Positions 1 through 64,000 of a DNA stretch of 64,000 nucleotides are shown here, one piece after another (the stretch's first letter is position 1; every line of letters starts with the position of its first letter). The stretch is from positions 6,837,001-6,901,000 of the forward strand of contig NZ_BLPG01000001.1 of the NCBI RefSeq assembly GCF_011764445.1, written 5' to 3'. The notes under the pieces were generated by a model. The model had not been told where the DNA came from, did not search any database, and saw only the letters and a program-made list of their open reading frames with translations. Source of the DNA: Phytohabitans rumicis. Its GTDB lineage: Bacteria > Actinomycetota > Actinomycetes > Mycobacteriales > Micromonosporaceae. The translations under genes and the position numbers were made by a program.

Positions 1-3000
1 CCTTCATCGCCGGCGGTGGTACCGATCCCGCCACCCACCTGAGCCGCGATGTGCTCGCCCACGAGCTGATGTTCCTGACCCGCGGCCAGCCGGTCGTCTA
101 CTCCGGCGACGAGCAGGGCTTTACCGGGCCGGGCGGGGACAAGGACGCGCGGCAGGACATGTTCGCCTCCAAGACGCCGGACTACCTCGACGACGACCTG
201 CTCGGCACCGACCGCACCCACGCCAGCGACCAGTACGACACCGCGCACCCGGTCTATCGGGCCATCGCCGAACTGTCCGCGCTGCGCGCCGGCCACTCCG
301 CGCTGCGCGACGGCGTACAGGTGACAAGACATGCGGACAGCGGGCCCGGCGTCTTCGCCTTCTCCCGCGTCGACCCGCGCGAGCGGGTCGAGTACGTCGC
401 GGCCGTCAACAACGCCAGCACCGCGCGGACCGTCACCGTCGACACCTGGTCCAGCTCTTTTACCGAGGTGTACGGCGAAGGCACGGCTGCGGGCGGGGCG
501 CGCTTGACGCTGACCGTCCCGCCGCTGTCGGCCGTGGTGTACCGGGCCGGCGCGCCGATCCCGGTGGGCGGCGCGCCCACGGTCACCCTGACCGGTCCCA
601 GCGGACCCACCGCCGGGCGCGCCGAGGTCGTGGCCAACGTCACCGGCGACCCGCTGGCCACAGTCACCGTCTCGGCGAGGGTGGACGATGGACAGTGGAA
701 GGTGCTCGGCACCGCGGACCGCGCGCCCTACCGGGTCTTCCACGACCTGAACGGGTTGCCGGCCGGGGCGGAGCTGGAGTACCAGGCGGTCGTACGGGAC
801 AGCGAGGGAAGGACCGCGTCGGTGAGGTCGAGAGCCACCGTGGCCACGCCGCCGCAGGGCGGGAGCCGGGACTGGCTCGTCGTGCACTACAACCGCCCGG
901 CCGGCGGGTACGACGACTGGGGCCTCTACACGTGGGGCGACATCGATCCGGCGTGGCAGACGCAGTGGCCGGCGGGGCAGCCGTTCGCCGGCGAGGACGC
1001 GTACGGCCGGTTCGCCTGGGTCAAGCTCAAGCCGGGGGCGAAGAACGTCGGCTTCCTCGTGGTGAACTCGGCCGGGGTCAAGGACGTCGAGGCGGACCGC
1101 TTCGTCGACGTCACCCAGCACGGCGAGGTCTGGCTCAAGCAGGGCGACCCCGCGGTCGGGCTGAGCCATGACAAGCCGCCCGTCGAGGACGGCGTGGCGA
1201 TCCTGCACTACCGGCGGCAGGCCGGCGACTACGACGGCTGGGGCTGCACGTGTGGGACGGCGCGGCCAGCCCGACCGACTGGGGCGCGCCGCTGCAGCCG
1301 GCGTCCCGGGACGCGTTCGGCGTGACGTTCCGGGTGCCGCTGGCCGCGGGTGCGACCGGGCTCAGCTATATCGTCCACAAGGGAGATACCAAGGACCTGC
1401 CCGACGACCAGCGGCTCGACTTCGGCACCGCCGGCCGGGAGGCGTGGTTGCTGGCGGCCACCCCGCAGCGGCTCCTGCCCGTGCCGGTCACGGCGGGCGG
1501 CGACAAGGACATCACGAAGTCCAGGGCGCACTGGATCGACCGGTCCACCGTCGCCTGGCAGACCACCTCCACGGACGGCAAGCGGTACGCCCTCGCGGTG
1601 GCGCCCGCTGGCGGCTTGTCCATCGTGGATGGCGAGTTGGTCGGATCGTACTCGACGATTCCGCTGACCGCGCGGCGCAACGGCCTCACCGAGGCGCAGC
1701 GGGCGAAGTTCCCGCACCTGTGGCAGTACGGGGTGCTGACGGTCGACCGGCGGCACCGAGGGCTGGTGAAGGACGCTCTGCAAGGGCAGCTCGTGGTGAC
1801 GGAGCGGGACCACGAGGGCAAGCTGCTGGCCGCAACCGGCGTGCAGATCCCGGGTGTTCTCGACGACGTGTATTCCTCCGCGACCGGTACGTCTCTCGGC
1901 CCGACCTTCAAACGTGGCCGGCCGACGCTGTCCGTGTGGGCGCCGACCGCGCAGGCGGTCGCGCTGGAGCTCTACGACACGCCGGCGGCGACAGCGCAGG
2001 TCGTGCCGATGCGCCGTGACGACAAGTCGGGCGTCTGGTCGGCGACCGGGAGTTGGCAGGGGAAGTACTACAAGTACCGGGTCACCGCGTGGCAGCCGGC
2101 CGTCCAGCGAGTCGTCACGGCGTCGGTCACCGACCCGTACTCGGTCGCGCTGGCCCCTGACTCGACGCACAGCCTGGTCGCCGACCTGAGTGACCCCGCA
2201 GTCAAGCCGCCGGGCTGGGACGCGCTGCGCAAGCCGGCGTCGGTGCCGACGACGCGTACCCAGATCCAGGAGCTGTCGGTCCGCGACTTCTCCATCGCCG
2301 ACGCGTCGGTGCCGCCGGAGCAACGGGGCACGTACGCGGCGTTCACCGGCTCGGGCGCGGGTGCGGCGCACCTTCGTGCGATGGCCCAGGCGGGCGTGAC
2401 CCACGTGCACCTGCTGCCGGCGTTCGACTTCGCGACGATCCCGGAGCGCCGGGCCGACCAGGCGACGCCGCCGTGCGACCTGGCGGCGCTGCCGCCGGAT
2501 TCGGACAAGCAGCAGGCGTGCGTCGCCGAGGTCGCCGACCGCGACGGCTACAACTGGGGGTACGACCCGCTGCACTACACCGTGCCCGAGGGCGGGTACG
2601 CGGTGGACCCCGACGCGCGTACCCAGGAATTTCGCCAGATGGTGGCGGCGCTGAACGGCGATGGCCTGCGTGTCGTGATGGACGTGGTCTACAACCACAC
2701 CTCGGCGTCCGGTGTGGACGACCGGTCGGTGCTGGACCAGATCGTGCCCGGCTACTACCACCGGCTCCTGCCCGACAGGGCGGTCGCCAACTCGACCTGC
2801 TGCGCCAACACCGCGCCGGAGCACGCGATGATGGGCAAGCTGGTGGTCGACTCGATGGTCACCTGGGCCAAGCAGTACAAGGTGGACGGTTTCCGCTTCG
2901 ACCTGATGGGTCACCACCCCAAGGCGAACATCCTGGCGGTCCGTGCGGCGCTCGACCGGCTGACGGTTCGCAAGGACGGCGTCGACGGCAAGGCGATCCT

Positions 3001-4093
3001 GCTGTACGGCGAGGGGTGGGACTTCGGCGAGGTGGCCGGGGGAGCGCGGTTCGTCCAGGCGACTCAGGCCAACATGGCCGGCACCGGGATCGGCACGTTC
3101 AACGACCGGCTGCGCGACGCGGTGCGGGGCGGCGGCCCGTTCGACGCCAACCCGCGGCGGCAGGGCTTCGCCTCCGGGCTCTACACCGACCCGAATGGCG
3201 ACCCGGTGAACGGGTCCACCGTGGAGCAGCGCGCCCGGCTGCTGCACCAGCAGGACCAGATCAAGGTGGGGCTGACCGGCAACCTGGCGGGCTACCGCTT
3301 CACGTCGTCGTCGGGTGCGGCCGTCACCGGCGCGGACATCGACTACAACGGCTCGCCGGCCGGGTACACGGCCGCGCCAGGGGAGGCGGTCACGTACGTC
3401 GACGCGCACGACAACGAAATCCTGTACGACGCGCTGGCGTACAAGCTGCCGCCGGGGACGAGCGCGGCGGACCGGGCCCGGATGCAGGTGCTCGCGCTGT
3501 CCACTGTGGTGCTCGGGCAGGGCGTCGGCTTCGTGACGGCCGGCTCGGAGCGGTTGCGGTCCAAGTCGCTGGACCGCAACTCGTACAACTCGGGGGACTG
3601 GTTCAACCAGATCCGCTGGGACTGCGCGGACGGCAACGGCTTCGGGGCCGGGCTGCCGCCAGCGGCCGACAACCAGGACAAGTGGCCGTACGCCCGGCCG
3701 CTGCTCGCCGACCCGGCCCTGGTGCCGGACTGCGCGGCGATCGGACTCGCTGACGCCCGCTACCGGGAGCTGCTGCGGATCCGGGCGTCGTCGCCGCTGT
3801 TCTCCCTGGGCAGCGCGGCCGAGGTGCAACGGCGGCTGTCGTTCCCGCTGTCCGGGTCGGCGGAGACGCCCGGAGTGATCACGATGCGGCTGGGCGACTC
3901 GGTGACGGTGGTCTTCAACGCGACTCCGGCATCGGCTACGCAGACGGTGCCGGCGCTGCGCGGGGCGGACGTGAGGCTGCACCCGGTGCTGCGCGAGTCG
4001 GCCGACCCGCTGCTGCGCACGGCCTCCTTCGACGCGGCCACCGGCACCTTCACGGTCCCGCCCCGCAGCGTAGCGGTGTACGTGCGCAGTTGA
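1..4093 (+). CDS. pulA: alpha-amylase/pullulanase fusion (5' partial, frameshifted)
   Basis: Secreted-type starch debranching enzyme whose start lies before the window. The first ~550 bases encode the end of a GH13 alpha-amylase domain (VVYSGDEQGF, then a beta-sandwich). Two pullulanase-associated starch-binding domains follow (about 860-1170 and 1190-1480; both begin with a HY-R--GDYD-WG pattern). The GH13 pullulanase catalytic domain carries all four conserved regions: DVVYNHT near 2680, GFRFDLMGHH near 2890 (nucleophile Asp), YGEGWDF near 3005 (acid Glu) and DAHDNE near 3400. The reading frame breaks at about 1244: the second starch-binding domain needs Gly-Leu-His after DGWG, but one base is missing. 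Downstream protein is intact to the stop at 4093. The break is either a consensus error or a recent mutation; the catalytic part shows no decay. Hydrolysis of alpha-1,6 bonds in pullulan or glycogen is the family function. Confidence 0.9.
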
Positions 4094-4096
4094 TGT

Positions 4097-4152
4097 TGCA
4101 AGGAAGGGCACCTTGTTATGCAAAAAGCGATAACAAGGTGCCCTTCCTTGCA
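4097..4152. terminator. bidirectional hairpin between convergent genes, dispersed repeat copy 1
   Basis: Perfect inverted repeat with 23-bp arms (left arm starts TGCAAGGAAGGGCACC) and a 10-nt loop GCAAAAAGCG. It sits 3 bases after the pullulanase stop and 6 bases before the pepP stop, so it can end transcription from both sides. A second copy lies at 54211-54268 in the same convergent setting with the same loop in reverse orientation. Confidence 0.85.
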
Positions 4153-4158
4153 CTCAGC

Positions 4159-5598
4159 TCAGGGGAGGCGGAGGCCGAGCTCACGGTGGGAGGCGAGCCA
4201 CGTCTCCACCTCATCAGCCCGGCGGGGCAGGCCGCCTGACAGGTTGACCGCGCCCGCGTCCGTGATCAGGACGTCGTCTTCGATGCGGATGCCGATGCCG
4301 CGCAGCTCCGCCGGGACCAGGTCGTCGTCGGGCTGGAAGTACAGGCCGGGTTCGACGGTCAGCACGTACCCCACTTCCAGCTCGCCCTCCTTGTACTTCT
4401 CCTTGCGGGCCTTCGCGCAGTCGTGCACGTCGATGCCGAGCATGTGACCGAAGCCGTGCAGCGTCCACCGGCGGTACACGGTGGAGTCGCTCGACATGGC
4501 CTCGTCGACGCTCACCGGCAGGATGCCCAGCTCGGCGAGGCCCTCGGCGAGCACCCGCATGCAGGTCTGGTGCACGTCCTTGAACTTGACGCCGGGCTTG
4601 ATGAAGTCGATGCCGGCCTGCTGCGAGGCGTACACGATGTCGTAGACCTGCCGCTGCAGGGGGCTGAACGTGCCGGAGACCGGCACCGTGCGGGTCACGT
4701 CGGCGGTGTAGAGGTTGGGGCCCTCCACGCCCATGTCCATCAGCAGCAGCTCGCCCGGGGTGGTGGTGCCGTTGTTGCGGATCCAGTGCAGGACCGTGGC
4801 GTTCGATCCGGCGCCGACGATCGAGCTGTACCCGACGCCGTTGCCGTCGTGCCGCGCGCGCAGGCCGAAGACGCCCTCGATCAGCCGCTCGGACACGCCC
4901 CGGTCGGCCGGCAGCACCCGGGCGACGTCCTCGAAGCCGCGTACCGTGGCGTCGATCGCGTCCCGGAGCTGGGCGATCTCCCACGCGTCCTTGATCAGCT
5001 TGAGCTCGGCGATCGACGTGGCCAGCTCGCGGTCGCGGGCGCCGGCCTCCTCGACGTCGTACGGCAGGATGGCCGCGTCGACCGCCGGGTCGAGCCCGCG
5101 CAGGACCCGGGTACGGCCGGGCGGGCAGTTGGCGAGGGCGGCGGGCAGGTCGGCCAGGGGCGCGGTGGTCAGGCCCAGCTCGGTGGCCTTCTCGGCGAGC
5201 GTCTGGCGCCGGCCCACCCACAGTTCGCCGTCGCGGCTGCGGAAGAACTCGTCGCTGTCCCGGGACGCGCGCGGGCGGGTGTAGAGCACCAGCTCGCCGT
5301 CCGGCCGGATGATCAGCACGCTGCCCGGCTCGTGGTCACCGGTCAGGTAGACGAAGTCGCTGCCGGGCCGGAAGGCGTACGCGGTGTCGTTGGCGCGTAC
5401 CCGCTCGGGACCGGTGGGCACGACGAGGAAGTCGCCGGCGAAGGCCGCGGAGACCGCGGCCCGGCGCGCGGCGTGCGCGGTGGCCTCCGGCCGTTCGGGT
5501 ACACCGAATGGCTCGTCGCGCCATCCCGTGCGCATGAATTCGAGGAGCCGCTCCGGGTAGTCGGGGTCGTGTGATTCCGTCCGTGGCTGCTCGTTCAT
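4159..5598 (-). CDS. pepP: Xaa-Pro aminopeptidase (M24B)
   Basis: 479-residue cytosolic metallopeptidase that removes an N-terminal residue preceding proline. The N-terminal aminopeptidase-P domain (about residues 20-170) is followed by the pita-bread M24 domain. Metal ligands are visible in order: Asp in MDMGVEGPNLYTADVTRT, His in LHGFGHMLGIDVHD, Glu in TVEPGLYF and Glu in RIEDDVLIT. The ATG at 5598 is preferred because it has GAGAG/GAAGAG just upstream; the longer frame would overlap the asnB promoter. It is divergent from asnB, with 67 bases between them. Length and motifs are normal for the family. Confidence 0.93.
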   Translation of the reverse strand: MNEQPRTESHDPDYPERLLEFMRTGWRDEPFGVPERPEATAHAARRAAVSAAFAGDFLVVPTGPERVRANDTAYAFRPGSDFVYLTGDHEPGSVLIIRPDGELVLYTRPRASRDSDEFFRSRDGELWVGRRQTLAEKATELGLTTAPLADLPAALANCPPGRTRVLRGLDPAVDAAILPYDVEEAGARDRELATSIAELKLIKDAWEIAQLRDAIDATVRGFEDVARVLPADRGVSERLIEGVFGLRARHDGNGVGYSSIVGAGSNATVLHWIRNNGTTTPGELLLMDMGVEGPNLYTADVTRTVPVSGTFSPLQRQVYDIVYASQQAGIDFIKPGVKFKDVHQTCMRVLAEGLAELGILPVSVDEAMSSDSTVYRRWTLHGFGHMLGIDVHDCAKARKEKYKEGELEVGYVLTVEPGLYFQPDDDLVPAELRGIGIRIEDDVLITDAGAVNLSGGLPRRADEVETWLASHRELGLRLP

Positions 5599-5665
5599 CT
5601 CTTCGACTCTCCCGTAAGTCCCGGTTTCCCAGCATCCGACGGTACCCGGTGTCAGAATGGTGCAT

Positions 5666-7594
5666 ATGTGTGGAATCCTGGCTTTCTTTTCGTCTCGGGG
5701 CGAGGCGGGCGCGCAGCGGGACGCGGTGGCGGGGGCGCTGGAGTGCCTGCACCACCGAGGGCCGGACGAGACCGGCGTAGAAGTGGTAGATGCGGACGCC
5801 GTCTTCGCGCACAAGCGGCTCTCGATCATCGACGTCGAGTCCAGCCATGAGCCGCTGTCGTACGCGGACGGCCGCTACCTGCTGACCTTCAACGGCGAGA
5901 TCTACAACTACCTGGAGTTGCGCGAGGAACTGGCCCGCGACTTCGGCGCCAAGTTCGCCACCCAGGGGGACGCCGAGCTGGTCGTCGCCGGGTTCCACCA
6001 CTGGGGCGAGCTGATGCTGCCCCGGCTGCGCGGCATGTTCGCGTTCGTGATCTGGGACCGCCAGGAGCGGCGGGCGTTCGGCGCCCGCGACTACTTCGGC
6101 ATCAAGCCGATGTACTACCTGGAGACCGGCGACGGCGTCTTCCTGGCCTCGGAGAAGAAGGCGCTGCTGCCGTTCTTGGCGCAGGAGGTCGTCGACCCGG
6201 CCAGCCTGTCGCACTACCTGACCCTGCAGTACGTGCCGGAGCCGCGCACCCTGCACGAGGGGATCAAGCGGGTCGGCTCGGGCGAGCTCTTCCGCTGGAC
6301 TCCCGAGGCCGGCATCGACGTGGTGCGGTGGTACCGGCCGGTCTTCCGGCCCAGCCCGACGGACGACCCGCAGAAGCTGTACGACCGGATCCGCGAGACT
6401 CTGCGCGACAGCGTACGGATGCACATGCGCGCGGACGTGCCGGTCGGCGCGTTCCTGTCCTCCGGCATCGACTCGACCGCGATCGTGGCGCTGGCCCGGG
6501 AGTTCAACCCGAACATCCTCACGTTCACCGTCGGGTTCGACGTGGACGGCTACTCCGAGATCGAGGTGGCCCAGGACTCCGCCCGGCACCTCGACGTCAC
6601 CACGATCCCGACCGTGATCGGGCCGCAGGACATGATGGAGGCCCTGCCGCGGATCGTGTGGCACCTGGACGACCCGGTGGCCGACCCGTCCCTGGTGCCG
6701 CTGTACTTCGTGGCGAAGAAGGCCGCCGAGCAGGTCACCGTGGTGCTGTCCGGCGAGGGCTCGGACGAGTTCTTCGGCGGCTACACCATCTACCGCGAGC
6801 CGCTGTCGCTGCACGCCGTGCAGAGCCTGCCGGACCCGATGCAGCGCGGCCTCCGCGCGGTGTCCAAGGTGATCCCGCAGGGCGTCAAGGGCAAGAGCTT
6901 CCTGGAACGCGGGACCACGCGCATCGAGGACCGCTACTACGGGAACGCCCGGATGTTCGCCGAGGCGGAGAAGCGTGACCTGATGCGCCGCAACGACGGC
7001 TCGGTCCGGTACACCGACGTGACCGCGCCGATCTACGCCGAGTGCGCCGACCTCGACGACGTCACCAAGATGCAGTACGTCGACCTGCACACCTGGCTGC
7101 GCGGGGACATCCTGGTCAAGGCGGACCGGATCTCGATGGCTCACTCGCTGGAGGTGCGGGTGCCGTTCCTGGACCGGGAGGTCTTCGACGTGGCGTCGAT
7201 CCTGCCGGTCGAGCTGAAGCTGCCGCCCCGCTCCACGGCCACCAAGTACGCCCTGCGCCGCGCCCTCGAAGGCGTCGTACCCCCGGCGATCGTCAACCGG
7301 CGCAAGCTCGGCTTCCCCACCCCGACCCGGGTGTGGCTGCGCGGCGAGATGTACGAGTGGGCCCGGGACATCCTGGCCACCTCGGGCGCGGGCGACCTGC
7401 TCGACCTGTCGTACGCCCAGCGCCTGCTCGACGAGCACAAGCGCGGCACCGCCGATCACTCCCGCAAGGTGTGGACGGTCCTGGTGTTCTGCGTCTGGCA
7501 TGCCATCTTCGTGGAGCGGTCGCTCGACCCGGGCATCCAGCGCAATCCGTCGGCCCTGCTCACCAAGCCGGTGGTCGGTTCGATGGTGCGGTAG
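5666..7594 (+). CDS. asnB: asparagine synthase (glutamine-hydrolysing)
   Basis: 642-residue AsnB that amidates aspartate with glutamine as nitrogen donor. The start is set at the ATG followed directly by Cys (MCGILAFF), because Cys2 must be the free N-terminal nucleophile of the class II glutaminase domain; the ATG three codons upstream would bury it. The glutaminase domain spans about residues 2-210. The synthetase domain has the PP-loop SSGIDST near residue 265 and a second conserved patch, GEGSDEFFGGY, near 368. Length matches actinobacterial housekeeping AsnB. No peptide-antibiotic genes are adjacent, so a primary-metabolism role is likelier than a role in natural-product amidation. Confidence 0.93.
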   Translation: MCGILAFFSSRGEAGAQRDAVAGALECLHHRGPDETGVEVVDADAVFAHKRLSIIDVESSHEPLSYADGRYLLTFNGEIYNYLELREELARDFGAKFATQGDAELVVAGFHHWGELMLPRLRGMFAFVIWDRQERRAFGARDYFGIKPMYYLETGDGVFLASEKKALLPFLAQEVVDPASLSHYLTLQYVPEPRTLHEGIKRVGSGELFRWTPEAGIDVVRWYRPVFRPSPTDDPQKLYDRIRETLRDSVRMHMRADVPVGAFLSSGIDSTAIVALAREFNPNILTFTVGFDVDGYSEIEVAQDSARHLDVTTIPTVIGPQDMMEALPRIVWHLDDPVADPSLVPLYFVAKKAAEQVTVVLSGEGSDEFFGGYTIYREPLSLHAVQSLPDPMQRGLRAVSKVIPQGVKGKSFLERGTTRIEDRYYGNARMFAEAEKRDLMRRNDGSVRYTDVTAPIYAECADLDDVTKMQYVDLHTWLRGDILVKADRISMAHSLEVRVPFLDREVFDVASILPVELKLPPRSTATKYALRRALEGVVPPAIVNRRKLGFPTPTRVWLRGEMYEWARDILATSGAGDLLDLSYAQRLLDEHKRGTADHSRKVWTVLVFCVWHAIFVERSLDPGIQRNPSALLTKPVVGSMVR

Positions 7595-7608
7595 CGCCAA
7601 CCGGAGCG

Positions 7609-7637
7609 TTCCGTATCTGTCTGGTCACCGGTAGAGT
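7609..7637 (+). promoter_or_regulatory. possible promoter upstream of the SCO2525-type gene
   Basis: A TAGAGT hexamer at 7632-7637 fits the actinobacterial -10 pattern TANNNT. A weak TTCCGT lies 17 bases upstream. It is followed about 75 bases later by the first gene of the unknown-function locus. This is a visual match only. Confidence 0.3.
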
Positions 7638-7711
7638 GCGGAGACAGCCACGGCGGACCTAGGACAGCGCGCCGACAGCTGAGTAGCCGGCGACGAGAGG
7701 AGCCGCGTGGC

Positions 7712-8455
7712 GTGACTTCGCCGTACTCCTCGTCAGCGAACTCCAGCCAGCCGTGGGACGCGTTCGACACCGGCTGGTACCTCGACCACAACTACCGGAC
7801 CCTGCGCGACGACGATCAGGTGATCATCGATCGCATCGGGGACCACTTCGCCGCCACGTGCGGGCGCTTCCTCCGGGGGATCGACGTCGGCACCGGCGCC
7901 AACCTCTATCCAGCGCTGGCCATGCTGCCGTACTGCGACGAGATCACGCTGTGGGACCGCGCCAGCTCCAACGTGGACTGGCTACGTCACGAGGTGATGG
8001 GATACTCCCGACTGTGGGACAAGTTCTGGGGCGAGCTCGCCGGCAAGGCCCGCTACCGCCCGGTGCGCGACCCGCGGTTGGAGCTGGCCCTGGTGGCCAC
8101 CGTGCGGCAGGGTGACATCTTCCGGCTCCCCACCGCCCGGTGGGACATCGGCACGATGTTCTTCGTCGCGGAGTCGCTGTCCGGCGAGCGCGCCGAGTTC
8201 GAGTTGGCGATGGCGAAGTTCGTCGGCTGCCTGGTGCCGGGCGCGCCGTTCGCCGCGGCCTTCATGGCGCATTCGCAGGGGTACGTCGTGGGCGAGCGTG
8301 CGTTTCCGGCGGTGCCGATCGTCGCCGACGACGTGGCCCGTACCCTTGAAGCCATCGCTCATAATGTGGACATACACAAGATCGACACTGAGACGCCGCT
8401 GCGGCAGGGATACGACGGCATGATCCTGGCGCTCGGCCACGCCGGCCGCCGGTAG
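7712..8455 (+). CDS. SCO2525-family SAM-dependent methyltransferase-like protein
   Basis: 247 residues with a class I methyltransferase fold resembling the NNMT/PNMT group. The glycine-rich SAM loop DVGTGANLYP is at residues 57-66. The aromatic stretch WDIGTMFFVAESLSGE near 145-160 takes the place of motif IV. The N-terminal stretch WDAFDTGWYLDHNYRTL matches the substrate-lid tyrosines seen in that group. It is the first gene of a rightward run with spacing 19, 10 and -4 bases, so it is probably an operon. I place it in the family NCBI names after S. coelicolor SCO2525 from memory of family features and gene order, not from a search. The substrate is unknown; whether it methylates a small molecule or a partner protein cannot be told. 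Confidence 0.75.
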   Translation: MTSPYSSSANSSQPWDAFDTGWYLDHNYRTLRDDDQVIIDRIGDHFAATCGRFLRGIDVGTGANLYPALAMLPYCDEITLWDRASSNVDWLRHEVMGYSRLWDKFWGELAGKARYRPVRDPRLELALVATVRQGDIFRLPTARWDIGTMFFVAESLSGERAEFELAMAKFVGCLVPGAPFAAAFMAHSQGYVVGERAFPAVPIVADDVARTLEAIAHNVDIHKIDTETPLRQGYDGMILALGHAGRR

Positions 8456-8474
8456 ACCCGGGGAGGAGGAGCCA

Positions 8475-10313
8475 ATGAAGATCCAGCCCCGGCAACAGCT
8501 CCTGGAGATCTGGCAGGCCACCACCCGATCGTCCCTTCAGGACGGCAAGTGGATCTGGGGCAGCAAGGACCGGACCAACTCGATCAGCGACGCCGAGCAA
8601 CTGCTCTCGATCATGTTGCCGGCCACCTCCATGGAGGCGTTCCGGCTCGACCGGCCGAACGAGACGGCCGACGACGTGCTGTCCGCGCTCCGCGGTCTCG
8701 GCGACGCGGTCGAGGTGCCCCAGGTGCTGATCCGGGTCATCACCGACTACATGGAGCGGTACACGGACGCCTCGGGCGCGCCGTCCTTCGCCGGCGACAG
8801 CTACTTCCGGTGCGCCGAGGACGACGGGGATCCGACCGCGGCGCAGGCGGCGACGGACGTGGTGGACTCGTTCGCGATGTCGGTGACGCTGTCGCTGGCG
8901 ACGCTGAGCTTCCTGCGGGGGTTCGCGGCCGAGGTGACCCGGGAGAGCCTTCGCCGCGAGATCGACCACCTGGAGGAGATGGCCAGCAAGCGGTTGAGCG
9001 CGGCCCTGATCGGCCTGCTGCGCAGCTTCACGGTCAACGTAATGGACGCGGACTCCGCGGAGGGGCAACAGCTGATCCGCACCGCCAACCAGCAGGGCCT
9101 GCCCCAGCGCCAGGTCATCGAGGCGTTGCGGCGAGCCCTGGCCCAGGTGCGCGCCTCGCTGCGCGACATCACGATCGGGGTCAACTACGACGCCATCTCG
9201 TCGCTGGACAACCCCAACCGGCTCTTCGAGTGCGGCTGGTCCTGGGGGATCGTCAAGGACGCCCCGTGGGTCGAGACCACCGAAGACGTCGGAGACCAGG
9301 CCGACGGCGTGGCCGAGGCGGCGCCGTACCTCTACTTCTCCGTGGTGGCGCTGAACGCCATCGAGGATCTCTTCTCCGAGCGCACGCGTCTGCTGGGCCT
9401 GCTCCATGAGGAGCAGCAGCGGCTTGCCCAGGAGTTGCAGCGCCGCTGGGACCTGACCCAGCAGTACTGGTCGACGATCGCCAGCTTCGGCGACGGCCGT
9501 TGGCCGGTGGAGGACGTGCCGTGGCGCACCACCGACGGCTTCGAGTCCGACTACTTCAGCCTGCTCGTGACGGCGGTGACCGTGCAGGACCTGGCCAACC
9601 GGCGGGCCACCGACAGCGACCTGGCCCGGGTCGGCGACGTGCTCACCGAGCTGGCCAACCGGGCCCGGATCACCAGCCGGCCGTACCACCGGGACCACGC
9701 CCTTGGCCTGCACCTTCCCGGCGTGGAGCTGACCCTCGGCGGCAGCGAGGAGCGCGGACCGTCGCGCCTGACCTGGCTCGCGGCCGACTTCTCGCCGCTG
9801 CTGCTGAAGCGGATGCTCCGGATCGCGCAGATGATGCACGACTCCGAGCGGCGCGGCGAGCTGCTGCGCCAGTCCGACATGATCTGGGATCACCTGCTGG
9901 AGCGGCGCCTCAAGGACGACACCGGATACCTGTGGGACCAGCCGGCCGGCGCCTATCCCCAACTGCCGATGCGGGATGAGCATCCCTCCTGGTATTACAC
10001 CGAGCGGGTGGTGGAGAGCCTGGTCACCGCCGCCAAACTGGTCAGCAGCCCGCCGTTGCAGAGCCCACGGGTCAGCGCCCACGCCGACGACATGCTGTAC
10101 GAGGCGGAGCACCTCTACGACCAGGAGTTGCTCGGCGGGGCCGGCGAGGCGGGGCCGGCGATGCGTAAGGCGCTGCAGGGGATGCGCCTGACCCTGGAGC
10201 GGGCGCGGCGGATCCGGCATACCCGGCCCGCCACGGCCGTCGCGTTGATCAGCGAGGTGCTGCGCGAGCTGGATCAGCTCACCGCGGCCCGACGCGACGT
10301 GACGTCCTTATAG
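8475..10313 (+). CDS. SCO2524-family protein of unknown function
   Basis: 612 residues, preceded by a strong GGGGAGGAGGAG ribosome site. It appears soluble, with no signal peptide or membrane segment. It is largely helical, with many Glu/Arg/Leu heptad-like stretches (for example around residues 160-180 and 300-330). Several motifs are Trp-rich (KWIWGSKDRTNS near 25, CGWSWGIVKDAPW near 250, HPSWYYTERVVESL near 500). No catalytic motif is recognisable. Position between the methyltransferase-like and P-loop genes matches the SCO2524 slot of the conserved locus. The size and the conserved Trp/Tyr patches suggest a scaffold or an enzyme of unknown fold; this is inference only. Confidence 0.7.
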   Translation: MKIQPRQQLLEIWQATTRSSLQDGKWIWGSKDRTNSISDAEQLLSIMLPATSMEAFRLDRPNETADDVLSALRGLGDAVEVPQVLIRVITDYMERYTDASGAPSFAGDSYFRCAEDDGDPTAAQAATDVVDSFAMSVTLSLATLSFLRGFAAEVTRESLRREIDHLEEMASKRLSAALIGLLRSFTVNVMDADSAEGQQLIRTANQQGLPQRQVIEALRRALAQVRASLRDITIGVNYDAISSLDNPNRLFECGWSWGIVKDAPWVETTEDVGDQADGVAEAAPYLYFSVVALNAIEDLFSERTRLLGLLHEEQQRLAQELQRRWDLTQQYWSTIASFGDGRWPVEDVPWRTTDGFESDYFSLLVTAVTVQDLANRRATDSDLARVGDVLTELANRARITSRPYHRDHALGLHLPGVELTLGGSEERGPSRLTWLAADFSPLLLKRMLRIAQMMHDSERRGELLRQSDMIWDHLLERRLKDDTGYLWDQPAGAYPQLPMRDEHPSWYYTERVVESLVTAAKLVSSPPLQSPRVSAHADDMLYEAEHLYDQELLGGAGEAGPAMRKALQGMRLTLERARRIRHTRPATAVALISEVLRELDQLTAARRDVTSL

Positions 10314-10323
10314 CGAGGCCACA

Positions 10324-11241
10324 GTGCTCATCTTCGCGACCTCCGACAAGGGCGGCACCGGCCGCTCCGTGACCAGCTGCAACGTCCTCTACCGGCGAGC
10401 GTTGCAGGGCAGCGACACCTGCTACCTGGACTTCGACTTCGGGTCGCCGACGGCGGGCACCGTCTTCAACCTGCCCGACGTGGCGCGCGGTACGAACAGG
10501 GGCGGGCTGCACTCGTACCTCCGGGGCCTGGTGTCCGACCCGCACGCGGTGGACATCTGGTCCGAGTCCGACCGGCACAGCCTGCGCGGCCGGCCCGCCG
10601 GTGCCGGCCGGCTCGTGCTCTACCCGGGCGACGCGAGCGGCGGTGAGTTCGCGACCGACACCGAAGTCGTCCGTCGCTGCGTCCGGCTCTTCCTGCGGCT
10701 GGAGGAGGAGTTCGAGCTGACGTTCGTCGACCTCAGCGCCGGCCGCTCGTACGCCACGGAGATCGTGCTCGCCGCGACCGCCATGCCGGAGATGCAGCCG
10801 GTCACCGCCCGGTGGCTGGTCTTCCACCGGTGGACCCGGCAGCACATCATCGCCGCGTCGGGCCTGGTGTACGGGGAGCGCGGCATCATCGACGCCGGCA
10901 TGCAGTGGGGCCACGATCGCAACACGCTCGCCAACTCCATCCGGTTCGTGCGTACCGCGGTGGTCGACCCGAACTCGCCGGAGCTGGCCGGGCTGCGGGC
11001 CGCTCAGGTGGCGTGGCTGCGGGACTGCAACCGGGACCTGCGGGAGCTGGCGACGGACCGGCGCGTCGGCCGGACGCTGGAGCTGGGCTCGGTGCCGCTG
11101 GACCCGGTCCTGCAGTGGCGGGAGCAGCTCATCTCGGACAGTGACGTGCTCGCGCGGCAGATCGCCAACCGGGAGACGGTCGAAGCGTTCGAGGCGCTGG
11201 CGAAGAGGATCAGCGACGACGCGGCGTGGGAGGGGCTGTGA
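10324..11241 (+). CDS. SCO2523-family variant P-loop ATPase-like protein (MinD/ParA-type)
   Basis: 305 residues starting at a GTG. The N-terminus has the deviant Walker A layout of MinD/ParA/Mrp proteins, DKGGTGRSVT at residues 8-17. The signature lysine (K9) is present, but the universally conserved phosphate-binding lysine of the loop is arginine (R14). A switch-like YLDFDFGSPTAGT follows near 38-50, and a Walker B-like ELTFVDLSAGRSY near 138. The C-terminal half is helical. The arginine makes ordinary ATP hydrolysis doubtful; such proteins may bind nucleotide without turnover or act as a regulated switch. It overlaps the next gene by four bases (GTGA), indicating coupled translation. Assignment to the SCO2523 variant P-loop family is from recalled features and context. 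Confidence 0.78.
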   Translation: MLIFATSDKGGTGRSVTSCNVLYRRALQGSDTCYLDFDFGSPTAGTVFNLPDVARGTNRGGLHSYLRGLVSDPHAVDIWSESDRHSLRGRPAGAGRLVLYPGDASGGEFATDTEVVRRCVRLFLRLEEEFELTFVDLSAGRSYATEIVLAATAMPEMQPVTARWLVFHRWTRQHIIAASGLVYGERGIIDAGMQWGHDRNTLANSIRFVRTAVVDPNSPELAGLRAAQVAWLRDCNRDLRELATDRRVGRTLELGSVPLDPVLQWREQLISDSDVLARQIANRETVEAFEALAKRISDDAAWEGL

Positions 11242-12179
11242 CCTCCACCGAGACGGCGGTCTTCCTGGAAGCGTCGGCGGACGGCGGCGTCGAGGCGGTG
11301 CCGCTGTCCCACCTGTCCTTCGAGGTGGGCCACCTCTACGTGGAGGACCTGCGGGCCGGCGTCGCCCGGCTGCGGCGGTACTTCGCGCAGGTCGCGCCGT
11401 GGGCCCAGGCCGCCCGCGCGGCGTGCGGCGAAGAGGTGGACCCGGCGAACGCCCGGATCAGCACCTGCTTCCTGATCGACGACTACTTCACCCAGCCCGG
11501 ACCGCCGAGCGAGCTGGTGCCGCAGATCGTCGACGCGGCCCGGGACAGCGGCCTGCGGATCGACTATCTGGTCCGCGAGTCGGCGTGTGCCGAACTGGCG
11601 CCGATCGTGGAGGGTCGCCTCGTCACCGAGCCGGTACCGGGGACCAACGGGTCGCGGCCGCCGCCCTCGGAGGTCGGCTGGCTCTGCAACGGGCAGCGCT
11701 CGCCCGCACCGCACGCCGCGGAGGCGATGGCCGTGCCGGACGGCTGGCGACCGCCGGTGGAGAACGCCGTGAACCGGCACTCGATCTTTGTCGACGTGGA
11801 GCTGTGGGACGAGCGGGGCGGCCGGCGTACCTGGTCGTGCGCCTTTCTCTCGGCCGTCTGGCAGCTGGCCCGCCTCGGCCTGATCCGCAACGCCGGCGAC
11901 AACCCGCTGATCCCCGAGGACGTCGCCGAGCTGCCTGAGCGCTGGGCGGCCCTGCCCCCGATCGTCCGGCTCCAGGCCGACGCGCCGCCGTTCTTCGCGT
12001 ACCAGTCGTTCTCGGTGCTGGGCGCCCGGTTCCTGTCGATCGAGAGCGCCGTTCGTACGATCCTCTCCCAGGTCGCGATCCCCGGCGACGTACTGCGCCA
12101 GACCGACGACCGGGCCATGGCCGAAGGATTCGACCTGCCGGCGGCGGCGCTCGACCGGATCCGCTACGCGTTCGTGTAG
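11238..12179 (+). CDS. SCO2522-family protein of unknown function
   Basis: 313 residues. The GTG at 11238 overlaps the previous stop as GTGA and has GGGAGGGG just upstream, so it is preferred over the GTG at 11226. The protein looks soluble and globular, with no signal peptide and no motif I can name. Short conserved-looking stretches are FLIDDYFT near 80, VGWLCNGQRSPAPHAAEAM near 145-165 and ARFLSIESAVRTILSQVAI near 262-281. The family is found only with its neighbours, as far as I recall, so it probably works in the same process as the P-loop protein. Confidence 0.7.
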   Translation: MTSTETAVFLEASADGGVEAVPLSHLSFEVGHLYVEDLRAGVARLRRYFAQVAPWAQAARAACGEEVDPANARISTCFLIDDYFTQPGPPSELVPQIVDAARDSGLRIDYLVRESACAELAPIVEGRLVTEPVPGTNGSRPPPSEVGWLCNGQRSPAPHAAEAMAVPDGWRPPVENAVNRHSIFVDVELWDERGGRRTWSCAFLSAVWQLARLGLIRNAGDNPLIPEDVAELPERWAALPPIVRLQADAPPFFAYQSFSVLGARFLSIESAVRTILSQVAIPGDVLRQTDDRAMAEGFDLPAAALDRIRYAFV

Positions 12180-12189
12180 CGGGCGGGCG

Positions 12190-13085
12190 TCACGCCGGTT
12201 CCGCCCAGCCGTGCGCGGCCGCGAGGCGCCGTACCGCCGCGATGAGCGCCTCGGTCGCGGCCAGCCCGGCCTGCGACTGCTCGACCTGCTCGTCGATCCC
12301 CGCGGCGATGGCGTACTGGGTGCCGGCGAAGTAGCGGGACAGCGGCCGGAGGTCGTCGGCGGTCAGTAGGGCGTCCATCGCCCGGACCAGGTCGTCGTCC
12401 AGCTCACCCGGGTCCCAGTAGCTCACCGACGCCGCGGTGAGCAGCCGCCCGATCTCCTTGGCGTCCTCTGTGGAGATCCAGCCGAGCTGCTGGCGCACCA
12501 TGTGCGGCTGGACGTGCTCCTTCATGAACCGCCACCGGGCCGCGGCGTCGCGCAGCAGGCGCTGCGCCCGATCCTGGGACACCAGCGCCCGCGACCATAC
12601 GTCGTGGATGTCCCGCCATTCGCGTACGGCGGCGACGAGGAGCGGCTGGCTGTGTTTGTCGCGGGCGGCCGGAAGTAGCTCGTCGTTGAGGACCCGGATC
12701 CGGTCGTACAGCTCGCCGACGTCGTTCGCGCCGGTCGTCAGGCCGGTCACGTCGTGCAGGATCTCGCGGACGGTGGCCTTCGCCAGCGTGGCCACGCCCC
12801 GCTGGTCGCGCTTCTGCGACTCGTTCGCGGTGAAGCCCTGCAGCACGATCAGGGCCAGCGGTACGCCGAACAGCGCCCCGGTCACGGTCGAGGCGAGGTT
12901 GGTCAGGAACGGCAGCTCGTCCCACCAGCCGGCGAAGTCGCCGATCGCGCCGAGGACGGTGGACACGCCCCCGCGGACCACATCGCGACGCAGGCCACCC
13001 GCAGTGCCGGGCTGGCGTTCGCCCAGGAGCGGCGCAGCCACGAGCCGGCCTCCGTCGCGCCGTCCCGGCGCGGCGGCGCGCTCAT
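12190..13085 (-). CDS. two-helix membrane protein of the SCO2521-2525-type locus (frameshifted)
   Basis: About 298 residues if repaired. The ATG at 13085 overlaps the upstream stop as ATGA, so the start is well supported, but the frame from this ATG breaks in the C-run 12968-12972; one extra base joins ...VACVAMWSAGG to VSTVLGAIGDFAGWWDEL. Repaired, the N-terminus holds two hydrophobic segments (ALRVACVAMW...LGAI and LPFLTNLASTVTGALFGVPL...) separated by GWWDE. A long helical cytoplasmic domain follows, rich in Arg and Glu (TANESQKRDQ onward). This resembles Streptomyces two-TM proteins with an LPFLTNL...TG-LFG-P motif; no function is known. Coupling to the SCO2521-type gene suggests a membrane anchor for the locus. 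Confidence 0.7.
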
Positions 13086-14104
13086 CGGCGTACCGGTCCG
13101 GGATCGTCGTCGGGGGAATCCAGGGAGGGGATCGCCCCGGCGTCCATCTGGTCCCGTACCCGGTCGACGCAGGTCTGCCACTGCCGGCTGAGGCCGGATC
13201 GGTGCTCCAGTTCCCGCCACAGCGGCAGGAGCGGCTCCGGCATCCGGGCGGCGGGCATCCAGAGGTGCAGCAGGTGGTCGACCGCCGGTCGGAGCCGGTG
13301 GACGACGCGGCGGCGGGCGTTGACCCCGATTCCGCTGCGCTCCAGGAGCCGCAGCAGGGACGTGAGCAGCCAGTCGTGCCGCGCGAGGTCCGCACAGAAG
13401 TGCGCGACGTACGGCAGCTCGTCCTCGGGGACCTCCAGGTGGGCGGTGCGCAGCGTGCTGTTGACGACGGTGAACCGGACGGTGCGGCCGGCGCCCGGCA
13501 CCGCGCTCCACCGGAACTCGGTGCGCGCCATGCGAAACGGCGGCCGGCGGTCGACCTCCGGCCGGCTCTGCACCGCGTCCATCAGGCCCGCGGACACGGC
13601 GCCGAGGTCGAGATGCGCGGGATCCCGGCCGTCGGCGAGGAATCCGGCGGCGAGATCGTCCGCGCCCACCTTGCCCATCAGCTCCACCCGGCCCGGGTGC
13701 GACAGGTAGTGCGCCCAGGACATCCGCCGGCCGTTCCGGCTCGGTCCCAGTACGGCGTACGAGGAGCCTTGCAGGAGGTGGCCACCGGTCAGGGCGGCGC
13801 GGGAGGTGACCGTGCCGATGCCGCGTACCTGGCCGCCGGAGGCGCCGGCGAGGGAGCAGTCGATGCCGGTGAGTATCTCGGGCGACTCGGCGTACGCGAT
13901 CGGGCGTTCCGATGTGCGTACCCGCCCGCCGGGGGCGAGCCGCAGGATGTCGGCGGAGACCGCGGCGCCGACCGCGCCGGCGTGCTGCAGGAGGCCGGTG
14001 TGGACCTCGCCCAGGATCAGCGTCGCGACCGCGCGCGGCCCAGCGCCGCCACGCCGCCCGGACCGAGGCCGGGACCTGCCCGCGGGCGGGGCGAGTGAAG
14101 CCAC
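13082..14104 (-). CDS. SCO2521-family protein of unknown function
   Basis: About 340 residues. The GTG at 14104 is chosen because GGAGG (14111-14115 on this strand) lies six bases upstream; an ATG at 14146 is in frame but has no ribosome site. Recognisable stretches are LILGEVHTGLLQ near 29-40, AGGVRT...PIAYAESPEILTGIDC near 60-80, a Gly/Ser stretch, FRMARTEFRWSAVPG near 180, and an Arg-rich helical C-terminus. The gene runs convergent to the four-gene rightward operon and is coupled to the membrane protein by ATGA. It is assigned to the SCO2521 family by gene context and recalled motifs. Possible alternative: an encapsulated or secretion-related scaffold; nothing in the sequence settles this. 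Confidence 0.7.
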   Translation of the reverse strand: MASLAPPAGRSRPRSGRRGGAGPRAVATLILGEVHTGLLQHAGAVGAAVSADILRLAPGGRVRTSERPIAYAESPEILTGIDCSLAGASGGQVRGIGTVTSRAALTGGHLLQGSSYAVLGPSRNGRRMSWAHYLSHPGRVELMGKVGADDLAAGFLADGRDPAHLDLGAVSAGLMDAVQSRPEVDRRPPFRMARTEFRWSAVPGAGRTVRFTVVNSTLRTAHLEVPEDELPYVAHFCADLARHDWLLTSLLRLLERSGIGVNARRRVVHRLRPAVDHLLHLWMPAARMPEPLLPLWRELEHRSGLSRQWQTCVDRVRDQMDAGAIPSLDSPDDDPGPVRR

Positions 14105-14228
14105 AGGCAGCCTCCACACCGATCTGGTGATGTGATCTGACCCCATGATGACGGTGGATGGCAACCCGGTGGTGGTGTGGCAACAACGGTCCGTTACGGC
14201 GGTGTCCGGGTGGCCGCCGATGTGCAGC

Positions 14229-14258
14229 GGGCCCGGCGCCGCGAACGGCGCCGGGCCC
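14229..14258 (-). terminator. strong hairpin downstream of the LPMO gene
   Basis: Perfect 13-bp GC arms (GGGCCCGGCGCCG) around a CGAA tetraloop, starting about 18 bases past the LPMO stop on the transcribed strand. There is no T-tract, as is usual in high-GC actinobacteria. It isolates the LPMO transcript from the leftward SCO2521-type operon. Confidence 0.75.
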
Positions 14259-14276
14259 CGAGGGGGTGGTGCGGAG

Positions 14277-15359
14277 TTATGCGACTGCGCAGGTGACCGC
14301 CGGTGCGGTGGCGGCACCGTTGGCCACGAAGCCGAACGTCGTCGACGCGCTGGCGTTGAGTGCGCCGTTGTAGTTGGCGTTGCGGACCGTGTGGTTGGGC
14401 GCGGTGCCGGACAGTGTGCCGTTCCACAGGTTGCTGACGGACTGGCCGCTGGCCAGCGTCAGGCCGACGGACCAGCCGGCGATCGCGGCCGTGCCGCTGT
14501 TGCGGACGCTGACCTCACCCTGGAAGCCGCCGCTCCAGCTGCTGACCGTCCGGTACGTGGCCGCGCAGGACCCGGGGCCCGGGTTCGGGCCGCCGGTGGT
14601 CGGGCCGGTGGTCGGGTTGCTCGTCGTCGGGCCCGGCGTGATCGTGCCCTGGCCGGGGCCGACGCCCGTGACCTCACCGTTGCCGCCGTCGAAGAGGACG
14701 TCGGAGCAGCCGAAGAAGTTCTCCTGGCTGTCCGAACGCACCCACCGCGAGTAGATGATGTGCCGGCCGCTCTTGCCGGTCGGCAGGGTGCCGGTGAAGT
14801 AGTAGTGACCGTCGTTGGTGCCGACCGCGCCGCGCGACGGCGGGTTGGTGACCGTCAGGAACGGCGACGCCTCCAGGTCACTCCAGGCCAGCGCCCGGGT
14901 GGGGCTCCAACTGTTGTTGGTCACGTAGAAGTAGAACGTGCCCGGGTGGTGCGCCCAGTTGCTGTACCTGAACTCCATCGTGCGGCCGGCCGTCAGGTGG
15001 GTGGTCGGCCAGTCGGTGCGGGCCAGGTTGTACCCCGAGAACGTGGTGTTGCCGCCGCTGCACAGCTGACCGTCCGGGATGAAGCCGGTGGTGCGGCCGT
15101 TCGCGTCGGAGCGCAGCACGCTGAACCAGTTGTACAGCGGGTTGGTGCCGCTCTGGGCCACCGCCGCCGCGCACGCGGGGTTGTTGGGGATGATCTGGCC
15201 GGTGGAGCTGAGGCCGTCCTGCCAGCAGAGGCGGGTACGGCTGCCGGGAATGATCGCGGCGCCGTGCGCCTCGGCGGCGTCCGGGGTGATCACCGCGATG
15301 ATGCCCGCGGCCACCACAGCGGCGGCGGCGGTTGCCGCGGCCCTGCGTAGAAGTTTCAC
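14277..15359 (-). CDS. secreted AA10 lytic polysaccharide monooxygenase with CBM2
   Basis: 360-residue secreted copper enzyme that oxidatively cleaves crystalline polysaccharide. The signal peptide covers residues 1-31 (KLLRRAAAT... ending AEA), so mature protein starts at His32 (HGAAIIPGSR). His32 and His138 (NWAHHPG) form the histidine brace; QENFFGCSD near 230 carries the axial Phe. A Pro/Thr/Gly linker (about 240-270) leads to a C-terminal CBM2 with a terminal Cys pair (CAATYRTVSSW to PAVTCAVA). Overall pattern (PLYNWF, YVPDG-like, SDSQENFF, DGGNGEVTG) resembles cellulose-active C1-oxidising streptomycete LPMO10C more than the chitin-active type. The GTG at 15359 has GGAGACC upstream. Confidence 0.93.
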   Translation of the reverse strand: MKLLRRAAATAAAAVVAAGIIAVITPDAAEAHGAAIIPGSRTRLCWQDGLSSTGQIIPNNPACAAAVAQSGTNPLYNWFSVLRSDANGRTTGFIPDGQLCSGGNTTFSGYNLARTDWPTTHLTAGRTMEFRYSNWAHHPGTFYFYVTNNSWSPTRALAWSDLEASPFLTVTNPPSRGAVGTNDGHYYFTGTLPTGKSGRHIIYSRWVRSDSQENFFGCSDVLFDGGNGEVTGVGPGQGTITPGPTTSNPTTGPTTGGPNPGPGSCAATYRTVSSWSGGFQGEVSVRNSGTAAIAGWSVGLTLASGQSVSNLWNGTLSGTAPNHTVRNANYNGALNASASTTFGFVANGAATAPAVTCAVA

Positions 15360-15744
15360 CTTGGTCTCCCTAGCTTTGAGTACACAGGTTCGGGAGATCA
15401 GGACGGCCGCGGCGCGCAAGGGACTCGACGCACCGTCCGATCTCGGACGTACGCGCCTCTCACATGGCCCCTTGCCCGGCAACCGATCCGGCGCGTCAGC
15501 CCCCGCGCCGACCGGCATCGACATTGCACCATGAATCGATTGCCTCGGCAATAGCCGATCGTCTATGTGCTCCGGTGTCGCCGATCAAGGCTTTTCGCGC
15601 CGATCAAGGGCAAAGGGTCGTGGATTGGAGATCAAAGCACGGCCGTTTGCCCTTGATCGACGGAGAAAGCCTTGATCGGCGCGCGCGAGCGGGCGCGGCG
15701 CGGCGAGCGGGCGCGGCGAGCGGGCCGGCGCGGCGCGGGCCAGG
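15360..15744. other. 385-bp gap: LPMO upstream region plus dispersed repeat
   Basis: Contains the untranslated leader and promoter region of the LPMO (no clear -10/-35 seen). An AT-richer patch lies near 15520-15565. Repeat copy A lies at 15583-15677, followed by a GC-rich GCGGGCGCGGCG tract before the NTF2-like gene. No open frame with coding bias was found. Confidence 0.6.
15583..15677. repeat. nested GATCAAGG palindrome, copy A
   Basis: The outer arms are GATCAAGG (15583) and CCTTGATC (15670). The inner arms are about 21 bp (15602-15622 and 15638-15658, GATCAAGGGCAAA... against ...TTTGCCCTTGATC). The loop contains GGAGATCAAAG. Two more copies with the same layout are at 48450-48544 and 62697-62810. 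All are intergenic. Confidence 0.85.
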
Positions 15745-16119
15745 CTAGTAGCGGGTTACCAGGTGCTCGCGGCCGGGGGGTGGGGCGTACGGCTCGGGCC
15801 AGAAGTCGGTGATCCGCTCGATCAGCCCGTCGTCGTCCAGCTCGAAGAAGGTCAGCGCGGGCTGCTCGTCTCCGCCGACGGCGAACGTCGCCCAGGTGGC
15901 CGCGCGGCTGCCCTCGCCGATCGCGCGCACGTCGGTCACGTGCCAGTCGCCCGGATACTCCACGTTGAACCGCACGAACGCCTCACGGCCGTGGATCCGC
16001 TCGCGCGTCTGGGGCAGCTCGTAGACGACCCCCTCGGAGAGGAGGGTCGCGAACGCCACCCAGTCACGGGCCTCGGCCGCCGCCCAGTACGCCACCGCGG
16101 TGTCATGTGCCGTCGTCAT
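15745..16119 (-). CDS. NTF2-like/SnoaL-type protein
   Basis: 124 residues with the cone-shaped NTF2-like fold pattern: an N-terminal helix pair (TAVAYWAAAEARDWVAFATLL), then VVYELPQTRERIHGREAFVRF, and a final strand with the typical LTFFELDDDGLIERITDFW. Such proteins are small cyclases, isomerases or ligand-binding proteins; the substrate cannot be read from sequence. The ATG at 16119 is chosen because upstream codons have no coding character. The gene stands alone, divergent from a DUF1801 gene. Confidence 0.8.
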   Translation of the reverse strand: MTTAHDTAVAYWAAAEARDWVAFATLLSEGVVYELPQTRERIHGREAFVRFNVEYPGDWHVTDVRAIGEGSRAATWATFAVGGDEQPALTFFELDDDGLIERITDFWPEPYAPPPGREHLVTRY

Positions 16120-16149
16120 GCGCGCATCGTGGCACCAGGGTCTGACACA

Positions 16150-16571
16150 ATGTCGGCGAGCGCCATGGATGCCGAGGTCAGGACCCCGAGGAGTACATCG
16201 CCGCGCTGCCGGAGCCACGCCGCGGCGACGTACAGCTGTTGCACGAGTTGATCCGGCGGGAGGCGCCCGAGCTGGCGCCGTACGTGCAGTCGGGCATGCT
16301 CGGCTACGGCAGCTACCACTACCGGTACGACAGCGGGCGCGAGGGCGACTGGTTCGTCGTGGGGCTGGCCGGCCGCAAGGCGTACGTCTCGCTGTACGTC
16401 AGCGCCACCGTGGGCGACCGCTACCTGGCCGAGACCTACCGCGATCGGCTGCCCAAGGCCGACATCGGGCGCAGCTGCGTGCGCATCAAGCGGCTGTCCG
16501 ACGTCAACCTGGACACCGTCGCCGCGCTGATCCGGGAGGCGGCTCAGACCCGGCCGGACAGCTCCGCGTAG
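16150..16571 (+). CDS. DUF1801-family protein (start region frameshifted)
   Basis: The body (DPEEYIAALPEPRRGDVQLL... to RPDSSA) is a complete DUF1801/YdhG-like domain of about 130 residues. No ATG or GTG is in frame before a stop at 16143. An ATG at 16150 (MSASAMDAEV) is one frame off and would join if one base were restored near 16175-16184. A typical family start (Met, a few residues, then PEEYIAALPEPRR) fits this repair well. The only in-frame alternative is TTG at 16239, which would cut the first helix. The gene overlaps the convergent MBL gene by 28 bases. Function unknown; related to iron chaperone-like folds. Confidence 0.65.
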
Positions 16572-17374
16572 CCGCGCCGCACCGCGACCAGGGCGGCGTC
16601 CGGGCCGAAGGGTGCCTTGGCCGCGACCACCTCGGCCAGCGCCCCGTCGGCGTGCCCGTCGCGGATCACCCATTCGAGCGCGGCCAGCTCTTCGTGCTGC
16701 CCGCGGACGAAGTTGTGCCCCACGACCGCGCCGTGTCCGGGCACGACCGCCGTCGAGGGCGTGGTGAGGCGCAGCAGCGCGGCCACCGTCTGCGGCCATT
16801 CCAGCGGGTACGCGTCGTCGAACGCCGGCGGCGCGCCCTCCTCCACCAGGTCTCCGGCCACGAGTACGTCGGCGTCGGGCACGTGTACGACCAGGTCGCC
16901 GGCGGTGTGGCCGCGGCCGAGGTAGCGCAGGACGACCGGGCGCCCGCCGACGTCCAGGGTGGACTCGTGGTGGACGGTGTGGTTGGGCGCCACGATCGGC
17001 GCGGTCACCAGGTCGGGGGCCAGTTCCGGGGCGAGCCGCAGCGCCTCCGCGTACGCCTCCCGGCGTACCGCCTCGGGGCGCTCGCGCAGCAGCGCGGCGG
17101 TCTCCTCGTGGGCCCAGATCGGGCATGCGGGCTCGCCGGCCATCGTGCCGTTGCCGAACGTGTGGTCGAAGTGGTGGTGGGTGTTGGCCACGAGCCACGG
17201 CAGGCCGGTGATCGCCCGGATCGCGCCGGTCAGCTCGGCGGCCTGCGCCGGTGAGGCGAGCGTGTCGACCAGCAGCGCGGCGTCGTCGCCCAGGACCAGG
17301 GTGACGTTGACGTCCAGGACCGGGTACCGGAGCACGAAGACGTCGTCGCCGACCTCGGTGAACTCAGCCGTCAC
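16544..17374 (-). CDS. metallo-beta-lactamase-fold hydrolase
   Basis: 276 residues. The zinc motif THHHFDH (HxHxDH) is near residue 90. A later His falls in LGRGHTAGD near 162, an Asp in LVAGDLVEEG, and the final His in VPGHGAVVG near 217, giving a complete two-metal site. It belongs to the cyclase/glyoxalase-II-like MBL group; the substrate is unknown. Its start overlaps the stop of the thioesterase gene by 11 bases, so the two form an operon and may act on the same thioester or lactone. Confidence 0.88.
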   Translation of the reverse strand: MTAEFTEVGDDVFVLRYPVLDVNVTLVLGDDAALLVDTLASPAQAAELTGAIRAITGLPWLVANTHHHFDHTFGNGTMAGEPACPIWAHEETAALLRERPEAVRREAYAEALRLAPELAPDLVTAPIVAPNHTVHHESTLDVGGRPVVLRYLGRGHTAGDLVVHVPDADVLVAGDLVEEGAPPAFDDAYPLEWPQTVAALLRLTTPSTAVVPGHGAVVGHNFVRGQHEELAALEWVIRDGHADGALAEVVAAKAPFGPDAALVAVRRGYAELSGRV

Positions 17375-17774
17375 GGGAACCGAAAGCCTTCTCCACGAAC
17401 CGGTGCCGATCGACCAGGACGCGCTCGACGCGCCCCTCGGCCACCGTGGTGCCGCCGTCCGTCACGACGACCTCGAAGAGCAGGCGCCGGCCGTCGACCT
17501 TGGCGAGCTGGGCCACGGCGACGACGGTACGGCCGACCGGGGTGGGCGCCCGGTGGTCCAGCTCGACCCGGATGCCGACCGTGGTCATCCCGGGCGTCAT
17601 CCGGGTCGCCGTCGCGGCCACGGTGGCGGCCTCGGCCAGCGCCAGCACCCTGGGCGTACCCAGCACGGGCACGTCACCGGAGCCGAGCGCCTGAGCGGTG
17701 TCGGAGTCCGTGACGGTCAACTCCACGCGGGCGGTCAGCCCGGGCGCGAAGCCGGGATCCGGCTGCTGCTCCAT
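17364..17774 (-). CDS. hotdog-fold thioesterase (FlK-like)
   Basis: 136 residues with a single hotdog domain similar to fluoroacetyl-CoA thioesterase FlK. The catalytic positions can be placed: Thr in LGTPRVLALAEAATVAA, Glu in the same helix, and His in GIRVELDHRAPTP. The start is the ATG at 17774; the frame further upstream has no coding bias. It forms a two-gene operon with the MBL hydrolase. The family hydrolyses acyl-CoA thioesters, and many members are general housekeeping enzymes; fluoroacetate resistance should not be assumed. Confidence 0.8.
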   Translation of the reverse strand: MEQQPDPGFAPGLTARVELTVTDSDTAQALGSGDVPVLGTPRVLALAEAATVAATATRMTPGMTTVGIRVELDHRAPTPVGRTVVAVAQLAKVDGRRLLFEVVVTDGGTTVAEGRVERVLVDRHRFVEKAFGSRDG

Positions 17775-17868
17775 GCCGCATAGCGTAGGCGCTCCAGATA
17801 GGGACAGACCACGTATCGGGGCGGGTGTCCGGCCGGACGGCGTACCCCCGCGGTTAATCTGGACGGCG

Positions 17869-18903
17869 ATGGCCGTGACGATCTCGCCCGCGCACGACGC
17901 GGCGCCGCCTCCCGACTCCCCGCCACCGGCGGCGCCCGCCCCGCGCTCCCGGGTGATCGCGATGTCGGTGTGGGGCGTGGCGTTCGTGGCCGGATGGCTT
18001 CTGATCGGCCTGCCCACCGACCCGCTGTACGCCTTCGGGTGGCTGTGGACCGCGACGATCGCGTGGCGGATCGACCAGCCGTGGCGCTCCCACCTGAGCT
18101 TCGCCCGCGACTGGCTGCCGATCGTGCTGGTGCTGGTCGGCTACAACCTCTCCCGGGGCTTCGCCGACAACGACGCCACGCCGCACGTGCTGGAGCTGGT
18201 CGCGGCGGACCGGTGGATGTTCGGCTGGGCCACCGGCGGGCAGGTGCCGACGGTCTGGCTCCAGCAGCACCTGTACGACCCGAACCGGGTCCACTGGTAC
18301 GACGTGCTGGCCAGTTGGGTGTACTTCTCCCACTTCGTGGTGGCGCTCACCGTGGCGGTGATCCTGTGGCTGCGGGCCCGGCCGCGCTGGGCCGCGTTCA
18401 TGCGCCGGTGGGTGTTCCTGTCCATGGCCGGGCTGGTCACGTACTTCCTCTACCCGGCGGCGCCGCCCTGGTGGGCCGCCCGGTACGGCCTGCTGGAGGA
18501 CGTCGCCCGCATCTCCACCCGGGGCTGGAAGGCGGTGGGCATGCACGGCGCCGGCAACATGCTCAACGTCGGCCAGGTCGCCGCCAACCCGGTCGCCGCG
18601 ATGCCGTCGCTGCACACCGCGTTCGCGCTCTTCGTGGTGGCGTTCTTCCTCAACTCGGTGCGCAAGCGCTGGTGGCCGCTGCTGCTGGCGTACCCGCTGG
18701 CGATGACGTTCACGCTGGTCTACTCGGGCGAGCACTACGTGATCGACGTGCTGGTCGGCTGGGCGTACGTGGGGCTGACGTTCCTGGTGGTGGGCCTGGG
18801 AGAGCGGTATTGGGCGGCCCGGCACAAGGCTGCGGCTACGCCCGAGCCCGCGCGGCTCGAGAACGCTCCGCCAGCTCCGCAGCCAGCATCCACGCCTCGT
18901 TGA
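17869..18903 (+). CDS. PAP2-superfamily membrane phosphatase/transferase (AUR1-like)
   Basis: 344 residues. A proline-rich cytoplasmic N-terminus (to about 25) is followed by some six membrane segments. The acid-phosphatase motifs are present: AMPSLHTAFAL near 245 and YSGEHYVIDVLVGW near 286. The middle resembles inositol-phosphoceramide-synthase-like (AUR1) actinobacterial proteins (WYDVLASWVYFSHF near 146). It probably handles a polyprenyl or phosphoinositide lipid phosphate on the outer face. Its 3' end overlaps the convergent PH-domain gene by 68 bases. ATG 17869 is chosen because the upstream frame is antisense to the thioesterase. Confidence 0.85.
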   Translation: MAVTISPAHDAAPPPDSPPPAAPAPRSRVIAMSVWGVAFVAGWLLIGLPTDPLYAFGWLWTATIAWRIDQPWRSHLSFARDWLPIVLVLVGYNLSRGFADNDATPHVLELVAADRWMFGWATGGQVPTVWLQQHLYDPNRVHWYDVLASWVYFSHFVVALTVAVILWLRARPRWAAFMRRWVFLSMAGLVTYFLYPAAPPWWAARYGLLEDVARISTRGWKAVGMHGAGNMLNVGQVAANPVAAMPSLHTAFALFVVAFFLNSVRKRWWPLLLAYPLAMTFTLVYSGEHYVIDVLVGWAYVGLTFLVVGLGERYWAARHKAAATPEPARLENAPPAPQPASTPR

Positions 18904-20161
18904 CGTCGCGGTCGCCGGCGGTGGCGCTCAGCCCACCGGCCGTGTCGGCGTGCACGGTGGCGAGCCGCAGCCGGCGTTGCAGCGGGCCCTGCACCACCCG
19001 GACGCTCTGGATCCGGGCGTACGGGACGAGGACCAGTTGCCGGGTCACCCGGCCGGCGCGGGCGGCGAAGACCTGGTCGGTCAGCGCGGCGCCCAGCATC
19101 GGCCACTCCATCGGATGCAGCCAGCGGGCCCGGCGCGGCGGGCGGGTCAGCGGCAGCCCGTCCAGTGCCACCTCGGGCAGCACCTCGGCGAGGATCTTCC
19201 GGGCGGCCGGTTCGTCGCCGACCGGCAGCAGCCGGTCGGAGCGCTTGCCGTCGTCCGCGCCGGCCGCGGCGTAGCCGGCCACGTCCAGGCGCAGCCGCAG
19301 CCACCCCTTGGGCCGCCAGAGCAGCGGCCAGGTCGCCCCGATCGCCTGCACCCGGTCCAGCGGCACGGTCTGGCTGCGGGTCTCCAGCAGGCCGCCGCGC
19401 AGCCGCAGGGCGCCGTTTTCGCGGGCCAGCCGGAAGTTCCAGTCGCCGAGCACGCGGCGCAGCGGCTGGAGCAGTACGCCGGCCATCGCCGTCACCGTGC
19501 TCGCGATGCCGATGAAGGACAGGCTGCCCTCGTACCCGAATTGGATGGCGATGAACGCAACGCCGAACGGCATGAAGAACGCCTGCGGCGTCAGAAGCTG
19601 GCTGATCAGGAGGTCCTTGTTGTCGACCGCGTGCACGTGCCGGGCCGGTGGTGCCGGCGGCGCGGCCTGCGCCGCGTCCGGATCCTCCGCCGCCACGCGC
19701 CCCGCCAGCACCAGCAGCCGCTCGCGCAGCGACCGGGCGCCGGCGACCGTCAGGTACGCCAGCGGGGCCTCCGGCTTGCTGCCGCCGACGACCTCGAGCC
19801 GTAGCTCGGCGAGGCCGGTGAGCTGGGCCAGCAGCGGCCGGACCACCTCGACGGCCTGGAGCCGTTCCAGCGGGATGGCTCGGGTGCGCCGCCACAGCAG
19901 GCCCTCGTGGACCCGCAGTTCCCGCCCGACCACCTGGTAGCCGGTGTAGTACCAGCTCACCACCGCCAGGATGACCTGACCGATGAGCAGGACGACCACC
20001 ATCGCGGCGAACCAGCCCAGACCCACCTGGCCCAGCGTCTGCCAGGACAGCGCCGCGATGATCACCACGAGCGCGCGGGCGCCCTTGAGCAGCGGGGTCA
20101 GCGGGTGCAGCCGCTGCCGTGGCTCGGCGGCCAGCGCGGTCCCGGCCGCTGGCTCGCTCAC
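18836..20161 (-). CDS. bacterial PH-domain membrane protein (YdbT-like)
   Basis: 441 residues with two to three bPH2 domains between paired membrane segments: helices at about 28-70 then bPH2 (YQVVGRELRVHEGLLWRRTRAI), helices near 190-240 then a second bPH2 (FRLARENGALRLRGGLLETR), and a third C-terminal one (RQLVLVPYARIQSVRVVQGPL). Each repeat has the Ile-Pro or Val-Pro, Arg-(Leu/Ile/Val)-Gln signature. The GTG at 20161 overlaps the upstream YdbS stop as GTGA. In Bacillus, YdbS/YdbT relate to bacteriocin resistance; the actinobacterial role is not established. Confidence 0.85.
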   Translation of the reverse strand: MSEPAAGTALAAEPRQRLHPLTPLLKGARALVVIIAALSWQTLGQVGLGWFAAMVVVLLIGQVILAVVSWYYTGYQVVGRELRVHEGLLWRRTRAIPLERLQAVEVVRPLLAQLTGLAELRLEVVGGSKPEAPLAYLTVAGARSLRERLLVLAGRVAAEDPDAAQAAPPAPPARHVHAVDNKDLLISQLLTPQAFFMPFGVAFIAIQFGYEGSLSFIGIASTVTAMAGVLLQPLRRVLGDWNFRLARENGALRLRGGLLETRSQTVPLDRVQAIGATWPLLWRPKGWLRLRLDVAGYAAAGADDGKRSDRLLPVGDEPAARKILAEVLPEVALDGLPLTRPPRRARWLHPMEWPMLGAALTDQVFAARAGRVTRQLVLVPYARIQSVRVVQGPLQRRLRLATVHADTAGGLSATAGDRDVNEAWMLAAELAERSRAARARA

Positions 20162-20658
20162 AAGCCCTCCGCGCGGTCTTCGCCGAGGGCGGTCAGGCGG
20201 TCGCGCAGCCGCGCCGCCTCCGCCGGGGGAAGGCCGGGGACCTTCGCGTCGGTCGCCGCCGCGGCGGTGTGCAACTGGACTGTGGCCAGGTCGAAGAGGC
20301 GCTCCAGCGGGCCGGCGGTGACGTCGACGAACTGCATCCGCGCGTACGGCACGATGGACAGCCGCCGTACCAGCAGCCCGTGCCGGACGAGCAGGTCGTG
20401 GTCGCGTTCGGCGTACCCCCAGGCGGCGACCGCCCGGACGATCACGAAGGCGCGCCAGATCCCGATCGCCAGGACGGCGATGACGCCCAGCCCGAGGAGC
20501 CTGTTCGCGGTCGCGGCCCAGACCGCCACCACGCCGCCCAGCAGCAAGATTTCCATGGCTCCGAGGCGGATCAGCTCGACCCAGATCAGGTCGCGGGAGA
20601 CCGGGCGCCAGTCGACCGTGTCCGGCCACGGCTCCAGCGCACTCGTGGGGGCTGTCAC
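20158..20658 (-). CDS. bacterial PH-domain membrane protein (YdbS-like)
   Basis: 166 residues. Two membrane helices (about 33-80) are followed by one bPH2 domain (DHDLLVRHGLLVRRLSIVPY, then ARMQFVDVTAGPLERLF). It is the usual partner of YdbT, and here the two are translationally coupled (GTGA). Its own GTG overlaps the stop of a 61-residue gene, so three genes form one tight operon. Confidence 0.85.
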   Translation of the reverse strand: MTAPTSALEPWPDTVDWRPVSRDLIWVELIRLGAMEILLLGGVVAVWAATANRLLGLGVIAVLAIGIWRAFVIVRAVAAWGYAERDHDLLVRHGLLVRRLSIVPYARMQFVDVTAGPLERLFDLATVQLHTAAAATDAKVPGLPPAEAARLRDRLTALGEDRAEGL

Positions 20659-20840
20659 GTGTCCAGGCTACGTGTTACCTCGCGGAGGAAGCCGCGCGCG
20701 GAGAGGAAGTCGCTCAGGTGCTCGCGATGCTCCTCGCAGGCCAGCCAGGTCTTGCGGCGGTCCGGGGTGTGGAGCTTGGGATTGTTCCACCGCAGAGCCC
20801 AGACGGCGCTGCGCTGGCAGCCGCGAGCGGAGCACTTCAC
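20655..20840 (-). CDS. 61-residue conserved Cys/His protein
   Basis: Small cytosolic protein starting MKCSARGCQ, with Cys3, Cys8, a central Cys in WLACEEHREHL and the following His; CxxxxC plus CxxH could bind one zinc. The WALRWNNPKLHTPDRRKTW core looks like a conserved actinobacterial small family that I remember only as hypothetical. The four-base overlap with YdbS argues that it is expressed with the PH-domain proteins. Confidence 0.75.
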   Translation of the reverse strand: MKCSARGCQRSAVWALRWNNPKLHTPDRRKTWLACEEHREHLSDFLSARGFLREVTRSLDT

Positions 20841-21146
20841 GGCAGGAGTCTACGGGTGCGGAAGGGCATGAGCGCCGGGCGGCCACGGGGGAAGCCGCCC
20901 GGCGACGGCTGAAATCGTACACACGGAAAACCCCCTTATGTCTACCCTCACACCGTGCCTGTTTGGCCGGTTTCCCCGGCCGACCTGGCCGCGGCCAGGT
21001 CCGCGCCGCCATCGTGGGGGCGCCGGGCAGTCGACGCGGCCCAGATTTCCGGCGCTCCACGCCCGGCTGGTTAGCTGGGCGTGTAAGGCTTGGTGCGGCG
21101 CGCCGCGCCAGCCGATCGATCACGCCCGTATCGCTGTGGAGGACAG
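20841..21146. other. 306-bp divergent intergenic region
   Basis: Lies between the leftward PH-domain operon and the rightward moxR operon, so it should carry both promoters. A palindrome GGCCGACCTGGCCGCGGCCAGGTC lies near 20979-21002. A 39-codon frame (GTG near 20955) shows weak coding bias but no recognisable product. I see no riboswitch or RNA gene. Confidence 0.4.
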
Positions 21147-22250
21147 GTGGCCTCGTCGACCACGTCAGAAACTCCTGAGTCACCCTTGTCCGAGACCACT
21201 CCGGCCGCGGACGCGACCCTCCTCGAACGAGCGTTGTTCGAGGTCAAGCGGGTGATCGTGGGTCAGGACCGGATGGTCGAGCGGATGTTCGTGGCGCTGC
21301 TGGCCCGGGGGCACTGCCTGCTGGAGGGCGTCCCCGGGGTGGCCAAAACCCTGGCCGTGGAGACGCTGGCCAAGGTGGTCGGCGGCTCGTTCGCCCGGAT
21401 CCAGTTCACGCCCGACCTGGTGCCCGCCGACATCATCGGCACCCGGATCTACCGGCAGTCGAGCGAGAAGTTCGACGTGGAGCTGGGCCCGGTGTTCGCC
21501 AACTTCCTGCTCGCCGACGAGATCAACCGGGCGCCGGCGAAGGTGCAGTCGGCCCTGCTGGAGGTGATGTCCGAGCAGCAGGTCACCATCGGCGGCGAGA
21601 CCCACGAGGTGCCCAACCCGTTCCTGGTGATGGCTACCCAGAACCCGATCGAGCAGGAGGGCGTCTACCCGCTGCCGGAGGCCCAGCGCGACCGGTTCCT
21701 GATGAAGATCCTCGTGGGCTACCCGACCGACGCCGAGGAGCGGGAGATCGTCTACCGGATGGGCGTCGACCCGCCGGAGGCGTCCGCCATCCTGAGCCCG
21801 ACCGAGCTGATCGGGCTGCAGCGCAAGGCCGACAAGGTGTTCGTGCACAACGCGCTGGTCGACTACGCGGTCCGGCTGGTGCTGGCCACCCGGGCCCCGG
21901 CCGAGCACGGCATCCCCGAGATCGCCCAGCTCATCCAGTACGGCGCGAGCCCGCGCGCGTCGCTCGGCATCGTGCGGGCCACCCGCGCGCTGTCCCTGAT
22001 GCGCGGCCGCGACTACGCGCTGCCGCAGGACGTACTGGACATCGCGCCGGACATCCTGCGCCACCGGCTGGTGCTCAGCTACGACGCGCTCGCCGACGAC
22101 GTACCGGCGGACCACATCATCGGGCGGGTGATGGCCACCGTGCCGCTGCCCACCGTCGCGCCGCGGCAGAGCGCCAACCCGCCGGCGTTGTCGCCTCCCG
22201 GCGCGCCCACGCCGCAGCCGGCCGGCGCCTGGCCCGGCACCCTGCCGTGA
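21147..22250 (+). CDS. MoxR-family AAA+ ATPase
   Basis: 367 residues. Walker A is GVPGVAKT at 61-68, Walker B LLADEINR at 121-128, sensor 1 MATQNP near 154, and an Arg-finger region PEAQRDRF near 168. This is the MoxR pattern (AAA_3 plus lid). The GTG at 21147 has GGAGG seven bases upstream. It heads a three-gene operon with DUF58 and VWA proteins. This arrangement is the classic MoxR module, thought to act as a chaperone that inserts metals or assembles complexes with the VWA partner. Confidence 0.93.
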   Translation: MASSTTSETPESPLSETTPAADATLLERALFEVKRVIVGQDRMVERMFVALLARGHCLLEGVPGVAKTLAVETLAKVVGGSFARIQFTPDLVPADIIGTRIYRQSSEKFDVELGPVFANFLLADEINRAPAKVQSALLEVMSEQQVTIGGETHEVPNPFLVMATQNPIEQEGVYPLPEAQRDRFLMKILVGYPTDAEEREIVYRMGVDPPEASAILSPTELIGLQRKADKVFVHNALVDYAVRLVLATRAPAEHGIPEIAQLIQYGASPRASLGIVRATRALSLMRGRDYALPQDVLDIAPDILRHRLVLSYDALADDVPADHIIGRVMATVPLPTVAPRQSANPPALSPPGAPTPQPAGAWPGTLP

Positions 22251-22290
22251 GCCGCCGCCGCGCCGCTGATCCCGCTCACGGGGTAAAACT

Positions 22291-23211
22291 GTGAGCCCGC
22301 CGCTCGACGCCCAGACGACGGCGCGCGCGGACGCCGTCCTGTCCCGCCTGCAACTGCTGGTCACGCGAAAGCTCGACGGGCTGTTGCAGGGGGACTACGT
22401 TGGGCTGCTGCCCGGGCCGGGCACCGAGGCGGGGGAGTCGCGGGAGTACCGCCCCGGCGACGACGTGCGCCGCATGGACTGGCCGGTCACGGCGCGCACC
22501 ACGCTGCCACACGTACGGCAGACGGTCGCCGACCGCGAGCTGGAGACCTGGCTGGCCGTCGACCTGTCGGCCAGCCTCGACTTCGGCACCGCGCAGCACC
22601 TCAAGCGTGACCTGGTCGTCGCCGCCACCACCGCGCTGGCCCACCTGACCGTCCGGGGCGGCAACCGGATCGGCGCCGTGGTCGGCACCGGTTCGATGCT
22701 GCGCCGGCTGCCCGCCCGCCCCGGCAAGAAGGAAGCGCAGGGCCTGGTGCGCGCCATCGCGCGTACCCAGGTGATGCCCGGCCGAAGCGATCTGGGTGCC
22801 CTGGTCGACATGCTCAACCGCCCGCCGCGCCGGCGGGGCGTGGCCGTGGTGATCTCCGACTTCCTGGCGCCGACGGAGCAGTGGGAGCGGCCCGTGCGCA
22901 AGCTCGGCGTGCGGCACGACGTCCTCGCGATCGAGGTGGTCGACCCGCGTGAGCTGGAGCTGCCCGACGTCGGCGTGCTGACCCTGGTCGACCCGGAGAG
23001 CGGCGCGCTGCACGAGGTGCAGACGTCCGACCCCAAGCTGCGCCGCCGGTACGCCGAGGCAGCCGGCGTGCAGCGCGCGGCGATCGCCCAGGCGCTGCGC
23101 GGTGCCGGCGCCGCACACCTGCGCCTGCGCACCGACTCAGACTGGCTGCTGGACATGGTCCGCTTCGTCGCCGCCCAGCGACACGCACGCACCCGAGGAA
23201 CGACGCGATGA
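22291..23211 (+). CDS. DUF58-domain protein of the MoxR module
   Basis: 306 residues, soluble. It has the DUF58 core GDYVGLLPGPGTEAGESREY near 30-50 followed by YRPGDDVRRMDWPVTARTTLPHVR, with the invariant DD-R-(I/M)DW segment. The degenerate VWA-like C-terminal half carries LAVDLSASLDFGT. It is coupled to the next gene by ATGA. It likely partners with MoxR and the VWA membrane protein. Confidence 0.9.
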   Translation: MSPPLDAQTTARADAVLSRLQLLVTRKLDGLLQGDYVGLLPGPGTEAGESREYRPGDDVRRMDWPVTARTTLPHVRQTVADRELETWLAVDLSASLDFGTAQHLKRDLVVAATTALAHLTVRGGNRIGAVVGTGSMLRRLPARPGKKEAQGLVRAIARTQVMPGRSDLGALVDMLNRPPRRRGVAVVISDFLAPTEQWERPVRKLGVRHDVLAIEVVDPRELELPDVGVLTLVDPESGALHEVQTSDPKLRRRYAEAAGVQRAAIAQALRGAGAAHLRLRTDSDWLLDMVRFVAAQRHARTRGTTR

Positions 23212-24158
23212 TCCGTTTTCTGCAACCGTGGTGGTTGCTGGCGCTGCTGCCGGTGGTCGCGATCGCCGGCGCGTACGTGTGGCGGCAGTTCCGGCGCCGG
23301 CAGTACGCCGTCCGGTTCGCCAACCTGGACCTGCTGCGCACCCTCGCCCCGAACGGTCTGGGCTGGCGGCGGCACCTCGCAGCCGGCGCGTTCCTGATCA
23401 GCCTGCTGGCGCTGGCGACCGCCATGGCCCGCCCGTCGGTCGACCGCGAGGAGCCGCTGGAACGGGCCACCGTCATGCTCGCCATCGACGTGTCGCTGTC
23501 GATGGAGGCCGACGACGTGGCGCCCAGCCGCATCGAGGCCGCGCAGGAGGCGGCCAAGCAGTTCGTGCAGGAGTTGCCGGCCACGTACAACCTGGGGCTG
23601 GTCTCGTTCGCCAAGTCGGCCAACGTGCTGGTGCCGCCGTCGAAGGACCGCGCGGCGGTCACGGCGGCGATCGACGGGCTCACCCTGGCCGAGGCGACCG
23701 CCACCGGCGAGGCCGTCTTCACCTGCCTGGAGGCGATCCGCTCGGTGCCCGCCGACGGCGCGCAGGGCGTACCGCCGGCCCGGATCGTGCTGCTGTCCGA
23801 CGGCTACCGCACGTCCGGCCGGTCGGTGGAGGAGGCGGCCTCGTCCGCGTCCGCGGCGAACGTGCCGGTGTCGACGATCGCGTTCGGCACCGACGCGGGC
23901 GTGGTCGACATCGGCGGGCAGCTGCAGCCGGTACCGGTCGACCGGCTGGCGCTCGCCCAACTGGCCGAGACGACGCAGGGCTTCTTCTACGAGGCCGCGT
24001 CGGTCAGCGAGCTCAAGCAGGTGTACGAGGACATGGGCAGCTCGATCGGCCACCGGGTGGAGCCGCGGGAGGTCACCCAGTGGTACGCCGGGTTCGCGCT
24101 GCTGTTCGCCTTGGTGGCGGGCGGCATGAGTCTCTTGTGGACGTCCCGGCTCCCCTGA
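23208..24158 (+). CDS. membrane-anchored VWA-domain protein (BatA-like)
   Basis: 316 residues. N-terminal helix (FLQPWWLLALLPVVAIAGAYVW) and a second helix near 58-75 precede a VWA domain. The MIDAS residues are visible: DVSLSM near 88, Thr in ATATGEA near 165, and Asp in LLSDGYR near 195. A C-terminal helix (WYAGFALLFALVAGGMSLLW) completes the BatA layout. It is the last gene of the moxR operon, ending just before a palindrome that can serve as terminator. Confidence 0.9.
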   Translation: MIRFLQPWWLLALLPVVAIAGAYVWRQFRRRQYAVRFANLDLLRTLAPNGLGWRRHLAAGAFLISLLALATAMARPSVDREEPLERATVMLAIDVSLSMEADDVAPSRIEAAQEAAKQFVQELPATYNLGLVSFAKSANVLVPPSKDRAAVTAAIDGLTLAEATATGEAVFTCLEAIRSVPADGAQGVPPARIVLLSDGYRTSGRSVEEAASSASAANVPVSTIAFGTDAGVVDIGGQLQPVPVDRLALAQLAETTQGFFYEAASVSELKQVYEDMGSSIGHRVEPREVTQWYAGFALLFALVAGGMSLLWTSRLP

Positions 24159-24177
24159 TCTCGGGTTGCTCTCGTCT

Positions 24178-24217
24178 GTGGCGACTAATTGCCCCTGGAG
24201 GGGTAATTAGTCGCCAC
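24178..24217. repeat. 40-bp palindrome P1 at the 3' end of the DUF559 gene
   Basis: Arms GTGGCGACTAATTGCCCC and GGGGTAATTAGTCGCCAC (17 of 18 pair) around TGGA. The stop codon of the DUF559 gene lies inside it. A closely related palindrome (P2) is at 25215-25253, on the other side of the same gene. P1 lies between convergent genes and may also terminate both. Confidence 0.85.
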
Positions 24218-25193
24218 GGTCGGGCTGCCAGCCGGCGGCGACCAGGGCGGCGCGCATGTCGGCGACCACCTCGTCGGGGCGGTGGCGCAGCGCCCAGCCC
24301 GGAAACCGCAGCAGCCGCTCGCCGGCGATGGCGATCTCGTTGTGCTGGCGCATGTCGGCGTACCAGGCTTTGACGTCCATGTGCTGGGCGCCGTCGATCT
24401 CGACGTGCACGCCCCACTGGTCGAAGTAGACGTCGCGGTATCTACGGCGGCCGTGGCGGTCGGTGCGCGCCACCTGTCGGGACGGCTCGGGCAGTCCGGC
24501 GCGGCGGCACAACCGGGCGAAGTCGACCTCAAAGATGGATTCGGCCCCGCCGGCCGCATCCGACGCGGCGGCTACGATCACCTGCCGGCGGTGCAGGCGG
24601 GGCATGCGCGCCAGCGCCGGTTCGACGTCCACGAGACCGACCAGGCGCTGCTGGAAGCAGGCGGCGACGATCGCGACGGCGTCCTCGTCGGTGCGGGCCC
24701 ACTGGGCGGCGTCCAGCATCGACCGCGCCGGCATCGTGCACGGCGGATCGCCGGCGGGGTGCCGGTCTTCCAGAGGGATGCGCCGGGTGCGGTGCACGAG
24801 CACGCCGGGCGGCGGGTCGGTGTCCCGGCGGTGCGCGCCGACGAGGACGTGGATCGGGCGGGTCGGGAAGCCCCGCAGTCCACCACCCGCCAGCGCGGAC
24901 AACCCCGCGAGTGGGGCGGCGCGGCCGCGGCCCACGGCGAGAGCGGCGATCCAGCGGCGCTGATGCTCGGTGACCGGCCCGTTGTGCGTCACGTACACGG
25001 CCAGATGCGCCACCCGCCAACGGCCGCTGGCCAGCCGGTGCCGGATCGCCTTGTCCGACATGTAGCGCAGGGCCTGGCGCCGGCTGATCACTCCGTCCTG
25101 GCGGAAGAGCAGGAATTCCAGATCGCCCGCCTGGTCCGGGCGGAACGGGTGGATGTCGTCGACTGTGCGGTATGCCATGGAGACGAGTGTCAT
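24207..25193 (-). CDS. DUF559-domain nuclease-like protein with AbiEi-like N-terminus
   Basis: 328 residues from ATG 25193 (25178 is also possible; neither has a clear ribosome site). The N-terminal 60 residues form a winged-helix-like unit (FRQDGVISRRQALRYMSDKAI) as in AbiEi-type proteins. The C-terminal domain is the Vsr/restriction-endonuclease-like DUF559 fold: RRYRDVYFDQWGVHVEIDGA with the Asp and Glu-x-Asp metal residues near 255-275, then NEIAIAGERLLRFPGW. This family is abundant and mobile in actinobacteria. The gene stands alone between two palindromes. Cleavage activity is plausible but unproven. Confidence 0.82.
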   Translation of the reverse strand: MTLVSMAYRTVDDIHPFRPDQAGDLEFLLFRQDGVISRRQALRYMSDKAIRHRLASGRWRVAHLAVYVTHNGPVTEHQRRWIAALAVGRGRAAPLAGLSALAGGGLRGFPTRPIHVLVGAHRRDTDPPPGVLVHRTRRIPLEDRHPAGDPPCTMPARSMLDAAQWARTDEDAVAIVAACFQQRLVGLVDVEPALARMPRLHRRQVIVAAASDAAGGAESIFEVDFARLCRRAGLPEPSRQVARTDRHGRRRYRDVYFDQWGVHVEIDGAQHMDVKAWYADMRQHNEIAIAGERLLRFPGWALRHRPDEVVADMRAALVAAGWQPDRGD

Positions 25194-25214
25194 CGATGGG
25201 TCTGACAGTCGTCT

Positions 25215-25253
25215 GTGGTGACTAGTTGCCCTCCAGGGGCAATTGGTCGCCAC
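25215..25253. repeat. 39-bp palindrome P2 at the 5' side of the DUF559 gene
   Basis: Arms GTGGTGACTAGTTGCCC and GGGCAATTGGTCGCCAC (14 of 17 pair) around a short loop. It shares most bases with P1 at 24178-24217, including the preceding CGTCTGTGG. It starts 22 bases upstream of the DUF559 start and two bases past the small peptide's stop. Confidence 0.8.
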
Positions 25254-25255
25254 GA

Positions 25256-25330
25256 TCACACGAGTACGAAGAGGACGATGACCCAGGCGGCGGCGAGGGT
25301 GAAGCCCAGCGGGGCAGCAAAACGGTTCAT
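25256..25330 (-). CDS. 24-residue single-helix membrane peptide
   Basis: The short frame ATG 25330 to TGA 25256 encodes a peptide starting MNRFAAPLGFTLAAAW and ending in a Val/Leu-rich tail. The peptide is nearly all one transmembrane helix with a positive N-terminus. GGAGA lies about eight bases upstream of the ATG, and palindrome P2 follows directly as a possible terminator. Such peptides are usually missed; I recall similar short membrane peptides in streptomycetes but cannot verify homology. Expression is inferred only from start, ribosome site and composition. Confidence 0.45.
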   Translation of the reverse strand: MNRFAAPLGFTLAAAWVIVLFVLV

Positions 25331-25408
25331 GGCGGTTCTCCGATGGCGACAGGCACAACGGCACACCCGGCATTACGCCGAGACCTTGCGAAGGAAGGGA
25401 GAGACCAG

Positions 25409-26548
25409 TCAGCTCAGCTGACGCGCGGCCCGGCTATGACTAGGGGGATCGCTATCTCGCACAGCGATCACCTCCAGAGGTCGTCCGGGCTCAGAACCGT
25501 CCGCCATCTTACACCCAAGTGACCCGTGGGACGCACTTGGCCGATTGGTCGAGGTGTGCTGTCCGGCCAGCCGGCACAGGGCCACCAGCACGACGGCGAA
25601 GGCCGGTAGCCAGGCCGCGCGCGCCGCGGCCCAACCCAGGTCGCCGGGCGTGGTGTGCAGGCCGGGGAGGGCTCTTCCGCCTGCCAGCCAAGCGGATCCG
25701 GTGACCACCACGATGAGCGCGCTCTGGTGCCAGAGGTAGACCGGCATGGCCGCGCGGTTCAGCAGGCCCGCGAGCCGGGGCGTGCGGCGGCGGCTCAGCC
25801 AGGGGCGGGCGAGCAGGGCCAGTCCTATCTGGGCGGTGGCGAGCGCCAGGGTGAACAGTGACGGGGGATACAGGTTCGACCGCCCGGCGCCCGGTACGCC
25901 GACCGCGCTCGCCGGATAGTCCAGCACCAGCACGAGGACGGCCATTGCCGCGGCACCGCCGATGGCCAGCACCGGACCGGCGCGGTGCGCGGTGAGGCGC
26001 CCGGTGGCGAGGGCGACGCCGAGCGCGTACGGCACCAGCCAGGCGGCCACCAGCGTGAGCGGGAGGCTGCCGAGGCCGGCGTCCGCCACGGCGACCACGG
26101 CGATCGCGGGCGGTACGGCGGCGAGGCCGGCCCACCGCAGCGGGCCGGTGAGCGCGATCAGGGCGGCGAACGGCAGCAGGAACCACAGTGGACTGATGGC
26201 CAGCTTGCCCACCGTGTGCAGCGTGACGTCCGGTACGCCGGCCGCGGTCGCGGCGAGGAGCACGGTGGCCCACAGCGCGCAGAAGCCCGCGACCGGTGGT
26301 ACGAGCTTGACCAGCCGCCGCGGCGCTGACGTGTGCGACCGGGCGGCCGCGTACCCGCCGGCGAAGAAGAACAGTCCGAGGGTCTGCAGTACCCAGGTGG
26401 CCGGCGAGAGCCAGGGCATGGCGGCCAGCGGGCTCGCCTGGGACAGGTCGCCGCCTGGCGCCAGCACCAGCCCGGTCACCAGCCAGTGTCCTAACACGAC
26501 ACCCGCGATAGCGACGGCGCGGGTCGCGTCGATGGCTCGATCCCTCAT
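25409..26548 (-). CDS. acyltransferase family 3 membrane protein
   Basis: 379 residues with about ten membrane helices. It has typical acyltransferase-3 marks: RDRAIDATRAVAIAGVVLGHW at 2-22, where the His is the conserved catalytic residue, FFFAGGYAAA near 75, PLWFLLPF near 140 and MPVYLWHQSALIV near 305. It overlaps the preceding hydrolase gene by ATGA, so the two are co-translated. The last 60 residues are hydrophilic and of odd composition (SNRPSASHGSLGCK...), possibly a tail beyond the domain. The acceptor (cell-wall sugar, lipid or metabolite) is unknown. Confidence 0.87.
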   Translation of the reverse strand: MRDRAIDATRAVAIAGVVLGHWLVTGLVLAPGGDLSQASPLAAMPWLSPATWVLQTLGLFFFAGGYAAARSHTSAPRRLVKLVPPVAGFCALWATVLLAATAAGVPDVTLHTVGKLAISPLWFLLPFAALIALTGPLRWAGLAAVPPAIAVVAVADAGLGSLPLTLVAAWLVPYALGVALATGRLTAHRAGPVLAIGGAAAMAVLVLVLDYPASAVGVPGAGRSNLYPPSLFTLALATAQIGLALLARPWLSRRRTPRLAGLLNRAAMPVYLWHQSALIVVVTGSAWLAGGRALPGLHTTPGDLGWAAARAAWLPAFAVVLVALCRLAGQHTSTNRPSASHGSLGCKMADGSEPGRPLEVIAVRDSDPPSHSRAARQLS

Positions 26549-27264
26549 CGCGTGTCGTTTCCGACCAGGCTGGCGACCGCCGTCAGCGTGGCGGAGCCGG
26601 GGGAGAGGTAGCCGTCGTGGCCCACCACGCCGCCGGTCGGCAGGATGCGGGCGCCGAACGACGGGTCCGTCGGGTGCACGCCGTGTCCTAAGTGGATGAT
26701 ACGGATCCCCGGTACCCAGCGGATCCAGTCGTCCGGGGCCTGCGCCGCCCAGACCCGGGCCCGCGTGTGCAGGCCGGCCACGTCGTCGGCGCCCATCCCC
26801 GGCGCGCCCAGGGCCACCAGGTCGGTCACCTGGGGCGGGAGGTCCGCCGCGGCGAACCCGATGACCACCGCGCCGTAGCTGTGGCCGATGAGGGTCACCG
26901 CCGCCCTCGGGCGGAACGCGACGAGCGCGTCGACGTACCGGTCGAGCGCCGCGGCGCCCTGCCGGGCCCGGCCGTCCTGGGCCGCCGCGATGCCGAGCCC
27001 TTCCGGCGGTTCGTACCCGAGCCACGCCACCACCGCCACCCGGGTCGAGCCCGCGGCGGCGTACAGGGAGCGGGCCATCGCGCCGGTGGTGCGGTCGAGG
27101 TTGCGCGGACTGGTGCCCACGCCGGGCACCAGCACCACGATCTCGTCCGCTGTGGACAGTTCGCCGACGACGCGAGTGGCGGCCGGCGTGGTGCCGGCCG
27201 GGTCGTGCGGGGGCGCGATGAGCGCCGCGCAAAGGGTGACCGCAATGACGCCGTACCGAAGCAT
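26545..27264 (-). CDS. exported alpha/beta-hydrolase (DUF1023-like)
   Basis: 239 residues. An N-terminal hydrophobic segment (YGVIAVTLCAALIAPP) suggests export. The nucleophile elbow is GHSYG near 130, with LVALGAPGM after it, an acid in the WAAQAPDDWIRWVPG region and a terminal His in VVGHDGYLS. This is the DUF1023 alpha/beta-hydrolase pattern seen in many actinobacteria. It forms an operon with the acyltransferase, which suggests a pair that adds and removes an acyl group at the cell surface (inference). Confidence 0.82.
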   Translation of the reverse strand: MLRYGVIAVTLCAALIAPPHDPAGTTPAATRVVGELSTADEIVVLVPGVGTSPRNLDRTTGAMARSLYAAAGSTRVAVVAWLGYEPPEGLGIAAAQDGRARQGAAALDRYVDALVAFRPRAAVTLIGHSYGAVVIGFAAADLPPQVTDLVALGAPGMGADDVAGLHTRARVWAAQAPDDWIRWVPGIRIIHLGHGVHPTDPSFGARILPTGGVVGHDGYLSPGSATLTAVASLVGNDTR

Positions 27265-27336
27265 GCCCGAAGCGTGCGCCGCCGGTGGCCGGTACGGCGT
27301 CTGGCCGCGGACCGATCCTCGCGTGCTACCGGGGTG

Positions 27337-28004
27337 CTACTCGCCCGCGGCGACCAGACCGGACTCGTACGCCAGGACTACCGCCTGGGCCCGGTCGCGG
27401 AGGTTGAGCTTGGCCAGGATCCGGCCCACGTGCGTCTTCACGGTCTGCTCGGCGACGACCAGGTCGGCCGCGATCTCCCCATTGGACAGTCCACGTGCGA
27501 TCAGGCGGAGCACCTCGGTCTCCCGGGGGTGAGGGCGCCCAGGACCGTGGGGCGGGGCCGCGAGCGGCTGGGCCGGGCCGCGAACTCGGCGATCAGCCGC
27601 CGCGTGATCGACGGGGCGAGGAGCGCGTCGCCGCCGGCGACGACGCGCACCGCGTGCACCAGGTCGGCGGCCGGCGCGTCCTTGAGCAGGAAGCCGCTGG
27701 CGCCGGCCCGCAGCGCCTCGTACACGTAGTCGTCCAGGTCGAACGTGGTCAGGATGAGCACCCGCGGGCGCTCGCTGCCCGGGGGCCGGTCGCCCACCAG
27801 GCGCCGGGTCGCCTCCAGGCCGTCCAGCACCGGCATCCGCACATCCATGAGTACGACGTCCGGGTCCAACCGCCGGGCCGCGGTGACCGCGTCGGCGCCG
27901 TTGGCCGCGTCGCCGACCACCACCAGGTCCGGCTGGGCGGCCAGGAGCGCGCCGAAGCCCTGCCGCACCATGGCCTGGTCATCGGCGATCAACACTCGGA
28001 TCAT
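27337..28004 (-). CDS. LuxR/NarL-type response regulator (frameshifted)
   Basis: The receiver domain is complete: acidic pair DD at 8-9, phospho-acceptor Asp54 (VVLMDVRMP), Thr in ILTTFD and Lys in LLKDAP. After LGALTP the frame breaks in the G-run 27525-27529. One extra base restores [19 protein letters not shown] and a full LuxR helix-turn-helix ([17 protein letters not shown]) to the stop at 27337. The repaired length is about 222 residues, the family norm. It is coupled to the upstream kinase by ATGA. Targets are unknown. Confidence 0.85.
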
Positions 28005-29220
28005 GGGGTCTCATTGTCGTCGTACGGCAGCCGGGCCGCGACCGCGAACCCCCATCGGCGGTCGGTCCGGCGGTCAGCTCGCCGCCGAGCAGGCCGACGC
28101 GTTCGCGCATACCGGCCAGGCCGTGGCCCTCGCCCGGCTCGGCGTCGGCGGCCGGCTGCGTCGCCGGTCCGTTGTGGATCCGCAGGCTGAGGTCGCTGGT
28201 CCAGGGCCGGATCTCGACCCGGACGGCCGCGCCGGGCGCGTGCCGGCTGGCGTTCGCGAGGGCCTCCTGCACGATCCGGTACGCGGCGAGCCCGACCGCC
28301 TCGGGTGGCTCCGCGCCCTCGGCGACGTCCAACTCGGCGGGCACCCCGGCGCGCAGGGTGGCGGCCACCAACTCCGGTACGTCGGCCAGGCCCGGCTGCG
28401 GCGCCTTGAGCGGCTCGGCGGCCTCGCTGCGCAGCACGCCGAGCAGCCGGCGCATGTCGGTGAGCGCTTCCCGGGCCGCGCCGGCGATCGTGGCGAACTC
28501 CTCGCGTACCGGCTCGGACAGGTCGCCGAGGCGGTACGGCGCGGTCTCCGCCTGCACCGCGATCATCGACATGTGGTGGGCGACCACGTCGTGCATCTCC
28601 CGGGCGATCCGGGTGCGCTCCTCCAGCACGGTGCGGCGGGCCTTTTCCAGGTCGCTGACCTCGGACTGCTCCGCGAGGGCCTGGCGGGTGACCAGGTTGC
28701 GGCGTACCAGGGTGCCGATCACGAGCACCACCATGAACAGCAGTGTCACGCCGGCCTGGTCGGGCTGCGGCACGAAGATCAGGATCGGCACGAACGAGAA
28801 GAAGCCGATCCAGGCCAGCACCGGCCGGTCCACCCGTGCCGCCACGACGAGCAGCACCAGGATCATGACCAGGACCTGGACGGGGCTCCAGGGCACGGCG
28901 TCGCCGGAGTCCACGTTGAAGGTGCCGAACAGCTCCCCGACCAGCAGCAGCCGCCAGGCCAGCAGCGGGCGGGGCAGCAGGGCGGCGAGCGGAACGACGC
29001 TGAGCAGGGCCAGCAGCCAGGCGCTGGGGGTGGGCAGATACCGGCTGCCACGCAGGTACTCGGCCGTCACGATGACGAGCACCAGCAGCAGGAGCAGCCC
29101 GAGGCCGGGCGCGACGGCGGCGATCCGCGGCGACCGCAGCCGCAGCTGGATCGGCGGATAGTCCGGCCCGAAGAACGTGCGGCGGAACGCTTGGCCGGCG
29201 CCGCGAAGGAACGTACCCAC
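28001..29220 (-). CDS. NarL-type sensor histidine kinase (frameshift near C-terminus)
   Basis: About 406 residues after repair. Some five membrane helices (about 35-190) lead to the HisKA_3 box REMHDVVAHHMSMIAVQAE near 219, an N-box (IVQEALANASRHAP near 315) and a G-box (GHGLAGMRERVGLLGG near 371). The frame breaks in the C-run 28049-28053; one added base gives a C-terminus ending [11 protein letters not shown] whose stop overlaps the regulator's ATG as ATGA. Without the repair it would run past into the regulator gene. The signal is probably membrane stress, but this is not shown. Confidence 0.87.
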
Positions 29221-29271
29221 GTGCAGCAGGTTACGGCGGGTAACCGCAGGTGTCGTACCGCTGCGGTGTGA

Positions 29272-30036
<765 letters not shown>

Positions 30037-30055
30037 TTCAGGAGGAGAACAGCAC

Positions 30056-30826
30056 GTGTCAGGACTGCTCGCCGGCAAGCGGCTGCTCGTCACCGGCGTC
30101 ATCACCGACCAGTCGATCGCGTTCTCCGTGGCGAAACTCGCCCAGGAGCAGGGCGCCCGGGTCGTGCTCACCGGCTTCGGCCGGCTGTCGCTGGTCGAGC
30201 GGATCGCCAAGCGGCTGCCCGACCAGGCGCCCGTGATCGAGCTCGACGTGTCGAACGCCGAGCAGCTCGACGGCCTGGCCGACAAGGTGCGCGGGCACGT
30301 TGACGGGCTCGACGGTGTGGTGCACTCCATCGGCTTCGCGCCGCAGAGCTGCCTGGGCGGCGGCTTCCTGAGCGCACCCTGGGAAGACGTGGCCACCGCG
30401 CTGCACGTCTCGACGTACTCGTACAAGTCCCTGGCGATGGCCGCGCTGCCGCTGATGCGGCCGGGTGGGTCGATCGTCGGCCTGACCTTCGACGCGCAGT
30501 TCGCCTGGCCGGTGTACGACTGGATGGGCGTGGCCAAGGCCGGCCTGGAGTCGGCGTCCCGCTACCTGGCCATGCACCTGGGCAAGCAGGGCATCCGCAG
30601 CAACCTGGTCTCGGCCGGCCCGCTGCGCACCATGGCGGCGAAGTCGATCCCGGGCTTCGAGCAGTTCGAGGACGAGTGGGTCAAGCGGGCGCCGCTGGGC
30701 TGGGACCTCGGCGACCAGCAGGCGGCGGCCAAGGCGTGCCTGGCGCTGCTGTCCGACTGGTTCCCGGCGACCACGGGCGAGATCGTGCACGTGGACGGCG
30801 GGTTCCACGCGGTGGGAGCGGCGTAA
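30056..30826 (+). CDS. inhA: enoyl-ACP reductase (InhA/FabI type)
   Basis: 256 residues; NADH-dependent enoyl-ACP reductase of FAS-II. The N-terminus LLVTGVITDQSIAF holds the cofactor loop typical of InhA. Catalytic Tyr and Lys lie in YDWMGVAKAGLES near 156-168, and VHSIGFAPQ near 93 is also diagnostic. The GTG at 30056 follows a very strong AGGAGGAG; the longer frame would overlap fabG. This is the classic isoniazid-target family; the substrate-loop residues look InhA-like rather than Gram-negative FabI-like. Confidence 0.95.
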   Translation: MSGLLAGKRLLVTGVITDQSIAFSVAKLAQEQGARVVLTGFGRLSLVERIAKRLPDQAPVIELDVSNAEQLDGLADKVRGHVDGLDGVVHSIGFAPQSCLGGGFLSAPWEDVATALHVSTYSYKSLAMAALPLMRPGGSIVGLTFDAQFAWPVYDWMGVAKAGLESASRYLAMHLGKQGIRSNLVSAGPLRTMAAKSIPGFEQFEDEWVKRAPLGWDLGDQQAAAKACLALLSDWFPATTGEIVHVDGGFHAVGAA

Positions 30827-30829
30827 ACC

Positions 30830-31807
30830 GTGTACGACGCGCTGCTGCTGGTTTCCTTCGGCGGGCCCGAGCACCCGGACGACGTGCTGCCGTTCCTGGC
30901 GAACGTCACCCGCGGCCGCAACGTCCCGCCGGAGCGGCTGGCCGCGGTGGCCGAGCACTACCAGCACTTCGGCGGGGTGTCGCCGATCAACCAGCAGTGC
31001 CGGGAGCTGATCGCGGCGATCGACCGGGATTTCGACCTGCCGGTCTACTGGGGCAACCGGAACTGGCACCCGCTGCTGGCCGACACCGTGTCGCAGATGC
31101 GCGACGACGGCGTCAGGCACGCGCTGGCGTTCGTCACCAGCGCGTACGGCGGCTACTCGGCGTGCCGGCAGTACCTGGAGGACATCGCGGCCGCCCGGGC
31201 GGCGATCGGCCCCAGCGCGCCGATGATCGATAAGCTGCGGCACTTCCACGACCACCCCGGGTTCGTCGAGCCGCACGCGGACGCCGTACGGGCCGCGGCG
31301 GCCAAGCTCCCGGCCGGGGGAAACCTCCGGCTGGTCTTCACGGCGCACTCGATCCCCACCTCCATGGCGGCCAGCGCGGGCCCGGAGGGCGGCCTGTACG
31401 AGGCGCAGCTGCTGCAGACCGCGGCGCTGGTGTCAGAAGCGTCCGGCCTGGACCTGCCGTGGGACCTGGTCTGGCAGAGCCGCAGCGGCCCGCCGCACGT
31501 GCCGTGGCTGGAGCCGGACGTCAACGACCATCTGGAGGCGCTGCGCGACAAGGGCGTCACCGGCGTGGTGGTCAGCCCGATCGGGTTCGTCTCGGACCAC
31601 CTGGAGGTGATCTGGGACCTGGACAACGAGGCCGCCGGCACCGCGAAGCGGCTCGGGTTGGACTACGCCCGCGCGGGCACTCCCGGCACCGACCCGCGGT
31701 TCGTCCAGATGGTCCGCGATCTTGTGGCGGAACGGGTGAGCGGTGTGGCTCGCCCGGATCCGTGTTCGGCTGGGTGCTGTTCTCTCGGTAAGGGGACCCG
31801 TTCGTGA
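30830..31807 (+). CDS. hemH: ferrochelatase (coproporphyrin type)
   Basis: 325 residues, inserting iron into coproporphyrin III as in other Gram-positives (also called cpfC). It begins YDALLLVSFGGPEHPDDVLPF, has FTAHSIPTSMA with the catalytic His near 166, and VVSPIGFVSDHLEVIWDLD with the Glu/His site near 244. Cys in YGGYSACRQYLEDI and the C-terminal PCSAGCC resemble the cluster ligands of actinobacterial [2Fe-2S] ferrochelatases. It starts three bases after inhA and overlaps the HAD gene by GTGA. Confidence 0.94.
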   Translation: MYDALLLVSFGGPEHPDDVLPFLANVTRGRNVPPERLAAVAEHYQHFGGVSPINQQCRELIAAIDRDFDLPVYWGNRNWHPLLADTVSQMRDDGVRHALAFVTSAYGGYSACRQYLEDIAAARAAIGPSAPMIDKLRHFHDHPGFVEPHADAVRAAAAKLPAGGNLRLVFTAHSIPTSMAASAGPEGGLYEAQLLQTAALVSEASGLDLPWDLVWQSRSGPPHVPWLEPDVNDHLEALRDKGVTGVVVSPIGFVSDHLEVIWDLDNEAAGTAKRLGLDYARAGTPGTDPRFVQMVRDLVAERVSGVARPDPCSAGCCSLGKGTRS

Positions 31808-32589
31808 GTACTGACCGTCGCAAACCCATCGAGAGCTGGCTCACCGACATGGACGGCGTGCTGGTGCACGAGGGCCAGCCGGTGCCCGGCGCGCCCGAGT
31901 TCGTCAACCGCCTGCGTTCGTCCGGCAAGCCGTTCCTGGTGCTCACCAACAACTCCATCTACACGCCGCGGGACCTGCAGGCGCGGCTGAGCCGGATGGG
32001 CTTCGAGGTGCCCGAGCCCGCGATCTGGACGGCGGCGCTGGCCACCGCCCAGTTCCTGGCGGACCAGCGGCCGGGCGGCACCGCGTACGCGATCGGGGAG
32101 GCCGGGCTGACGACGGCGCTGCACGCGGTCGGCTACATCCTCACCGACTTCGCGCCGGACTACGTGGTGCTCGGGGAGACCCGCACGTACAGCTTCGAGG
32201 CCATCACCAAGGCGGTCCGGCTGATCAACGACGGGGCCCGGTTCATCTGCACCAACCCCGACCCGACCGGCCCGTCCACCGAGGGCGCGCTGCCGGCCGC
32301 CGGCTCGGTGGCCGCCATGATTTCCAAGGCGACCGGCGTCGAGCCGTACTTCGTGGGCAAGCCCAACCCGATGATGATGCGGTCGGCGTTGAACAACATC
32401 GAGGCGCACTCCGAGACCACGGCCATGATCGGCGACCGGATGGACACCGACGTGCTGTGCGGGCTGGAGGCGGGCCTGGAGACGATCCTGGTGCTGACCG
32501 GCATCAGCACCCGCGCCGAGGCCGAGCGCTACCCCTACCGCCCGTCCCGCATCGTCGACTCGGTCGCCGACCTGATCGACGAGATCTGA
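31804..32589 (+). CDS. HAD-IIA phosphatase (NagD-like)
   Basis: 261 residues. HAD motif I DMDGVLVHEG at 15-24 (nucleophile Asp15), motif II LTNNS near 46, motif III Lys in VGKPNPMMM near 181, and motif IV GDRMDTDV near 206-213. The C2 cap between II and III marks class IIA (NagD/4-nitrophenylphosphatase). It is translationally coupled to ferrochelatase (GTGA), so it is the end of the fabG operon. The substrate is unknown; NagD relatives dephosphorylate nucleotides or sugar phosphates. Confidence 0.88.
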   Translation: MSTDRRKPIESWLTDMDGVLVHEGQPVPGAPEFVNRLRSSGKPFLVLTNNSIYTPRDLQARLSRMGFEVPEPAIWTAALATAQFLADQRPGGTAYAIGEAGLTTALHAVGYILTDFAPDYVVLGETRTYSFEAITKAVRLINDGARFICTNPDPTGPSTEGALPAAGSVAAMISKATGVEPYFVGKPNPMMMRSALNNIEAHSETTAMIGDRMDTDVLCGLEAGLETILVLTGISTRAEAERYPYRPSRIVDSVADLIDEI

Positions 32590-33580
32590 GCGCTCGACGC
32601 GCGGATCAGCAGCTCCACCGGGTGCACCCGCTCGGTGCCCGTCGGCGTGTCGCCGCGCAGCAGCTCGAAGAGCAGGTCGGCGCAGGTCGCCCCGGCCTCC
32701 CGGGGGCGTAGGTCCATCGCGGTGATCGGCGGGTCCGCCGAGCGCATCGCCGGGGTGTCGACGCAGGACGCCAGCAGCAGGTCGGCGCCCACCGTACGGC
32801 CCGCTTCGCGCAGCACGGGCAGGATCTCCGCGGCGGCGCCGGCGGTCGCGCAGACGATGGCGTCCACCTCCGGCGCCGCCGCGAGCAGCGCGCGCGCCGC
32901 CGCGCGCAACTCGTCCGCCGAGGCGTCAAACGCGACGGTACGCGCGACCGCCGGCACGCCGTACCGGGCGCACCAGGCGCGGTAGCCGCGCTGCACGCTG
33001 GCGCCCCAGTCGCTCTCGTCGCCGGCCGCGATGATGGTCGGCCGGGTCGCCCCCGGGCGCGCAGGTGCTCGAGGATCTGGCCGACCACGGTGGCGTGCTC
33101 GGAGCGTACGACGCCGTCGGCCCGCGCGGTGCCGGGAAAGCGCTCGCAGGTGACCGTGGGCAGGCCGGCCGTCATGAGCCGCTCGACGACCGGGTCGCCG
33201 CCGAGCGGGTCGCCGAGGACGAGGCCGTCGACCCGGGGCGCGTGCCGGGTGGCGGCCCGGCGCTGCCCGGACGTGATCAGCGTGACGTCGTAGTCGTAGT
33301 CGGCGGCCCGTTCCACCACACCGAACACAAAGGACATGTAGTAGGTGGAGCGGGTCAGGACGGCCGGTACGTGCAGCCCGATCGTGCCGGTGCTGGCGCG
33401 GCGCAGGTGGCGGGCCGACCCGTTCGGCACGTAGCCGAGCGCCTCGGCCACCTGGACCACCTTGGCGCGCGTACGCTCCGACACCCGCCCGGAGCCGGTG
33501 AGGGCGTCCGACGCGGTGGTCTTCGACACGCCCGCCCGCTCGGCGACGGTGAGTAGGGTGACCGGCTCCTCTACGCGCAC
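32535..33580 (-). CDS. LacI-family transcriptional regulator (frameshifted)
   Basis: The N-terminal helix-turn-helix TLLTVAERAGVSKTTASDAL at 9-28 and hinge GYVPNGSARHLRRAST are normal LacI. The sugar-binding domain continues to ILEHLRARG, then the frame breaks at the C-run 33050-33054. One added base gives ATRPTIIAAGDESDWGASVQ and the rest of the periplasmic-binding-like domain to a stop at 32535. Repaired length is about 348 residues. Its 3' end overlaps the HAD gene by 55 bases. No sugar genes are adjacent; LacI-like palindromes near 55274 and 50953 could be targets, but they are distant and this is speculative. Confidence 0.85.
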
Positions 33581-33613
33581 GCTCCGATCGTAAGGTGCCC
33601 GCCAAGATCGCGA

Positions 33614-33670
33614 TGATCAGGGAGTAGCTCCCTCGGCACGCCGCGAAACGCCCGAGCTAGTCCCTGATCA
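33614..33670. repeat. 17-bp-arm inverted repeat upstream of the LacI regulator
   Basis: Arms TGATCAGGGAGTAGCTC and GAGCTAGTCCCTGATCA pair at 16 of 17 positions around a 23-base loop; a further CCTGATCA follows at 33678. It lies between the stop of the 262-residue gene and the lacI-type start, both leftward. It could be a terminator or, because of the LacI gene start 34 bases away, an autoregulatory site. Confidence 0.7.
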
Positions 33671-33682
33671 ACTCGGCCCTGA

Positions 33683-34471
33683 TCAACTTCCCGTGAGGGG
33701 GGCGTTGCAGGAGGCGACCAGGGCCATCCGGCAGGCCAGTACGAGCGGGCGGAGCGCATCCGTGCGTTCGTGGGCCTCGTAGGCGTTGACGGCCGAGCCG
33801 GGGGAGGCGTGTTCTGCCAGGGCCAGGACGCGGTCCAGGACGCTGGCTCTGGCGAAGAGGCGCCTCGCCCGCGGGTCGAAGCCGGGCGGCAGGTCGATGC
33901 CGGCGTCCGGGCGGCGCAGGGCGGCCAGCGCGCCGGCCAACTCGGGCCGCCACTGGGCGACGTCGAGGCGGGTGAGCCGCGAGGTGGCCTCGGCGAGGGC
34001 GGTGGACAGCTCGGCCTCCGCCTCCGCGGTGCCGGGCTCGCTGTGCGCCCTGGTCGGCGCCGGCAGCGCGAACACCCGCCACAGCACGGTCTCGAACGTC
34101 ACGCCCGAGCCGGACGTGTGGCTGCGCACCTCGGGGATGAGGCCCAATTCGCGCGCCACGACGGCCTCGCCCGCGACGAGCGCGGCCCCGGCGAACGGGC
34201 CGGGACCCGGCAGCCCGCGCGGATCCCCGGGCGCGGGCAGGACCAGTCTGATCTCGTCGGGCGGCAGCTTCGACAGGGACGGCAGCGCGTCCCGCAGCGG
34301 TACGTCGGTCCAGGTGCCGGGCGCGTCCGCGACGAGGTGCTCCTCGTCACCGGCGATCTCGTCGGCGACCTCGTCGAACGGCACCAGTCCGGCGCGCCAC
34401 GCGCGTACCCACGCGACGAACCGGGTGGACCGGCGAGCCGCCAGGGTCGCCGCGCCTGCTGCGGGAGACAT
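33683..34471 (-). CDS. conserved hypothetical protein (262 aa)
   Basis: Starts at ATG 34471 with MSPAAGAATLAARR; the longer frame upstream is antisense to the DUF3097 gene. It appears soluble and mostly helical. Features: STRFVAWVRAWRAGLVPFDEV near 15-35, RLVLPAPGDPRGLPGPGPFA near 85-104, and a C-terminal helical bundle ending HERTDALRPLVLACRMALVA. I do not recognise the family beyond its being typical of actinobacteria. Divergent from the DUF3097 gene with 89 bases between. Confidence 0.72.
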   Translation of the reverse strand: MSPAAGAATLAARRSTRFVAWVRAWRAGLVPFDEVADEIAGDEEHLVADAPGTWTDVPLRDALPSLSKLPPDEIRLVLPAPGDPRGLPGPGPFAGAALVAGEAVVARELGLIPEVRSHTSGSGVTFETVLWRVFALPAPTRAHSEPGTAEAEAELSTALAEATSRLTRLDVAQWRPELAGALAALRRPDAGIDLPPGFDPRARRLFARASVLDRVLALAEHASPGSAVNAYEAHERTDALRPLVLACRMALVASCNAPLTGS

Positions 34472-34560
34472 GCGGCAAGAGTACGTGTTGCCCGCTGCGC
34501 TGTCTCGGGTGCGGCGCGTCTGCGTGGTGCACCGCACTGGCGCGGCTAGCGTGCGAGGGC

Positions 34561-35357
34561 ATGTATGGGGAGGACGTACTGGCGGGGAACTGGCGCCGCC
34601 GCAAGACAATTCCGGAGGTAGACGCGGAGCTCGACCTGGTCGTGGAGGATGCCGGCTCCGGCTTCTGCGGCGCCGTGGTCGGATTCGAGTACGGCGCGGT
34701 CGTACTCGAGGACCGGCACGGCAAGCGGCGCAACTTTCCCTTGGCACTGGCCGCGTTCCTGCTCGACGGCCAGCCGGTGACGCTGCGCAAGCCGGTCCGT
34801 CCAACAGGGACCGCCGCGCGCCGCCGTACCGCGTCGGGGTCGATCGCGGTCGACGGGGTGCGCGCGCAGGTGGCGAAGGCCAGCCGCATCTGGGTCGAGG
34901 GCATCCACGACGCCGCGATGGTCGAGCGGATCTGGGGCGACGACCTGCGGATCGAAGGCGTCGTCGTGGAACCGCTGGACGGGATCGACGCGCTCGCCGA
35001 GGCGGTACGGGATTTCGGCCCTGGGCCTGGGCGCCGGCTCGGCGTACTGGTGGACCATCTGGTGGCCGGGTCCAAGGAGAGCCGGATCGTCGCCGCCGTG
35101 ACCTCGCCGCACGTGCTGGTCACCGGTCACCCGTACGTGGATATCTGGCAGGCGGTCAAGCCGGAACGGCTCGGCATCCGCGCCTGGCCGGTGGTGCCGC
35201 CGGGTCAGCCGTGGAAGGAGGGCGTGTGCGCCTCCCTGGGGTGGCCGACCCGGCGGCGATGTGGCGCCACATTCTGTCCAAAGTGGATAGCTACAAGGAC
35301 GTGGAGACTCCGCTCATCAACGCGATGGAGCGGCTCATCGACTTCACGACAGAGTGA
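34561..35357 (+). CDS. DUF3097-family protein (frameshift near the 3' end)
   Basis: Begins MYGEDVLAGNWRRRKT and is a conserved actinobacterial DUF3097 protein of about 265 residues. It has a small beta-rich N-terminal domain (about 20-80), then a TOPRIM-like middle (SRIWVEGIHDAAMVERIWGDDL with Glu and paired acidic residues, and LGVLVDHLVAGSKESRI). The frame breaks in the G-run 35238-35241; one added base restores GVADPAAMWRHILSKVDSYK to the stop at 35357, overlapping the convergent Rieske gene by 14 bases. A nucleic-acid role is suggested by the TOPRIM-like pattern (inference). Confidence 0.85.
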
Positions 35358-35847
35358 TCGAGCCGTCCGCCACCGTGATGGTCTGAGCCGCCAGAGGGCT
35401 CGACGCGGGGCCGCCCAAAACTGAGCCATCGGTCAGCGAGAACGTGCTGTTGTGACACGTACACGTGATGGCGCTCGTGTCGATCTTGGCGACGGGGCAG
35501 CCCTGGTGGGTGCAGATCGCGCTGAAGCACTTGAAGTCGCCCTCGGTGGGCTGGGTGACCACGACCTTTTCCGCCGTGAAGATCTTGCCACTGCCGACCG
35601 GGATGTCGGAGGTGCTGGCGAGGGCGTTGGACGAAGACGAGCCGCTGCCGGAGTCGGCCGCCGCCGAGGAGGACGTCGCGGATGGAGCCGACGACGTGGC
35701 GGTGGAACTGCCGGAGTCGGTGGACGTGGACGCGGCGGTGTCGTCGTCGCCACACGCGGCGAGGAGGCCGACGGCTCCGACGCCTACCGCTCCGGCGGCG
35801 AGCACTTTACGACGACCCACGAGGTTTGGTTGAGCGTTCACCTTCAT
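35344..35847 (-). CDS. Tat-exported Rieske [2Fe-2S] lipoprotein
   Basis: 167 residues from ATG 35847. A twin-arginine signal (GRRKVLAAGAVGVG) runs into a lipobox LLAAC, so it should be folded inside, exported by Tat and lipid-anchored. A long Ser/Ala/Thr linker (about 40-80) precedes the Rieske domain, whose ligands are CTHQGC (Cys, His) and CTCHNSTF (Cys, His). The second Cys of each box can form the usual disulfide. Substrate partner unknown; it is not near cytochrome genes, so it is more likely an auxiliary ferredoxin-like carrier than part of the bc1 complex. Confidence 0.9.
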   Translation of the reverse strand: MKVNAQPNLVGRRKVLAAGAVGVGAVGLLAACGDDDTAASTSTDSGSSTATSSAPSATSSSAAADSGSGSSSSNALASTSDIPVGSGKIFTAEKVVVTQPTEGDFKCFSAICTHQGCPVAKIDTSAITCTCHNSTFSLTDGSVLGGPASSPLAAQTITVADGSITLS

Positions 35848-35918
35848 GGCGGCCAAGCATTGATGGTCCGGCTGGGCCTACCCTGTGCCGAACCTGTGGA
35901 TCCGCTGAAAGTCCCAGG

Positions 35919-37226
35919 TCAGGCCAGGTGATCTGGATCCCGGCTGAAGACAAACGTGGCGATATCGAGCGCCTCCACGCCGCCCGCCGGGTCCCGCCGT
36001 ACCAGGAGCGTCTCGCCGTCGTTCAGGCCGGCATGGCCGCGCCACCGATCCGGACCCTCGGGGACGAACCGCCACGGTTCCCGCCCGAGCCGGGTGATCA
36101 CCAGCTCCTCGCCCGCGCCGGCGGTCGCGTCGTGCGGGATGCCCATCCACCACCAGCGGCCGCACAGCTCGGCGACCGCCGGCCCGGGCGGGCCCGCGGG
36201 CTGCCACGCCGGGGCGGCCGGCGCCGGCTCCCGGGTGAGCACCTCGTCGAGCACCGCCAGGCCCAGCGAGCCGATCGGAAAGCCGTACGTGTTGGCGTAC
36301 GCCACGACGCCGGTGCGCGAACGGCGGTGCACGGCCAGCAGCGCGACGTACCCCGGCATGGAGCCGCCGTGCCCGACCAGGACGCGGTCGCCGCGGCGGT
36401 AGAGCTCCAGTCCCAGGCCGTGGCCCCCGCTCCAGGACTCCAGATCGCCGATCGCCACCGGGGCGGACATCTCGGTGAGCGTGTCCGGCGCGAGCACCTC
36501 CGGCACCGGGTCGGCCAGGAACGCCGCCCACTTCGCCAGGTCGGTGACCGTCGACCAGAGCTGGCCGGCGGGGGCCATCGCGCCGGTGTCGGTGCGCGGC
36601 TCCTCCAGCAGGGTGCCGTGCAGCGGGTGTACGACGTACCCGGGGGCGAACGGCTCGTGCGGGTGGTACGTCGTACGCAGCATCGACAGCGGCGCCAGCA
36701 CCCGGTCGGTCACCAGTTCGATCCACGGCTTGCCGGTGACCCGCTCCAGCACGGCACCCAGCAGGCCGTACGCCAGGTTGGAGTAGTGGTACCTCCGATG
36801 TGGAGGAAAGGCCAGCTTGTCCGGGGTGAGCCCGGCCAGCAGGGTGTCCACGTCGGTGCCGGTGGTCCGCTCCCACCAGCCGGCGCTGTCCGGCTCGCGC
36901 TGCAGGCCGGCCGCGTGCCCGAGCAACTGGCGCAGCGTGACGCCGCCGACCGGCGTACCGGGGAGGTGGCGGTAGAGCAGGTCGTCCAGCGCCAGCCGGC
37001 CCTCGTCGCGCAGCTGCATGATCAGCACGGCGGTGAGGGTCTTGGAGATGGACCCGATCCGGTACTGGGTGCCCGCGGCGGGCGCCGGGTGCTCGCCGGC
37101 CCCGGCGATGTACGCCACCGTGCCGTCGCGGACCACACCCACCACGACCGAGGGTGCCCGCCCGGCGGCCTGGGCATCGGCGACCAGCACGTCGATCAGC
37201 CGGGTCGTCTCCGGTAGCAGCGTCAC
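35919..37226 (-). CDS. serine hydrolase, class C beta-lactamase fold
   Basis: 435 residues from GTG 37226, with AGGAGG nine bases upstream (the frame runs open much further but without support). The catalytic Ser-x-x-Lys is SISK in YRIGSISKTLTAV near 58, the Tyr-x-Asn is YHYSNLAYG near 145, and the third box is HGG in LVGHGGSMPGY. A C-terminal lipocalin-like region follows (GRWWWMGIPHD). No signal peptide, so probably cytosolic. Family members are esterases or D-aminopeptidases rather than resistance enzymes; the substrate is unknown. Confidence 0.88.
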   Translation of the reverse strand: MTLLPETTRLIDVLVADAQAAGRAPSVVVGVVRDGTVAYIAGAGEHPAPAAGTQYRIGSISKTLTAVLIMQLRDEGRLALDDLLYRHLPGTPVGGVTLRQLLGHAAGLQREPDSAGWWERTTGTDVDTLLAGLTPDKLAFPPHRRYHYSNLAYGLLGAVLERVTGKPWIELVTDRVLAPLSMLRTTYHPHEPFAPGYVVHPLHGTLLEEPRTDTGAMAPAGQLWSTVTDLAKWAAFLADPVPEVLAPDTLTEMSAPVAIGDLESWSGGHGLGLELYRRGDRVLVGHGGSMPGYVALLAVHRRSRTGVVAYANTYGFPIGSLGLAVLDEVLTREPAPAAPAWQPAGPPGPAVAELCGRWWWMGIPHDATAGAGEELVITRLGREPWRFVPEGPDRWRGHAGLNDGETLLVRRDPAGGVEALDIATFVFSRDPDHLA

Positions 37227-37322
37227 GTTTGCGTACCTCCTGAAGATGGTCAACGCGCGCGGGTCGCCGACGTTACCGTCTGGCGACTCGCCGCTGGTGC
37301 GTGCGCGTGCCACGATCGGGGT

Positions 37323-37763
37323 GTGGATGCTGTTCTCTGGATCGTTCTGGGCGTATTGCTCGCGGTCGCCGAGATGTTTACGTTCACGTTTGTCCTGATC
37401 ATGCTCTCCGCGGGCGCGTTCGCGGCCGCCATCGCCGCGGGGCTGGGCGCCGGTGTGCCGGCGCAGGCCGCGGTGTTCGCGATCGTGTCCGCGCTGGCGC
37501 TGGTCGCGGTGCGGCCGGTCATCAGAAAGCACCGGGAGTCGATGCTCTCCTCCAGCGACACGGCGCTGGGCGTCTCCGGTGCCCTCGAAGGCTCGACCGG
37601 GCTGGTCCTGGAGCAGGTGGACGCCGAGCATGGCCTCATCAAGATCGAGGGTGAGTTGTGGACCGCGCGGGCGTACGACGCCACGCAAGTGTTGGAGCCC
37701 GGTGAGCGGGTGCGGGTGATAGAGGTCAAGGGCGCCACCGCCATGGTCTGGCGAGACATCTAG
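37323..37763 (+). CDS. NfeD-like membrane protein
   Basis: 146 residues. Two to three membrane helices in the first half (AVLWIVLGVLLAVAEMFTFT and VPAQAAVFAIVSALALVAV) are followed by a soluble OB-fold domain (GSTGLVLEQVDAEHGLIKIEGELWTARA). This is the short NfeD type that pairs with SPFH proteins. The stop is 15 bases before the SPFH gene, so they form an operon. It likely stabilises or scaffolds the SPFH oligomer in a membrane microdomain. Confidence 0.88.
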   Translation: MDAVLWIVLGVLLAVAEMFTFTFVLIMLSAGAFAAAIAAGLGAGVPAQAAVFAIVSALALVAVRPVIRKHRESMLSSSDTALGVSGALEGSTGLVLEQVDAEHGLIKIEGELWTARAYDATQVLEPGERVRVIEVKGATAMVWRDI

Positions 37764-37778
37764 ATCAGGGGGTTTGGA

Positions 37779-38876
37779 ATGGAAGTTGTCATTGCGATCG
37801 TCGTGGCGTTCGTCGCCCTGTTTGTGGCGATCACGCTGATCCGGGCCGTGCGGATCGTGCCGCAGCAACGCATGTACGTGGTCGAGCGGCTGGGCAAGTA
37901 CTCGCGCACGCTGTCGCCGGGGCTCAACCTGCTGGTGCCGTTCATCGACCGGGTGTCGTCCAAGGTCGACCTGCGCGAGCAGGTGGTGAGCTTCCCGCCG
38001 CAGCCGGTGATCACCTCGGACAACCTGGTCGTGTCCATCGACACGGTGCTCTACTTCCGGGTCATCGACGCGTACGACGCCACGTACGCGATCGCCAACT
38101 TCCTGCAGGGCATCGAGCAGCTCACCATCACCACGCTGCGAAACGTGATCGGCTCCCTCGACCTGGAGAAGGCGCTCACCAGCCGCGAGGAGATCAACCG
38201 GCACCTGTCGATGGCGCTGGACGAGGCCACCGGCCGTTGGGGCATCAAGGTGACCCGCGTGGAGATCAAGGCGATCGAGCCGCCGCCGAGCATCCGCGAC
38301 TCGATGGAGAAGCAGATGCGGGCCGAGCGCGAGCGGCGGGCGACGATCCTCGCCGCCGAGGGGCACAAGCAGGCGCAGATCCTCACCGCCGAGGGCGACA
38401 AGCAGGGCGCGGTGCTGCGCGCCGACGGTGACCGGCAGGCCCGGATCCTGCAGGCCGAGGGACAGGCCAAGGCCATCCGGACGGTGTTCGACGCGATCCA
38501 CACTTCCAACCCGAGCCAGAAGGTGCTCGCCTACCAGTACCTGCAGGCGCTCCCGCAGATCGCCAACGGCCAGGCCAGCAAGGTGTGGATCGTCCCGGCC
38601 GAGCTGACCAAGGCCCTGGAGGGCCTCGGTGGCGCGCTCGGTGGCCTCGCGTCGGCCGCTGGCGACGAGCCGGTCGTGGCCATCGACACCGGCGATGTCG
38701 AGCGCGAGGCGGCCGCCGCCGCGAGTGCCGCCGCGGCCGCCGCGCAAGAGGTCCAGCAGGAGGTCCAGGAGGCCGAGGAGCAGGTCTCGGGTACGTCGGG
38801 GCCGCGCGGCCTGCCCGCCCCTGCGCCGGTGTCCCCGTCGACGCTGCTGGACCAGTCCACACCGGAGCGCGCCTGA
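37779..38876 (+). CDS. SPFH/band-7 membrane protein (QmcA/stomatin-like)
   Basis: 365 residues. An N-terminal helix (EVVIAIVVAFVALFVAITLI) anchors the protein, then the SPFH domain (VPQQRMYVVERLGKYSRTLSPGL... to TRVEIKAIEPPPSI). A coiled-coil stretch of repeated EGHKQA, EGDKQG and DGDRQA-type units lies near 190-225, where the family oligomerises. The C-terminus is Ala/Glu-rich. It is the partner of NfeD immediately upstream; together they form a flotillin-like microdomain scaffold. Confidence 0.9.
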   Translation: MEVVIAIVVAFVALFVAITLIRAVRIVPQQRMYVVERLGKYSRTLSPGLNLLVPFIDRVSSKVDLREQVVSFPPQPVITSDNLVVSIDTVLYFRVIDAYDATYAIANFLQGIEQLTITTLRNVIGSLDLEKALTSREEINRHLSMALDEATGRWGIKVTRVEIKAIEPPPSIRDSMEKQMRAERERRATILAAEGHKQAQILTAEGDKQGAVLRADGDRQARILQAEGQAKAIRTVFDAIHTSNPSQKVLAYQYLQALPQIANGQASKVWIVPAELTKALEGLGGALGGLASAAGDEPVVAIDTGDVEREAAAAASAAAAAAQEVQQEVQEAEEQVSGTSGPRGLPAPAPVSPSTLLDQSTPERA

Positions 38877-38909
38877 CATATCCGGCTTTCTCTTCACGAA
38901 CCGGCCACA

Positions 38910-38963
38910 CGGCGCCCCGGCACCTGCCATGATCTAGTTCATCATGGTTGTGCCGGGGCGCCG
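38910..38963. terminator. nested hairpin after the NfeD-SPFH operon
   Basis: Perfect outer arms CGGCGCCCCGGCAC and GTGCCGGGGCGCCG (14 bp) enclose an inner CATGAT/ATCATG pair (38928-38946). It begins 34 bases after the SPFH stop. Probably a terminator; the inner palindrome could also bind a regulator of the next gene. Confidence 0.75.
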
Positions 38964-38996
38964 GCGCGTTCCGGCCGCGGGGGAAGGCGGTTGGCC

Positions 38997-39785
38997 ATGG
39001 CGAACGCCACCAAACACACCCGTCCAGCGGGCTCGACCGTGCGCTCGGCGCCCGTGCGGGTGGTCTCCCGAACAGACGCGGGAGTCGCGGTCGTGGCGGC
39101 CGCCGCGCCCGAACACTCCCATCTCGGCCCGGTCACCAACGCCACGTGGGCCTGGTCGGTACGCCGCTTCGCCCGTTCCCTGATGTGGACCCTCCCCGCG
39201 TACGCGGTCGCGTACGGCGCGATCACCCTGGGCCGGTTCGACGGCGGCGGGCCCGCGCCGTACCTGGAGAACGGCCTGATCCTGCACCTCGTCGGCTGGA
39301 TCGTGGCGGTGTGGCTCGGGCTCATGGCCCTGGTCGCGGTGGCCGGCCTGCTGGCGGCGGCGCGCAGCCGGCGTTCCGCCGCGATGGGGCTGATGATCGG
39401 GCTGACCGGCGCGGCGCTGTCGCTCCCGTTCGCCGCCCTCCCCGAGGAGACCCGCGTGTACGGCGCGGACGCCCGCATGCTGGCGCTGGCCGGCGCGAGC
39501 GTCTACAGCCTGGGGTGGCTGGTGTCCGGCTGGGCCGTGGCCCGCTCGGGGCTCTTCACCGTCTCGGACGGCCTGATGCTGATGATCGCCGCACCGATGG
39601 TGGGCATCGCGGGCCTGCTGGTCGGCCCACTCCAGACGGTCGGCGCCATCTTCATGCTGGCCGCCGGCATCGGCATGGCCTGGACCGCCGGCCGACTGGT
39701 CCCCAGCATCCACGGAGCGGCCGCCTCAGCCGGCGCCCGCGCCGTAGCCGCCCAGGTAGCCGCGACCGGCGGTCTCGCCCACTGA
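38997..39785 (+). CDS. hypothetical membrane protein (262 aa)
   Basis: ATG 38997 with GGGGAAGG upstream. A hydrophilic N-terminus of about 60 residues (ATKHTRPAGSTVRSAPVRV) is followed by roughly six membrane helices (LMWTLPAYAVAYGAITL near 67, LILHLVGWIVAVWLGLMAL near 98, GLMIGLTGAALSLPFAAL near 131, and three more to 245). No motif known to me. It appears to be a lone gene after a terminator. Transport or sensing cannot be inferred. Confidence 0.7.
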   Translation: MANATKHTRPAGSTVRSAPVRVVSRTDAGVAVVAAAAPEHSHLGPVTNATWAWSVRRFARSLMWTLPAYAVAYGAITLGRFDGGGPAPYLENGLILHLVGWIVAVWLGLMALVAVAGLLAAARSRRSAAMGLMIGLTGAALSLPFAALPEETRVYGADARMLALAGASVYSLGWLVSGWAVARSGLFTVSDGLMLMIAAPMVGIAGLLVGPLQTVGAIFMLAAGIGMAWTAGRLVPSIHGAAASAGARAVAAQVAATGGLAH

Positions 39786-39818
39786 CCCCCGCCCGCAGGG
39801 GCGGGGGAGAATGCCGGG

Positions 39819-40616
39819 GTGGAGGTCGTTACGGATCCGGGGGATCCGCGGATATCGGACTATCGGGCGCTGACCGATGTGGAGCTGCGTACGCGGTGGG
39901 AGCCGCCGCACGGGCTCTTCATCGCCGAAGGGGAGCTGGTGCTGCGGCGGGCGCTGCGGGCCGGCTACCGGCCCCGGTCGTTCCTGCTCGACGAGAAGCG
40001 CCTGGACCAGTTCGGGGACCTCCAGCAGGCCCCCGTGTACGCCGCCAGCCAGGACGTACTCGAAAAAGCGACCGGTTTCCACGTACACCGTGGCGTGCTG
40101 GCGTCGTTTCACCGGCGTGCGCTGCCGGCGGCGGACGAGGTGCTCGCGGCCGCGCACCGCGTCGCGATCCTGGAGGACGTCAACAACCACACCAACCTCG
40201 GCGCGATCTTCCGGGGCGCGGCGGCGCTCGGCGTGGACGCGGTGCTGCTGTCGCCCAGCTGCGCGGATCCGCTGTACCGGCGCAGCGTCCGGGTGAGCAT
40301 GGGTGAGGTGTTCGCGGTGCCGTACGCGACGCTGGCGCCCTGGCCGGAGGCCCTCGACAAGGTCAAGGCCGCCGGCTTCACCGTCCTGGCGATGACCCCG
40401 GCGCCGGACGCGGTGCCCATCCAGAAGGTCGGGCCTGTCCGGGCGGCGCTGCTGCTGGGCGCGGAGGGGCCGGGGCTGTCCAGGGCCGCACAAGCAGCCA
40501 GCGACGTGCGGGTCGTCATCCCCATGCGGCGCGGGGTCGACTCGCTGAACGTCGCCGCGGCGGCCGCCGTCGCGTTCTGGGAACTCGGTAGGGACGATGT
40601 TCCCGACCGTCCGTGA
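39819..40616 (+). CDS. TrmH/SpoU-family RNA 2'-O-methyltransferase
   Basis: 265 residues. A substrate-binding N-terminal domain (PHGLFIAEGELVLRRALRAG near 30-50) is followed by the trefoil-knot SPOUT domain: motif 1 LEDVNNHTNLGAIFRGAAALG near 118, motif 2 LLLGAEGPGLS near 209, and motif 3 VVIPMRRGVDSLNVAAAAAV near 230, where Ser-Leu-Asn-Val and Arg are catalytic. It methylates a ribose in rRNA or tRNA; the exact site is not readable. Its last 20 bases overlap the PucR-family gene. Confidence 0.92.
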   Translation: MEVVTDPGDPRISDYRALTDVELRTRWEPPHGLFIAEGELVLRRALRAGYRPRSFLLDEKRLDQFGDLQQAPVYAASQDVLEKATGFHVHRGVLASFHRRALPAADEVLAAAHRVAILEDVNNHTNLGAIFRGAAALGVDAVLLSPSCADPLYRRSVRVSMGEVFAVPYATLAPWPEALDKVKAAGFTVLAMTPAPDAVPIQKVGPVRAALLLGAEGPGLSRAAQAASDVRVVIPMRRGVDSLNVAAAAAVAFWELGRDDVPDRP

Positions 40617-42213
40617 GGTGATCGGGCTCGACCCGGTCCGGCACGGCGAGCCCCGCGTGGTGGCGGGGGAGGCCGGGTTGGACCGGCCGGTGCGGTGGGT
40701 GCACGTGGCCGAGGTGCCGGACATCGCGTCGCTGCTGCGCGGCGGGGAGCTGGTGCTGACCACCGGCATCGGGCTGCCGGCGGACGACGCGGGGGTGCGG
40801 GCGTTCATCGCGGACCTGGCCGACGTGGGCGTGGCGGGGCTGGTCGTGGAGCTGGGCCGGCGCTACACCGGCAGCGTGCCCAGGGTCATGATCGCGGCCG
40901 CCCAGCGTCGCGGCATGCCGCTGGTGGAGCTGCGCCGGGCCACCCCGTTCGTACGGATCACCGAGGCGGTGCACGCGCTCATCGTGGACGCCCAGCTCAC
41001 CGAGCTGCGCGCGACCGAGGAGATCCACCAGCGGTTCACCGAGCTGTCGGTCGAGGGCGCCGAGCCGGCCGAGGTGGTGCATCAGGCCGCTGAGCTGGCC
41101 GGCTGCCCGGTCGTGCTGGAGAACCTGTCCCGCCAGGTGCTCGCGTACGACACCGCCGGGGACAGCGCCGAGCTGCTCCTGGACGGGTGGGAGCAGCACT
41201 CGCGGCGGATCCAGCCGGCGGGGCGCACGGCGTTCGACGCGGACGCGGGGTGGCTGGTCACCACCGTGGGTGCCCGCGGGCAGGACTGGGGCCGGCTGCT
41301 GGCGCGCTGGCCCGGCGACGGCGCCCCGCCCACCCGACTGTCCATCCTGCTCGAACGCGCCGCGTCCACCCTCGCGCTCGGCCGGCTCATCCGCCGCGAC
41401 GCCGAGGGCCTCGAACGCCAGATCCACCACACCCTGCTCACCGCCCTGCTCGACCACGCCCAGCCGGTGGACGAGGTGGCGCTGCGGGCCCGCGCGCTGG
41501 GCGTACCGCTGGACCGGCGGCACCTCGTGGGCGTCGTGGTCCGCCCCCGCGAGGACCCGGACGCGGTGCAGCTGCGCGACCTGGCCGAGGCGGTCAGCCA
41601 CGCGCTGCGCGAGGCCAAGCTCACCGGCCTGGCCAGCGCGCTCGACGACCACGCCGTGGGCGCGCTGATCGCGCTGCCCGGCGCCGCCGCCGAGGATCAG
41701 TCGCTGTCCGCGTTCGCGTCCGCCCTTCATCGGGTACGCGGGGAGGCCCCGCCCGCCGTGGTCGTGGCCGCGGGGTCCCGGGTCGAGACGCTGCGGGAGG
41801 CCCGGCGTTCGCTGGTCGAGGCCCGGCAGGTCGCCGACGCCGCCCGGCACGGCCGGCGGGACGTGCCGGTGTTCCGGCTCCCGCACGTCGGGCTGGCCGG
41901 GCTGCTGCACCTGCTGCGGGACGAGCCGCGGCTGCAGACGTTCGTGGAGCGGGAGCTGGGCGGGCTGCTCGCGTACGACGCCCAGCACCCGCGCGAGCGG
42001 CTGCTGGGGACGCTGCGGGCGTTTCTGGACAGCGGGCGGAACAAGTCCGCCGCCGCGGCGGCCGCCCATCTGTCCCGGCCCGCGCTGTACGAGCGGCTGG
42101 CCCGCATCGAGCGCATCCTCGGCGTGAACCTGGACTCGGTGGACGACAGCCTGTCCCTGCATGTGGCCCTGCTCGCCCTCGACGCCGTCCGGGACCGAAA
42201 CATGAAACATTGA
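40597..42213 (+). CDS. PucR-family transcriptional regulator
   Basis: 538 residues with the three-part PucR layout. The N-terminal PucR domain covers about 5-125 (LDRPVRWVHVAEVPDIASLLRGGELVLTTG-like pattern). A GGDEF-like middle runs about 290-430. The C-terminal PucR helix-turn-helix (LRAFLDSGRNKSAAAAAAHL then YERLARIERILGVNLDS) covers 465-525. Such regulators sense purine, amino-acid or related metabolites. No obvious target operon is adjacent; the secreted beta-propeller just downstream may be under its control. Confidence 0.9.
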   Translation: MFPTVREVIGLDPVRHGEPRVVAGEAGLDRPVRWVHVAEVPDIASLLRGGELVLTTGIGLPADDAGVRAFIADLADVGVAGLVVELGRRYTGSVPRVMIAAAQRRGMPLVELRRATPFVRITEAVHALIVDAQLTELRATEEIHQRFTELSVEGAEPAEVVHQAAELAGCPVVLENLSRQVLAYDTAGDSAELLLDGWEQHSRRIQPAGRTAFDADAGWLVTTVGARGQDWGRLLARWPGDGAPPTRLSILLERAASTLALGRLIRRDAEGLERQIHHTLLTALLDHAQPVDEVALRARALGVPLDRRHLVGVVVRPREDPDAVQLRDLAEAVSHALREAKLTGLASALDDHAVGALIALPGAAAEDQSLSAFASALHRVRGEAPPAVVVAAGSRVETLREARRSLVEARQVADAARHGRRDVPVFRLPHVGLAGLLHLLRDEPRLQTFVERELGGLLAYDAQHPRERLLGTLRAFLDSGRNKSAAAAAAHLSRPALYERLARIERILGVNLDSVDDSLSLHVALLALDAVRDRNMKH

Positions 42214-42269
42214 CGCTTTTCCCGATGGGTCGTTTACTACTGGGTAACAATCCATCGAAAGGACGCGCT

Positions 42270-43447
42270 ATGCGCTCACCGAGGAAAAGCGCCCTGGCCG
42301 TGGCGGCTCTGCTCCTGAGCACGCTCGTCGTCCAGACCGGCTCCGCACCCGCGCAGGCGGCGGCGCTGCGCAACGTGCTGCTGGTCGGCAACGCGTACGG
42401 CGGCACCGTCAGCTTCATCGACGAGACGACATTCGCGAACCTGGGCACCCTCAACGTCATCCCCGACCTGCAGCAGCGCATCAACGAGATGAGCCTGGTC
42501 GAGCGGACCGCCTACGAGATCGTCCGCGCGGAGAACGGCGACAAGTTCGTCGACGACATGTTCGTCTCGCCCGACGGCCGCACCATGTACGTCTCCCGCG
42601 CCAACCTGCCCGACGTCGTCGCCATCGACCTGGTCACCCACCGCCAGGTGTGGCGCTTCAAGCTGGAGGGCTACCACGCCGACCACATGGCGATCTCGCC
42701 CGACGGCAGCAAGATCGTCGTCTCGGACACCACCGTGAACGAGGCACAGGTGATCGACGCCCGCACCGGCACGGAGGTGGCGGAGTTCCCGACCGGCAGC
42801 TACCCGCACGCCAACGACTACTCGCCGGACGGCACCAAGCTCTACAACTCCAGCATCGGCATGGTCTCGCTGCCGCAGTGGATGGAGTGGGCCAAGGGGC
42901 CAGGCAGCTCACCGTCGTGGACCCCACCACGTTCAAGGTCACCCGCGTCTACACCTTCGACCACGGCGTACGCCCGGCCGTCTTCACGCCGGACAACAAG
43001 ACCATGTACGCCCAGCTCTCGTACCTCAACGGCTTCATCGAGTACGACCTGGTGAACGGCAGGATCGTACGGACGGTCACCATGCCGTACAGCGCCGAGG
43101 GGCAGGCGATGAGCCCGGACGACTACCCGGGCAACTCGGCGCACCACGGGATGGCGATGTCCGGCGACGGCACCAAGCTCTGCATGGCCGGCACGATCGA
43201 CGACTACGCCGCGATCGTGTCCCGGCCGGGGCTGAGCACCGACCGGATCATCCCGGTGGGCGACATTCCGTACTGGACGCAGACCAGCACGGACGGCAGG
43301 TACTGCTACGTGTCGCTGAGCGGTGCCGACCAGGTGGTGGTCATCTCCTACGCGACCTCGCAGATCGTGGCGCGCGTACCGGTCGGCGACTTCCCCCAGC
43401 GGGAGCGCAACCAAAAGGTCACCGAGGAAGCCATCGCGGCCCTCTAG
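42270..43447 (+). CDS. secreted YncE-like beta-propeller protein (frameshifted)
   Basis: About 392 residues after repair. The signal peptide is MRSPRKSALAVAALLLSTLV... ending AQAAA. Repeated blades carry the typical MFVSPDGRTMYVS, MAISPDGSKIVVSDT, DYSPDGTKLYNSS and VFTPDNKTMYAQ motifs, giving a seven-bladed fold. The frame breaks in the G-run 42896-42899; one extra base joins WMEWAKGA to RQLTVVDPTTFK. The ribosome site GAAAGGA precedes ATG 42270. It ends on a CTAG shared with the convergent murL stop. Ligand unknown; YncE-like proteins bind DNA or metabolites outside the cell. Confidence 0.87.
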
Positions 43448-44745
43448 TCGAGCACCTTGGCGTAGCCCGGCGGGACGAAGTGGGGCCCGCCGGGGACGAA
43501 GACGTCGGAGCTGGCGGCGGCGGTCCACGCGGCACCGGGGACTGCTGCCGCCAGCTCCGACACCACAGGTGCGCCCGCCCATTCCGCGCCGTCGCGCAGC
43601 AGGGACAGGGCCACCAGCGACTCCTCGACCTCGCCGACGCACTCGAACGGCTTGTGCCCGTCGAGGCCGAGCAGTTCCTTGTACCCCGGGATCTGGGTCG
43701 GGTCGGCCAGCAGGTCGGCGCCGAAGATGCCCACCAGCCGGGCCCGCGGCATGAACGGGGCCAGCGCCAGGAAGACGAACCGGCACTTCGGGCAGTGGCC
43801 GCACCACCGGGCGCTGGCGTCGTGCAGCTTGAACGCGGCGTTGCAGCTCGTGACCACGTCGTCGTACGCGGTGATCGACGCGAACGACCGGGCGATGTGC
43901 AGCTCGGACCGGGACCGCAGCAGCGAGAAGTACGGGTCGGCGAGGCCGGCGTGGGCGGTCAGGGCGGCGCGCAGCAGCCCTTCGGCCTCGACCCCCTTGG
44001 ACCACTGGTGGTTGATCTCGTGGCCGTTCCAGAGCAGGTTGGGGTCGGACGCGGAGCGCTCGTTCGACATCACCACCGGGCCGAGGCCGTGCAGCACCGC
44101 GGTCGCCACCGCGATCAGCGAGTTGATGGCGGTCACCGGGATGTGCCCGTTGAGGGCGCCGGCCGCGTTCAGCTCGAAGAGCCTCGGGTCGAGCTTGCGG
44201 CGGGCGGCCAGCGGGGTCAGCCCGGAGGCGGCGAAGACCGAGTCGATCACCCAGTTGGGGTTGACCGCGAACGGCACCGGGTCGAGGCCGGCGTGGCGCA
44301 GGGCCTCCAGCGTCACGATCGAGTCCTTGCCGCCGCCGACGGCGCTCAACGGCCTACCGTCCCGGCCGGCCACCGGCTCGGCGGGGACCGCGGTCGGTGC
44401 CGACACCGACAGGGACAGCACGTGCGGGAGGTCGTTGCGGTAGGCGTACTCGGCCATGCCCTTGGAATAGACGGCGTTGAGGAACGCGACGGCGGGTGCG
44501 CTCAGCGGGGTCGTCGTCACGACCTCCGGCGGGGCGCCGACCTTGAAGTAGCTCACCCCGGCGACGAGGTGCAGCAGCTCGAGCACGCGGTGGAAGGCTT
44601 GCGGAGGCTCGCCCGCCGGCAGCGCAAACGTCACCGTCTCGGTGAACGCCAGGTCGTCGAGCTCGTAGGGCAGCGCCGCCACGCCGGTCGCCGGGTCGAA
44701 CGACAGCGCGGGAAAGGACAGTCGCCGGTACTGGGTTTCGAGCAC
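43444..44745 (-). CDS. murL: UDP-MurNAc-L-Ala-L-Glu epimerase
   Basis: 433 residues. This is the MurL family: it inverts the terminal L-Glu of UDP-MurNAc-L-Ala-L-Glu to D-Glu, replacing glutamate racemase MurI. It has the PP-loop-like AVGGGKDSIVTLEAL near 137, a Cys cluster CGHCPKCRFVFLAL near 314 and ending ...GPHFVPPGYAKVLD. It is divergent from murD2, its established partner in Xanthomonas. GTG 44745 is favoured over TTG 44751 because a TAGTAT -10-like box lies six bases upstream, fitting a leaderless transcript. In this window there is no murI to compare with. Confident family call. Confidence 0.9.
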   Translation of the reverse strand: MLETQYRRLSFPALSFDPATGVAALPYELDDLAFTETVTFALPAGEPPQAFHRVLELLHLVAGVSYFKVGAPPEVVTTTPLSAPAVAFLNAVYSKGMAEYAYRNDLPHVLSLSVSAPTAVPAEPVAGRDGRPLSAVGGGKDSIVTLEALRHAGLDPVPFAVNPNWVIDSVFAASGLTPLAARRKLDPRLFELNAAGALNGHIPVTAINSLIAVATAVLHGLGPVVMSNERSASDPNLLWNGHEINHQWSKGVEAEGLLRAALTAHAGLADPYFSLLRSRSELHIARSFASITAYDDVVTSCNAAFKLHDASARWCGHCPKCRFVFLALAPFMPRARLVGIFGADLLADPTQIPGYKELLGLDGHKPFECVGEVEESLVALSLLRDGAEWAGAPVVSELAAAVPGAAWTAAASSDVFVPGGPHFVPPGYAKVLD

Positions 44746-44750
44746 AGGCA

Positions 44751-44756
44751 ATACTA
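44751..44756 (-). promoter_or_regulatory. putative -10 box for leaderless murL transcript
   Basis: TAGTAT on the murL strand, followed by five bases and then the GTG start. A GTG/ATG at or near the transcript 5' end is common in actinobacteria. It lies inside the 16-bp gap between murL and murD2, where two promoters would have to overlap. Confidence 0.4.
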
Positions 44757-44761
44757 GCTAT

Positions 44762-46081
44762 GTGCGCCTATCTGACCTGCGGGACCGTTCCGTGGCTGTG
44801 TGGGGATCCGGCCGCGAGGGTGTGGCCGCCGCCGCGGCGATCGCGCCCGTCGGGCCGGCGGACCTGGTCGCGGTCGACGACACCCTCAACTTCCTGGCCC
44901 TGGACTGGGCGCAGAGCCGGGCCCGGGACGTGCCGCTGATCACCGGCGACGGCTGCTTCGACGCGCTGATGGGCGCCGAGGTCATCGTCCGCTCGCCGGG
45001 CATCGGGCAGACCCACCCGTGGATCATCGAGGCCCGTCGCCGGGGCATCGAGGTGACCGGCGGCACCGCGCTGTGGATGGCCGACCACGCGGGCGCCACC
45101 GTCGGCGTGACCGGCAGCAAGGGCAAGAGCACGACCACCACGCTCATCCACCACCTGCTCGGCGGGGTGGGCCGGCCCGCGGTGCTCGGCGGCAACATCG
45201 GCACCGCGCCGCTCGACCTGCCGCCGGCGCAGCAGTACGTGCTGGAGCTGTCCTGCTACCAGTGCGCCGACCTGGCGGACTCGCCGCGGGTGGCCGCGCT
45301 GACCGCCCTCTTCCCCGAGCACCTGGACTGGCACGGGGGCGAGGAGGAGTACTACCGCGACAAGCTCAACCTCGTCGCGCACGGGCCGGAGCACGTCGTC
45401 TACAACGCGGCGGACGAGCGGCTCGCGGCGCGCGTCACCGGCCGCGCGGCCGGGCTCCCCGACGGATTCCACGTCGACGGCGGCCAGGTGCGCTTCCGGG
45501 GCGAGCCGCTGTTCGCGCGTACGGTGCTGGGGCTCGTGGGCATCCACAACGAGCGCAACCTGTGCGTGGCGCTGACCGTGCTCGACTCGCTCGGCGTGGA
45601 CTGCGTCGCCGAGCGGGACGCCCTGGCCGCGGCGGTGTCGTCGTACCAGCCGCTGCCGCACCGGCTGACCGAGATCGCCGACCCGTCGGGGCTCACGTTC
45701 GTCGACGACACGCTCGCCACCAGCCCGTACGCCTCGATGCACGCGATCGACGCGTACGAGGGGCGGGCGCTGACGGTGATCGTGGGTGGGACCGACCGCG
45801 GGCTGGACTACACGCCGCTGCGCGACCATCTGGCCACGCGCACCCTAACCGTCATCGGGATCCCGGACAGCGGGGCGCGCATCGTCGAGACGCTCGCCGA
45901 CCTGCCCGGCGTACGCACCGAGGTGGCCGAGGATTTGGTCGCGGCCGTACGGCTGGCGCGCAAGCTGACCCCGGTGGGCGGCGCGGTGCTGCTGTCTCCG
46001 GCGGCACCCAGCTACGGGCGGTTCCGCAACTTCGAGCACCGCTCCGAGGTCTTCCTCCAGGCCGTACGCGACACCGCCTAG
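44762..46081 (+). CDS. murD2: UDP-MurNAc-L-Ala:L-Glu ligase
   Basis: 439-residue Mur ligase. The N-terminal Rossmann-like part (VAVWGSGREGVAAAAAI) binds the UDP substrate. The ATP loop GSKGKSTTTTLIHHLLGG is at 117-134, followed by GGNIGTAPLDLPPAQ, FPEHLDWHGG and the C-terminal domain VDDTLATSPYASMHAID near 317. It is in the MurD2 branch by context: MurD2 adds L-Glu, and MurL then epimerises it. Its stop codon overlaps that of the convergent AAA+ gene (CTAG-like overlap of 4 bases). GTG 44762 has no ribosome site, as for a leaderless gene. Confidence 0.9.
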   Translation: MRLSDLRDRSVAVWGSGREGVAAAAAIAPVGPADLVAVDDTLNFLALDWAQSRARDVPLITGDGCFDALMGAEVIVRSPGIGQTHPWIIEARRRGIEVTGGTALWMADHAGATVGVTGSKGKSTTTTLIHHLLGGVGRPAVLGGNIGTAPLDLPPAQQYVLELSCYQCADLADSPRVAALTALFPEHLDWHGGEEEYYRDKLNLVAHGPEHVVYNAADERLAARVTGRAAGLPDGFHVDGGQVRFRGEPLFARTVLGLVGIHNERNLCVALTVLDSLGVDCVAERDALAAAVSSYQPLPHRLTEIADPSGLTFVDDTLATSPYASMHAIDAYEGRALTVIVGGTDRGLDYTPLRDHLATRTLTVIGIPDSGARIVETLADLPGVRTEVAEDLVAAVRLARKLTPVGGAVLLSPAAPSYGRFRNFEHRSEVFLQAVRDTA

Positions 46082-47169
46082 GACGCCTTGTTCAGTTGCT
46101 CCTCGATGGCGGCCCGCTCCTCCGGCGTCGCCGGGCGGCTCTGCGGCGCGGGCGGTGTGATGCGCGCCGAGCTCACCTGCTCGATCGACGTGAGGAAGTC
46201 GGCGATGTCCAGCGCGCCCTTGCCGGCCAGTGCGGCCCGCTCGGCGGCGGCGACGATGACCAGCTTGACGTCCCGGCCGCTGAAGTCCTCGGTGGCTGCG
46301 GTGAGGGCCTCGACCGCCACATCGGGCGCCAGCGGCAGCGCGGGCACCAGCAGCTTGCGCCAGATCTGCAGCCGGGTGGCCTGGTCGGGCAGCGGAAAGT
46401 GGAAGTGCCGGACCCGCGACTCGAACGCGCGGTCGTAGTTTTCCACCAGGTTGGTGGAGAAGACCACCACGCCGGCGAACGCGTCGAGGCAGAGCACGAT
46501 CTGGCTGCGCATCGAGTTGATCGCCTGCTCCGAGCCCTGGGTCACGTTGGTCAGGCGCCGGGACAGCAGCGAGTCCGCCTCGTCCACCAGTAGCAGGGCC
46601 CGCTGCTGCTCGGCCGCGTGGAAGGCCGCCTTGATGTTCTTCGGGCCGTCACCGTGAAACTTGCTCTCCAACTCGGCGTACCCCGCCACGATCACGTTGA
46701 GGCCGAGCCGGTCGGCGATCGCGTGGGCGGCCAGCGTCTTGCCCGTACCCGGTGGGCCGTGCAGGTTGAGCGCGGTGCTGGGCGACGGCTCGATGGTCCG
46801 CAGGCCCCACTCGTCGTAGATCTTGCCGCGCAGGCGGATCGCCTCCGCGGCGGTGAGCAGCGACTCGTTCAGCGGATCGGGCAGGACCAGTTGGTCGAAC
46901 CGGAACCGGGGCGGCACGGCCTGGTACCGGCCGGCGCGTTCGGCGGTGGAGACGTCTTCGTCGCCGCTCCGTGCACGGTCGTTCTTCCTCACCGATGTGC
47001 GTAGGACGCTCACCGGTCCTACCGACACGACCGGCGCCGAGCGGGACATCTGGGCTATCTCGCGGTAGGCGTTGTGCAGCCGGCTGCGCGCCACCGCCGC
47101 GACGCGCTCCGGCACGTCCTCGGGAATGCCGCTGATCGCGATGGCGTCTTCGTGCGCGGTCGGGAACAT
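46078..47169 (-). CDS. AAA+ ATPase (FtsH/Vps4-like fold) of an uncharacterised operon
   Basis: 363 residues. The non-catalytic N-terminal ~130 residues end in a strand (TALNLHG). Walker A is GPPGTGKT at 138-145, and Walker B LLLVDEADSLL at 192-202, with a sensor-1 VVVFSTNLVENYD near 227 and Arg finger RAFESRVRHFHFPLP near 239. The lid has the S-G-R-D (sensor 2-like) TEDFSGRDVKLVI. It is single-domain, without a protease or membrane segment. ATG 47169 has AGGAG seven bases upstream, overlapping the stop of the small membrane gene before it, so it is the last gene of a four-gene operon. Substrate unknown. Confidence 0.88.
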   Translation of the reverse strand: MFPTAHEDAIAISGIPEDVPERVAAVARSRLHNAYREIAQMSRSAPVVSVGPVSVLRTSVRKNDRARSGDEDVSTAERAGRYQAVPPRFRFDQLVLPDPLNESLLTAAEAIRLRGKIYDEWGLRTIEPSPSTALNLHGPPGTGKTLAAHAIADRLGLNVIVAGYAELESKFHGDGPKNIKAAFHAAEQQRALLLVDEADSLLSRRLTNVTQGSEQAINSMRSQIVLCLDAFAGVVVFSTNLVENYDRAFESRVRHFHFPLPDQATRLQIWRKLLVPALPLAPDVAVEALTAATEDFSGRDVKLVIVAAAERAALAGKGALDIADFLTSIEQVSSARITPPAPQSRPATPEERAAIEEQLNKAS

Positions 47170-47178
47170 TTCGCGCTC

Positions 47179-47487
47179 CTACGTATAAATGGCGAGGTCG
47201 TTGCCCTGGTGGTTACGGGCCAGGTCACCGTCGACCGACGACGAGTTGACCTCGCGGATCGCGGCGATCTCGTTCGTCGACTGGTTGAAGACACCCTGGA
47301 TCGTGTTGTAGTCGCCGTTCGCCAGGCGCTTCTGCAGGGTGAAGCCGACCTCGCGGGTATCGTTCTGGGAGAGTCGCCGGTTGTTGCGGAACCAGCTGAC
47401 GATCTCGGTGATTGTCAGAAACACGATATATACCGCGGCGGCGATATTCGCGATGGCAATGGCCGCGATGATCAGCAATTCCAGCAT
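47179..47487 (-). CDS. small membrane protein, paralogue B
   Basis: 102 residues. One N-terminal membrane helix (LIIAAIAIANIAAAVYIVFL) and a short cytosolic domain with SWFRNNRRL near 31-39, RLANGDYNTIQGVFNQ near 53-68, and VDGDLARNHQGNDLAIYT at the end. It shares the same order of residues with paralogue A at 47870: VYI-FLTI, SWF, RL-G-Y-T-QGVFN, DLA--H-G-D-A-YT. It ends in the AAA+ gene's ribosome site. No family known to me. Confidence 0.8.
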   Translation of the reverse strand: MLELLIIAAIAIANIAAAVYIVFLTITEIVSWFRNNRRLSQNDTREVGFTLQKRLANGDYNTIQGVFNQSTNEIAAIREVNSSSVDGDLARNHQGNDLAIYT

Positions 47488-47503
47488 GGCGTTTGCCCGT
47501 CCG

Positions 47504-47860
47504 TCACTGTACGAGTAGTAAGTCGGATTGTCCGAACGCCTCGGACAGTTCGTCGTCCAGGGCGTGCACCTCGAGGCGCCGCCCGTACGGCTTTCCGCCG
47601 GGGCCGCACGCGACCGAGTGCTGACCGTCCAGGAAGACCTGGATGATGTCCAACCGGCCGCCGGGTGCCGGGCCACGCAGCACGGCGCCCGCCTGCGCGA
47701 CGCCCCCGCGCGGGCGGTTGTCGATGAACCACGTGATCACGTCTTCGTACCGCAGCGTGCGGTTGAAGATGGCCCGCGGCACCGCCAACAGCTCCAGCGC
47801 GCGGCTCAGCTCGCCGAGCAGGTCGTTCAGGTGATCCTGGCGTCGAGTCTCGTCCCGCAT
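47504..47860 (-). CDS. small soluble protein with a diverged copy of the same domain
   Basis: 118 residues, no membrane helix. The N-terminal helix (HLNDLLGELSRALELLAVP) replaces the transmembrane segment of its neighbours. After it, DVITWFIDNRP, LDIIQVFLDGQHSV and LDDELSEAFGQSDLLLVQ line up in order with SWFRNNR, YNTIQGVFNQS and VDGDLARNHQGNDLAIY of paralogue B. Identity is low, so shared ancestry is a reading of order and spacing, not of score. Sits 9 and 16 bases from its neighbours within the operon. Confidence 0.78.
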   Translation of the reverse strand: MRDETRRQDHLNDLLGELSRALELLAVPRAIFNRTLRYEDVITWFIDNRPRGGVAQAGAVLRGPAPGGRLDIIQVFLDGQHSVACGPGGKPYGRRLEVHALDDELSEAFGQSDLLLVQ

Positions 47861-47869
47861 GTCGGCCTC

Positions 47870-48193
47870 CTACACGGTGTAGACCGCGACGTCGCGGCCG
47901 TAGTGCCGGCTGGCGAGATCGGCGCTCACCTGATCCGACTCGATTGTTCGCGACTCCAGCCAGCCCTGCGTCTGCGTGTTGAAGACCCCTTGCACCGTGC
48001 GGTACCGGCCGGTACTCAGGCGCTCCATGATGGTGGCGGCGATCAGGTTTCGGCCGCGCAACAAGCTCCGCCGGGCCTGAAACCACGACATCACGGTGTC
48101 AATTGTCAAGAACGCGATATAGACGACCGCGGCCGCCGCGCCGCCCGCGAGCAGACTCCCAATCCCGAGGAGGATCAACGTGATCGGATCCAT
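47870..48193 (-). CDS. small membrane protein, paralogue A
   Basis: 107 residues, ATG 48193 with GAAGGGGGCG upstream. One helix (ITLILLGIGSLLAGGAAAAVVY) then VMSWFQARRSLLRG, MERLSTGRYRTVQGVFNTQT near 56-75, and ADLASRHYGRDVAVYTV at the C-terminus. Clear paralogue of the 102-residue protein at 47179. First gene of the operon that ends in the AAA+ ATPase. Function unknown. Confidence 0.82.
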   Translation of the reverse strand: MDPITLILLGIGSLLAGGAAAAVVYIAFLTIDTVMSWFQARRSLLRGRNLIAATIMERLSTGRYRTVQGVFNTQTQGWLESRTIESDQVSADLASRHYGRDVAVYTV

Positions 48194-48596
48194 GCTTCGC
48201 CCCCTTCGGATTTCGTACGGCCAGAATGGCGGGGCTTCAGGAAAGCTCAACGCCTATTTGGTTGGCGGATGCCGGCGGGCGGTTCGTTGATACATCGGAT
48301 CATGCGAACCAATACGGGTGACATTTCAGGTGCGCTCTTCGTGGGCTTCGTGCATACCGCACCACGGCTCCCGGTCGGCTGCGGCGCGGGGGTCGGGCCA
48401 GGCCCGAGCGCGGCTGGGCGCGGGCTTGGGCGCGGGCTTTGGGTGCGTCGATCAAGGCTTTGTGCGTCGATCAAGGGCATATGGTCGTGGTTTGGAGATC
48501 GAGTCGCGGCCGTTTGCCCTTGATCGGCGGGCAAGTCCTTGATCGGCGCGCGACCGGGCGGGGACGGCCGCGGCTGGGGCGGGCGTAGGGCGGGGG
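48194..48596. other. 403-bp intergenic region with repeat copy B
   Basis: Upstream region of the leftward AAA+ operon (its promoter should lie at 48194-48320; no box stands out). The nested palindrome repeat occupies 48450-48544, flanked by GCGCGGGCTT-type low-complexity sequence. No coding frame with convincing bias. Confidence 0.6.
48450..48544. repeat. nested GATCAAGG palindrome, copy B
   Basis: Outer arms GATCAAGG (48450) and CCTTGATC (48537). Inner arms GATCAAGGGCATATGG... (48469) and ...CCGTTTGCCCTTGATC (to 48524). Same layout and length as copy A at 15583 and copy C at 62697. Confidence 0.85.
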
Positions 48597-49534
48597 TTAG
48601 CCGCCCAGGGCTGCGGTGAGCAGGCGCATGGAGCGGATGGCGGAGCGGATCTCCTGGAGGTAGCGGCCGGGGGTGAGCACCGGCTCGGGAGGGCGTCGTC
48701 GTCGGCCAGGCGGGGGTCTACGCCGACCGTGTCGACCGCGCAGCCGTACGGCAGGCCGAGCGTGCGGACCGCGTCGCAGTGCTGGAACGGCACGTAGATC
48801 GGGGCGGTCACCACGAGCACCCGGTCGCCCTTGGTCAAGCCGGCCCGCCCGGCCCAGAAGCGCTGCGTGTCGGTGGTGTCGGCACGGCGTACCCCTGGCT
48901 CGCTGGACGGGGCCGCGAGCACCAGGACCCGCGGGCCGTCGGCGGGCCGGTAGGTGCGCACGAACCAGGAGCCGTCCGGGGCCGTGTCGGTGTCGACCGG
49001 CCCTTCGACGCCGAACGACCGGCGGACGCCGAGGTCGAGGACGTCGGCCTCGTTGGTGCAGCCGTTCACCGCGGGCAGTGCCCTCTCGGCGGGGGACAGC
49101 GGCCGCAGGCTGCCCAGTAGGCCGATCTCGGTGGCCACGGTGCCGCGGTGCAGCAGGTGGGCGGCGTACGCGGTGCGCCGCAGGCAGGCTTGGGCGAGTC
49201 CGCCGAGCACGACGACGTGCCGGTAGTCGCGGCGCGGCGGCGGCTTGGCGGCGACCATGCCGAGGGCGGCGGCGGACTCCTCGACGACCGCGGCCACGTC
49301 GGGGTCGAGGTCGGGCTCGCGGGCGTCGGGGCGTTCGTTGCCGGACCGGAAGTCCCAGTGCGCGGCGGAGAAGGCGTCCAGCCAGGCCAGGAGCGTGGGG
49401 CTGTCGCCGCCCGGCCACCGGCCGTCGAACGCGGCGACGAGGTCGCGCAGGGGCGCCGAGGTGATCCAGCGAGCGACGCCGTCGAGCACGGCGGCCGGCT
49501 CGCCGGTCGGAAGCGGTACCGGCTGGACGTGCAC
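48597..49534 (-). CDS. conserved hypothetical protein, Rossmann-like (frameshifted)
   Basis: About 312 residues once repaired. N-terminus MHVQPVPLPTGEPAAV; middle VVVLGGLAQACLRRTAYAAH near 105-124, then LLGSLRPLSPAERALP, FVRTYRPADGPRVLVLAAPS and DTTDTQRFWAGRAGL. These alternating strand/helix patterns resemble a Rossmann or DUF218/YdcF-like fold, but I cannot name the family. The frame breaks near 48687-48689; one added base gives LPEPVLTPGRYLQEIRSAIR to a stop at 48597. Divergent from the aminotransferase, with 74 bases between. Confidence 0.75.
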
Positions 49535-49608
49535 CGTGGGATCTTAACGGGGATGGCGGTTACAGACTGTAGGTTGCCTCCGGGGTGGCGCCGATGGGAG
49601 CGTGCGTT

Positions 49609-50897
49609 ATGACCGATGACCTGCTGGCGCGGCACAAGGCCGTCATGCCGACCTGGATGCCCATCTACTACCAGGAGCCGATCGAGCTCGTCTCCGGTTC
49701 CGGGTGCCGGGTCACCGATGCGGCCGGCCGGACATATCTAGATTTCTTCGGCGGCGTCCTGACGAACATGATCGGGTACGACGTGCCGGAGGTGCGCGAG
49801 GCGGTGGAGCGGCAGCTGCGCACCGGCGTGGTGCACAGCTCGACGCTGTACCTGATCCGCCAGCAGATCGAGCTGGCCGAGAAGATCGCCCGGGTGTCGG
49901 GCATCGAGGACGCCCGGGTCTTCTTCACGAACTCCGGCACCGAGGCCAACGAGGCGGCGCTGCTGGTCGCGACGAACCTGCGGCGGTCCAACCAGGTGCT
50001 CGCGGTGCGCAACAGCTACCACGGCCGGTCGTACGCGGCGATCGGCATCACCGGGCACCGGAGCTGGTCGGCGAGCAGCCTCAACCCGTTGCAGGTGTCC
50101 TGGCTGCACTCCGGTGACCGGCTGCGCGGCGTGATGGCCCGGCTGGCGGACGGCGACCACATCGACGCGGCGGTGGAAGATCTGCGCGAGGTGCTGGCCA
50201 CCCAGACCGCGGGCGACGTGGCGTGCCTGATCGCCGAGCCGATCCAGGGCGTGGGCGGCTTCGTGCACGCGCCGGACGGGCTGTTCGCCGCGCTGAAGAA
50301 GGTGCTCGACGAGCACGGCATCCTGCTCATCTCGGACGAGGTGCAGACCGGGTGGGGGCGCACGGGTGAGCATTTCTGGGGTACCAGGCGCACGGGGTGA
50401 CGCCGGACCTGCTGACGTTCGCCAAGGGCATCGGGAACGGCTTCGCCCTGGCCGGCGTGGTCGGCCGGGCCGAGGTGATGGAGGCGGTGCCGGCCATCTC
50501 GTTCTCCACGTTCGGCGGCAACCCGATTTCCACGGCGGCCGGCAACGCGGTGCTGGACTACGTGCTCGACCACAACCTGCAGGCGAACGCCCAGCGGGTC
50601 GGCGCGATCCTGCTGGAGGGCCTGCGGGCGGCCGCGGCGCAGCAGCCGATCGTGGCCGAGGTGCGCGGCAAGGGCCTGATGCTGGCGATCGAGTTCGTGC
50701 GGTCGGGCACATTGGAGCCGGACGCGGCCGTGACCACCCGGGTGTTCGAGGCGTGCAAGGCCGGTGGCCTGCTGGTCGGCAAGGGCGGCCTGTACGGCAA
50801 CGTGCTGCGCATGGGGCCGCCGCTCACGCTCAGTGAGGAGGAGGCGCGGGAGGGCCTGGCGATCCTGGTGGACGCCATCGCGAGCGCCGCCGCGTAA
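49609..50897 (+). CDS. class III PLP-dependent aminotransferase (frameshifted)
   Basis: About 430 residues after repair. PLP-binding features: NSGTEANEAALLVAT near 105-119, SYHGRSYAA near 137, LLISDEVQTGWGRTG near 243-257 with the cofactor Asp, and the Schiff-base Lys in LLTFAKGIGNGFA. The frame breaks in the G-run 50378-50381; one extra base turns EHFWG into WGYQAHGVTPDLL. Looks like the AGXT2/aspartate aminotransferase-like class III group; substrate not certain. ATG 49609 has GGGAG nine bases upstream. It precedes a GlcNAc transporter, but the 93-base gap suggests separate control. Confidence 0.88.
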
Positions 50898-50945
50898 CAG
50901 TTCGGGGCTGGGGGGTTGCTGACCTCGTGCACTTGTCGTAAGAAT

Positions 50946-50973
50946 CCTTCAAAGCGCTAACAGCGATTGAAGG
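50946..50973. promoter_or_regulatory. palindrome upstream of the first ngcE gene
   Basis: CCTTCAA and TTGAAGG are paired seven-base arms, spaced 14 bases apart. Between them lies AAAGCGCTAA with the AGCGCT centre (50953-50958) typical of LacI-type operators. It is 18 bases before the start. Candidate operator, unproven. Confidence 0.4.
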
Positions 50974-50990
50974 GAAGTGACGCGCCCCCC

Positions 50991-52409
50991 ATGAATAGTA
51001 CAAGGCGTGACATTCTTCGCCGCGGGGTCGTCGCCGGCGTTCTGGCGACCCCCGCGGCCGGCCTGCTGTCGAGCTGTGCCATGGGCGGTGACGACGACGA
51101 CTCTGGCACCGGCTCCGAGCGGGGCGAGAAGACCACGGAAAACCCGTTCGGGGTCAAGGTGGACGCGCCCCTCGAGGTCGTGATCTTCAATGGTGGGTAC
51201 GGCGAGGACTACGCCAAGGCCCACGAGGCCATGTACACCGAGAAGTACCCGAAGGCGAAGATCACGCACTCCGCCACCCAGGAGATCAGCAAGACCCTCC
51301 AGCCACGGTTCGTCGACGGCAGCCCGCCCGACGTGGTCAACAACTCCGGTGCGGGCCAGATCGACCAGGGCGGGCTGGTGTCCCAGGGCGCCCTCAGCGA
51401 TCTCACCGAGCTGCTCGGCGCGCCGAGCCTCGACGTACCCGGCAAGACGGTCAAGGACACGCTGCTGCCCGGCGTGGTCGAGGTGGGCAGCTACGACGGC
51501 AAGTTCTTCGTGCTGAACATCAGCTACACCGCCTACGGCATCTGGTACTCCACGAAGCTCTTCACCGACAAGGGCTGGGCGTACCCGAAGACCTGGGACG
51601 AGCACATCGCGCTGTGCAAGACCATCAAGGCGGCCGGCATCGCGCCGTGGACGTACGCCGGAAAGCACCCGCGCTACATGAGCTGGCCGGTGATCGCGAC
51701 GGCGATCAAGTTCGGCGGCCTGGGCGTGGCCGAGGCGATCGACAACCTGGAGCCCAACGCCTGGAAGTCGGACGCGATGAAGGCGTCGGCGGACGCCTGG
51801 CACCAGATCGTGAAGGATGGTTTCATCCTGCCCGGCACGCCCGGCCTGGACCACGTGCAGTCGCAGACCGAGTGGTGCCGGGGCAAGGCGGCGTTCATCT
51901 CCTGCGGCTCCTGGCTGGAGAACGAGCAGAAGGCGGTCACCCCGGCCGGGTTCAACATGTCGGTGGCGCCCACGCCCAGCCTGGGCGCGAGCGACAAGCT
52001 GCCGTTCGAGGCGATGCGGGGTACGGCGAGCGAGCCGTTCATCGTGCCCGCGAAGGCCAAGAACGTGCCCGGCGGGCTGGAGTACTTCCGTACCATGCTG
52101 TCGATGAAGGGCGCCAAGGACTTCACCCAGAAGGTGTCCGCGCTCAGCGTGGTCGCCGGCTCCGCCGACGGCGCGACGCTCGGGCCCGGTCTGTCCAGTG
52201 TGGTCAAGGCGCTTGACGCCTCCGGCGCCAACGGCTTCAACTGGGTCTACCAGAACTACTACCGCAAGCTGGAGCGCGAATTGGTCGACGCGGCCTGCGG
52301 CGAGTTCTTCAGCGGGCGGATCGGCCCGGCCGAGTTCCTCGACCAGTGCCAGAAGGGCGCCGACTCCATCGCCAGCGACAGCTCCATCAAGAAGTACAAG
52401 CGGGCTTGA
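50991..52409 (+). CDS. ngcE: GlcNAc/diacetylchitobiose ABC transporter substrate-binding lipoprotein, set 1
   Basis: 472 residues. Tat-like RR (STRRDILRR at 3-11), hydrophobic segment and lipobox LLSSC (Cys29) give a lipoprotein. The extracellular domain carries LEVVIFNGGYGEDYAKAHEA, RFVDGSPPDVVNNSG, YGIWYSTKLFTDKGW and CGSWLENEQKAVTPAGF, as in NgcE of chitin-utilising streptomycetes. It heads ngcEFG set 1 and ends overlapping ngcF by one base (TGATG). Paralogous to the set at 56309. Confidence 0.9.
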   Translation: MNSTRRDILRRGVVAGVLATPAAGLLSSCAMGGDDDDSGTGSERGEKTTENPFGVKVDAPLEVVIFNGGYGEDYAKAHEAMYTEKYPKAKITHSATQEISKTLQPRFVDGSPPDVVNNSGAGQIDQGGLVSQGALSDLTELLGAPSLDVPGKTVKDTLLPGVVEVGSYDGKFFVLNISYTAYGIWYSTKLFTDKGWAYPKTWDEHIALCKTIKAAGIAPWTYAGKHPRYMSWPVIATAIKFGGLGVAEAIDNLEPNAWKSDAMKASADAWHQIVKDGFILPGTPGLDHVQSQTEWCRGKAAFISCGSWLENEQKAVTPAGFNMSVAPTPSLGASDKLPFEAMRGTASEPFIVPAKAKNVPGGLEYFRTMLSMKGAKDFTQKVSALSVVAGSADGATLGPGLSSVVKALDASGANGFNWVYQNYYRKLERELVDAACGEFFSGRIGPAEFLDQCQKGADSIASDSSIKKYKRA

Positions 52410-53317
52410 TGCGACACGGCAAGTACCCCCTGATCATCGCCTTCCTTGTGCCGCCCCTGCTGCTGTACGGGATCTTCGTCCTGTCGCCGTACGTGCAGGC
52501 GTTCCAGATCTCCACAACGGACTGGGGCGGTTACACGGCCGACGCCAACTACGTCGGGTTCGACAACTTCACCCGGCTGTTCCGCGACGGCCAGATCTGG
52601 AACGCGATACAGAACAACGCGATCCTGCTGGCCGTCGTACCGGTGGTGACGATCGCGCTCGGCCTGTTCTTCGCGACGATGCTCAACATGGGCGGTCGCC
52701 GCGGGCAGGCCGGCGTCGTGGGGGTACGCGGGACCGGGGTGTACCGGTTGGTGTACTTCTTCCCGCAGGTGCTTTCCGTCGTGATCATCGCGGTGGTCTG
52801 GCGGGAGGTGTACCACCCGAACAACGGGTTGCTCAACGCCGCGTTGGGAGCCGTCGGCATCGACGGCCCCACGTGGCTCGGCGACCCGCGGTTCGCGTTC
52901 TGGTGCGTGCTGGCCGTGCTGGTCTGGAGCAACGTCGGCTTCTACGTCGTGCTCTTCGGCGCGGCCATGCAGGCGATCCCGCGGGACATCTACGAGGCGG
53001 TGCTGCTGGACGGCGCGTCCCGCCTCGTGACCGTCGTGAAAATCACCATCCCGCTGCTGTGGGACACCATCCAGGTCGCCTGGATCTACCTGGCCATCGC
53101 CGCGCTGGACGGCTTCATCCTGGTACAGCTAATGACCGACGGCGGGCCGAACTTCTCCTCCGACGTGATCGGCCTGCGGATGTACAACACCGCCTTCGCC
53201 TCGGACACCAGATTCGGGTACGCCTCGGCGATCGGCGTGGTGATGTTCTTCCTGACGTTGTCGGTATCGGTGTTGGCACTGCGGGCATCTCGTCGCGATC
53301 GGATTGATTACTCATGA
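52409..53317 (+). CDS. ngcF: ABC transporter permease NgcF, set 1
   Basis: 302 residues, six membrane helices. It has an EAA-type loop, YEAVLLDGASRLVTVVKITI, which contacts the ATPase. The start MRHGKYPLIIAFL is shared with the second set. Overlaps ngcG by ATGA. No ATPase gene is present in either set, so a shared MsiK-like ATPase elsewhere in the genome is expected. Confidence 0.92.
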   Translation: MRHGKYPLIIAFLVPPLLLYGIFVLSPYVQAFQISTTDWGGYTADANYVGFDNFTRLFRDGQIWNAIQNNAILLAVVPVVTIALGLFFATMLNMGGRRGQAGVVGVRGTGVYRLVYFFPQVLSVVIIAVVWREVYHPNNGLLNAALGAVGIDGPTWLGDPRFAFWCVLAVLVWSNVGFYVVLFGAAMQAIPRDIYEAVLLDGASRLVTVVKITIPLLWDTIQVAWIYLAIAALDGFILVQLMTDGGPNFSSDVIGLRMYNTAFASDTRFGYASAIGVVMFFLTLSVSVLALRASRRDRIDYS

Positions 53318-54207
53318 CGCTGGTCGAGGAGCGGGCGGTCGCCGCGCCGCCCCCTTCGCGAGATCGCAAGCTGCGCCGGGAGTGGGGCGTGGCCAACGTC
53401 TTCTCCCACGGCTTCCTCGTGCTGTGGGCGGTGCTGACCACGTTCCCGCTCTTGTGGGTGCTGGTCAGCTCGTTCAAGGACGACGGCGAGATCCTGTCCG
53501 ACCCGTTCGGGGTGCCCGGCGCGCTGCGCTTCGAGAACTGGGCGCGCGCCTGGACCGAGGCCCACATTGGACGGTACTTCTTCAACAGCACGGTCGTGGT
53601 GCTCGGCTCGCTCACCCTGACGATGCTTTTCGGCGCGACCGCCGCGTACGTCTTCGCCCGCTACGAGTTCCGCTTCCGGCAGCTGTTCTACTACCTGTTC
53701 GTCGGCGGCATGATGTTTCCGGTGTTCCTGGCGCTGGTGCCGCTCTTCTTCGTGGTGCGCAACGCCGGGCTGCTGAACACCTGGCCCGGCCTGATGGTGG
53801 TTTACGCCGGCTACTCACTGCCGTTCACGGTGTTCTTCCTGAGCGCGTTCTTCCGCACCCTGCCGGAGTCGGTGGCGGAGGCGGCCCTGCTGGACGGGTG
53901 CGGGCACTTCCGGCTCTTCTTCCGGGTCATGCTGCCGATGGCCCGGCCGGGGCTGATCAGCGTGGCGATCTTCAACTTCCTGAGCCACTGGAACCAGTTC
54001 ATCCTGCCGCAGGTGCTCATGCAGGGCGACGAGTCGAAGCAGGTGCTGGCTCAGGGGTTGGCCAGCTTGGCGGTGAGCCAGGGGTACGAGGGTGACTACA
54101 GTGGACTGTTCGCCGGCCTGACGATCGCCATGCTTCCGGTGCTCGGCGTGTACGTGCTGTTCCAACGCCAGATCCAGTCCGGCCTGACGGCCGGCCAGCT
54201 CAAGTGA
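53314..54207 (+). CDS. ngcG: ABC transporter permease NgcG, set 1
   Basis: 297 residues, MalG-like six-helix permease. EAA loop AEAALLDGCGHFRLFFRVML; C-terminus LFQRQIQSGLTAGQLK, typical for sugar permeases. Ends three bases before the hairpin repeat at 54211, which is the likely terminator. Confidence 0.92.
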   Translation: MTLVEERAVAAPPPSRDRKLRREWGVANVFSHGFLVLWAVLTTFPLLWVLVSSFKDDGEILSDPFGVPGALRFENWARAWTEAHIGRYFFNSTVVVLGSLTLTMLFGATAAYVFARYEFRFRQLFYYLFVGGMMFPVFLALVPLFFVVRNAGLLNTWPGLMVVYAGYSLPFTVFFLSAFFRTLPESVAEAALLDGCGHFRLFFRVMLPMARPGLISVAIFNFLSHWNQFILPQVLMQGDESKQVLAQGLASLAVSQGYEGDYSGLFAGLTIAMLPVLGVYVLFQRQIQSGLTAGQLK

Positions 54208-54210
54208 CGC

Positions 54211-54268
54211 GTGCAAGGAAGGGCACCCTGTTATCGCTTTTTGCATAATAAGGGGCCCTTCCTTGCAC
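54211..54268. terminator. bidirectional hairpin, dispersed repeat copy 2
   Basis: 24-base arms pairing at 21 positions (left arm starts GTGCAAGGAAGGGCACC), loop CGCTTTTTGC, which is the exact reverse complement of the loop at 4120-4129. Lies between the convergent ngcG and kinase stops. Followed by CACTCAG as in copy 1. Confidence 0.85.
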
Positions 54269-55246
54269 TCAGAACAGTGCGGCGTGCAGCGCCGCTGCTT
54301 CCTCGGCGGGGAGCACCCCGCGGGCCGCTAGCCAAGCAGCCGCCGCCGCCCCGTCGCCCGCCCGGGAGACGGGGGCCGCGGGCCACTGGTCGGCAAGCGC
54401 GGCTCCCACCGCCGGGGCCAGGGGAGTGGTGCCGGTCAGCAGGCCGCCGCCCAGCACGATCGGGGTGGCGTCGCCGGGCGGGCGGATCCGGCCCACGCTG
54501 GCGGTGAGCAGGCGGGCCGCCTCGGCGACCAGGGCGACGGCGGACGGATCTCCGGCGGAGTGCGCGGAGATCACCAGCGGGGCCAGCGCGGCCAGTTCGA
54601 TGGCCGGGCGGTGGGTGACCCGCTGGACCAGGGAGTCGACCGTGTCCCGGGGGCGCTTCGCCACCGCCGTCGAGCCCAGCAAAGAGATCATGATCGAGCG
54701 GGTCAAGGGGCCGAGGTCCAGACTCGCGTCCAGCGCGGCGAGCGTCGTGCGTACCGCCTCGCGGCCGAGCCAGAAGCCGGAGCCGGCGTCGCCGAGCAGC
54801 CAGCCGTGGCCGTCGGCGACCCGGTCGAGGGCGAAGCCGCGCACCGAGGCGGCGATCGCGCCGGTGCCGGCGATGAGCACCGTGCCGTCCGGGGCGGCGG
54901 TGCCCGAGGCGTACGCGACGAGGGCGTCGCCGACGACGGTGAGCGGGCAGCGCAGGCCGGCCGCCCGCCAGGCCCGCTCGAACGCGTCGCGGGCCTCCGG
55001 GTTGGCGATCAACCGGCCCACCCCGGCGAGGCCGATGATGCCGGCGCGTACCCGGGCGGGGTCGACCGCGGCGAGGGCCTCGGCCAGCGCCTTGCCGAGC
55101 TCGGCGGCGGCCGGCTCCGCCCCGTGTGACGTGGGGTTTCCGCCGCCGGCGAGCCCGGACCCGAGCTGCTGTCCGCGTACCGAGACAACGAGCGCGCGGG
55201 TCGACGTGCCGCCGACGTCCAAGCCGATCACCAGTGGGTCTGACAC
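54269..55246 (-). CDS. N-acetylglucosamine kinase-like BadF/BadG ATPase
   Basis: 325 residues. ASKHA fold: phosphate-1 LVIGLDVGGTSTRALVVS near 6-23, LIAGTGAIAA near 128, GDAGSGFWLGREA near 153-165, and an adenosine loop VLGGGLL near 270. Similar to GlcNAc kinases of the BadF/BadG group. Its place between two GlcNAc transporters supports GlcNAc phosphorylation. GTG 55246 (SDPLVIGLDVGG) is taken as the start; a GTG at 55270 is in frame but adds an odd eight residues and lacks a ribosome site. Divergent from the RpiR regulator. Confidence 0.85.
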   Translation of the reverse strand: MSDPLVIGLDVGGTSTRALVVSVRGQQLGSGLAGGGNPTSHGAEPAAAELGKALAEALAAVDPARVRAGIIGLAGVGRLIANPEARDAFERAWRAAGLRCPLTVVGDALVAYASGTAAPDGTVLIAGTGAIAASVRGFALDRVADGHGWLLGDAGSGFWLGREAVRTTLAALDASLDLGPLTRSIMISLLGSTAVAKRPRDTVDSLVQRVTHRPAIELAALAPLVISAHSAGDPSAVALVAEAARLLTASVGRIRPPGDATPIVLGGGLLTGTTPLAPAVGAALADQWPAAPVSRAGDGAAAAAWLAARGVLPAEEAAALHAALF

Positions 55247-55273
55247 CCGGACATCGTGGGTCAAGCCCACCTA

Positions 55274-55287
55274 GGAAAGCGCCTTCC
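55274..55287. promoter_or_regulatory. LacI-like palindrome upstream of the kinase
   Basis: GGAAAGCGCCTTCC is a near-perfect palindrome with the central GCGC common to LacI-family operators. It lies in the 157-base gap between the divergent kinase and rpiR genes. Confidence 0.4.
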
Positions 55288-55403
55288 CAGGGTAACAGTT
55301 TGAAAACTTCACCCAACATCTTGACAAGAGAGGCCCTTCAGTAAGAACTTTTACCACTAACAGTTAACAGTCTTTCCCGAAGTTCGAAAAGGTGGTGATC
55401 AAG

Positions 55404-56297
55404 GTGGTCGAATCTCCGGCGGCCATGGACGGCGTGCTCTTGACGGTCCGCGCCAAGCTGCCGGAGTTCACGGGAGCGCTGCAGCGGGTCGCGGAGCAGG
55501 TGTTGACCGACCCCGCCGGCGCCGCCCGCGCCACCATCGTCGAGCTCGCCGAGCGCAGCGGGACATCGCCCGCGACGATCACCCGGTTCTGCCGGGCGCT
55601 CGGCTTCGAGGGGTACGCCGATCTCCGGCTCGGCATCGCGGCCGAGACCGGACGGGCCCGGGCCGCCGGCTGGGCCGTCGACATCGGCCGGGAGATCGAG
55701 CCCGGCGACCCGCTGGAGAAGGTGCTCGAGCAGATCATGGCCGCCGACACGCGGGCCATGCACGACACCGCGACCCTGCTCGACCTCAGAGAGGTCGAGC
55801 GGGCCGCCGACGCCATCGCCGCCGCCTCCCGGGTCAATATCTTCGGCGCCAGCGGCAGCGCGCTGGTGGGCGAGGAGATGCAGTTCAGCCTGCACCGCAT
55901 CGGCGTCGCGGCGTGGGCCTGGACCGACGTACACAATGGACTCGCCAGTGCCGCGCTGTTGCGCGGCGGCGATGTCGCGCTCGGCATCTCGCACGGCGGA
56001 CAGACGCGGGAGACCATCGAGATGCTCGCCGAGGCGGGCAGCCACGGCGCCACCACGATCGCCCTGACCAGCTTCCCGCGGTCGCCGCTCGCCGAGCTGG
56101 CCGACGTCGTCCTGTTGACGGCGACCCAGGCCACCACCTTCCGGCCCGACGCGCTCTCCGCGCGCCACCCGCAACTCGTCGTCCTCGACCTGCTCTACAT
56201 CGCCGTGGCCCAGCGCACCCATGACCGGGCACACGCGGCGTTCAAACGGACCGCCCAGGCGGTCGACGGTCACAAAGCACGCACAACCATCCACTGA
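55404..56297 (+). CDS. MurR/RpiR-family regulator with SIS domain
   Basis: 297 residues. N-terminal helix-turn-helix (VELAERSGTSPATITRFCRALG near 45-66) then a phosphosugar-binding SIS domain with NIFGASGSALVGEEM near 146 and GISHGGQTRETIEMLA near 191. GTG 55404 is chosen because AAGGTGGTGATC, one base off the ideal ribosome site, lies eight bases upstream; GTG 55392 or 55395 would be too close to it. Probably senses GlcNAc-6-P or GlcN-6-P and controls one or both transporters. Ends 11 bases before ngcE set 2. Confidence 0.88.
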   Translation: MVESPAAMDGVLLTVRAKLPEFTGALQRVAEQVLTDPAGAARATIVELAERSGTSPATITRFCRALGFEGYADLRLGIAAETGRARAAGWAVDIGREIEPGDPLEKVLEQIMAADTRAMHDTATLLDLREVERAADAIAAASRVNIFGASGSALVGEEMQFSLHRIGVAAWAWTDVHNGLASAALLRGGDVALGISHGGQTRETIEMLAEAGSHGATTIALTSFPRSPLAELADVVLLTATQATTFRPDALSARHPQLVVLDLLYIAVAQRTHDRAHAAFKRTAQAVDGHKARTTIH

Positions 56298-56308
56298 GGA
56301 GAGTCACC

Positions 56309-57727
56309 ATGTCAGAAACGAACCTTGACCGCCGTAAGCTCCTGGGCCGGGCCGCGGCCGCCGGTCTGCTCGCCACCCCGGCCGCGGGCCTGCTCAGCGC
56401 CTGCGTCGGTGGCGGCGATGACGAGACCCAGGAGCAGGCGCAGGGTGAGAAGAGCGCGACCAACCCGCTGGGCGTCGACCCTAAGGCCGAGCTGGAGGTC
56501 GTGATCTTCAACGGTGGCCTCGGCACCAAGTACGCCACCGACGTGCACATCCCCTCGTACAAGAAGGCGTTCCCCGAGGCGAACGTGAAGTTCTCCCAGG
56601 CCGAGGAGATCGCGACCGTCCTGCAGCCGCGGTTCACCAGCAACACGCCGCCGGACATGGTCAACAACGCCGGTTCGAAGCTGATGGACCAGGGCGCGCT
56701 CGTGCAGGCCGGGCAGGTGCAGGACCTCACCGACCTGTTCGCCGCGCCGTCGCTGGACGACCCCAGCAAGGCCCTCAAGGACACCCTGGTGCCGGGCACG
56801 GTGGAGCAGGGCACGTTCAACGGCAAGCCGTACGTGCTGAACTACGCGTTCACCACCTTTGGCCTGTGGTACTCGGACAAGCTGTTCAAGGCCAACGGCT
56901 GGACCGCGCCCAAGACCTGGAGCGAGTTCACCGCGCTGCTGGACCAGATCAAGGCCAAGGGCATCACCCCCTACGCGTACGCCGGCGCGAACGCCTCGTA
57001 CTACCAGTACCTGGTCATCCTCACCACCGCTGCCAAGATCGGCGGCCCGGACGTGCTGAAGAACATCGACAACCTGGAGGACGGCGCCTGGACCGCGGAG
57101 CCGGTCAAGCAGGCCGCGCAGCTCTGGGGCGAGATCGGCGCCAAGTACATGCTCAAGGCGCACCTGGGCATGAAGCACACCGAGGTCCAGCTGCAGCAGA
57201 ACCAGGACCGGGTCGCGTTCTACCCCAGCGGCTCCTGGCTGGAGAACGAGCAGGCGAAGGACACCCCGGCCGGCTTCAACTACGCGGTCATCCCGGTGCC
57301 GAGCGCGACCAGCTCGGACAAGCTGCCCCAGACGGCCATCTACGCGGCGGCCGGTGAGATGTACTTCGTCTCGTCCAAGGGCAAGAACCCGCGCGGCGGC
57401 ATGGAGTACCTGCGGCACATGCTCTCGAAGGAGGGCGCCAAGGGCTTCACCCAGCTCACCAAGGTGCTCACCGTGGTCCAGGGCGCGACCGAAGGCATGA
57501 CGATCTCGCCCGGCCTCACCAGCTCCGAGGCCATGCTCAAGGCGGCCGGCAGCGACTACTTCGCCTACCGCTTCGACACCTGGTACAAGAAACTGGACGA
57601 CGAGGCTCGCGCGGCCACCAACGAGCTGATGTTCAGCGGCGGCAACGCGGACAAGTTCGTGACCCGGATGCAGAAGGTCGCGGACGCCGTCAAGAAGGAC
57701 CCGTCCATCGAGAAGTTCAAGCGGTAA
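56309..57727 (+). CDS. ngcE: GlcNAc/diacetylchitobiose substrate-binding lipoprotein, set 2
   Basis: 472 residues, same length as set 1. RR signal (DRRKLLGRAAAAG), lipobox LLSAC (Cys32). Domain motifs LEVVIFNGGLGTKYATDVHI, FTSNTPPDMVNNAGS, FGLWYSDKLFKANGW and SGSWLENEQAKDTPAGF match set 1 in order. The binding-site residues differ in places (YAFTTFGLW against ISYTAYGIW), so the sugars preferred may differ. Follows the RpiR gene at 11 bases with GAGGAGAG, so it is probably transcribed with it. Confidence 0.9.
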   Translation: MSETNLDRRKLLGRAAAAGLLATPAAGLLSACVGGGDDETQEQAQGEKSATNPLGVDPKAELEVVIFNGGLGTKYATDVHIPSYKKAFPEANVKFSQAEEIATVLQPRFTSNTPPDMVNNAGSKLMDQGALVQAGQVQDLTDLFAAPSLDDPSKALKDTLVPGTVEQGTFNGKPYVLNYAFTTFGLWYSDKLFKANGWTAPKTWSEFTALLDQIKAKGITPYAYAGANASYYQYLVILTTAAKIGGPDVLKNIDNLEDGAWTAEPVKQAAQLWGEIGAKYMLKAHLGMKHTEVQLQQNQDRVAFYPSGSWLENEQAKDTPAGFNYAVIPVPSATSSDKLPQTAIYAAAGEMYFVSSKGKNPRGGMEYLRHMLSKEGAKGFTQLTKVLTVVQGATEGMTISPGLTSSEAMLKAAGSDYFAYRFDTWYKKLDDEARAATNELMFSGGNADKFVTRMQKVADAVKKDPSIEKFKR

Positions 57728-57732
57728 TCATC

Positions 57733-58643
57733 ATGCGGCATGGCAAGTACCCGTTCATCGTCGGTTTCCTGATCGTCCCGGTCAGCATCTACGTGACCTT
57801 CGTCATCGCCCCGTACCTGCAAGCGTTCTACCTGGCGATGACCAACTGGCGCGGTGTCTCGGCGAACCCGAAGTTCATCGGCCTGGACAACTTCCAGCGG
57901 TTGCTGCAGGACGACGTGTTCTGGAAGGCCGTACGGCACCACGGTGTGCTGTTGCTTGTCATGCCGCTGGCCGCCATCGCGATCGCGCTGTTCTTCGCGT
58001 TCCTGCTGAACGTCGGCGGGGGCTCGCGCGGCGGCATCATGAGGGGGGTCTGGGGTCGAAGTTCTACAAGCTCGTGTTCTTCTTCCCCCAGGTCCTCGCC
58101 ATCGTCATCATCGGCGTGATCTTCCAGCGGGTGTACGCCCCGGACGACAGCGGCCTGCTCAACGGGTTCCTCGGCATCTTCGGCGTGGACCCGGTGCTCT
58201 TCATGGCCAACCCGAACATCGCCCTCTACGCGATCATCGCGGTGCTGGTCTGGCAGGCGGTCGGCTTCTACGTCGTACTCTTCTCCGCCGGCATGGCCTC
58301 GATCCCGCGTGACATCTACGAGGCGGCCACGCTCGACGGAGCCGGCGGGGGCAGCATGTTCTTCCGGGTCACGCTGCCGCTGCTGTGGGACACGCTCCAG
58401 GTCGCGTGGGTCTACCTGGGCATCGCCGCGTTCGACGCGTTCGCCATCGTGCAGGTGCTCTCCGTCGACCAGGGTGGGCCGGACGGGGCCACCACCGTGC
58501 TCGGCATGGAGATCTACCGCAACGCGTTCTCGTACTCGCAGTTCGGCTACGCCTCGGCGATGGGCGTCGCGCTGTTCTTCCTCACCATCACGTTCGCGGC
58601 GCTCACCCTGCGGGTGAGCCGGCGCGAGACGGTCGAGCTCTAG
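57733..58643 (+). CDS. ngcF: ABC transporter permease NgcF, set 2 (frameshifted)
   Basis: About 303 residues after repair. N-terminal half (MRHGKYPFIVGFLIVPV to GGSRGGIMRGVWG) and C-terminal half (SKFYKLVFFFPQVLAIVIIG to the end) are in different frames; one extra base in the G-run 58052-58055 joins them. EAA loop YEAATLDGAGGGSMFFRVTL. The matching permease at 52409 has no break, which supports a base-calling error here. Confidence 0.88.
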
Positions 58644-58652
58644 GGGGTATCG

Positions 58653-59558
58653 ATGGCAACGACAACACCGGTACGCCCCGCCCGGCACGCCACCAAGGAG
58701 CCTGCGGCGGAACGCCGGCGCGAGATCCGGATCTTCTCCCGCCTCGCCCATGTGGGCCTGGCCATCTGGGCGATCCTGGTCATCGCCCCGCTGGCCTGGA
58801 CGATCCTCGCCTCGTTCAAGAACAACACCGAGATCTTCCTGGGCAGCCCGTTCAGCCTGCCGTCCCACTTCAGCTTCGACAGCTACGCCCGCGCCTGGAG
58901 CGACGCGCACGTCGGGCGCTACTTCCTCAACAGCGTGTTCGTGGTGTCGATCAGCACCGCCGGCACCATGCTCTTCGGCTCCATGGCGGCGTACGTCCTG
59001 TCCCGCTACAAGTTCATCGGCAACCGGTTCATCTACTACCTGTTCGTGTCCGGGCTGGCCTTCCCGGTGTTCCTGGCGCTGGTGCCGCTCTTCCTGATCG
59101 TCAACAACCTGGGGCTGCTCAACACGTACACCGGGCTGATCCTGGTCTACATCGCGTACTCGCTGCCGTTCACCGTGTTCTTCCTGGCCGCGTTCTTCAA
59201 GACGCTGCCGAACTCGGTGGCCGAGGCCGCGGTGATGGACGGCGCCTCGCACACCCGGCTGTTCTTCCAGGTGATGATGCCGATGGCCAAGCCCGGCCTG
59301 GTCAGCATCACGATCTTCAACATCCTGGGGCAGTGGAACCAGTACCTGCTGCCGGTGACCCTCATGCAGGGCGAGAACGCCGACCAGAAGTGGATGCTCA
59401 CCCAGGGCATCGCGAGCATCTCGATCTCGGCGGGTTACGAGGCGGACTGGTCGGCCCTCTTCGCCGCGCTCACCCTGTCGATCCTGCCCATGATCGTCAT
59501 GTACGGCTTCTTCCAGCGCCAGATCCAGCAAGGACTCACCGCAGGCGCGGTGAAGTAG
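58653..59558 (+). CDS. ngcG: ABC transporter permease NgcG, set 2
   Basis: 301 residues, MalG-like. EAA loop AEAAVMDGASHTRLFFQVMM, C-terminus FFQRQIQQGLTAGAVK. Collinear with the set 1 permease along its whole length. Last gene of the ngcEFG set 2 operon. Confidence 0.92.
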   Translation: MATTTPVRPARHATKEPAAERRREIRIFSRLAHVGLAIWAILVIAPLAWTILASFKNNTEIFLGSPFSLPSHFSFDSYARAWSDAHVGRYFLNSVFVVSISTAGTMLFGSMAAYVLSRYKFIGNRFIYYLFVSGLAFPVFLALVPLFLIVNNLGLLNTYTGLILVYIAYSLPFTVFFLAAFFKTLPNSVAEAAVMDGASHTRLFFQVMMPMAKPGLVSITIFNILGQWNQYLLPVTLMQGENADQKWMLTQGIASISISAGYEADWSALFAALTLSILPMIVMYGFFQRQIQQGLTAGAVK

Positions 59559-59580
59559 AAGTAGAACAAATGTCGGACCC

Positions 59581-61101
59581 GTGGGGCAGAATGCGCCCGT
59601 GGAGGTCGACGGGCGGCGGGTGTGGGGGTCAACGGCGACCTCCTACCCGCCGCTTCTGCGCACCGGGGAGCGGGTCGAGCGCTGCCACGACGTCGAGCTG
59701 ACCGAGGCGCTGTTGCTCGGACACGCGGGCCGGTGGGGCGAGCCGCGCTCGCTGGCCGCGGCGCACGCCCGGCTGACCGGGGCGCCGGTGCCGCCCGATC
59801 CGCCGCCGCGGGCCGCCGAGCCGCCCGGCGACGGCCAGGCCGCCCTCTTCGACGCCGCGCCGCCGGCCGCCGACGACCCCGACATCCTGGCCCAGGTGTA
59901 CGCGGACCAGTGCGCCCGCGTCGCCCGCACCGAGCACCCAGGCCGGTTCCGGCTGCTGGTGGCCGCCGAGTCGGCCGGCGCGCTGATCGCGGTGGAGATG
60001 GGCGCCCACGGGCTGCCGTGGCGCGGCGACATCCACGAGGCCCTGCTGGTCGAGCTGCTCGGCGAGCCGTCCCCGGTCGGCGGGCCACCCCGCCGGCTGG
60101 CCGAGCTGGGCGCGCGCATCGCCGGCGCGTTCGGGGTGCGCCAACTGCACCCGGAGTCGCCGGCCGAGGTGCTGCGCGCCTTCACCCGGGCCGGCATCCA
60201 GCTGCCCAACACCCGGGCCTGGTCGCTGCGCGGCGTAGACCACCCGGCCGTGCCGCTGCTGCTGGAGCACAAGGAGCTCTACCGGATCTGGACCGCACAC
60301 GGCTGGGCCTGGCGGGACGCGTGGGTCCACGGTGGACGGTTCCGCCCGGAGTACGTGCCGGGTGGCGTCGTCTCCGGCCGCTGGGCCACCCGGGGCGGGG
60401 GAGCGCTGCAGATCCCCAAGGTCGTACGGCGTGCCGTGGTCGCCGACCCGGGTTGGAAGCTGGTCGTCGCCGACGCCGGCCAGCTCGAGCCGCGGGTGCT
60501 CGCCGCGGTCTCCGGCGACGATAGGCTCGCCGCCGCGGCGGCCTCCGGCGACCTGTACGCCGCGTTGGCCACCGACGCGTTCGCCGGCGACCGGGCGCGC
60601 GCCAAGGTGGCCCTTCTCGGCGCCATGTACGGCCAGACCGGCGGCGAGGCGCTCCCGGCGCTCGCCACGCTCAGGCGCAACTACCCAACCGCCTTCGAGT
60701 ACGTCGAGGCCGCCGCCCGCACCGGCGAGGGCGGCGGCCTGGTCCGCTCCTGGCTGGGCCGCACCTGCCCGCCGTCCTCGGTGCCGATGGGGGAGGGCGA
60801 GGGCAACCAGGCCCGGGCGCGCGGCCGGTTCACCCGCAACTTCGTCATCCAGGCCACCGCCGCGGAGTGGGCCTTGACACTGCTGGCTATCCTGCGCAAC
60901 GAACTGGCTGGCACCGGAGCCGAGCTGGTCTTCTTCCAGCACGACGAGGTGCTGGTGCACTGCCCGGAGCGGCGGGCCGGCGACGTCGCCGAGGTGGTGC
61001 ACCGGGCGGCCGCCCGCGCGGGGCAGCTCCTTTTCGGCGCGACCGCGGTCCGCTTCCCCCTCGACGTGTCGATCGTTGATTGTTACGCCGACGCCAAGTA
61101 G
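59581..61101 (+). CDS. DNA polymerase I-like protein (bifunctional exonuclease/polymerase family, short N-terminus)
   Basis: 506 residues. Family A polymerase core: motif A VADAGQLEPRVLAA near 300 with the metal Asp, motif B RAKVALLGAMYGQTGG near 340 with the Lys and Tyr, and motif C FFQHDEVLV near 455. N-terminal part GSTATSYPPLL and VERCHDVELTEALLLG corresponds to the exonuclease-like region of the actinobacterial family, but about 60 residues expected before it are missing; the gene begins only 22 bases after ngcG. Start could be GTG 59581 or 59599; neither has a ribosome site. Seems a repair or accessory polymerase. Confidence 0.85.
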   Translation: MGQNAPVEVDGRRVWGSTATSYPPLLRTGERVERCHDVELTEALLLGHAGRWGEPRSLAAAHARLTGAPVPPDPPPRAAEPPGDGQAALFDAAPPAADDPDILAQVYADQCARVARTEHPGRFRLLVAAESAGALIAVEMGAHGLPWRGDIHEALLVELLGEPSPVGGPPRRLAELGARIAGAFGVRQLHPESPAEVLRAFTRAGIQLPNTRAWSLRGVDHPAVPLLLEHKELYRIWTAHGWAWRDAWVHGGRFRPEYVPGGVVSGRWATRGGGALQIPKVVRRAVVADPGWKLVVADAGQLEPRVLAAVSGDDRLAAAAASGDLYAALATDAFAGDRARAKVALLGAMYGQTGGEALPALATLRRNYPTAFEYVEAAARTGEGGGLVRSWLGRTCPPSSVPMGEGEGNQARARGRFTRNFVIQATAAEWALTLLAILRNELAGTGAELVFFQHDEVLVHCPERRAGDVAEVVHRAAARAGQLLFGATAVRFPLDVSIVDCYADAK

Positions 61102-61122
61102 GTCCCATCAGGGGGAGGATCG

Positions 61123-61740
61123 ATGGGCGTGAAATGCATCGCGGGGATGGTCATCGCCGCCGGCGGGGGGCGCCGGATCGGTGGGCCGGAGGCACTGCTG
61201 CGCACGGGCGGCACACCGCTCGTCGACCGGGCCGTCGACACGGTCCGGGCGGCCGGCTGCGCGCCGATCGTCGTCGTACTCGGTGCGGCCGCCGACGAGG
61301 TCCGGGCCGCGGCCGAGCTCGCCGACGCCAGCGTGGTCGTCGACAAGGCGTGGGGCACCGGCATCGGCTCGTCGCTGCGGGTCGGGCTCAATGCCCTGAC
61401 CGACGTCGAGGCCGATGCCGTCGTGGTGGTGCCGGTCGACATGCCCGGCGTCACCACGCATGCGGTACGGCGGGTAGCGGCCCTGCCGTACCCGGATGTG
61501 CTTGTCTGCGCGACCTACGACGGACGCCGCAGCTACCCGATGCTGTTCGGCCGGCGGCATTGGTCGGGCATCTCCACGGTGGCCCATGCCGACGTGGGGG
61601 CCCGGCCGTACCTGCTGGCGCACAAGCACGAGGTGCTCGACGTGGCGTGCGACCGGATCGCCGACGGCGCCCGGCTGGACGGGCCGGAGGCGGTGGCGGC
61701 GTTCAAGCTGACGATCCCGGCGCAGCGCTCTCGGGCTTAG
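61123..61740 (+). CDS. MobA/MocA-like nucleotidyltransferase
   Basis: 205 residues. NTP-binding loop MVIAAGGGRRIGGPEALLR at 9-27, Asp in VVVVPVDMPGVT near 105, and RRSYPMLFGRRHW near 138, the layout of molybdenum-cofactor nucleotidyl/cytidylyltransferases. The canonical Lys after the Gly loop (usually GxxKxL) is replaced here by Glu-Ala-Leu, so activity is uncertain. GGGGGAGGATCG precedes ATG 61123. Its stop TAG lies inside the terminal repeat of the MITE that follows. Confidence 0.82.
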   Translation: MGVKCIAGMVIAAGGGRRIGGPEALLRTGGTPLVDRAVDTVRAAGCAPIVVVLGAAADEVRAAAELADASVVVDKAWGTGIGSSLRVGLNALTDVEADAVVVVPVDMPGVTTHAVRRVAALPYPDVLVCATYDGRRSYPMLFGRRHWSGISTVAHADVGARPYLLAHKHEVLDVACDRIADGARLDGPEAVAAFKLTIPAQRSRA

Positions 61741-61905
61741 GGCGTGTCTGGTGGATCTTGTGGGTGCGAGGCGAGGTCCAGGCGGCGGCCGGTGGTGCCG
61801 GGCGGAAGGTCGCATACCGGTGTTGTATGTGGCCTTCCGATCGGTGCCGCTGGTCGTCGTCTGGGCCCGCCGCAGCCCCACAAAGATTCACCAGACACGC
61901 CCTAA
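61737..61905. mobile_element. MITE, 169 bp, with about 30-bp terminal inverted repeats
   Basis: The left end starts TTAGGGCGTGTCTGGTGGAT and the right end, reversed, starts TTAGGGCGTGTCTGGTGAAT, then both continue as TCTT-TGTGGG. Flanked by T-TA and TA-A, so a TA (or TTA) target duplication is possible. No transposase inside. The middle carries another hairpin (GGAAGGTCGCATA against TGTATGTGGCCTTCC). The ends look like an IS5-type or IS630-type element, so it could be moved in trans. The stop codons of the genes on both sides lie in its repeats. Confidence 0.85.
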
Positions 61906-62504
61906 GTGGTGACCTCGGGGTTCTTCACGAGGGCCTGCCACCGGGCGCCCCACCGCTGGCGCAGCTCGTCGAAGGCCGCGTCGTCCAGCCCGTACGTCGT
62001 GACGAGAACGCTCACCGGGCCGGTGTCTTCGCTGGTCAGGCCCGCGTTCGCGGTCACGACGACGAGGTGGCCGGCGGTGTCGACGGCGCTGCGCTGGCGC
62101 GGGGCGTCGTGCCACGGCCGGCCCTCGGCCAGCGCGGCCACCGCCGGGCCGGCCGCCTCGCCGGTCAGGTAGACGGTGCGGCGCCGGCCCCTGGGCGCGG
62201 TCTCCAGGAGAAACCGCAGTTGGGCAAGGAACGTCCGCCAGCCCTCCTCGACCTCCACTGAGTCGGGGAATGCGACTTTTATGGTGGTTTGTCCGCTCTC
62301 GCCCGCCAGTTCGATGTAGGAACCGTCGCTGTGCGAGATGCGGTCCGGGGCGGCGGCCAGGTTGGCGTCGCCGACGATCCATGCGATCTCCGCGTCGAGG
62401 CCGTCATAGTCCCAACCGAACCACTCCCGGATCCGCTCCGGCTCGGTGAAGGCCCGCCATACGGTGTCGCGCGGGGCGTCGACGGTCAGTTGCTGCTCGA
62501 TCAT
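61902..62504 (-). CDS. SRPBCC/AHSA1-like protein
   Basis: 200 residues. The N-terminus QQLTVDAPRDTVWRAFTEPE then IREWFGWDYDGLDAEI is the usual AHSA1/START-like entry, and VEVEEGWRTFLAQLRFLLE closes the helix-grip fold at about 100. The last 90 residues are an extra domain (RRTVYLTGEAAGPAVAALAEG). Function unknown; such proteins bind lipids or regulate by ligand. The stop is given by the MITE end (Thr-Thr then TAG). Confidence 0.83.
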   Translation of the reverse strand: MIEQQLTVDAPRDTVWRAFTEPERIREWFGWDYDGLDAEIAWIVGDANLAAAPDRISHSDGSYIELAGESGQTTIKVAFPDSVEVEEGWRTFLAQLRFLLETAPRGRRRTVYLTGEAAGPAVAALAEGRPWHDAPRQRSAVDTAGHLVVVTANAGLTSEDTGPVSVLVTTYGLDDAAFDELRQRWGARWQALVKNPEVTT

Positions 62505-62632
62505 GTCCGTGGCTCCTTTCTCCGCTTACTACCGATTGTTGGGGTTTGAGGGTGAGTGTCGCTGCGGTTGCGGCTTGTGACCCGCGAGTAGGGGCCCCTA
62601 CCGGGGCTGCCCCGCCCACGCGCGCCGCCCTC

Positions 62633-62683
62633 TGCTCCGCGCGCCGGCCGTGCTCCGCGCGCCGGCCGTGCTCCGCGCGCCGG
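62633..62683. repeat. 18-bp tandem repeat, about 2.8 copies
   Basis: Unit TGCTCCGCGCGCCGGCCG repeated head to tail just before repeat copy C. Intergenic; a variable-number tandem repeat candidate. Confidence 0.75.
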
Positions 62684-62696
62684 CTCCGCGGGCGCC

Positions 62697-62810
62697 GATC
62701 AAGGACTTCCGCGTCGATCAAGGGCAAACGGCCGTGGAAAAGAGATCAAAGCACGACCATATGCCCTTGATCGGCGGGCGGGCCCTTGATCGGCGGGCGG
62801 GGCCTTGATC
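62697..62810. repeat. nested GATCAAGG palindrome, copy C (expanded)
   Basis: Outer left arm GATCAAGG (62697), inner arms GATCAAGGGCAAACGGCCGT (62716) and CGACCATATGCCCTTGATC (to 62772). The right outer arm is duplicated: CCTTGATCGGCGGGCGGG at 62784 and CCTTGATC again at 62803. Same element as copies A and B. Confidence 0.85.
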
Positions 62811-62902
62811 GGCGCGCACGGGCGGCGCCCGCGTGGGCGCCGCGGTGGGTGGGGCGGCGCGGGCGGGGCGGCGCGGGTGGAGAGGGTGGAGAGGGCCGTC
62901 GT

Positions 62903-63486
62903 TTAGAGGGGGCGGTGGGTTAGGTAGGTGTGGCCGCGGGGGCTTAGGCGGTAGCCGACCTCGAGGGACTCGGTCAGGCCGAGCGCCTTGAGCTTGCGTA
63001 CGTCGGCCTTGAACGTCGGCGTGTCCCGGCCGAGTGAGGCGGCCAGGTCGGCGGCGCGTACGCCGGGGTGGTCGGCGATCACCTTGAGGGCGGCTGCGGT
63101 CCAGGGCCGCGCGGGCTGGCGTGATCCAGGCGGGCAAGGCGCAGGTCGATGGCGGCCACGCCAGCGCCGTCGAGGTGGTCGTCGGCGGCGAGGGCGGCGC
63201 GCGGGTCGGGGCCGTCGACGCGGTGGAACCGCAGCAGGTAGAGCTGCCCATCGGGTGGGCCGCCGAGGTCGGCGAGCATCGCGGCGACGTTCGGGAAGCC
63301 GGCGGCGCGGGCGTCTCGCGGCGTCAGGTCCGGCGGGTTTACCGGCTCCACACTGGACATTTCGACGAGCCCGGCGCCGGTGCGGTACTGCCGTCCGGCG
63401 ACCACCTGCGGGCGCCGCCACCGCCGCAGCGCCGCCGTGATGGTCCCGCTGGCGATCCCTTCGCGGAGTCGCCGCTCAAAGAGCAT
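62903..63486 (-). CDS. ASCH-like N-terminus with winged-helix C-terminus (frameshifted)
   Basis: About 194 residues after repair. N-terminal part (MLFERRLREGIASGTITAALRRW, then VAGRQYRTGAGLVEMSSVE and LYLLRFHRVDGPDP) looks like an ASCH-domain protein, an RNA-binding-like beta fold. After DHASPRGP the frame breaks near 63104-63106; one added base gives WTAAALKVIADHPGVRAADL and a winged-helix domain to RGHTYLTHRPL. Its start overlaps the amidohydrolase stop by 11 bases. Function unknown. Confidence 0.75.
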
Positions 63487-64000
63487 GGGAACCAGTTAGC
63501 CCCAAGGTCGACCACAGGTTGTGCCAGCACACCGCGCGCAGCCACGCGTCGCCTAGGTCCAGGCGCACCAGGCCCTGGAGTTGGTCCGCGTATTCGTAGG
63601 GGATGTTGGGGAAGTCGGTGCCGAGGAGGATCTTGCCGGCTTGGCCCAGGTCGCGCAGCCTGGGGCGCTCCTCAAGGGGGAAGGGCACCAGTTGGTCGAA
63701 GAAGGGGGTGAAGACCATCGTGGTGTCCAGCGCTACCCGTTCGTACCTCGTGGCCAGGTCGAGGAACGTCGAGTAGTCGGGCGAGCCCATGTGGGCCACG
63801 ATCGCGGTGAGCCGCGGGTGCCGCGCCAGCAGCGCGGTGAACGGTTCGGGCCCGGTGAACGAGGCGGCCATCGGCGCGTGCCCGGCGTGTACGACCACCG
63901 GGATCCCGGCGTCGGAGAGCATGCCCCACACGGGGCCAGCAGCGGGTCCACCGGGTCGAACCCGCCCACCTGCAGGTGCACCTTGAAGACCCGCGCGCCG
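63476..64000 (-). CDS. amidohydrolase, TIM-barrel (partial, runs off window, frameshifted)
   Basis: C-terminal ~174 residues of an amidohydrolase_2-type metal hydrolase. PVVVHAGHAP holds a metal His, TAIVAHMGSPDY another, and LLGTDFPNIPYEYADQLQ the final Asp. The frame from the window edge (RVFKVHLQVGGFDPVDPLLA) breaks at the G-run 63932-63935; one base restores PVWGMLSDAGIPVV. The 5' end is outside. Substrate unknown; similar proteins are decarboxylases or hydrolases of aromatic or cyclic compounds. Confidence 0.85.
   Translation of the reverse strand, partial: RRAGLQGAPAGGRVRPGGPAAGPVWGMLSDAGIPVVVHAGHAPMAASFTGPEPFTALLARHPRLTAIVAHMGSPDYSTFLDLATRYERVALDTTMVFTPFFDQLVPFPLEERPRLRDLGQAGKILLGTDFPNIPYEYADQLQGLVRLDLGDAWLRAVCWHNLWSTLGLTGSHAL

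Follow-up and report, generated by a model that had tools for sequence, protein, structure and literature searches.

A conserved four-protein core with changing neighbours at the SCO2521-SCO2525 locus of Phytohabitans rumicis and other actinobacteria: a possible cell-fate or conflict module

The stretch of DNA analysed here, referred to as the window, comprises 64,000 nucleotides of the genome of Phytohabitans rumicis. Near its beginning lie five genes whose products belong to the families SCO2521 to SCO2525, together with a sixth, orphan gene:

7712..8455, plus strand: SCO2525-family SAM methyltransferase of the NNMT/PNMT/TEMT type, 247 aa (NF040568, 318 bits against a cut-off of 240)
8475..10313, plus strand: SCO2524-family helical protein (helical hairpins), 612 aa (NF040567, 886 against 300)
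10324..11241, plus strand: SCO2523-family variant P-loop protein with a KGGTGRS motif, 305 aa (NF040564, 512 against 200)
11238..12179, plus strand: SCO2522-family protein with a modelled Rossmann-like fold, 313 aa (NF040566, 415 against 200)
12190..~12981, minus strand: orphan membrane/helical protein, 263 aa as read, in the slot held by a DUF6879 protein in most loci
13082..14104, minus strand: SCO2521-family protein, 340 aa (NF040565, 370 against 150)

An earlier note on this DNA had assigned five of the proteins to these families and proposed an HMM search, in which all five score far over the cut-offs of the NCBIfam models NF040564 to NF040568. The sixth gene belongs to none of these families, and the models name proteins, not a function. 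The rightward coupling of four genes was also correctly described, the plus-strand genes being separated by gaps of 19 nt and 10 nt and then by a 4-nt overlap, and GC content by codon position is consistent with coding in the frames of the five family-matching genes. An Rfam search of the locus gave no match to a structured RNA, and scans of the same region returned no promoter-like sites and three terminator-like sites against 1.1 expected.

The description of a six-gene locus stands for five genes but not for the sixth. This orphan gene has a broken frame when compared with the copy in G512, a genome of the same genus. There, the homologue is a single frame of 299 aa which starts at a 4-nt overlap with the SCO2521-family gene, contains two hydrophobic spans and aligns by its start to about position 13085 of the window. 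In the window, the ATG that overlaps the stop codon of SCO2521 leads into an open frame of just 60 codons. The frame formerly taken for a two-TM protein coupled to the SCO2521-family gene (12190 to about 12981, minus strand) is a different one and has, as read, one span, so that this part of the earlier description does not hold. The break is either a true one or a sequence error. The orphan protein matches nothing significantly in NCBIfam, Pfam or PADLOC. Among 61 related genomes, its gene was found in only 2, namely the window genome and another member of the genus. The window does not have a DUF6879 membrane partner, and the slot is occupied by an unrelated protein.

The conservation of the locus was studied in 87 loci: the window, six others (L008-L013), and the best 80 of 360 stretches of the genome_contigs collection in which SCO2524 was found, a set biased to window-like sequences. 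Genes were called with a custom script, and alignments were made from subsets of the members (29 of 85 for SCO2522, 29 of 82 for SCO2521, 25 of 87 for SCO2523, 24 of 49 for the methyltransferase, and 23 of 80 for the DUF6879-type cluster). SCO2523 and SCO2524 are present and adjacent in all 87 loci, accompanied by SCO2522 in 85 and by SCO2521 in 82, a linkage well beyond chance. The claim that the families are kept together is therefore right for the near-universal SCO2521 to SCO2524, but the methyltransferase lies near the core, within three genes, in only 46 of the 87 loci. Taken as a whole, the earlier observation is partly confirmed and largely holds. It lacked one feature of the comparison: the four-protein core is fixed, and its neighbouring partners vary between genomes.

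Partner classes were defined as single-linkage BLAST clusters, of which representatives only were run against Pfam and NCBIfam. Within three genes of the core, 69 loci encode a DUF6879-type protein, 61 a DAO-superfamily FAD oxidase (two groups, 34 and 27 loci), 13 a GNAT protein and 10 a NACHT-type protein (8 of a DUF4062-NACHT-HEAT cluster and 2 others). Methyltransferase, oxidase and GNAT are all absent from 10 loci, and a membrane dipeptidase and an o-succinylbenzoate synthase-like enzyme are encoded near the core in Streptosporangiaceae. Most loci encode a membrane protein beside SCO2521. Among the DUF6879-type proteins, one or two hydrophobic spans are found in 78 of 80, and PF21806 (DUF6879) matches 22 of 23 aligned members at E<=0.1, one representative being above the gathering score and one slightly below it. 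The window genome holds two copies of such genes, yet they adjoin the core in 69 of the 87 loci. As for the NACHT-type partners, Pfam recognises DUF4062 (78 bits against 24.7), HEAT_2 (190 bits) and NPHP3_N (27.1 against 24.8) in the L016 protein, whose NACHT score of 24.9 is slightly under the cut-off of 26.7. The L043 protein contains NACHT (44.1) and FGE-sulfatase (144) domains, and the L066 protein NACHT (27.1) and HEAT. In the DUF4062-NACHT-HEAT cluster and its relatives, the P-loop is kept in 11 of 11 proteins and the SITELEY stretch of the DUF4062 region in 10 of 11.

DUF6879-type and NACHT-type partners (69 and 10 loci) never occur together, 8 loci having neither; the same is true of oxidase and GNAT (61 and 13 loci, neither in 13). 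When the phylogeny was taken into account (five loci with contig ends nearby dropped, four congeners or relatives added by hand), the sign test gave a median p of 1 for the DUF6879-type cluster (c4) against NACHT and a p of 0.5 for DAO against GNAT. The minimum numbers of changes on the tree are 4 for NACHT, 6 for DUF6879, 4 for GNAT, 12 for the oxidase and 9 for the methyltransferase. With so few independent events and no significant paired test, the exclusion of partners is only suggestive.

The distribution of the core is uneven. SCO2524 was detected in 7 of 396 genomes of the phylum, in 25 of 61 relatives of the window genome, and in 21 of the 121 genomes of the genus of G334, 20 of them over the cut-off. 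Within that genus, SCO2522 occurs in exactly these 20 genomes (about 1 kb from SCO2524 in 19 and 3.4 kb in one), and 19 of them, but no other genome among the 121, have a match to the SCO2525 model over its cut-off. Methyltransferase matches at E<=0.001, which include weaker paralogues, extend to 34 genomes. In the twentieth genome (G460), the methyltransferase gene is split into two pieces beside SCO2524 and the core is kept, which argues against the enzyme as an indispensable antidote. Named organisms with the locus belong to Micromonosporaceae, Streptosporangiaceae, Frankia, Actinomadura, Kitasatospora and similar genera, all of them filamentous. For the most part, the core tree agrees with the families, and this points to inheritance with loss rather than free mobility. 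An origin in mobile elements was considered and rejected, since no SCO2524 homologue was found in the phage and plasmid collections. One genome_contigs record (L041) is labelled as a plasmid.

Turnover of the locus can be followed at one chromosomal site in Phytohabitans, between an asparagine synthetase-like gene and a gene for a secreted protein, putatively of the AA10 type. One version, accompanied by the orphan partner, is common to the window and G512. G513 has another, which includes an oxidase and two DUF6879-type genes and is gene for gene identical to the locus of Phytohabitans maris (L015). In G510, methyltransferase, DUF6879 and oxidase genes are missing. In G511, the whole locus is gone and both flanking genes stand side by side, with a methyltransferase remnant of 23 residues (91% identical, E 6.7e-12). 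Identity between G512 and G513 is 45% for SCO2521, 50% for the methyltransferase, 52% for SCO2522, 61% for SCO2524 (over 355 residues) and 75% for SCO2523, against 86-95% for five flanking genes. The two Phytohabitans versions are neighbours on the family-following tree (support 95), so they may have diverged rapidly at this site instead of one being brought in from a distant source. The SCO2524 frame is broken in G512 and G514 at about residue 257-260. A programmed frameshift was discarded as the explanation, given that these breaks sit among other frame breaks (SCO2523 of G514) and assembly error is as likely.

Regarding the core proteins, SCO2524 is predicted by AF2 to consist of paired helices (pLDDT 76.9), and its conservation between orders is high (44-47%). 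The model has no match in the PDB at E<=0.001 by Foldseek. An alpha/alpha toroid was considered as a candidate fold, but the matches listed, none of them at E<=0.001, include import adaptors and HEAT-like proteins as well as phosphorylase and cyclase toroids. SCO2523 has in common with ParA, MinD and NUBPL proteins the N-terminal P-loop region, its PDB matches being NUBPL/MinD-type proteins over residues 5-69 (best E 1.5e-5). Nonetheless, it differs from them in the Walker A motif, which is KGGxGK in those proteins and KGGTGR[ST] in 85 of 87 SCO2523 copies, with Arg for the usual Lys; the gene calls of the other two start downstream of the motif. A canonical Walker A was thus not found, and the score with the MinD model TIGR01968 is 16.2 bits against a cut-off of 212.9. 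For SCO2521, no recognisable fold was obtained, and no Pfam family occurs in more than one of 29 homologues at E<=1.

SCO2522 is modelled with higher confidence than SCO2524 (pLDDT 85.8), and its predicted fold is nearest to that of class I aminoacyl-tRNA synthetases. The one Foldseek hit at E<=0.001 is the arginyl-tRNA synthetase of Thermus (1iq0, E 2e-4, probability 0.99), but with a TM of 0.38 and an rmsd of 11. Among the 50 matches listed, 17 are class I synthetases, argininosuccinate synthetase, MnmA or USP, proteins which have the HUP fold in common; Hsp70/MreB, glycosyltransferase and eIF2B entries are also listed. Homology to synthetases at the sequence level is not supported: hhalign gave a probability of 0.2% against 29 ArgRS sequences, of which 2 are fragments (one with stops had been dropped). 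No Pfam family was found in more than one of 29 SCO2522 homologues.

The SCO2525-family protein resembles amine and pyridine N-methyltransferases and could putatively N-methylate a small amine or pyridine. Its match to PF01234 (NNMT/PNMT/TEMT) is barely over the gathering score (27.1 bits against 25). A profile of 24 homologues, however, matches PNMT and NNMT structures (best E 7.8e-8, to PNMT), with alignment to PNMT over most of the length, including the SAM-binding DIGSG region. With a custom pattern, the DVG.G.N.Y motif was found in 42 of 49 members. In the work of Gehring and colleagues of 2004, SCO2525 is said to influence colony growth and development. According to the accessible portions of three papers, sco2521-sco2526 form a HupS-controlled operon in which SCO2525 is a putative methyltransferase required for normal growth (PMC11472566), SCO2525 is HrdB-controlled and has a morphogenetic role (PMC6344877), and Gehring et al., 2004 is the source cited for this gene (PMC3017869). 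The statement that no member of the locus has a described role was consequently wrong for SCO2525, for which mutant work and a developmental phenotype exist in these sources, and the locus is not wholly undescribed. The available parts of PMC6135851 and PMC13118837 contain nothing on SCO2521-2525, and a literature search gave no mention of DUF6879, KGGVGR or the SCO2521-2524 family names; the five locus tags turned up in three papers.

Comparison with defence systems gave few direct matches. None of the six window proteins has a significant match in PADLOC 2023, and among eight partner proteins there was one hit at 1e-5, of a FAD oxidase to a generic flavoprotein model. In a rough test for defence islands, 85 flanking proteins matched 45 PADLOC models at 1e-10, against 8 for 62 control proteins; the 25 listed models have one member each and include IscS-like, TnpB-like and kinase-like models. 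Searches of NCBIfam and Pfam found no DUF4062 domain and no vWA, MoxR, VMAP or EAD module in the window proteins, EAD and VMAP models being perhaps absent from these libraries. In the available text of a 2026 preprint, DUF4062 is reported to be a TIR-like NADase of antiphage defence, and Swarozyc, as far as described there, works without a SCO2521-2524 core (PMC13174449). Eight of the 87 loci have a DUF4062-NACHT-HEAT-cluster protein beside the core, and the window has none. According to PMC7159879 (2020), other NTP-dependent conflict systems are found preferentially in bacteria with complex development, and inactive MinD/ParA-like domains may be part of them. The locus would share with them the lineage bias, the NACHT and FGE partners and a probably inactive ParA/MinD-like protein, and it differs in the vWA/MoxR/VMAP/EAD-type modules, which were not found in its six window proteins.

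As a tentative best explanation, the locus may be a self-contained accessory module for cell fate or conflict in filamentous actinobacteria, in which a conserved core works with an executioner or receptor that can be exchanged. The functional steps, all of which we infer from gene content, begin with a core that would sense a state or make a signal and restrain the partner. SCO2523 would be a nucleotide-bound switch whose ATPase is weakened or absent, SCO2522 a nucleotide-binding enzyme or sensor, and SCO2524 a scaffold. The partner would act as executioner or receptor: usually the DUF6879 membrane protein, elsewhere DUF4062-NACHT-HEAT, NACHT-FGE or NACHT-HEAT proteins, and in the window the unrelated membrane protein, the DUF4062 type depleting NAD. 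Setting or ending the signal would fall to the small-molecule enzymes (NNMT-like methyltransferase, FAD oxidases and GNAT). In favour of an exchangeable executioner, NLR-like proteins (one of them with a probable NADase domain) sit near the same four genes, and the locus is patchy, is lost whole and has strongly diverged versions at one site. The separation of DUF6879-type from NACHT-type partners and the patchy presence (20/121, 25/61 and 7/396) are tentatively counted in its favour. Against it speak the lack of a significant PADLOC match for the six window proteins, a defence-island association that is at best tentative, partner exchanges too few for statistics, and a core tree that follows families together with the absence of SCO2524 from the phage and plasmid collections. 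On the unlikely side is the fuller proposal that SCO2521-2524 are the core of an undescribed actinobacterial cell-fate or immune system, a four-protein signalling device wired to different executioners (the DUF6879 protein, a TIR-like NADase STAND protein or the window orphan) and tuned by the nicotinamide-methyltransferase-like enzyme, the SCO2525 phenotype being an autoimmune or mis-set cell-fate effect.

The main rival, possible if somewhat doubtful, is a small-molecule pathway: an amine- or amino-acid-derived compound, produced or altered by the locus, would influence growth and differentiation. SCO2522 would activate a carboxylate or nucleotide, SCO2525 would N-methylate, oxidases and GNAT would act on the amine, and the membrane or NACHT partner would be the receptor. 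This agrees with the likeness of SCO2525 to N-methyltransferases and its developmental phenotype, cited in three papers; with the mutually exclusive oxidases and GNAT beside the core and the two further enzymes near Streptosporangiaceae loci; and with a SCO2522 model closest to class I synthetases, although hhalign provides no sequence tie to ArgRS. Nevertheless, the enzyme set varies, down to the 10 loci with none of these enzymes, the oxidase/GNAT pattern tracks lineages, and such a pathway alone leaves the exchange with DUF4062-NACHT-HEAT proteins unexplained. Both readings can be combined if an exchangeable partner reads a small-molecule signal that the locus produces or adjusts.

The interpretation of the earlier note, a membrane-associated machine with a MinD-like switch, taken here as one for positioning or assembly in hyphal growth or development, is only partly supported and, as a whole, unlikely. 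SCO2523 is related to ParA/MinD-type P-loop proteins, the DUF6879-type proteins beside SCO2521 have hydrophobic spans, and the S. coelicolor phenotype and HupS-dependent expression of the operon (PMC11472566) would suit a morphogenetic role. However, the resemblance is confined to the N-terminus and far under the MinD cut-off, the Walker A lysine is replaced, no MinC-, MinE- or ParB-like partner was recognised, and partner exchange and locus loss would be odd for cell architecture. Quite unlikely, finally, is an ordinary accessory metabolic locus, partly decaying, whose partners are chance neighbours carried by lineage. The broken sixth gene of the window, the broken copies in G512, G514 and G460, the loss in G511 and the few independent exchanges would fit such decay, but not the conservation of SCO2524 between orders, the completeness of the core in nearly all 87 loci, or the position beside it of DUF6879-type genes that are rare in the window genome.

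Returning to the exchangeable-partner module, its interest lies in the fact that the SCO2521-2525 families are named but mechanism-less, though SCO2525 has an effect on how colonies of the model Streptomyces grow and develop. The locus may control cell fate rather than ordinary metabolism, and its partner in some genomes is likely a cell-suicide sensor. If the DUF6879 and DUF4062-NACHT-HEAT proteins truly use one slot, a developmental gene would be tied to bacterial NLR-like executioners.

In the window, an ATG overlapping SCO2521 opens a frame of 60 codons (12903-13086, minus strand), and the orphan sixth gene of the locus is read in a different frame from that of this start; in G512, a sibling genome of the same genus, the corresponding start and gene share one frame. 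Two genomes belonging to different genera have a split SCO2524, with the break at about residue 257-260:

G512:C1:5316205-5318036, split SCO2524 of the sibling genome
G514:C1:3616287-3617866, split SCO2524 of a further relative

In G460, the methyltransferase adjoining SCO2524 is broken into two pieces, one of which contains two TAG stops (G460:C1:4078617-4079115), and SCO2524 itself is open.

Outside the locus, the window's genome possesses a distant tandem pair of DUF6879-type genes (G000:C1:178578-180513; L094, L095, L096), as well as two genes whose products score above the cut-off of the arginyl-tRNA synthetase family:

G000:C1:4165386-4167032, arginyl-tRNA synthetase
G000:C1:3270013-3271560, arginyl-tRNA synthetase

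With regard to other genomes, the locus is present twice in Dactylosporangium vinaceum (L070 and L088, about 0.14 Mb apart), each copy including a DUF4062-NACHT-type protein, and a Sphaerisporangium copy (L041) is found on a plasmid-labelled record. Among the genes upstream of Streptosporangiaceae loci, such as L038, L060, and L074, are a membrane dipeptidase, an M20 hydrolase, and an o-succinylbenzoate synthase-like enzyme, a set reminiscent of D-amino-acid conversion.
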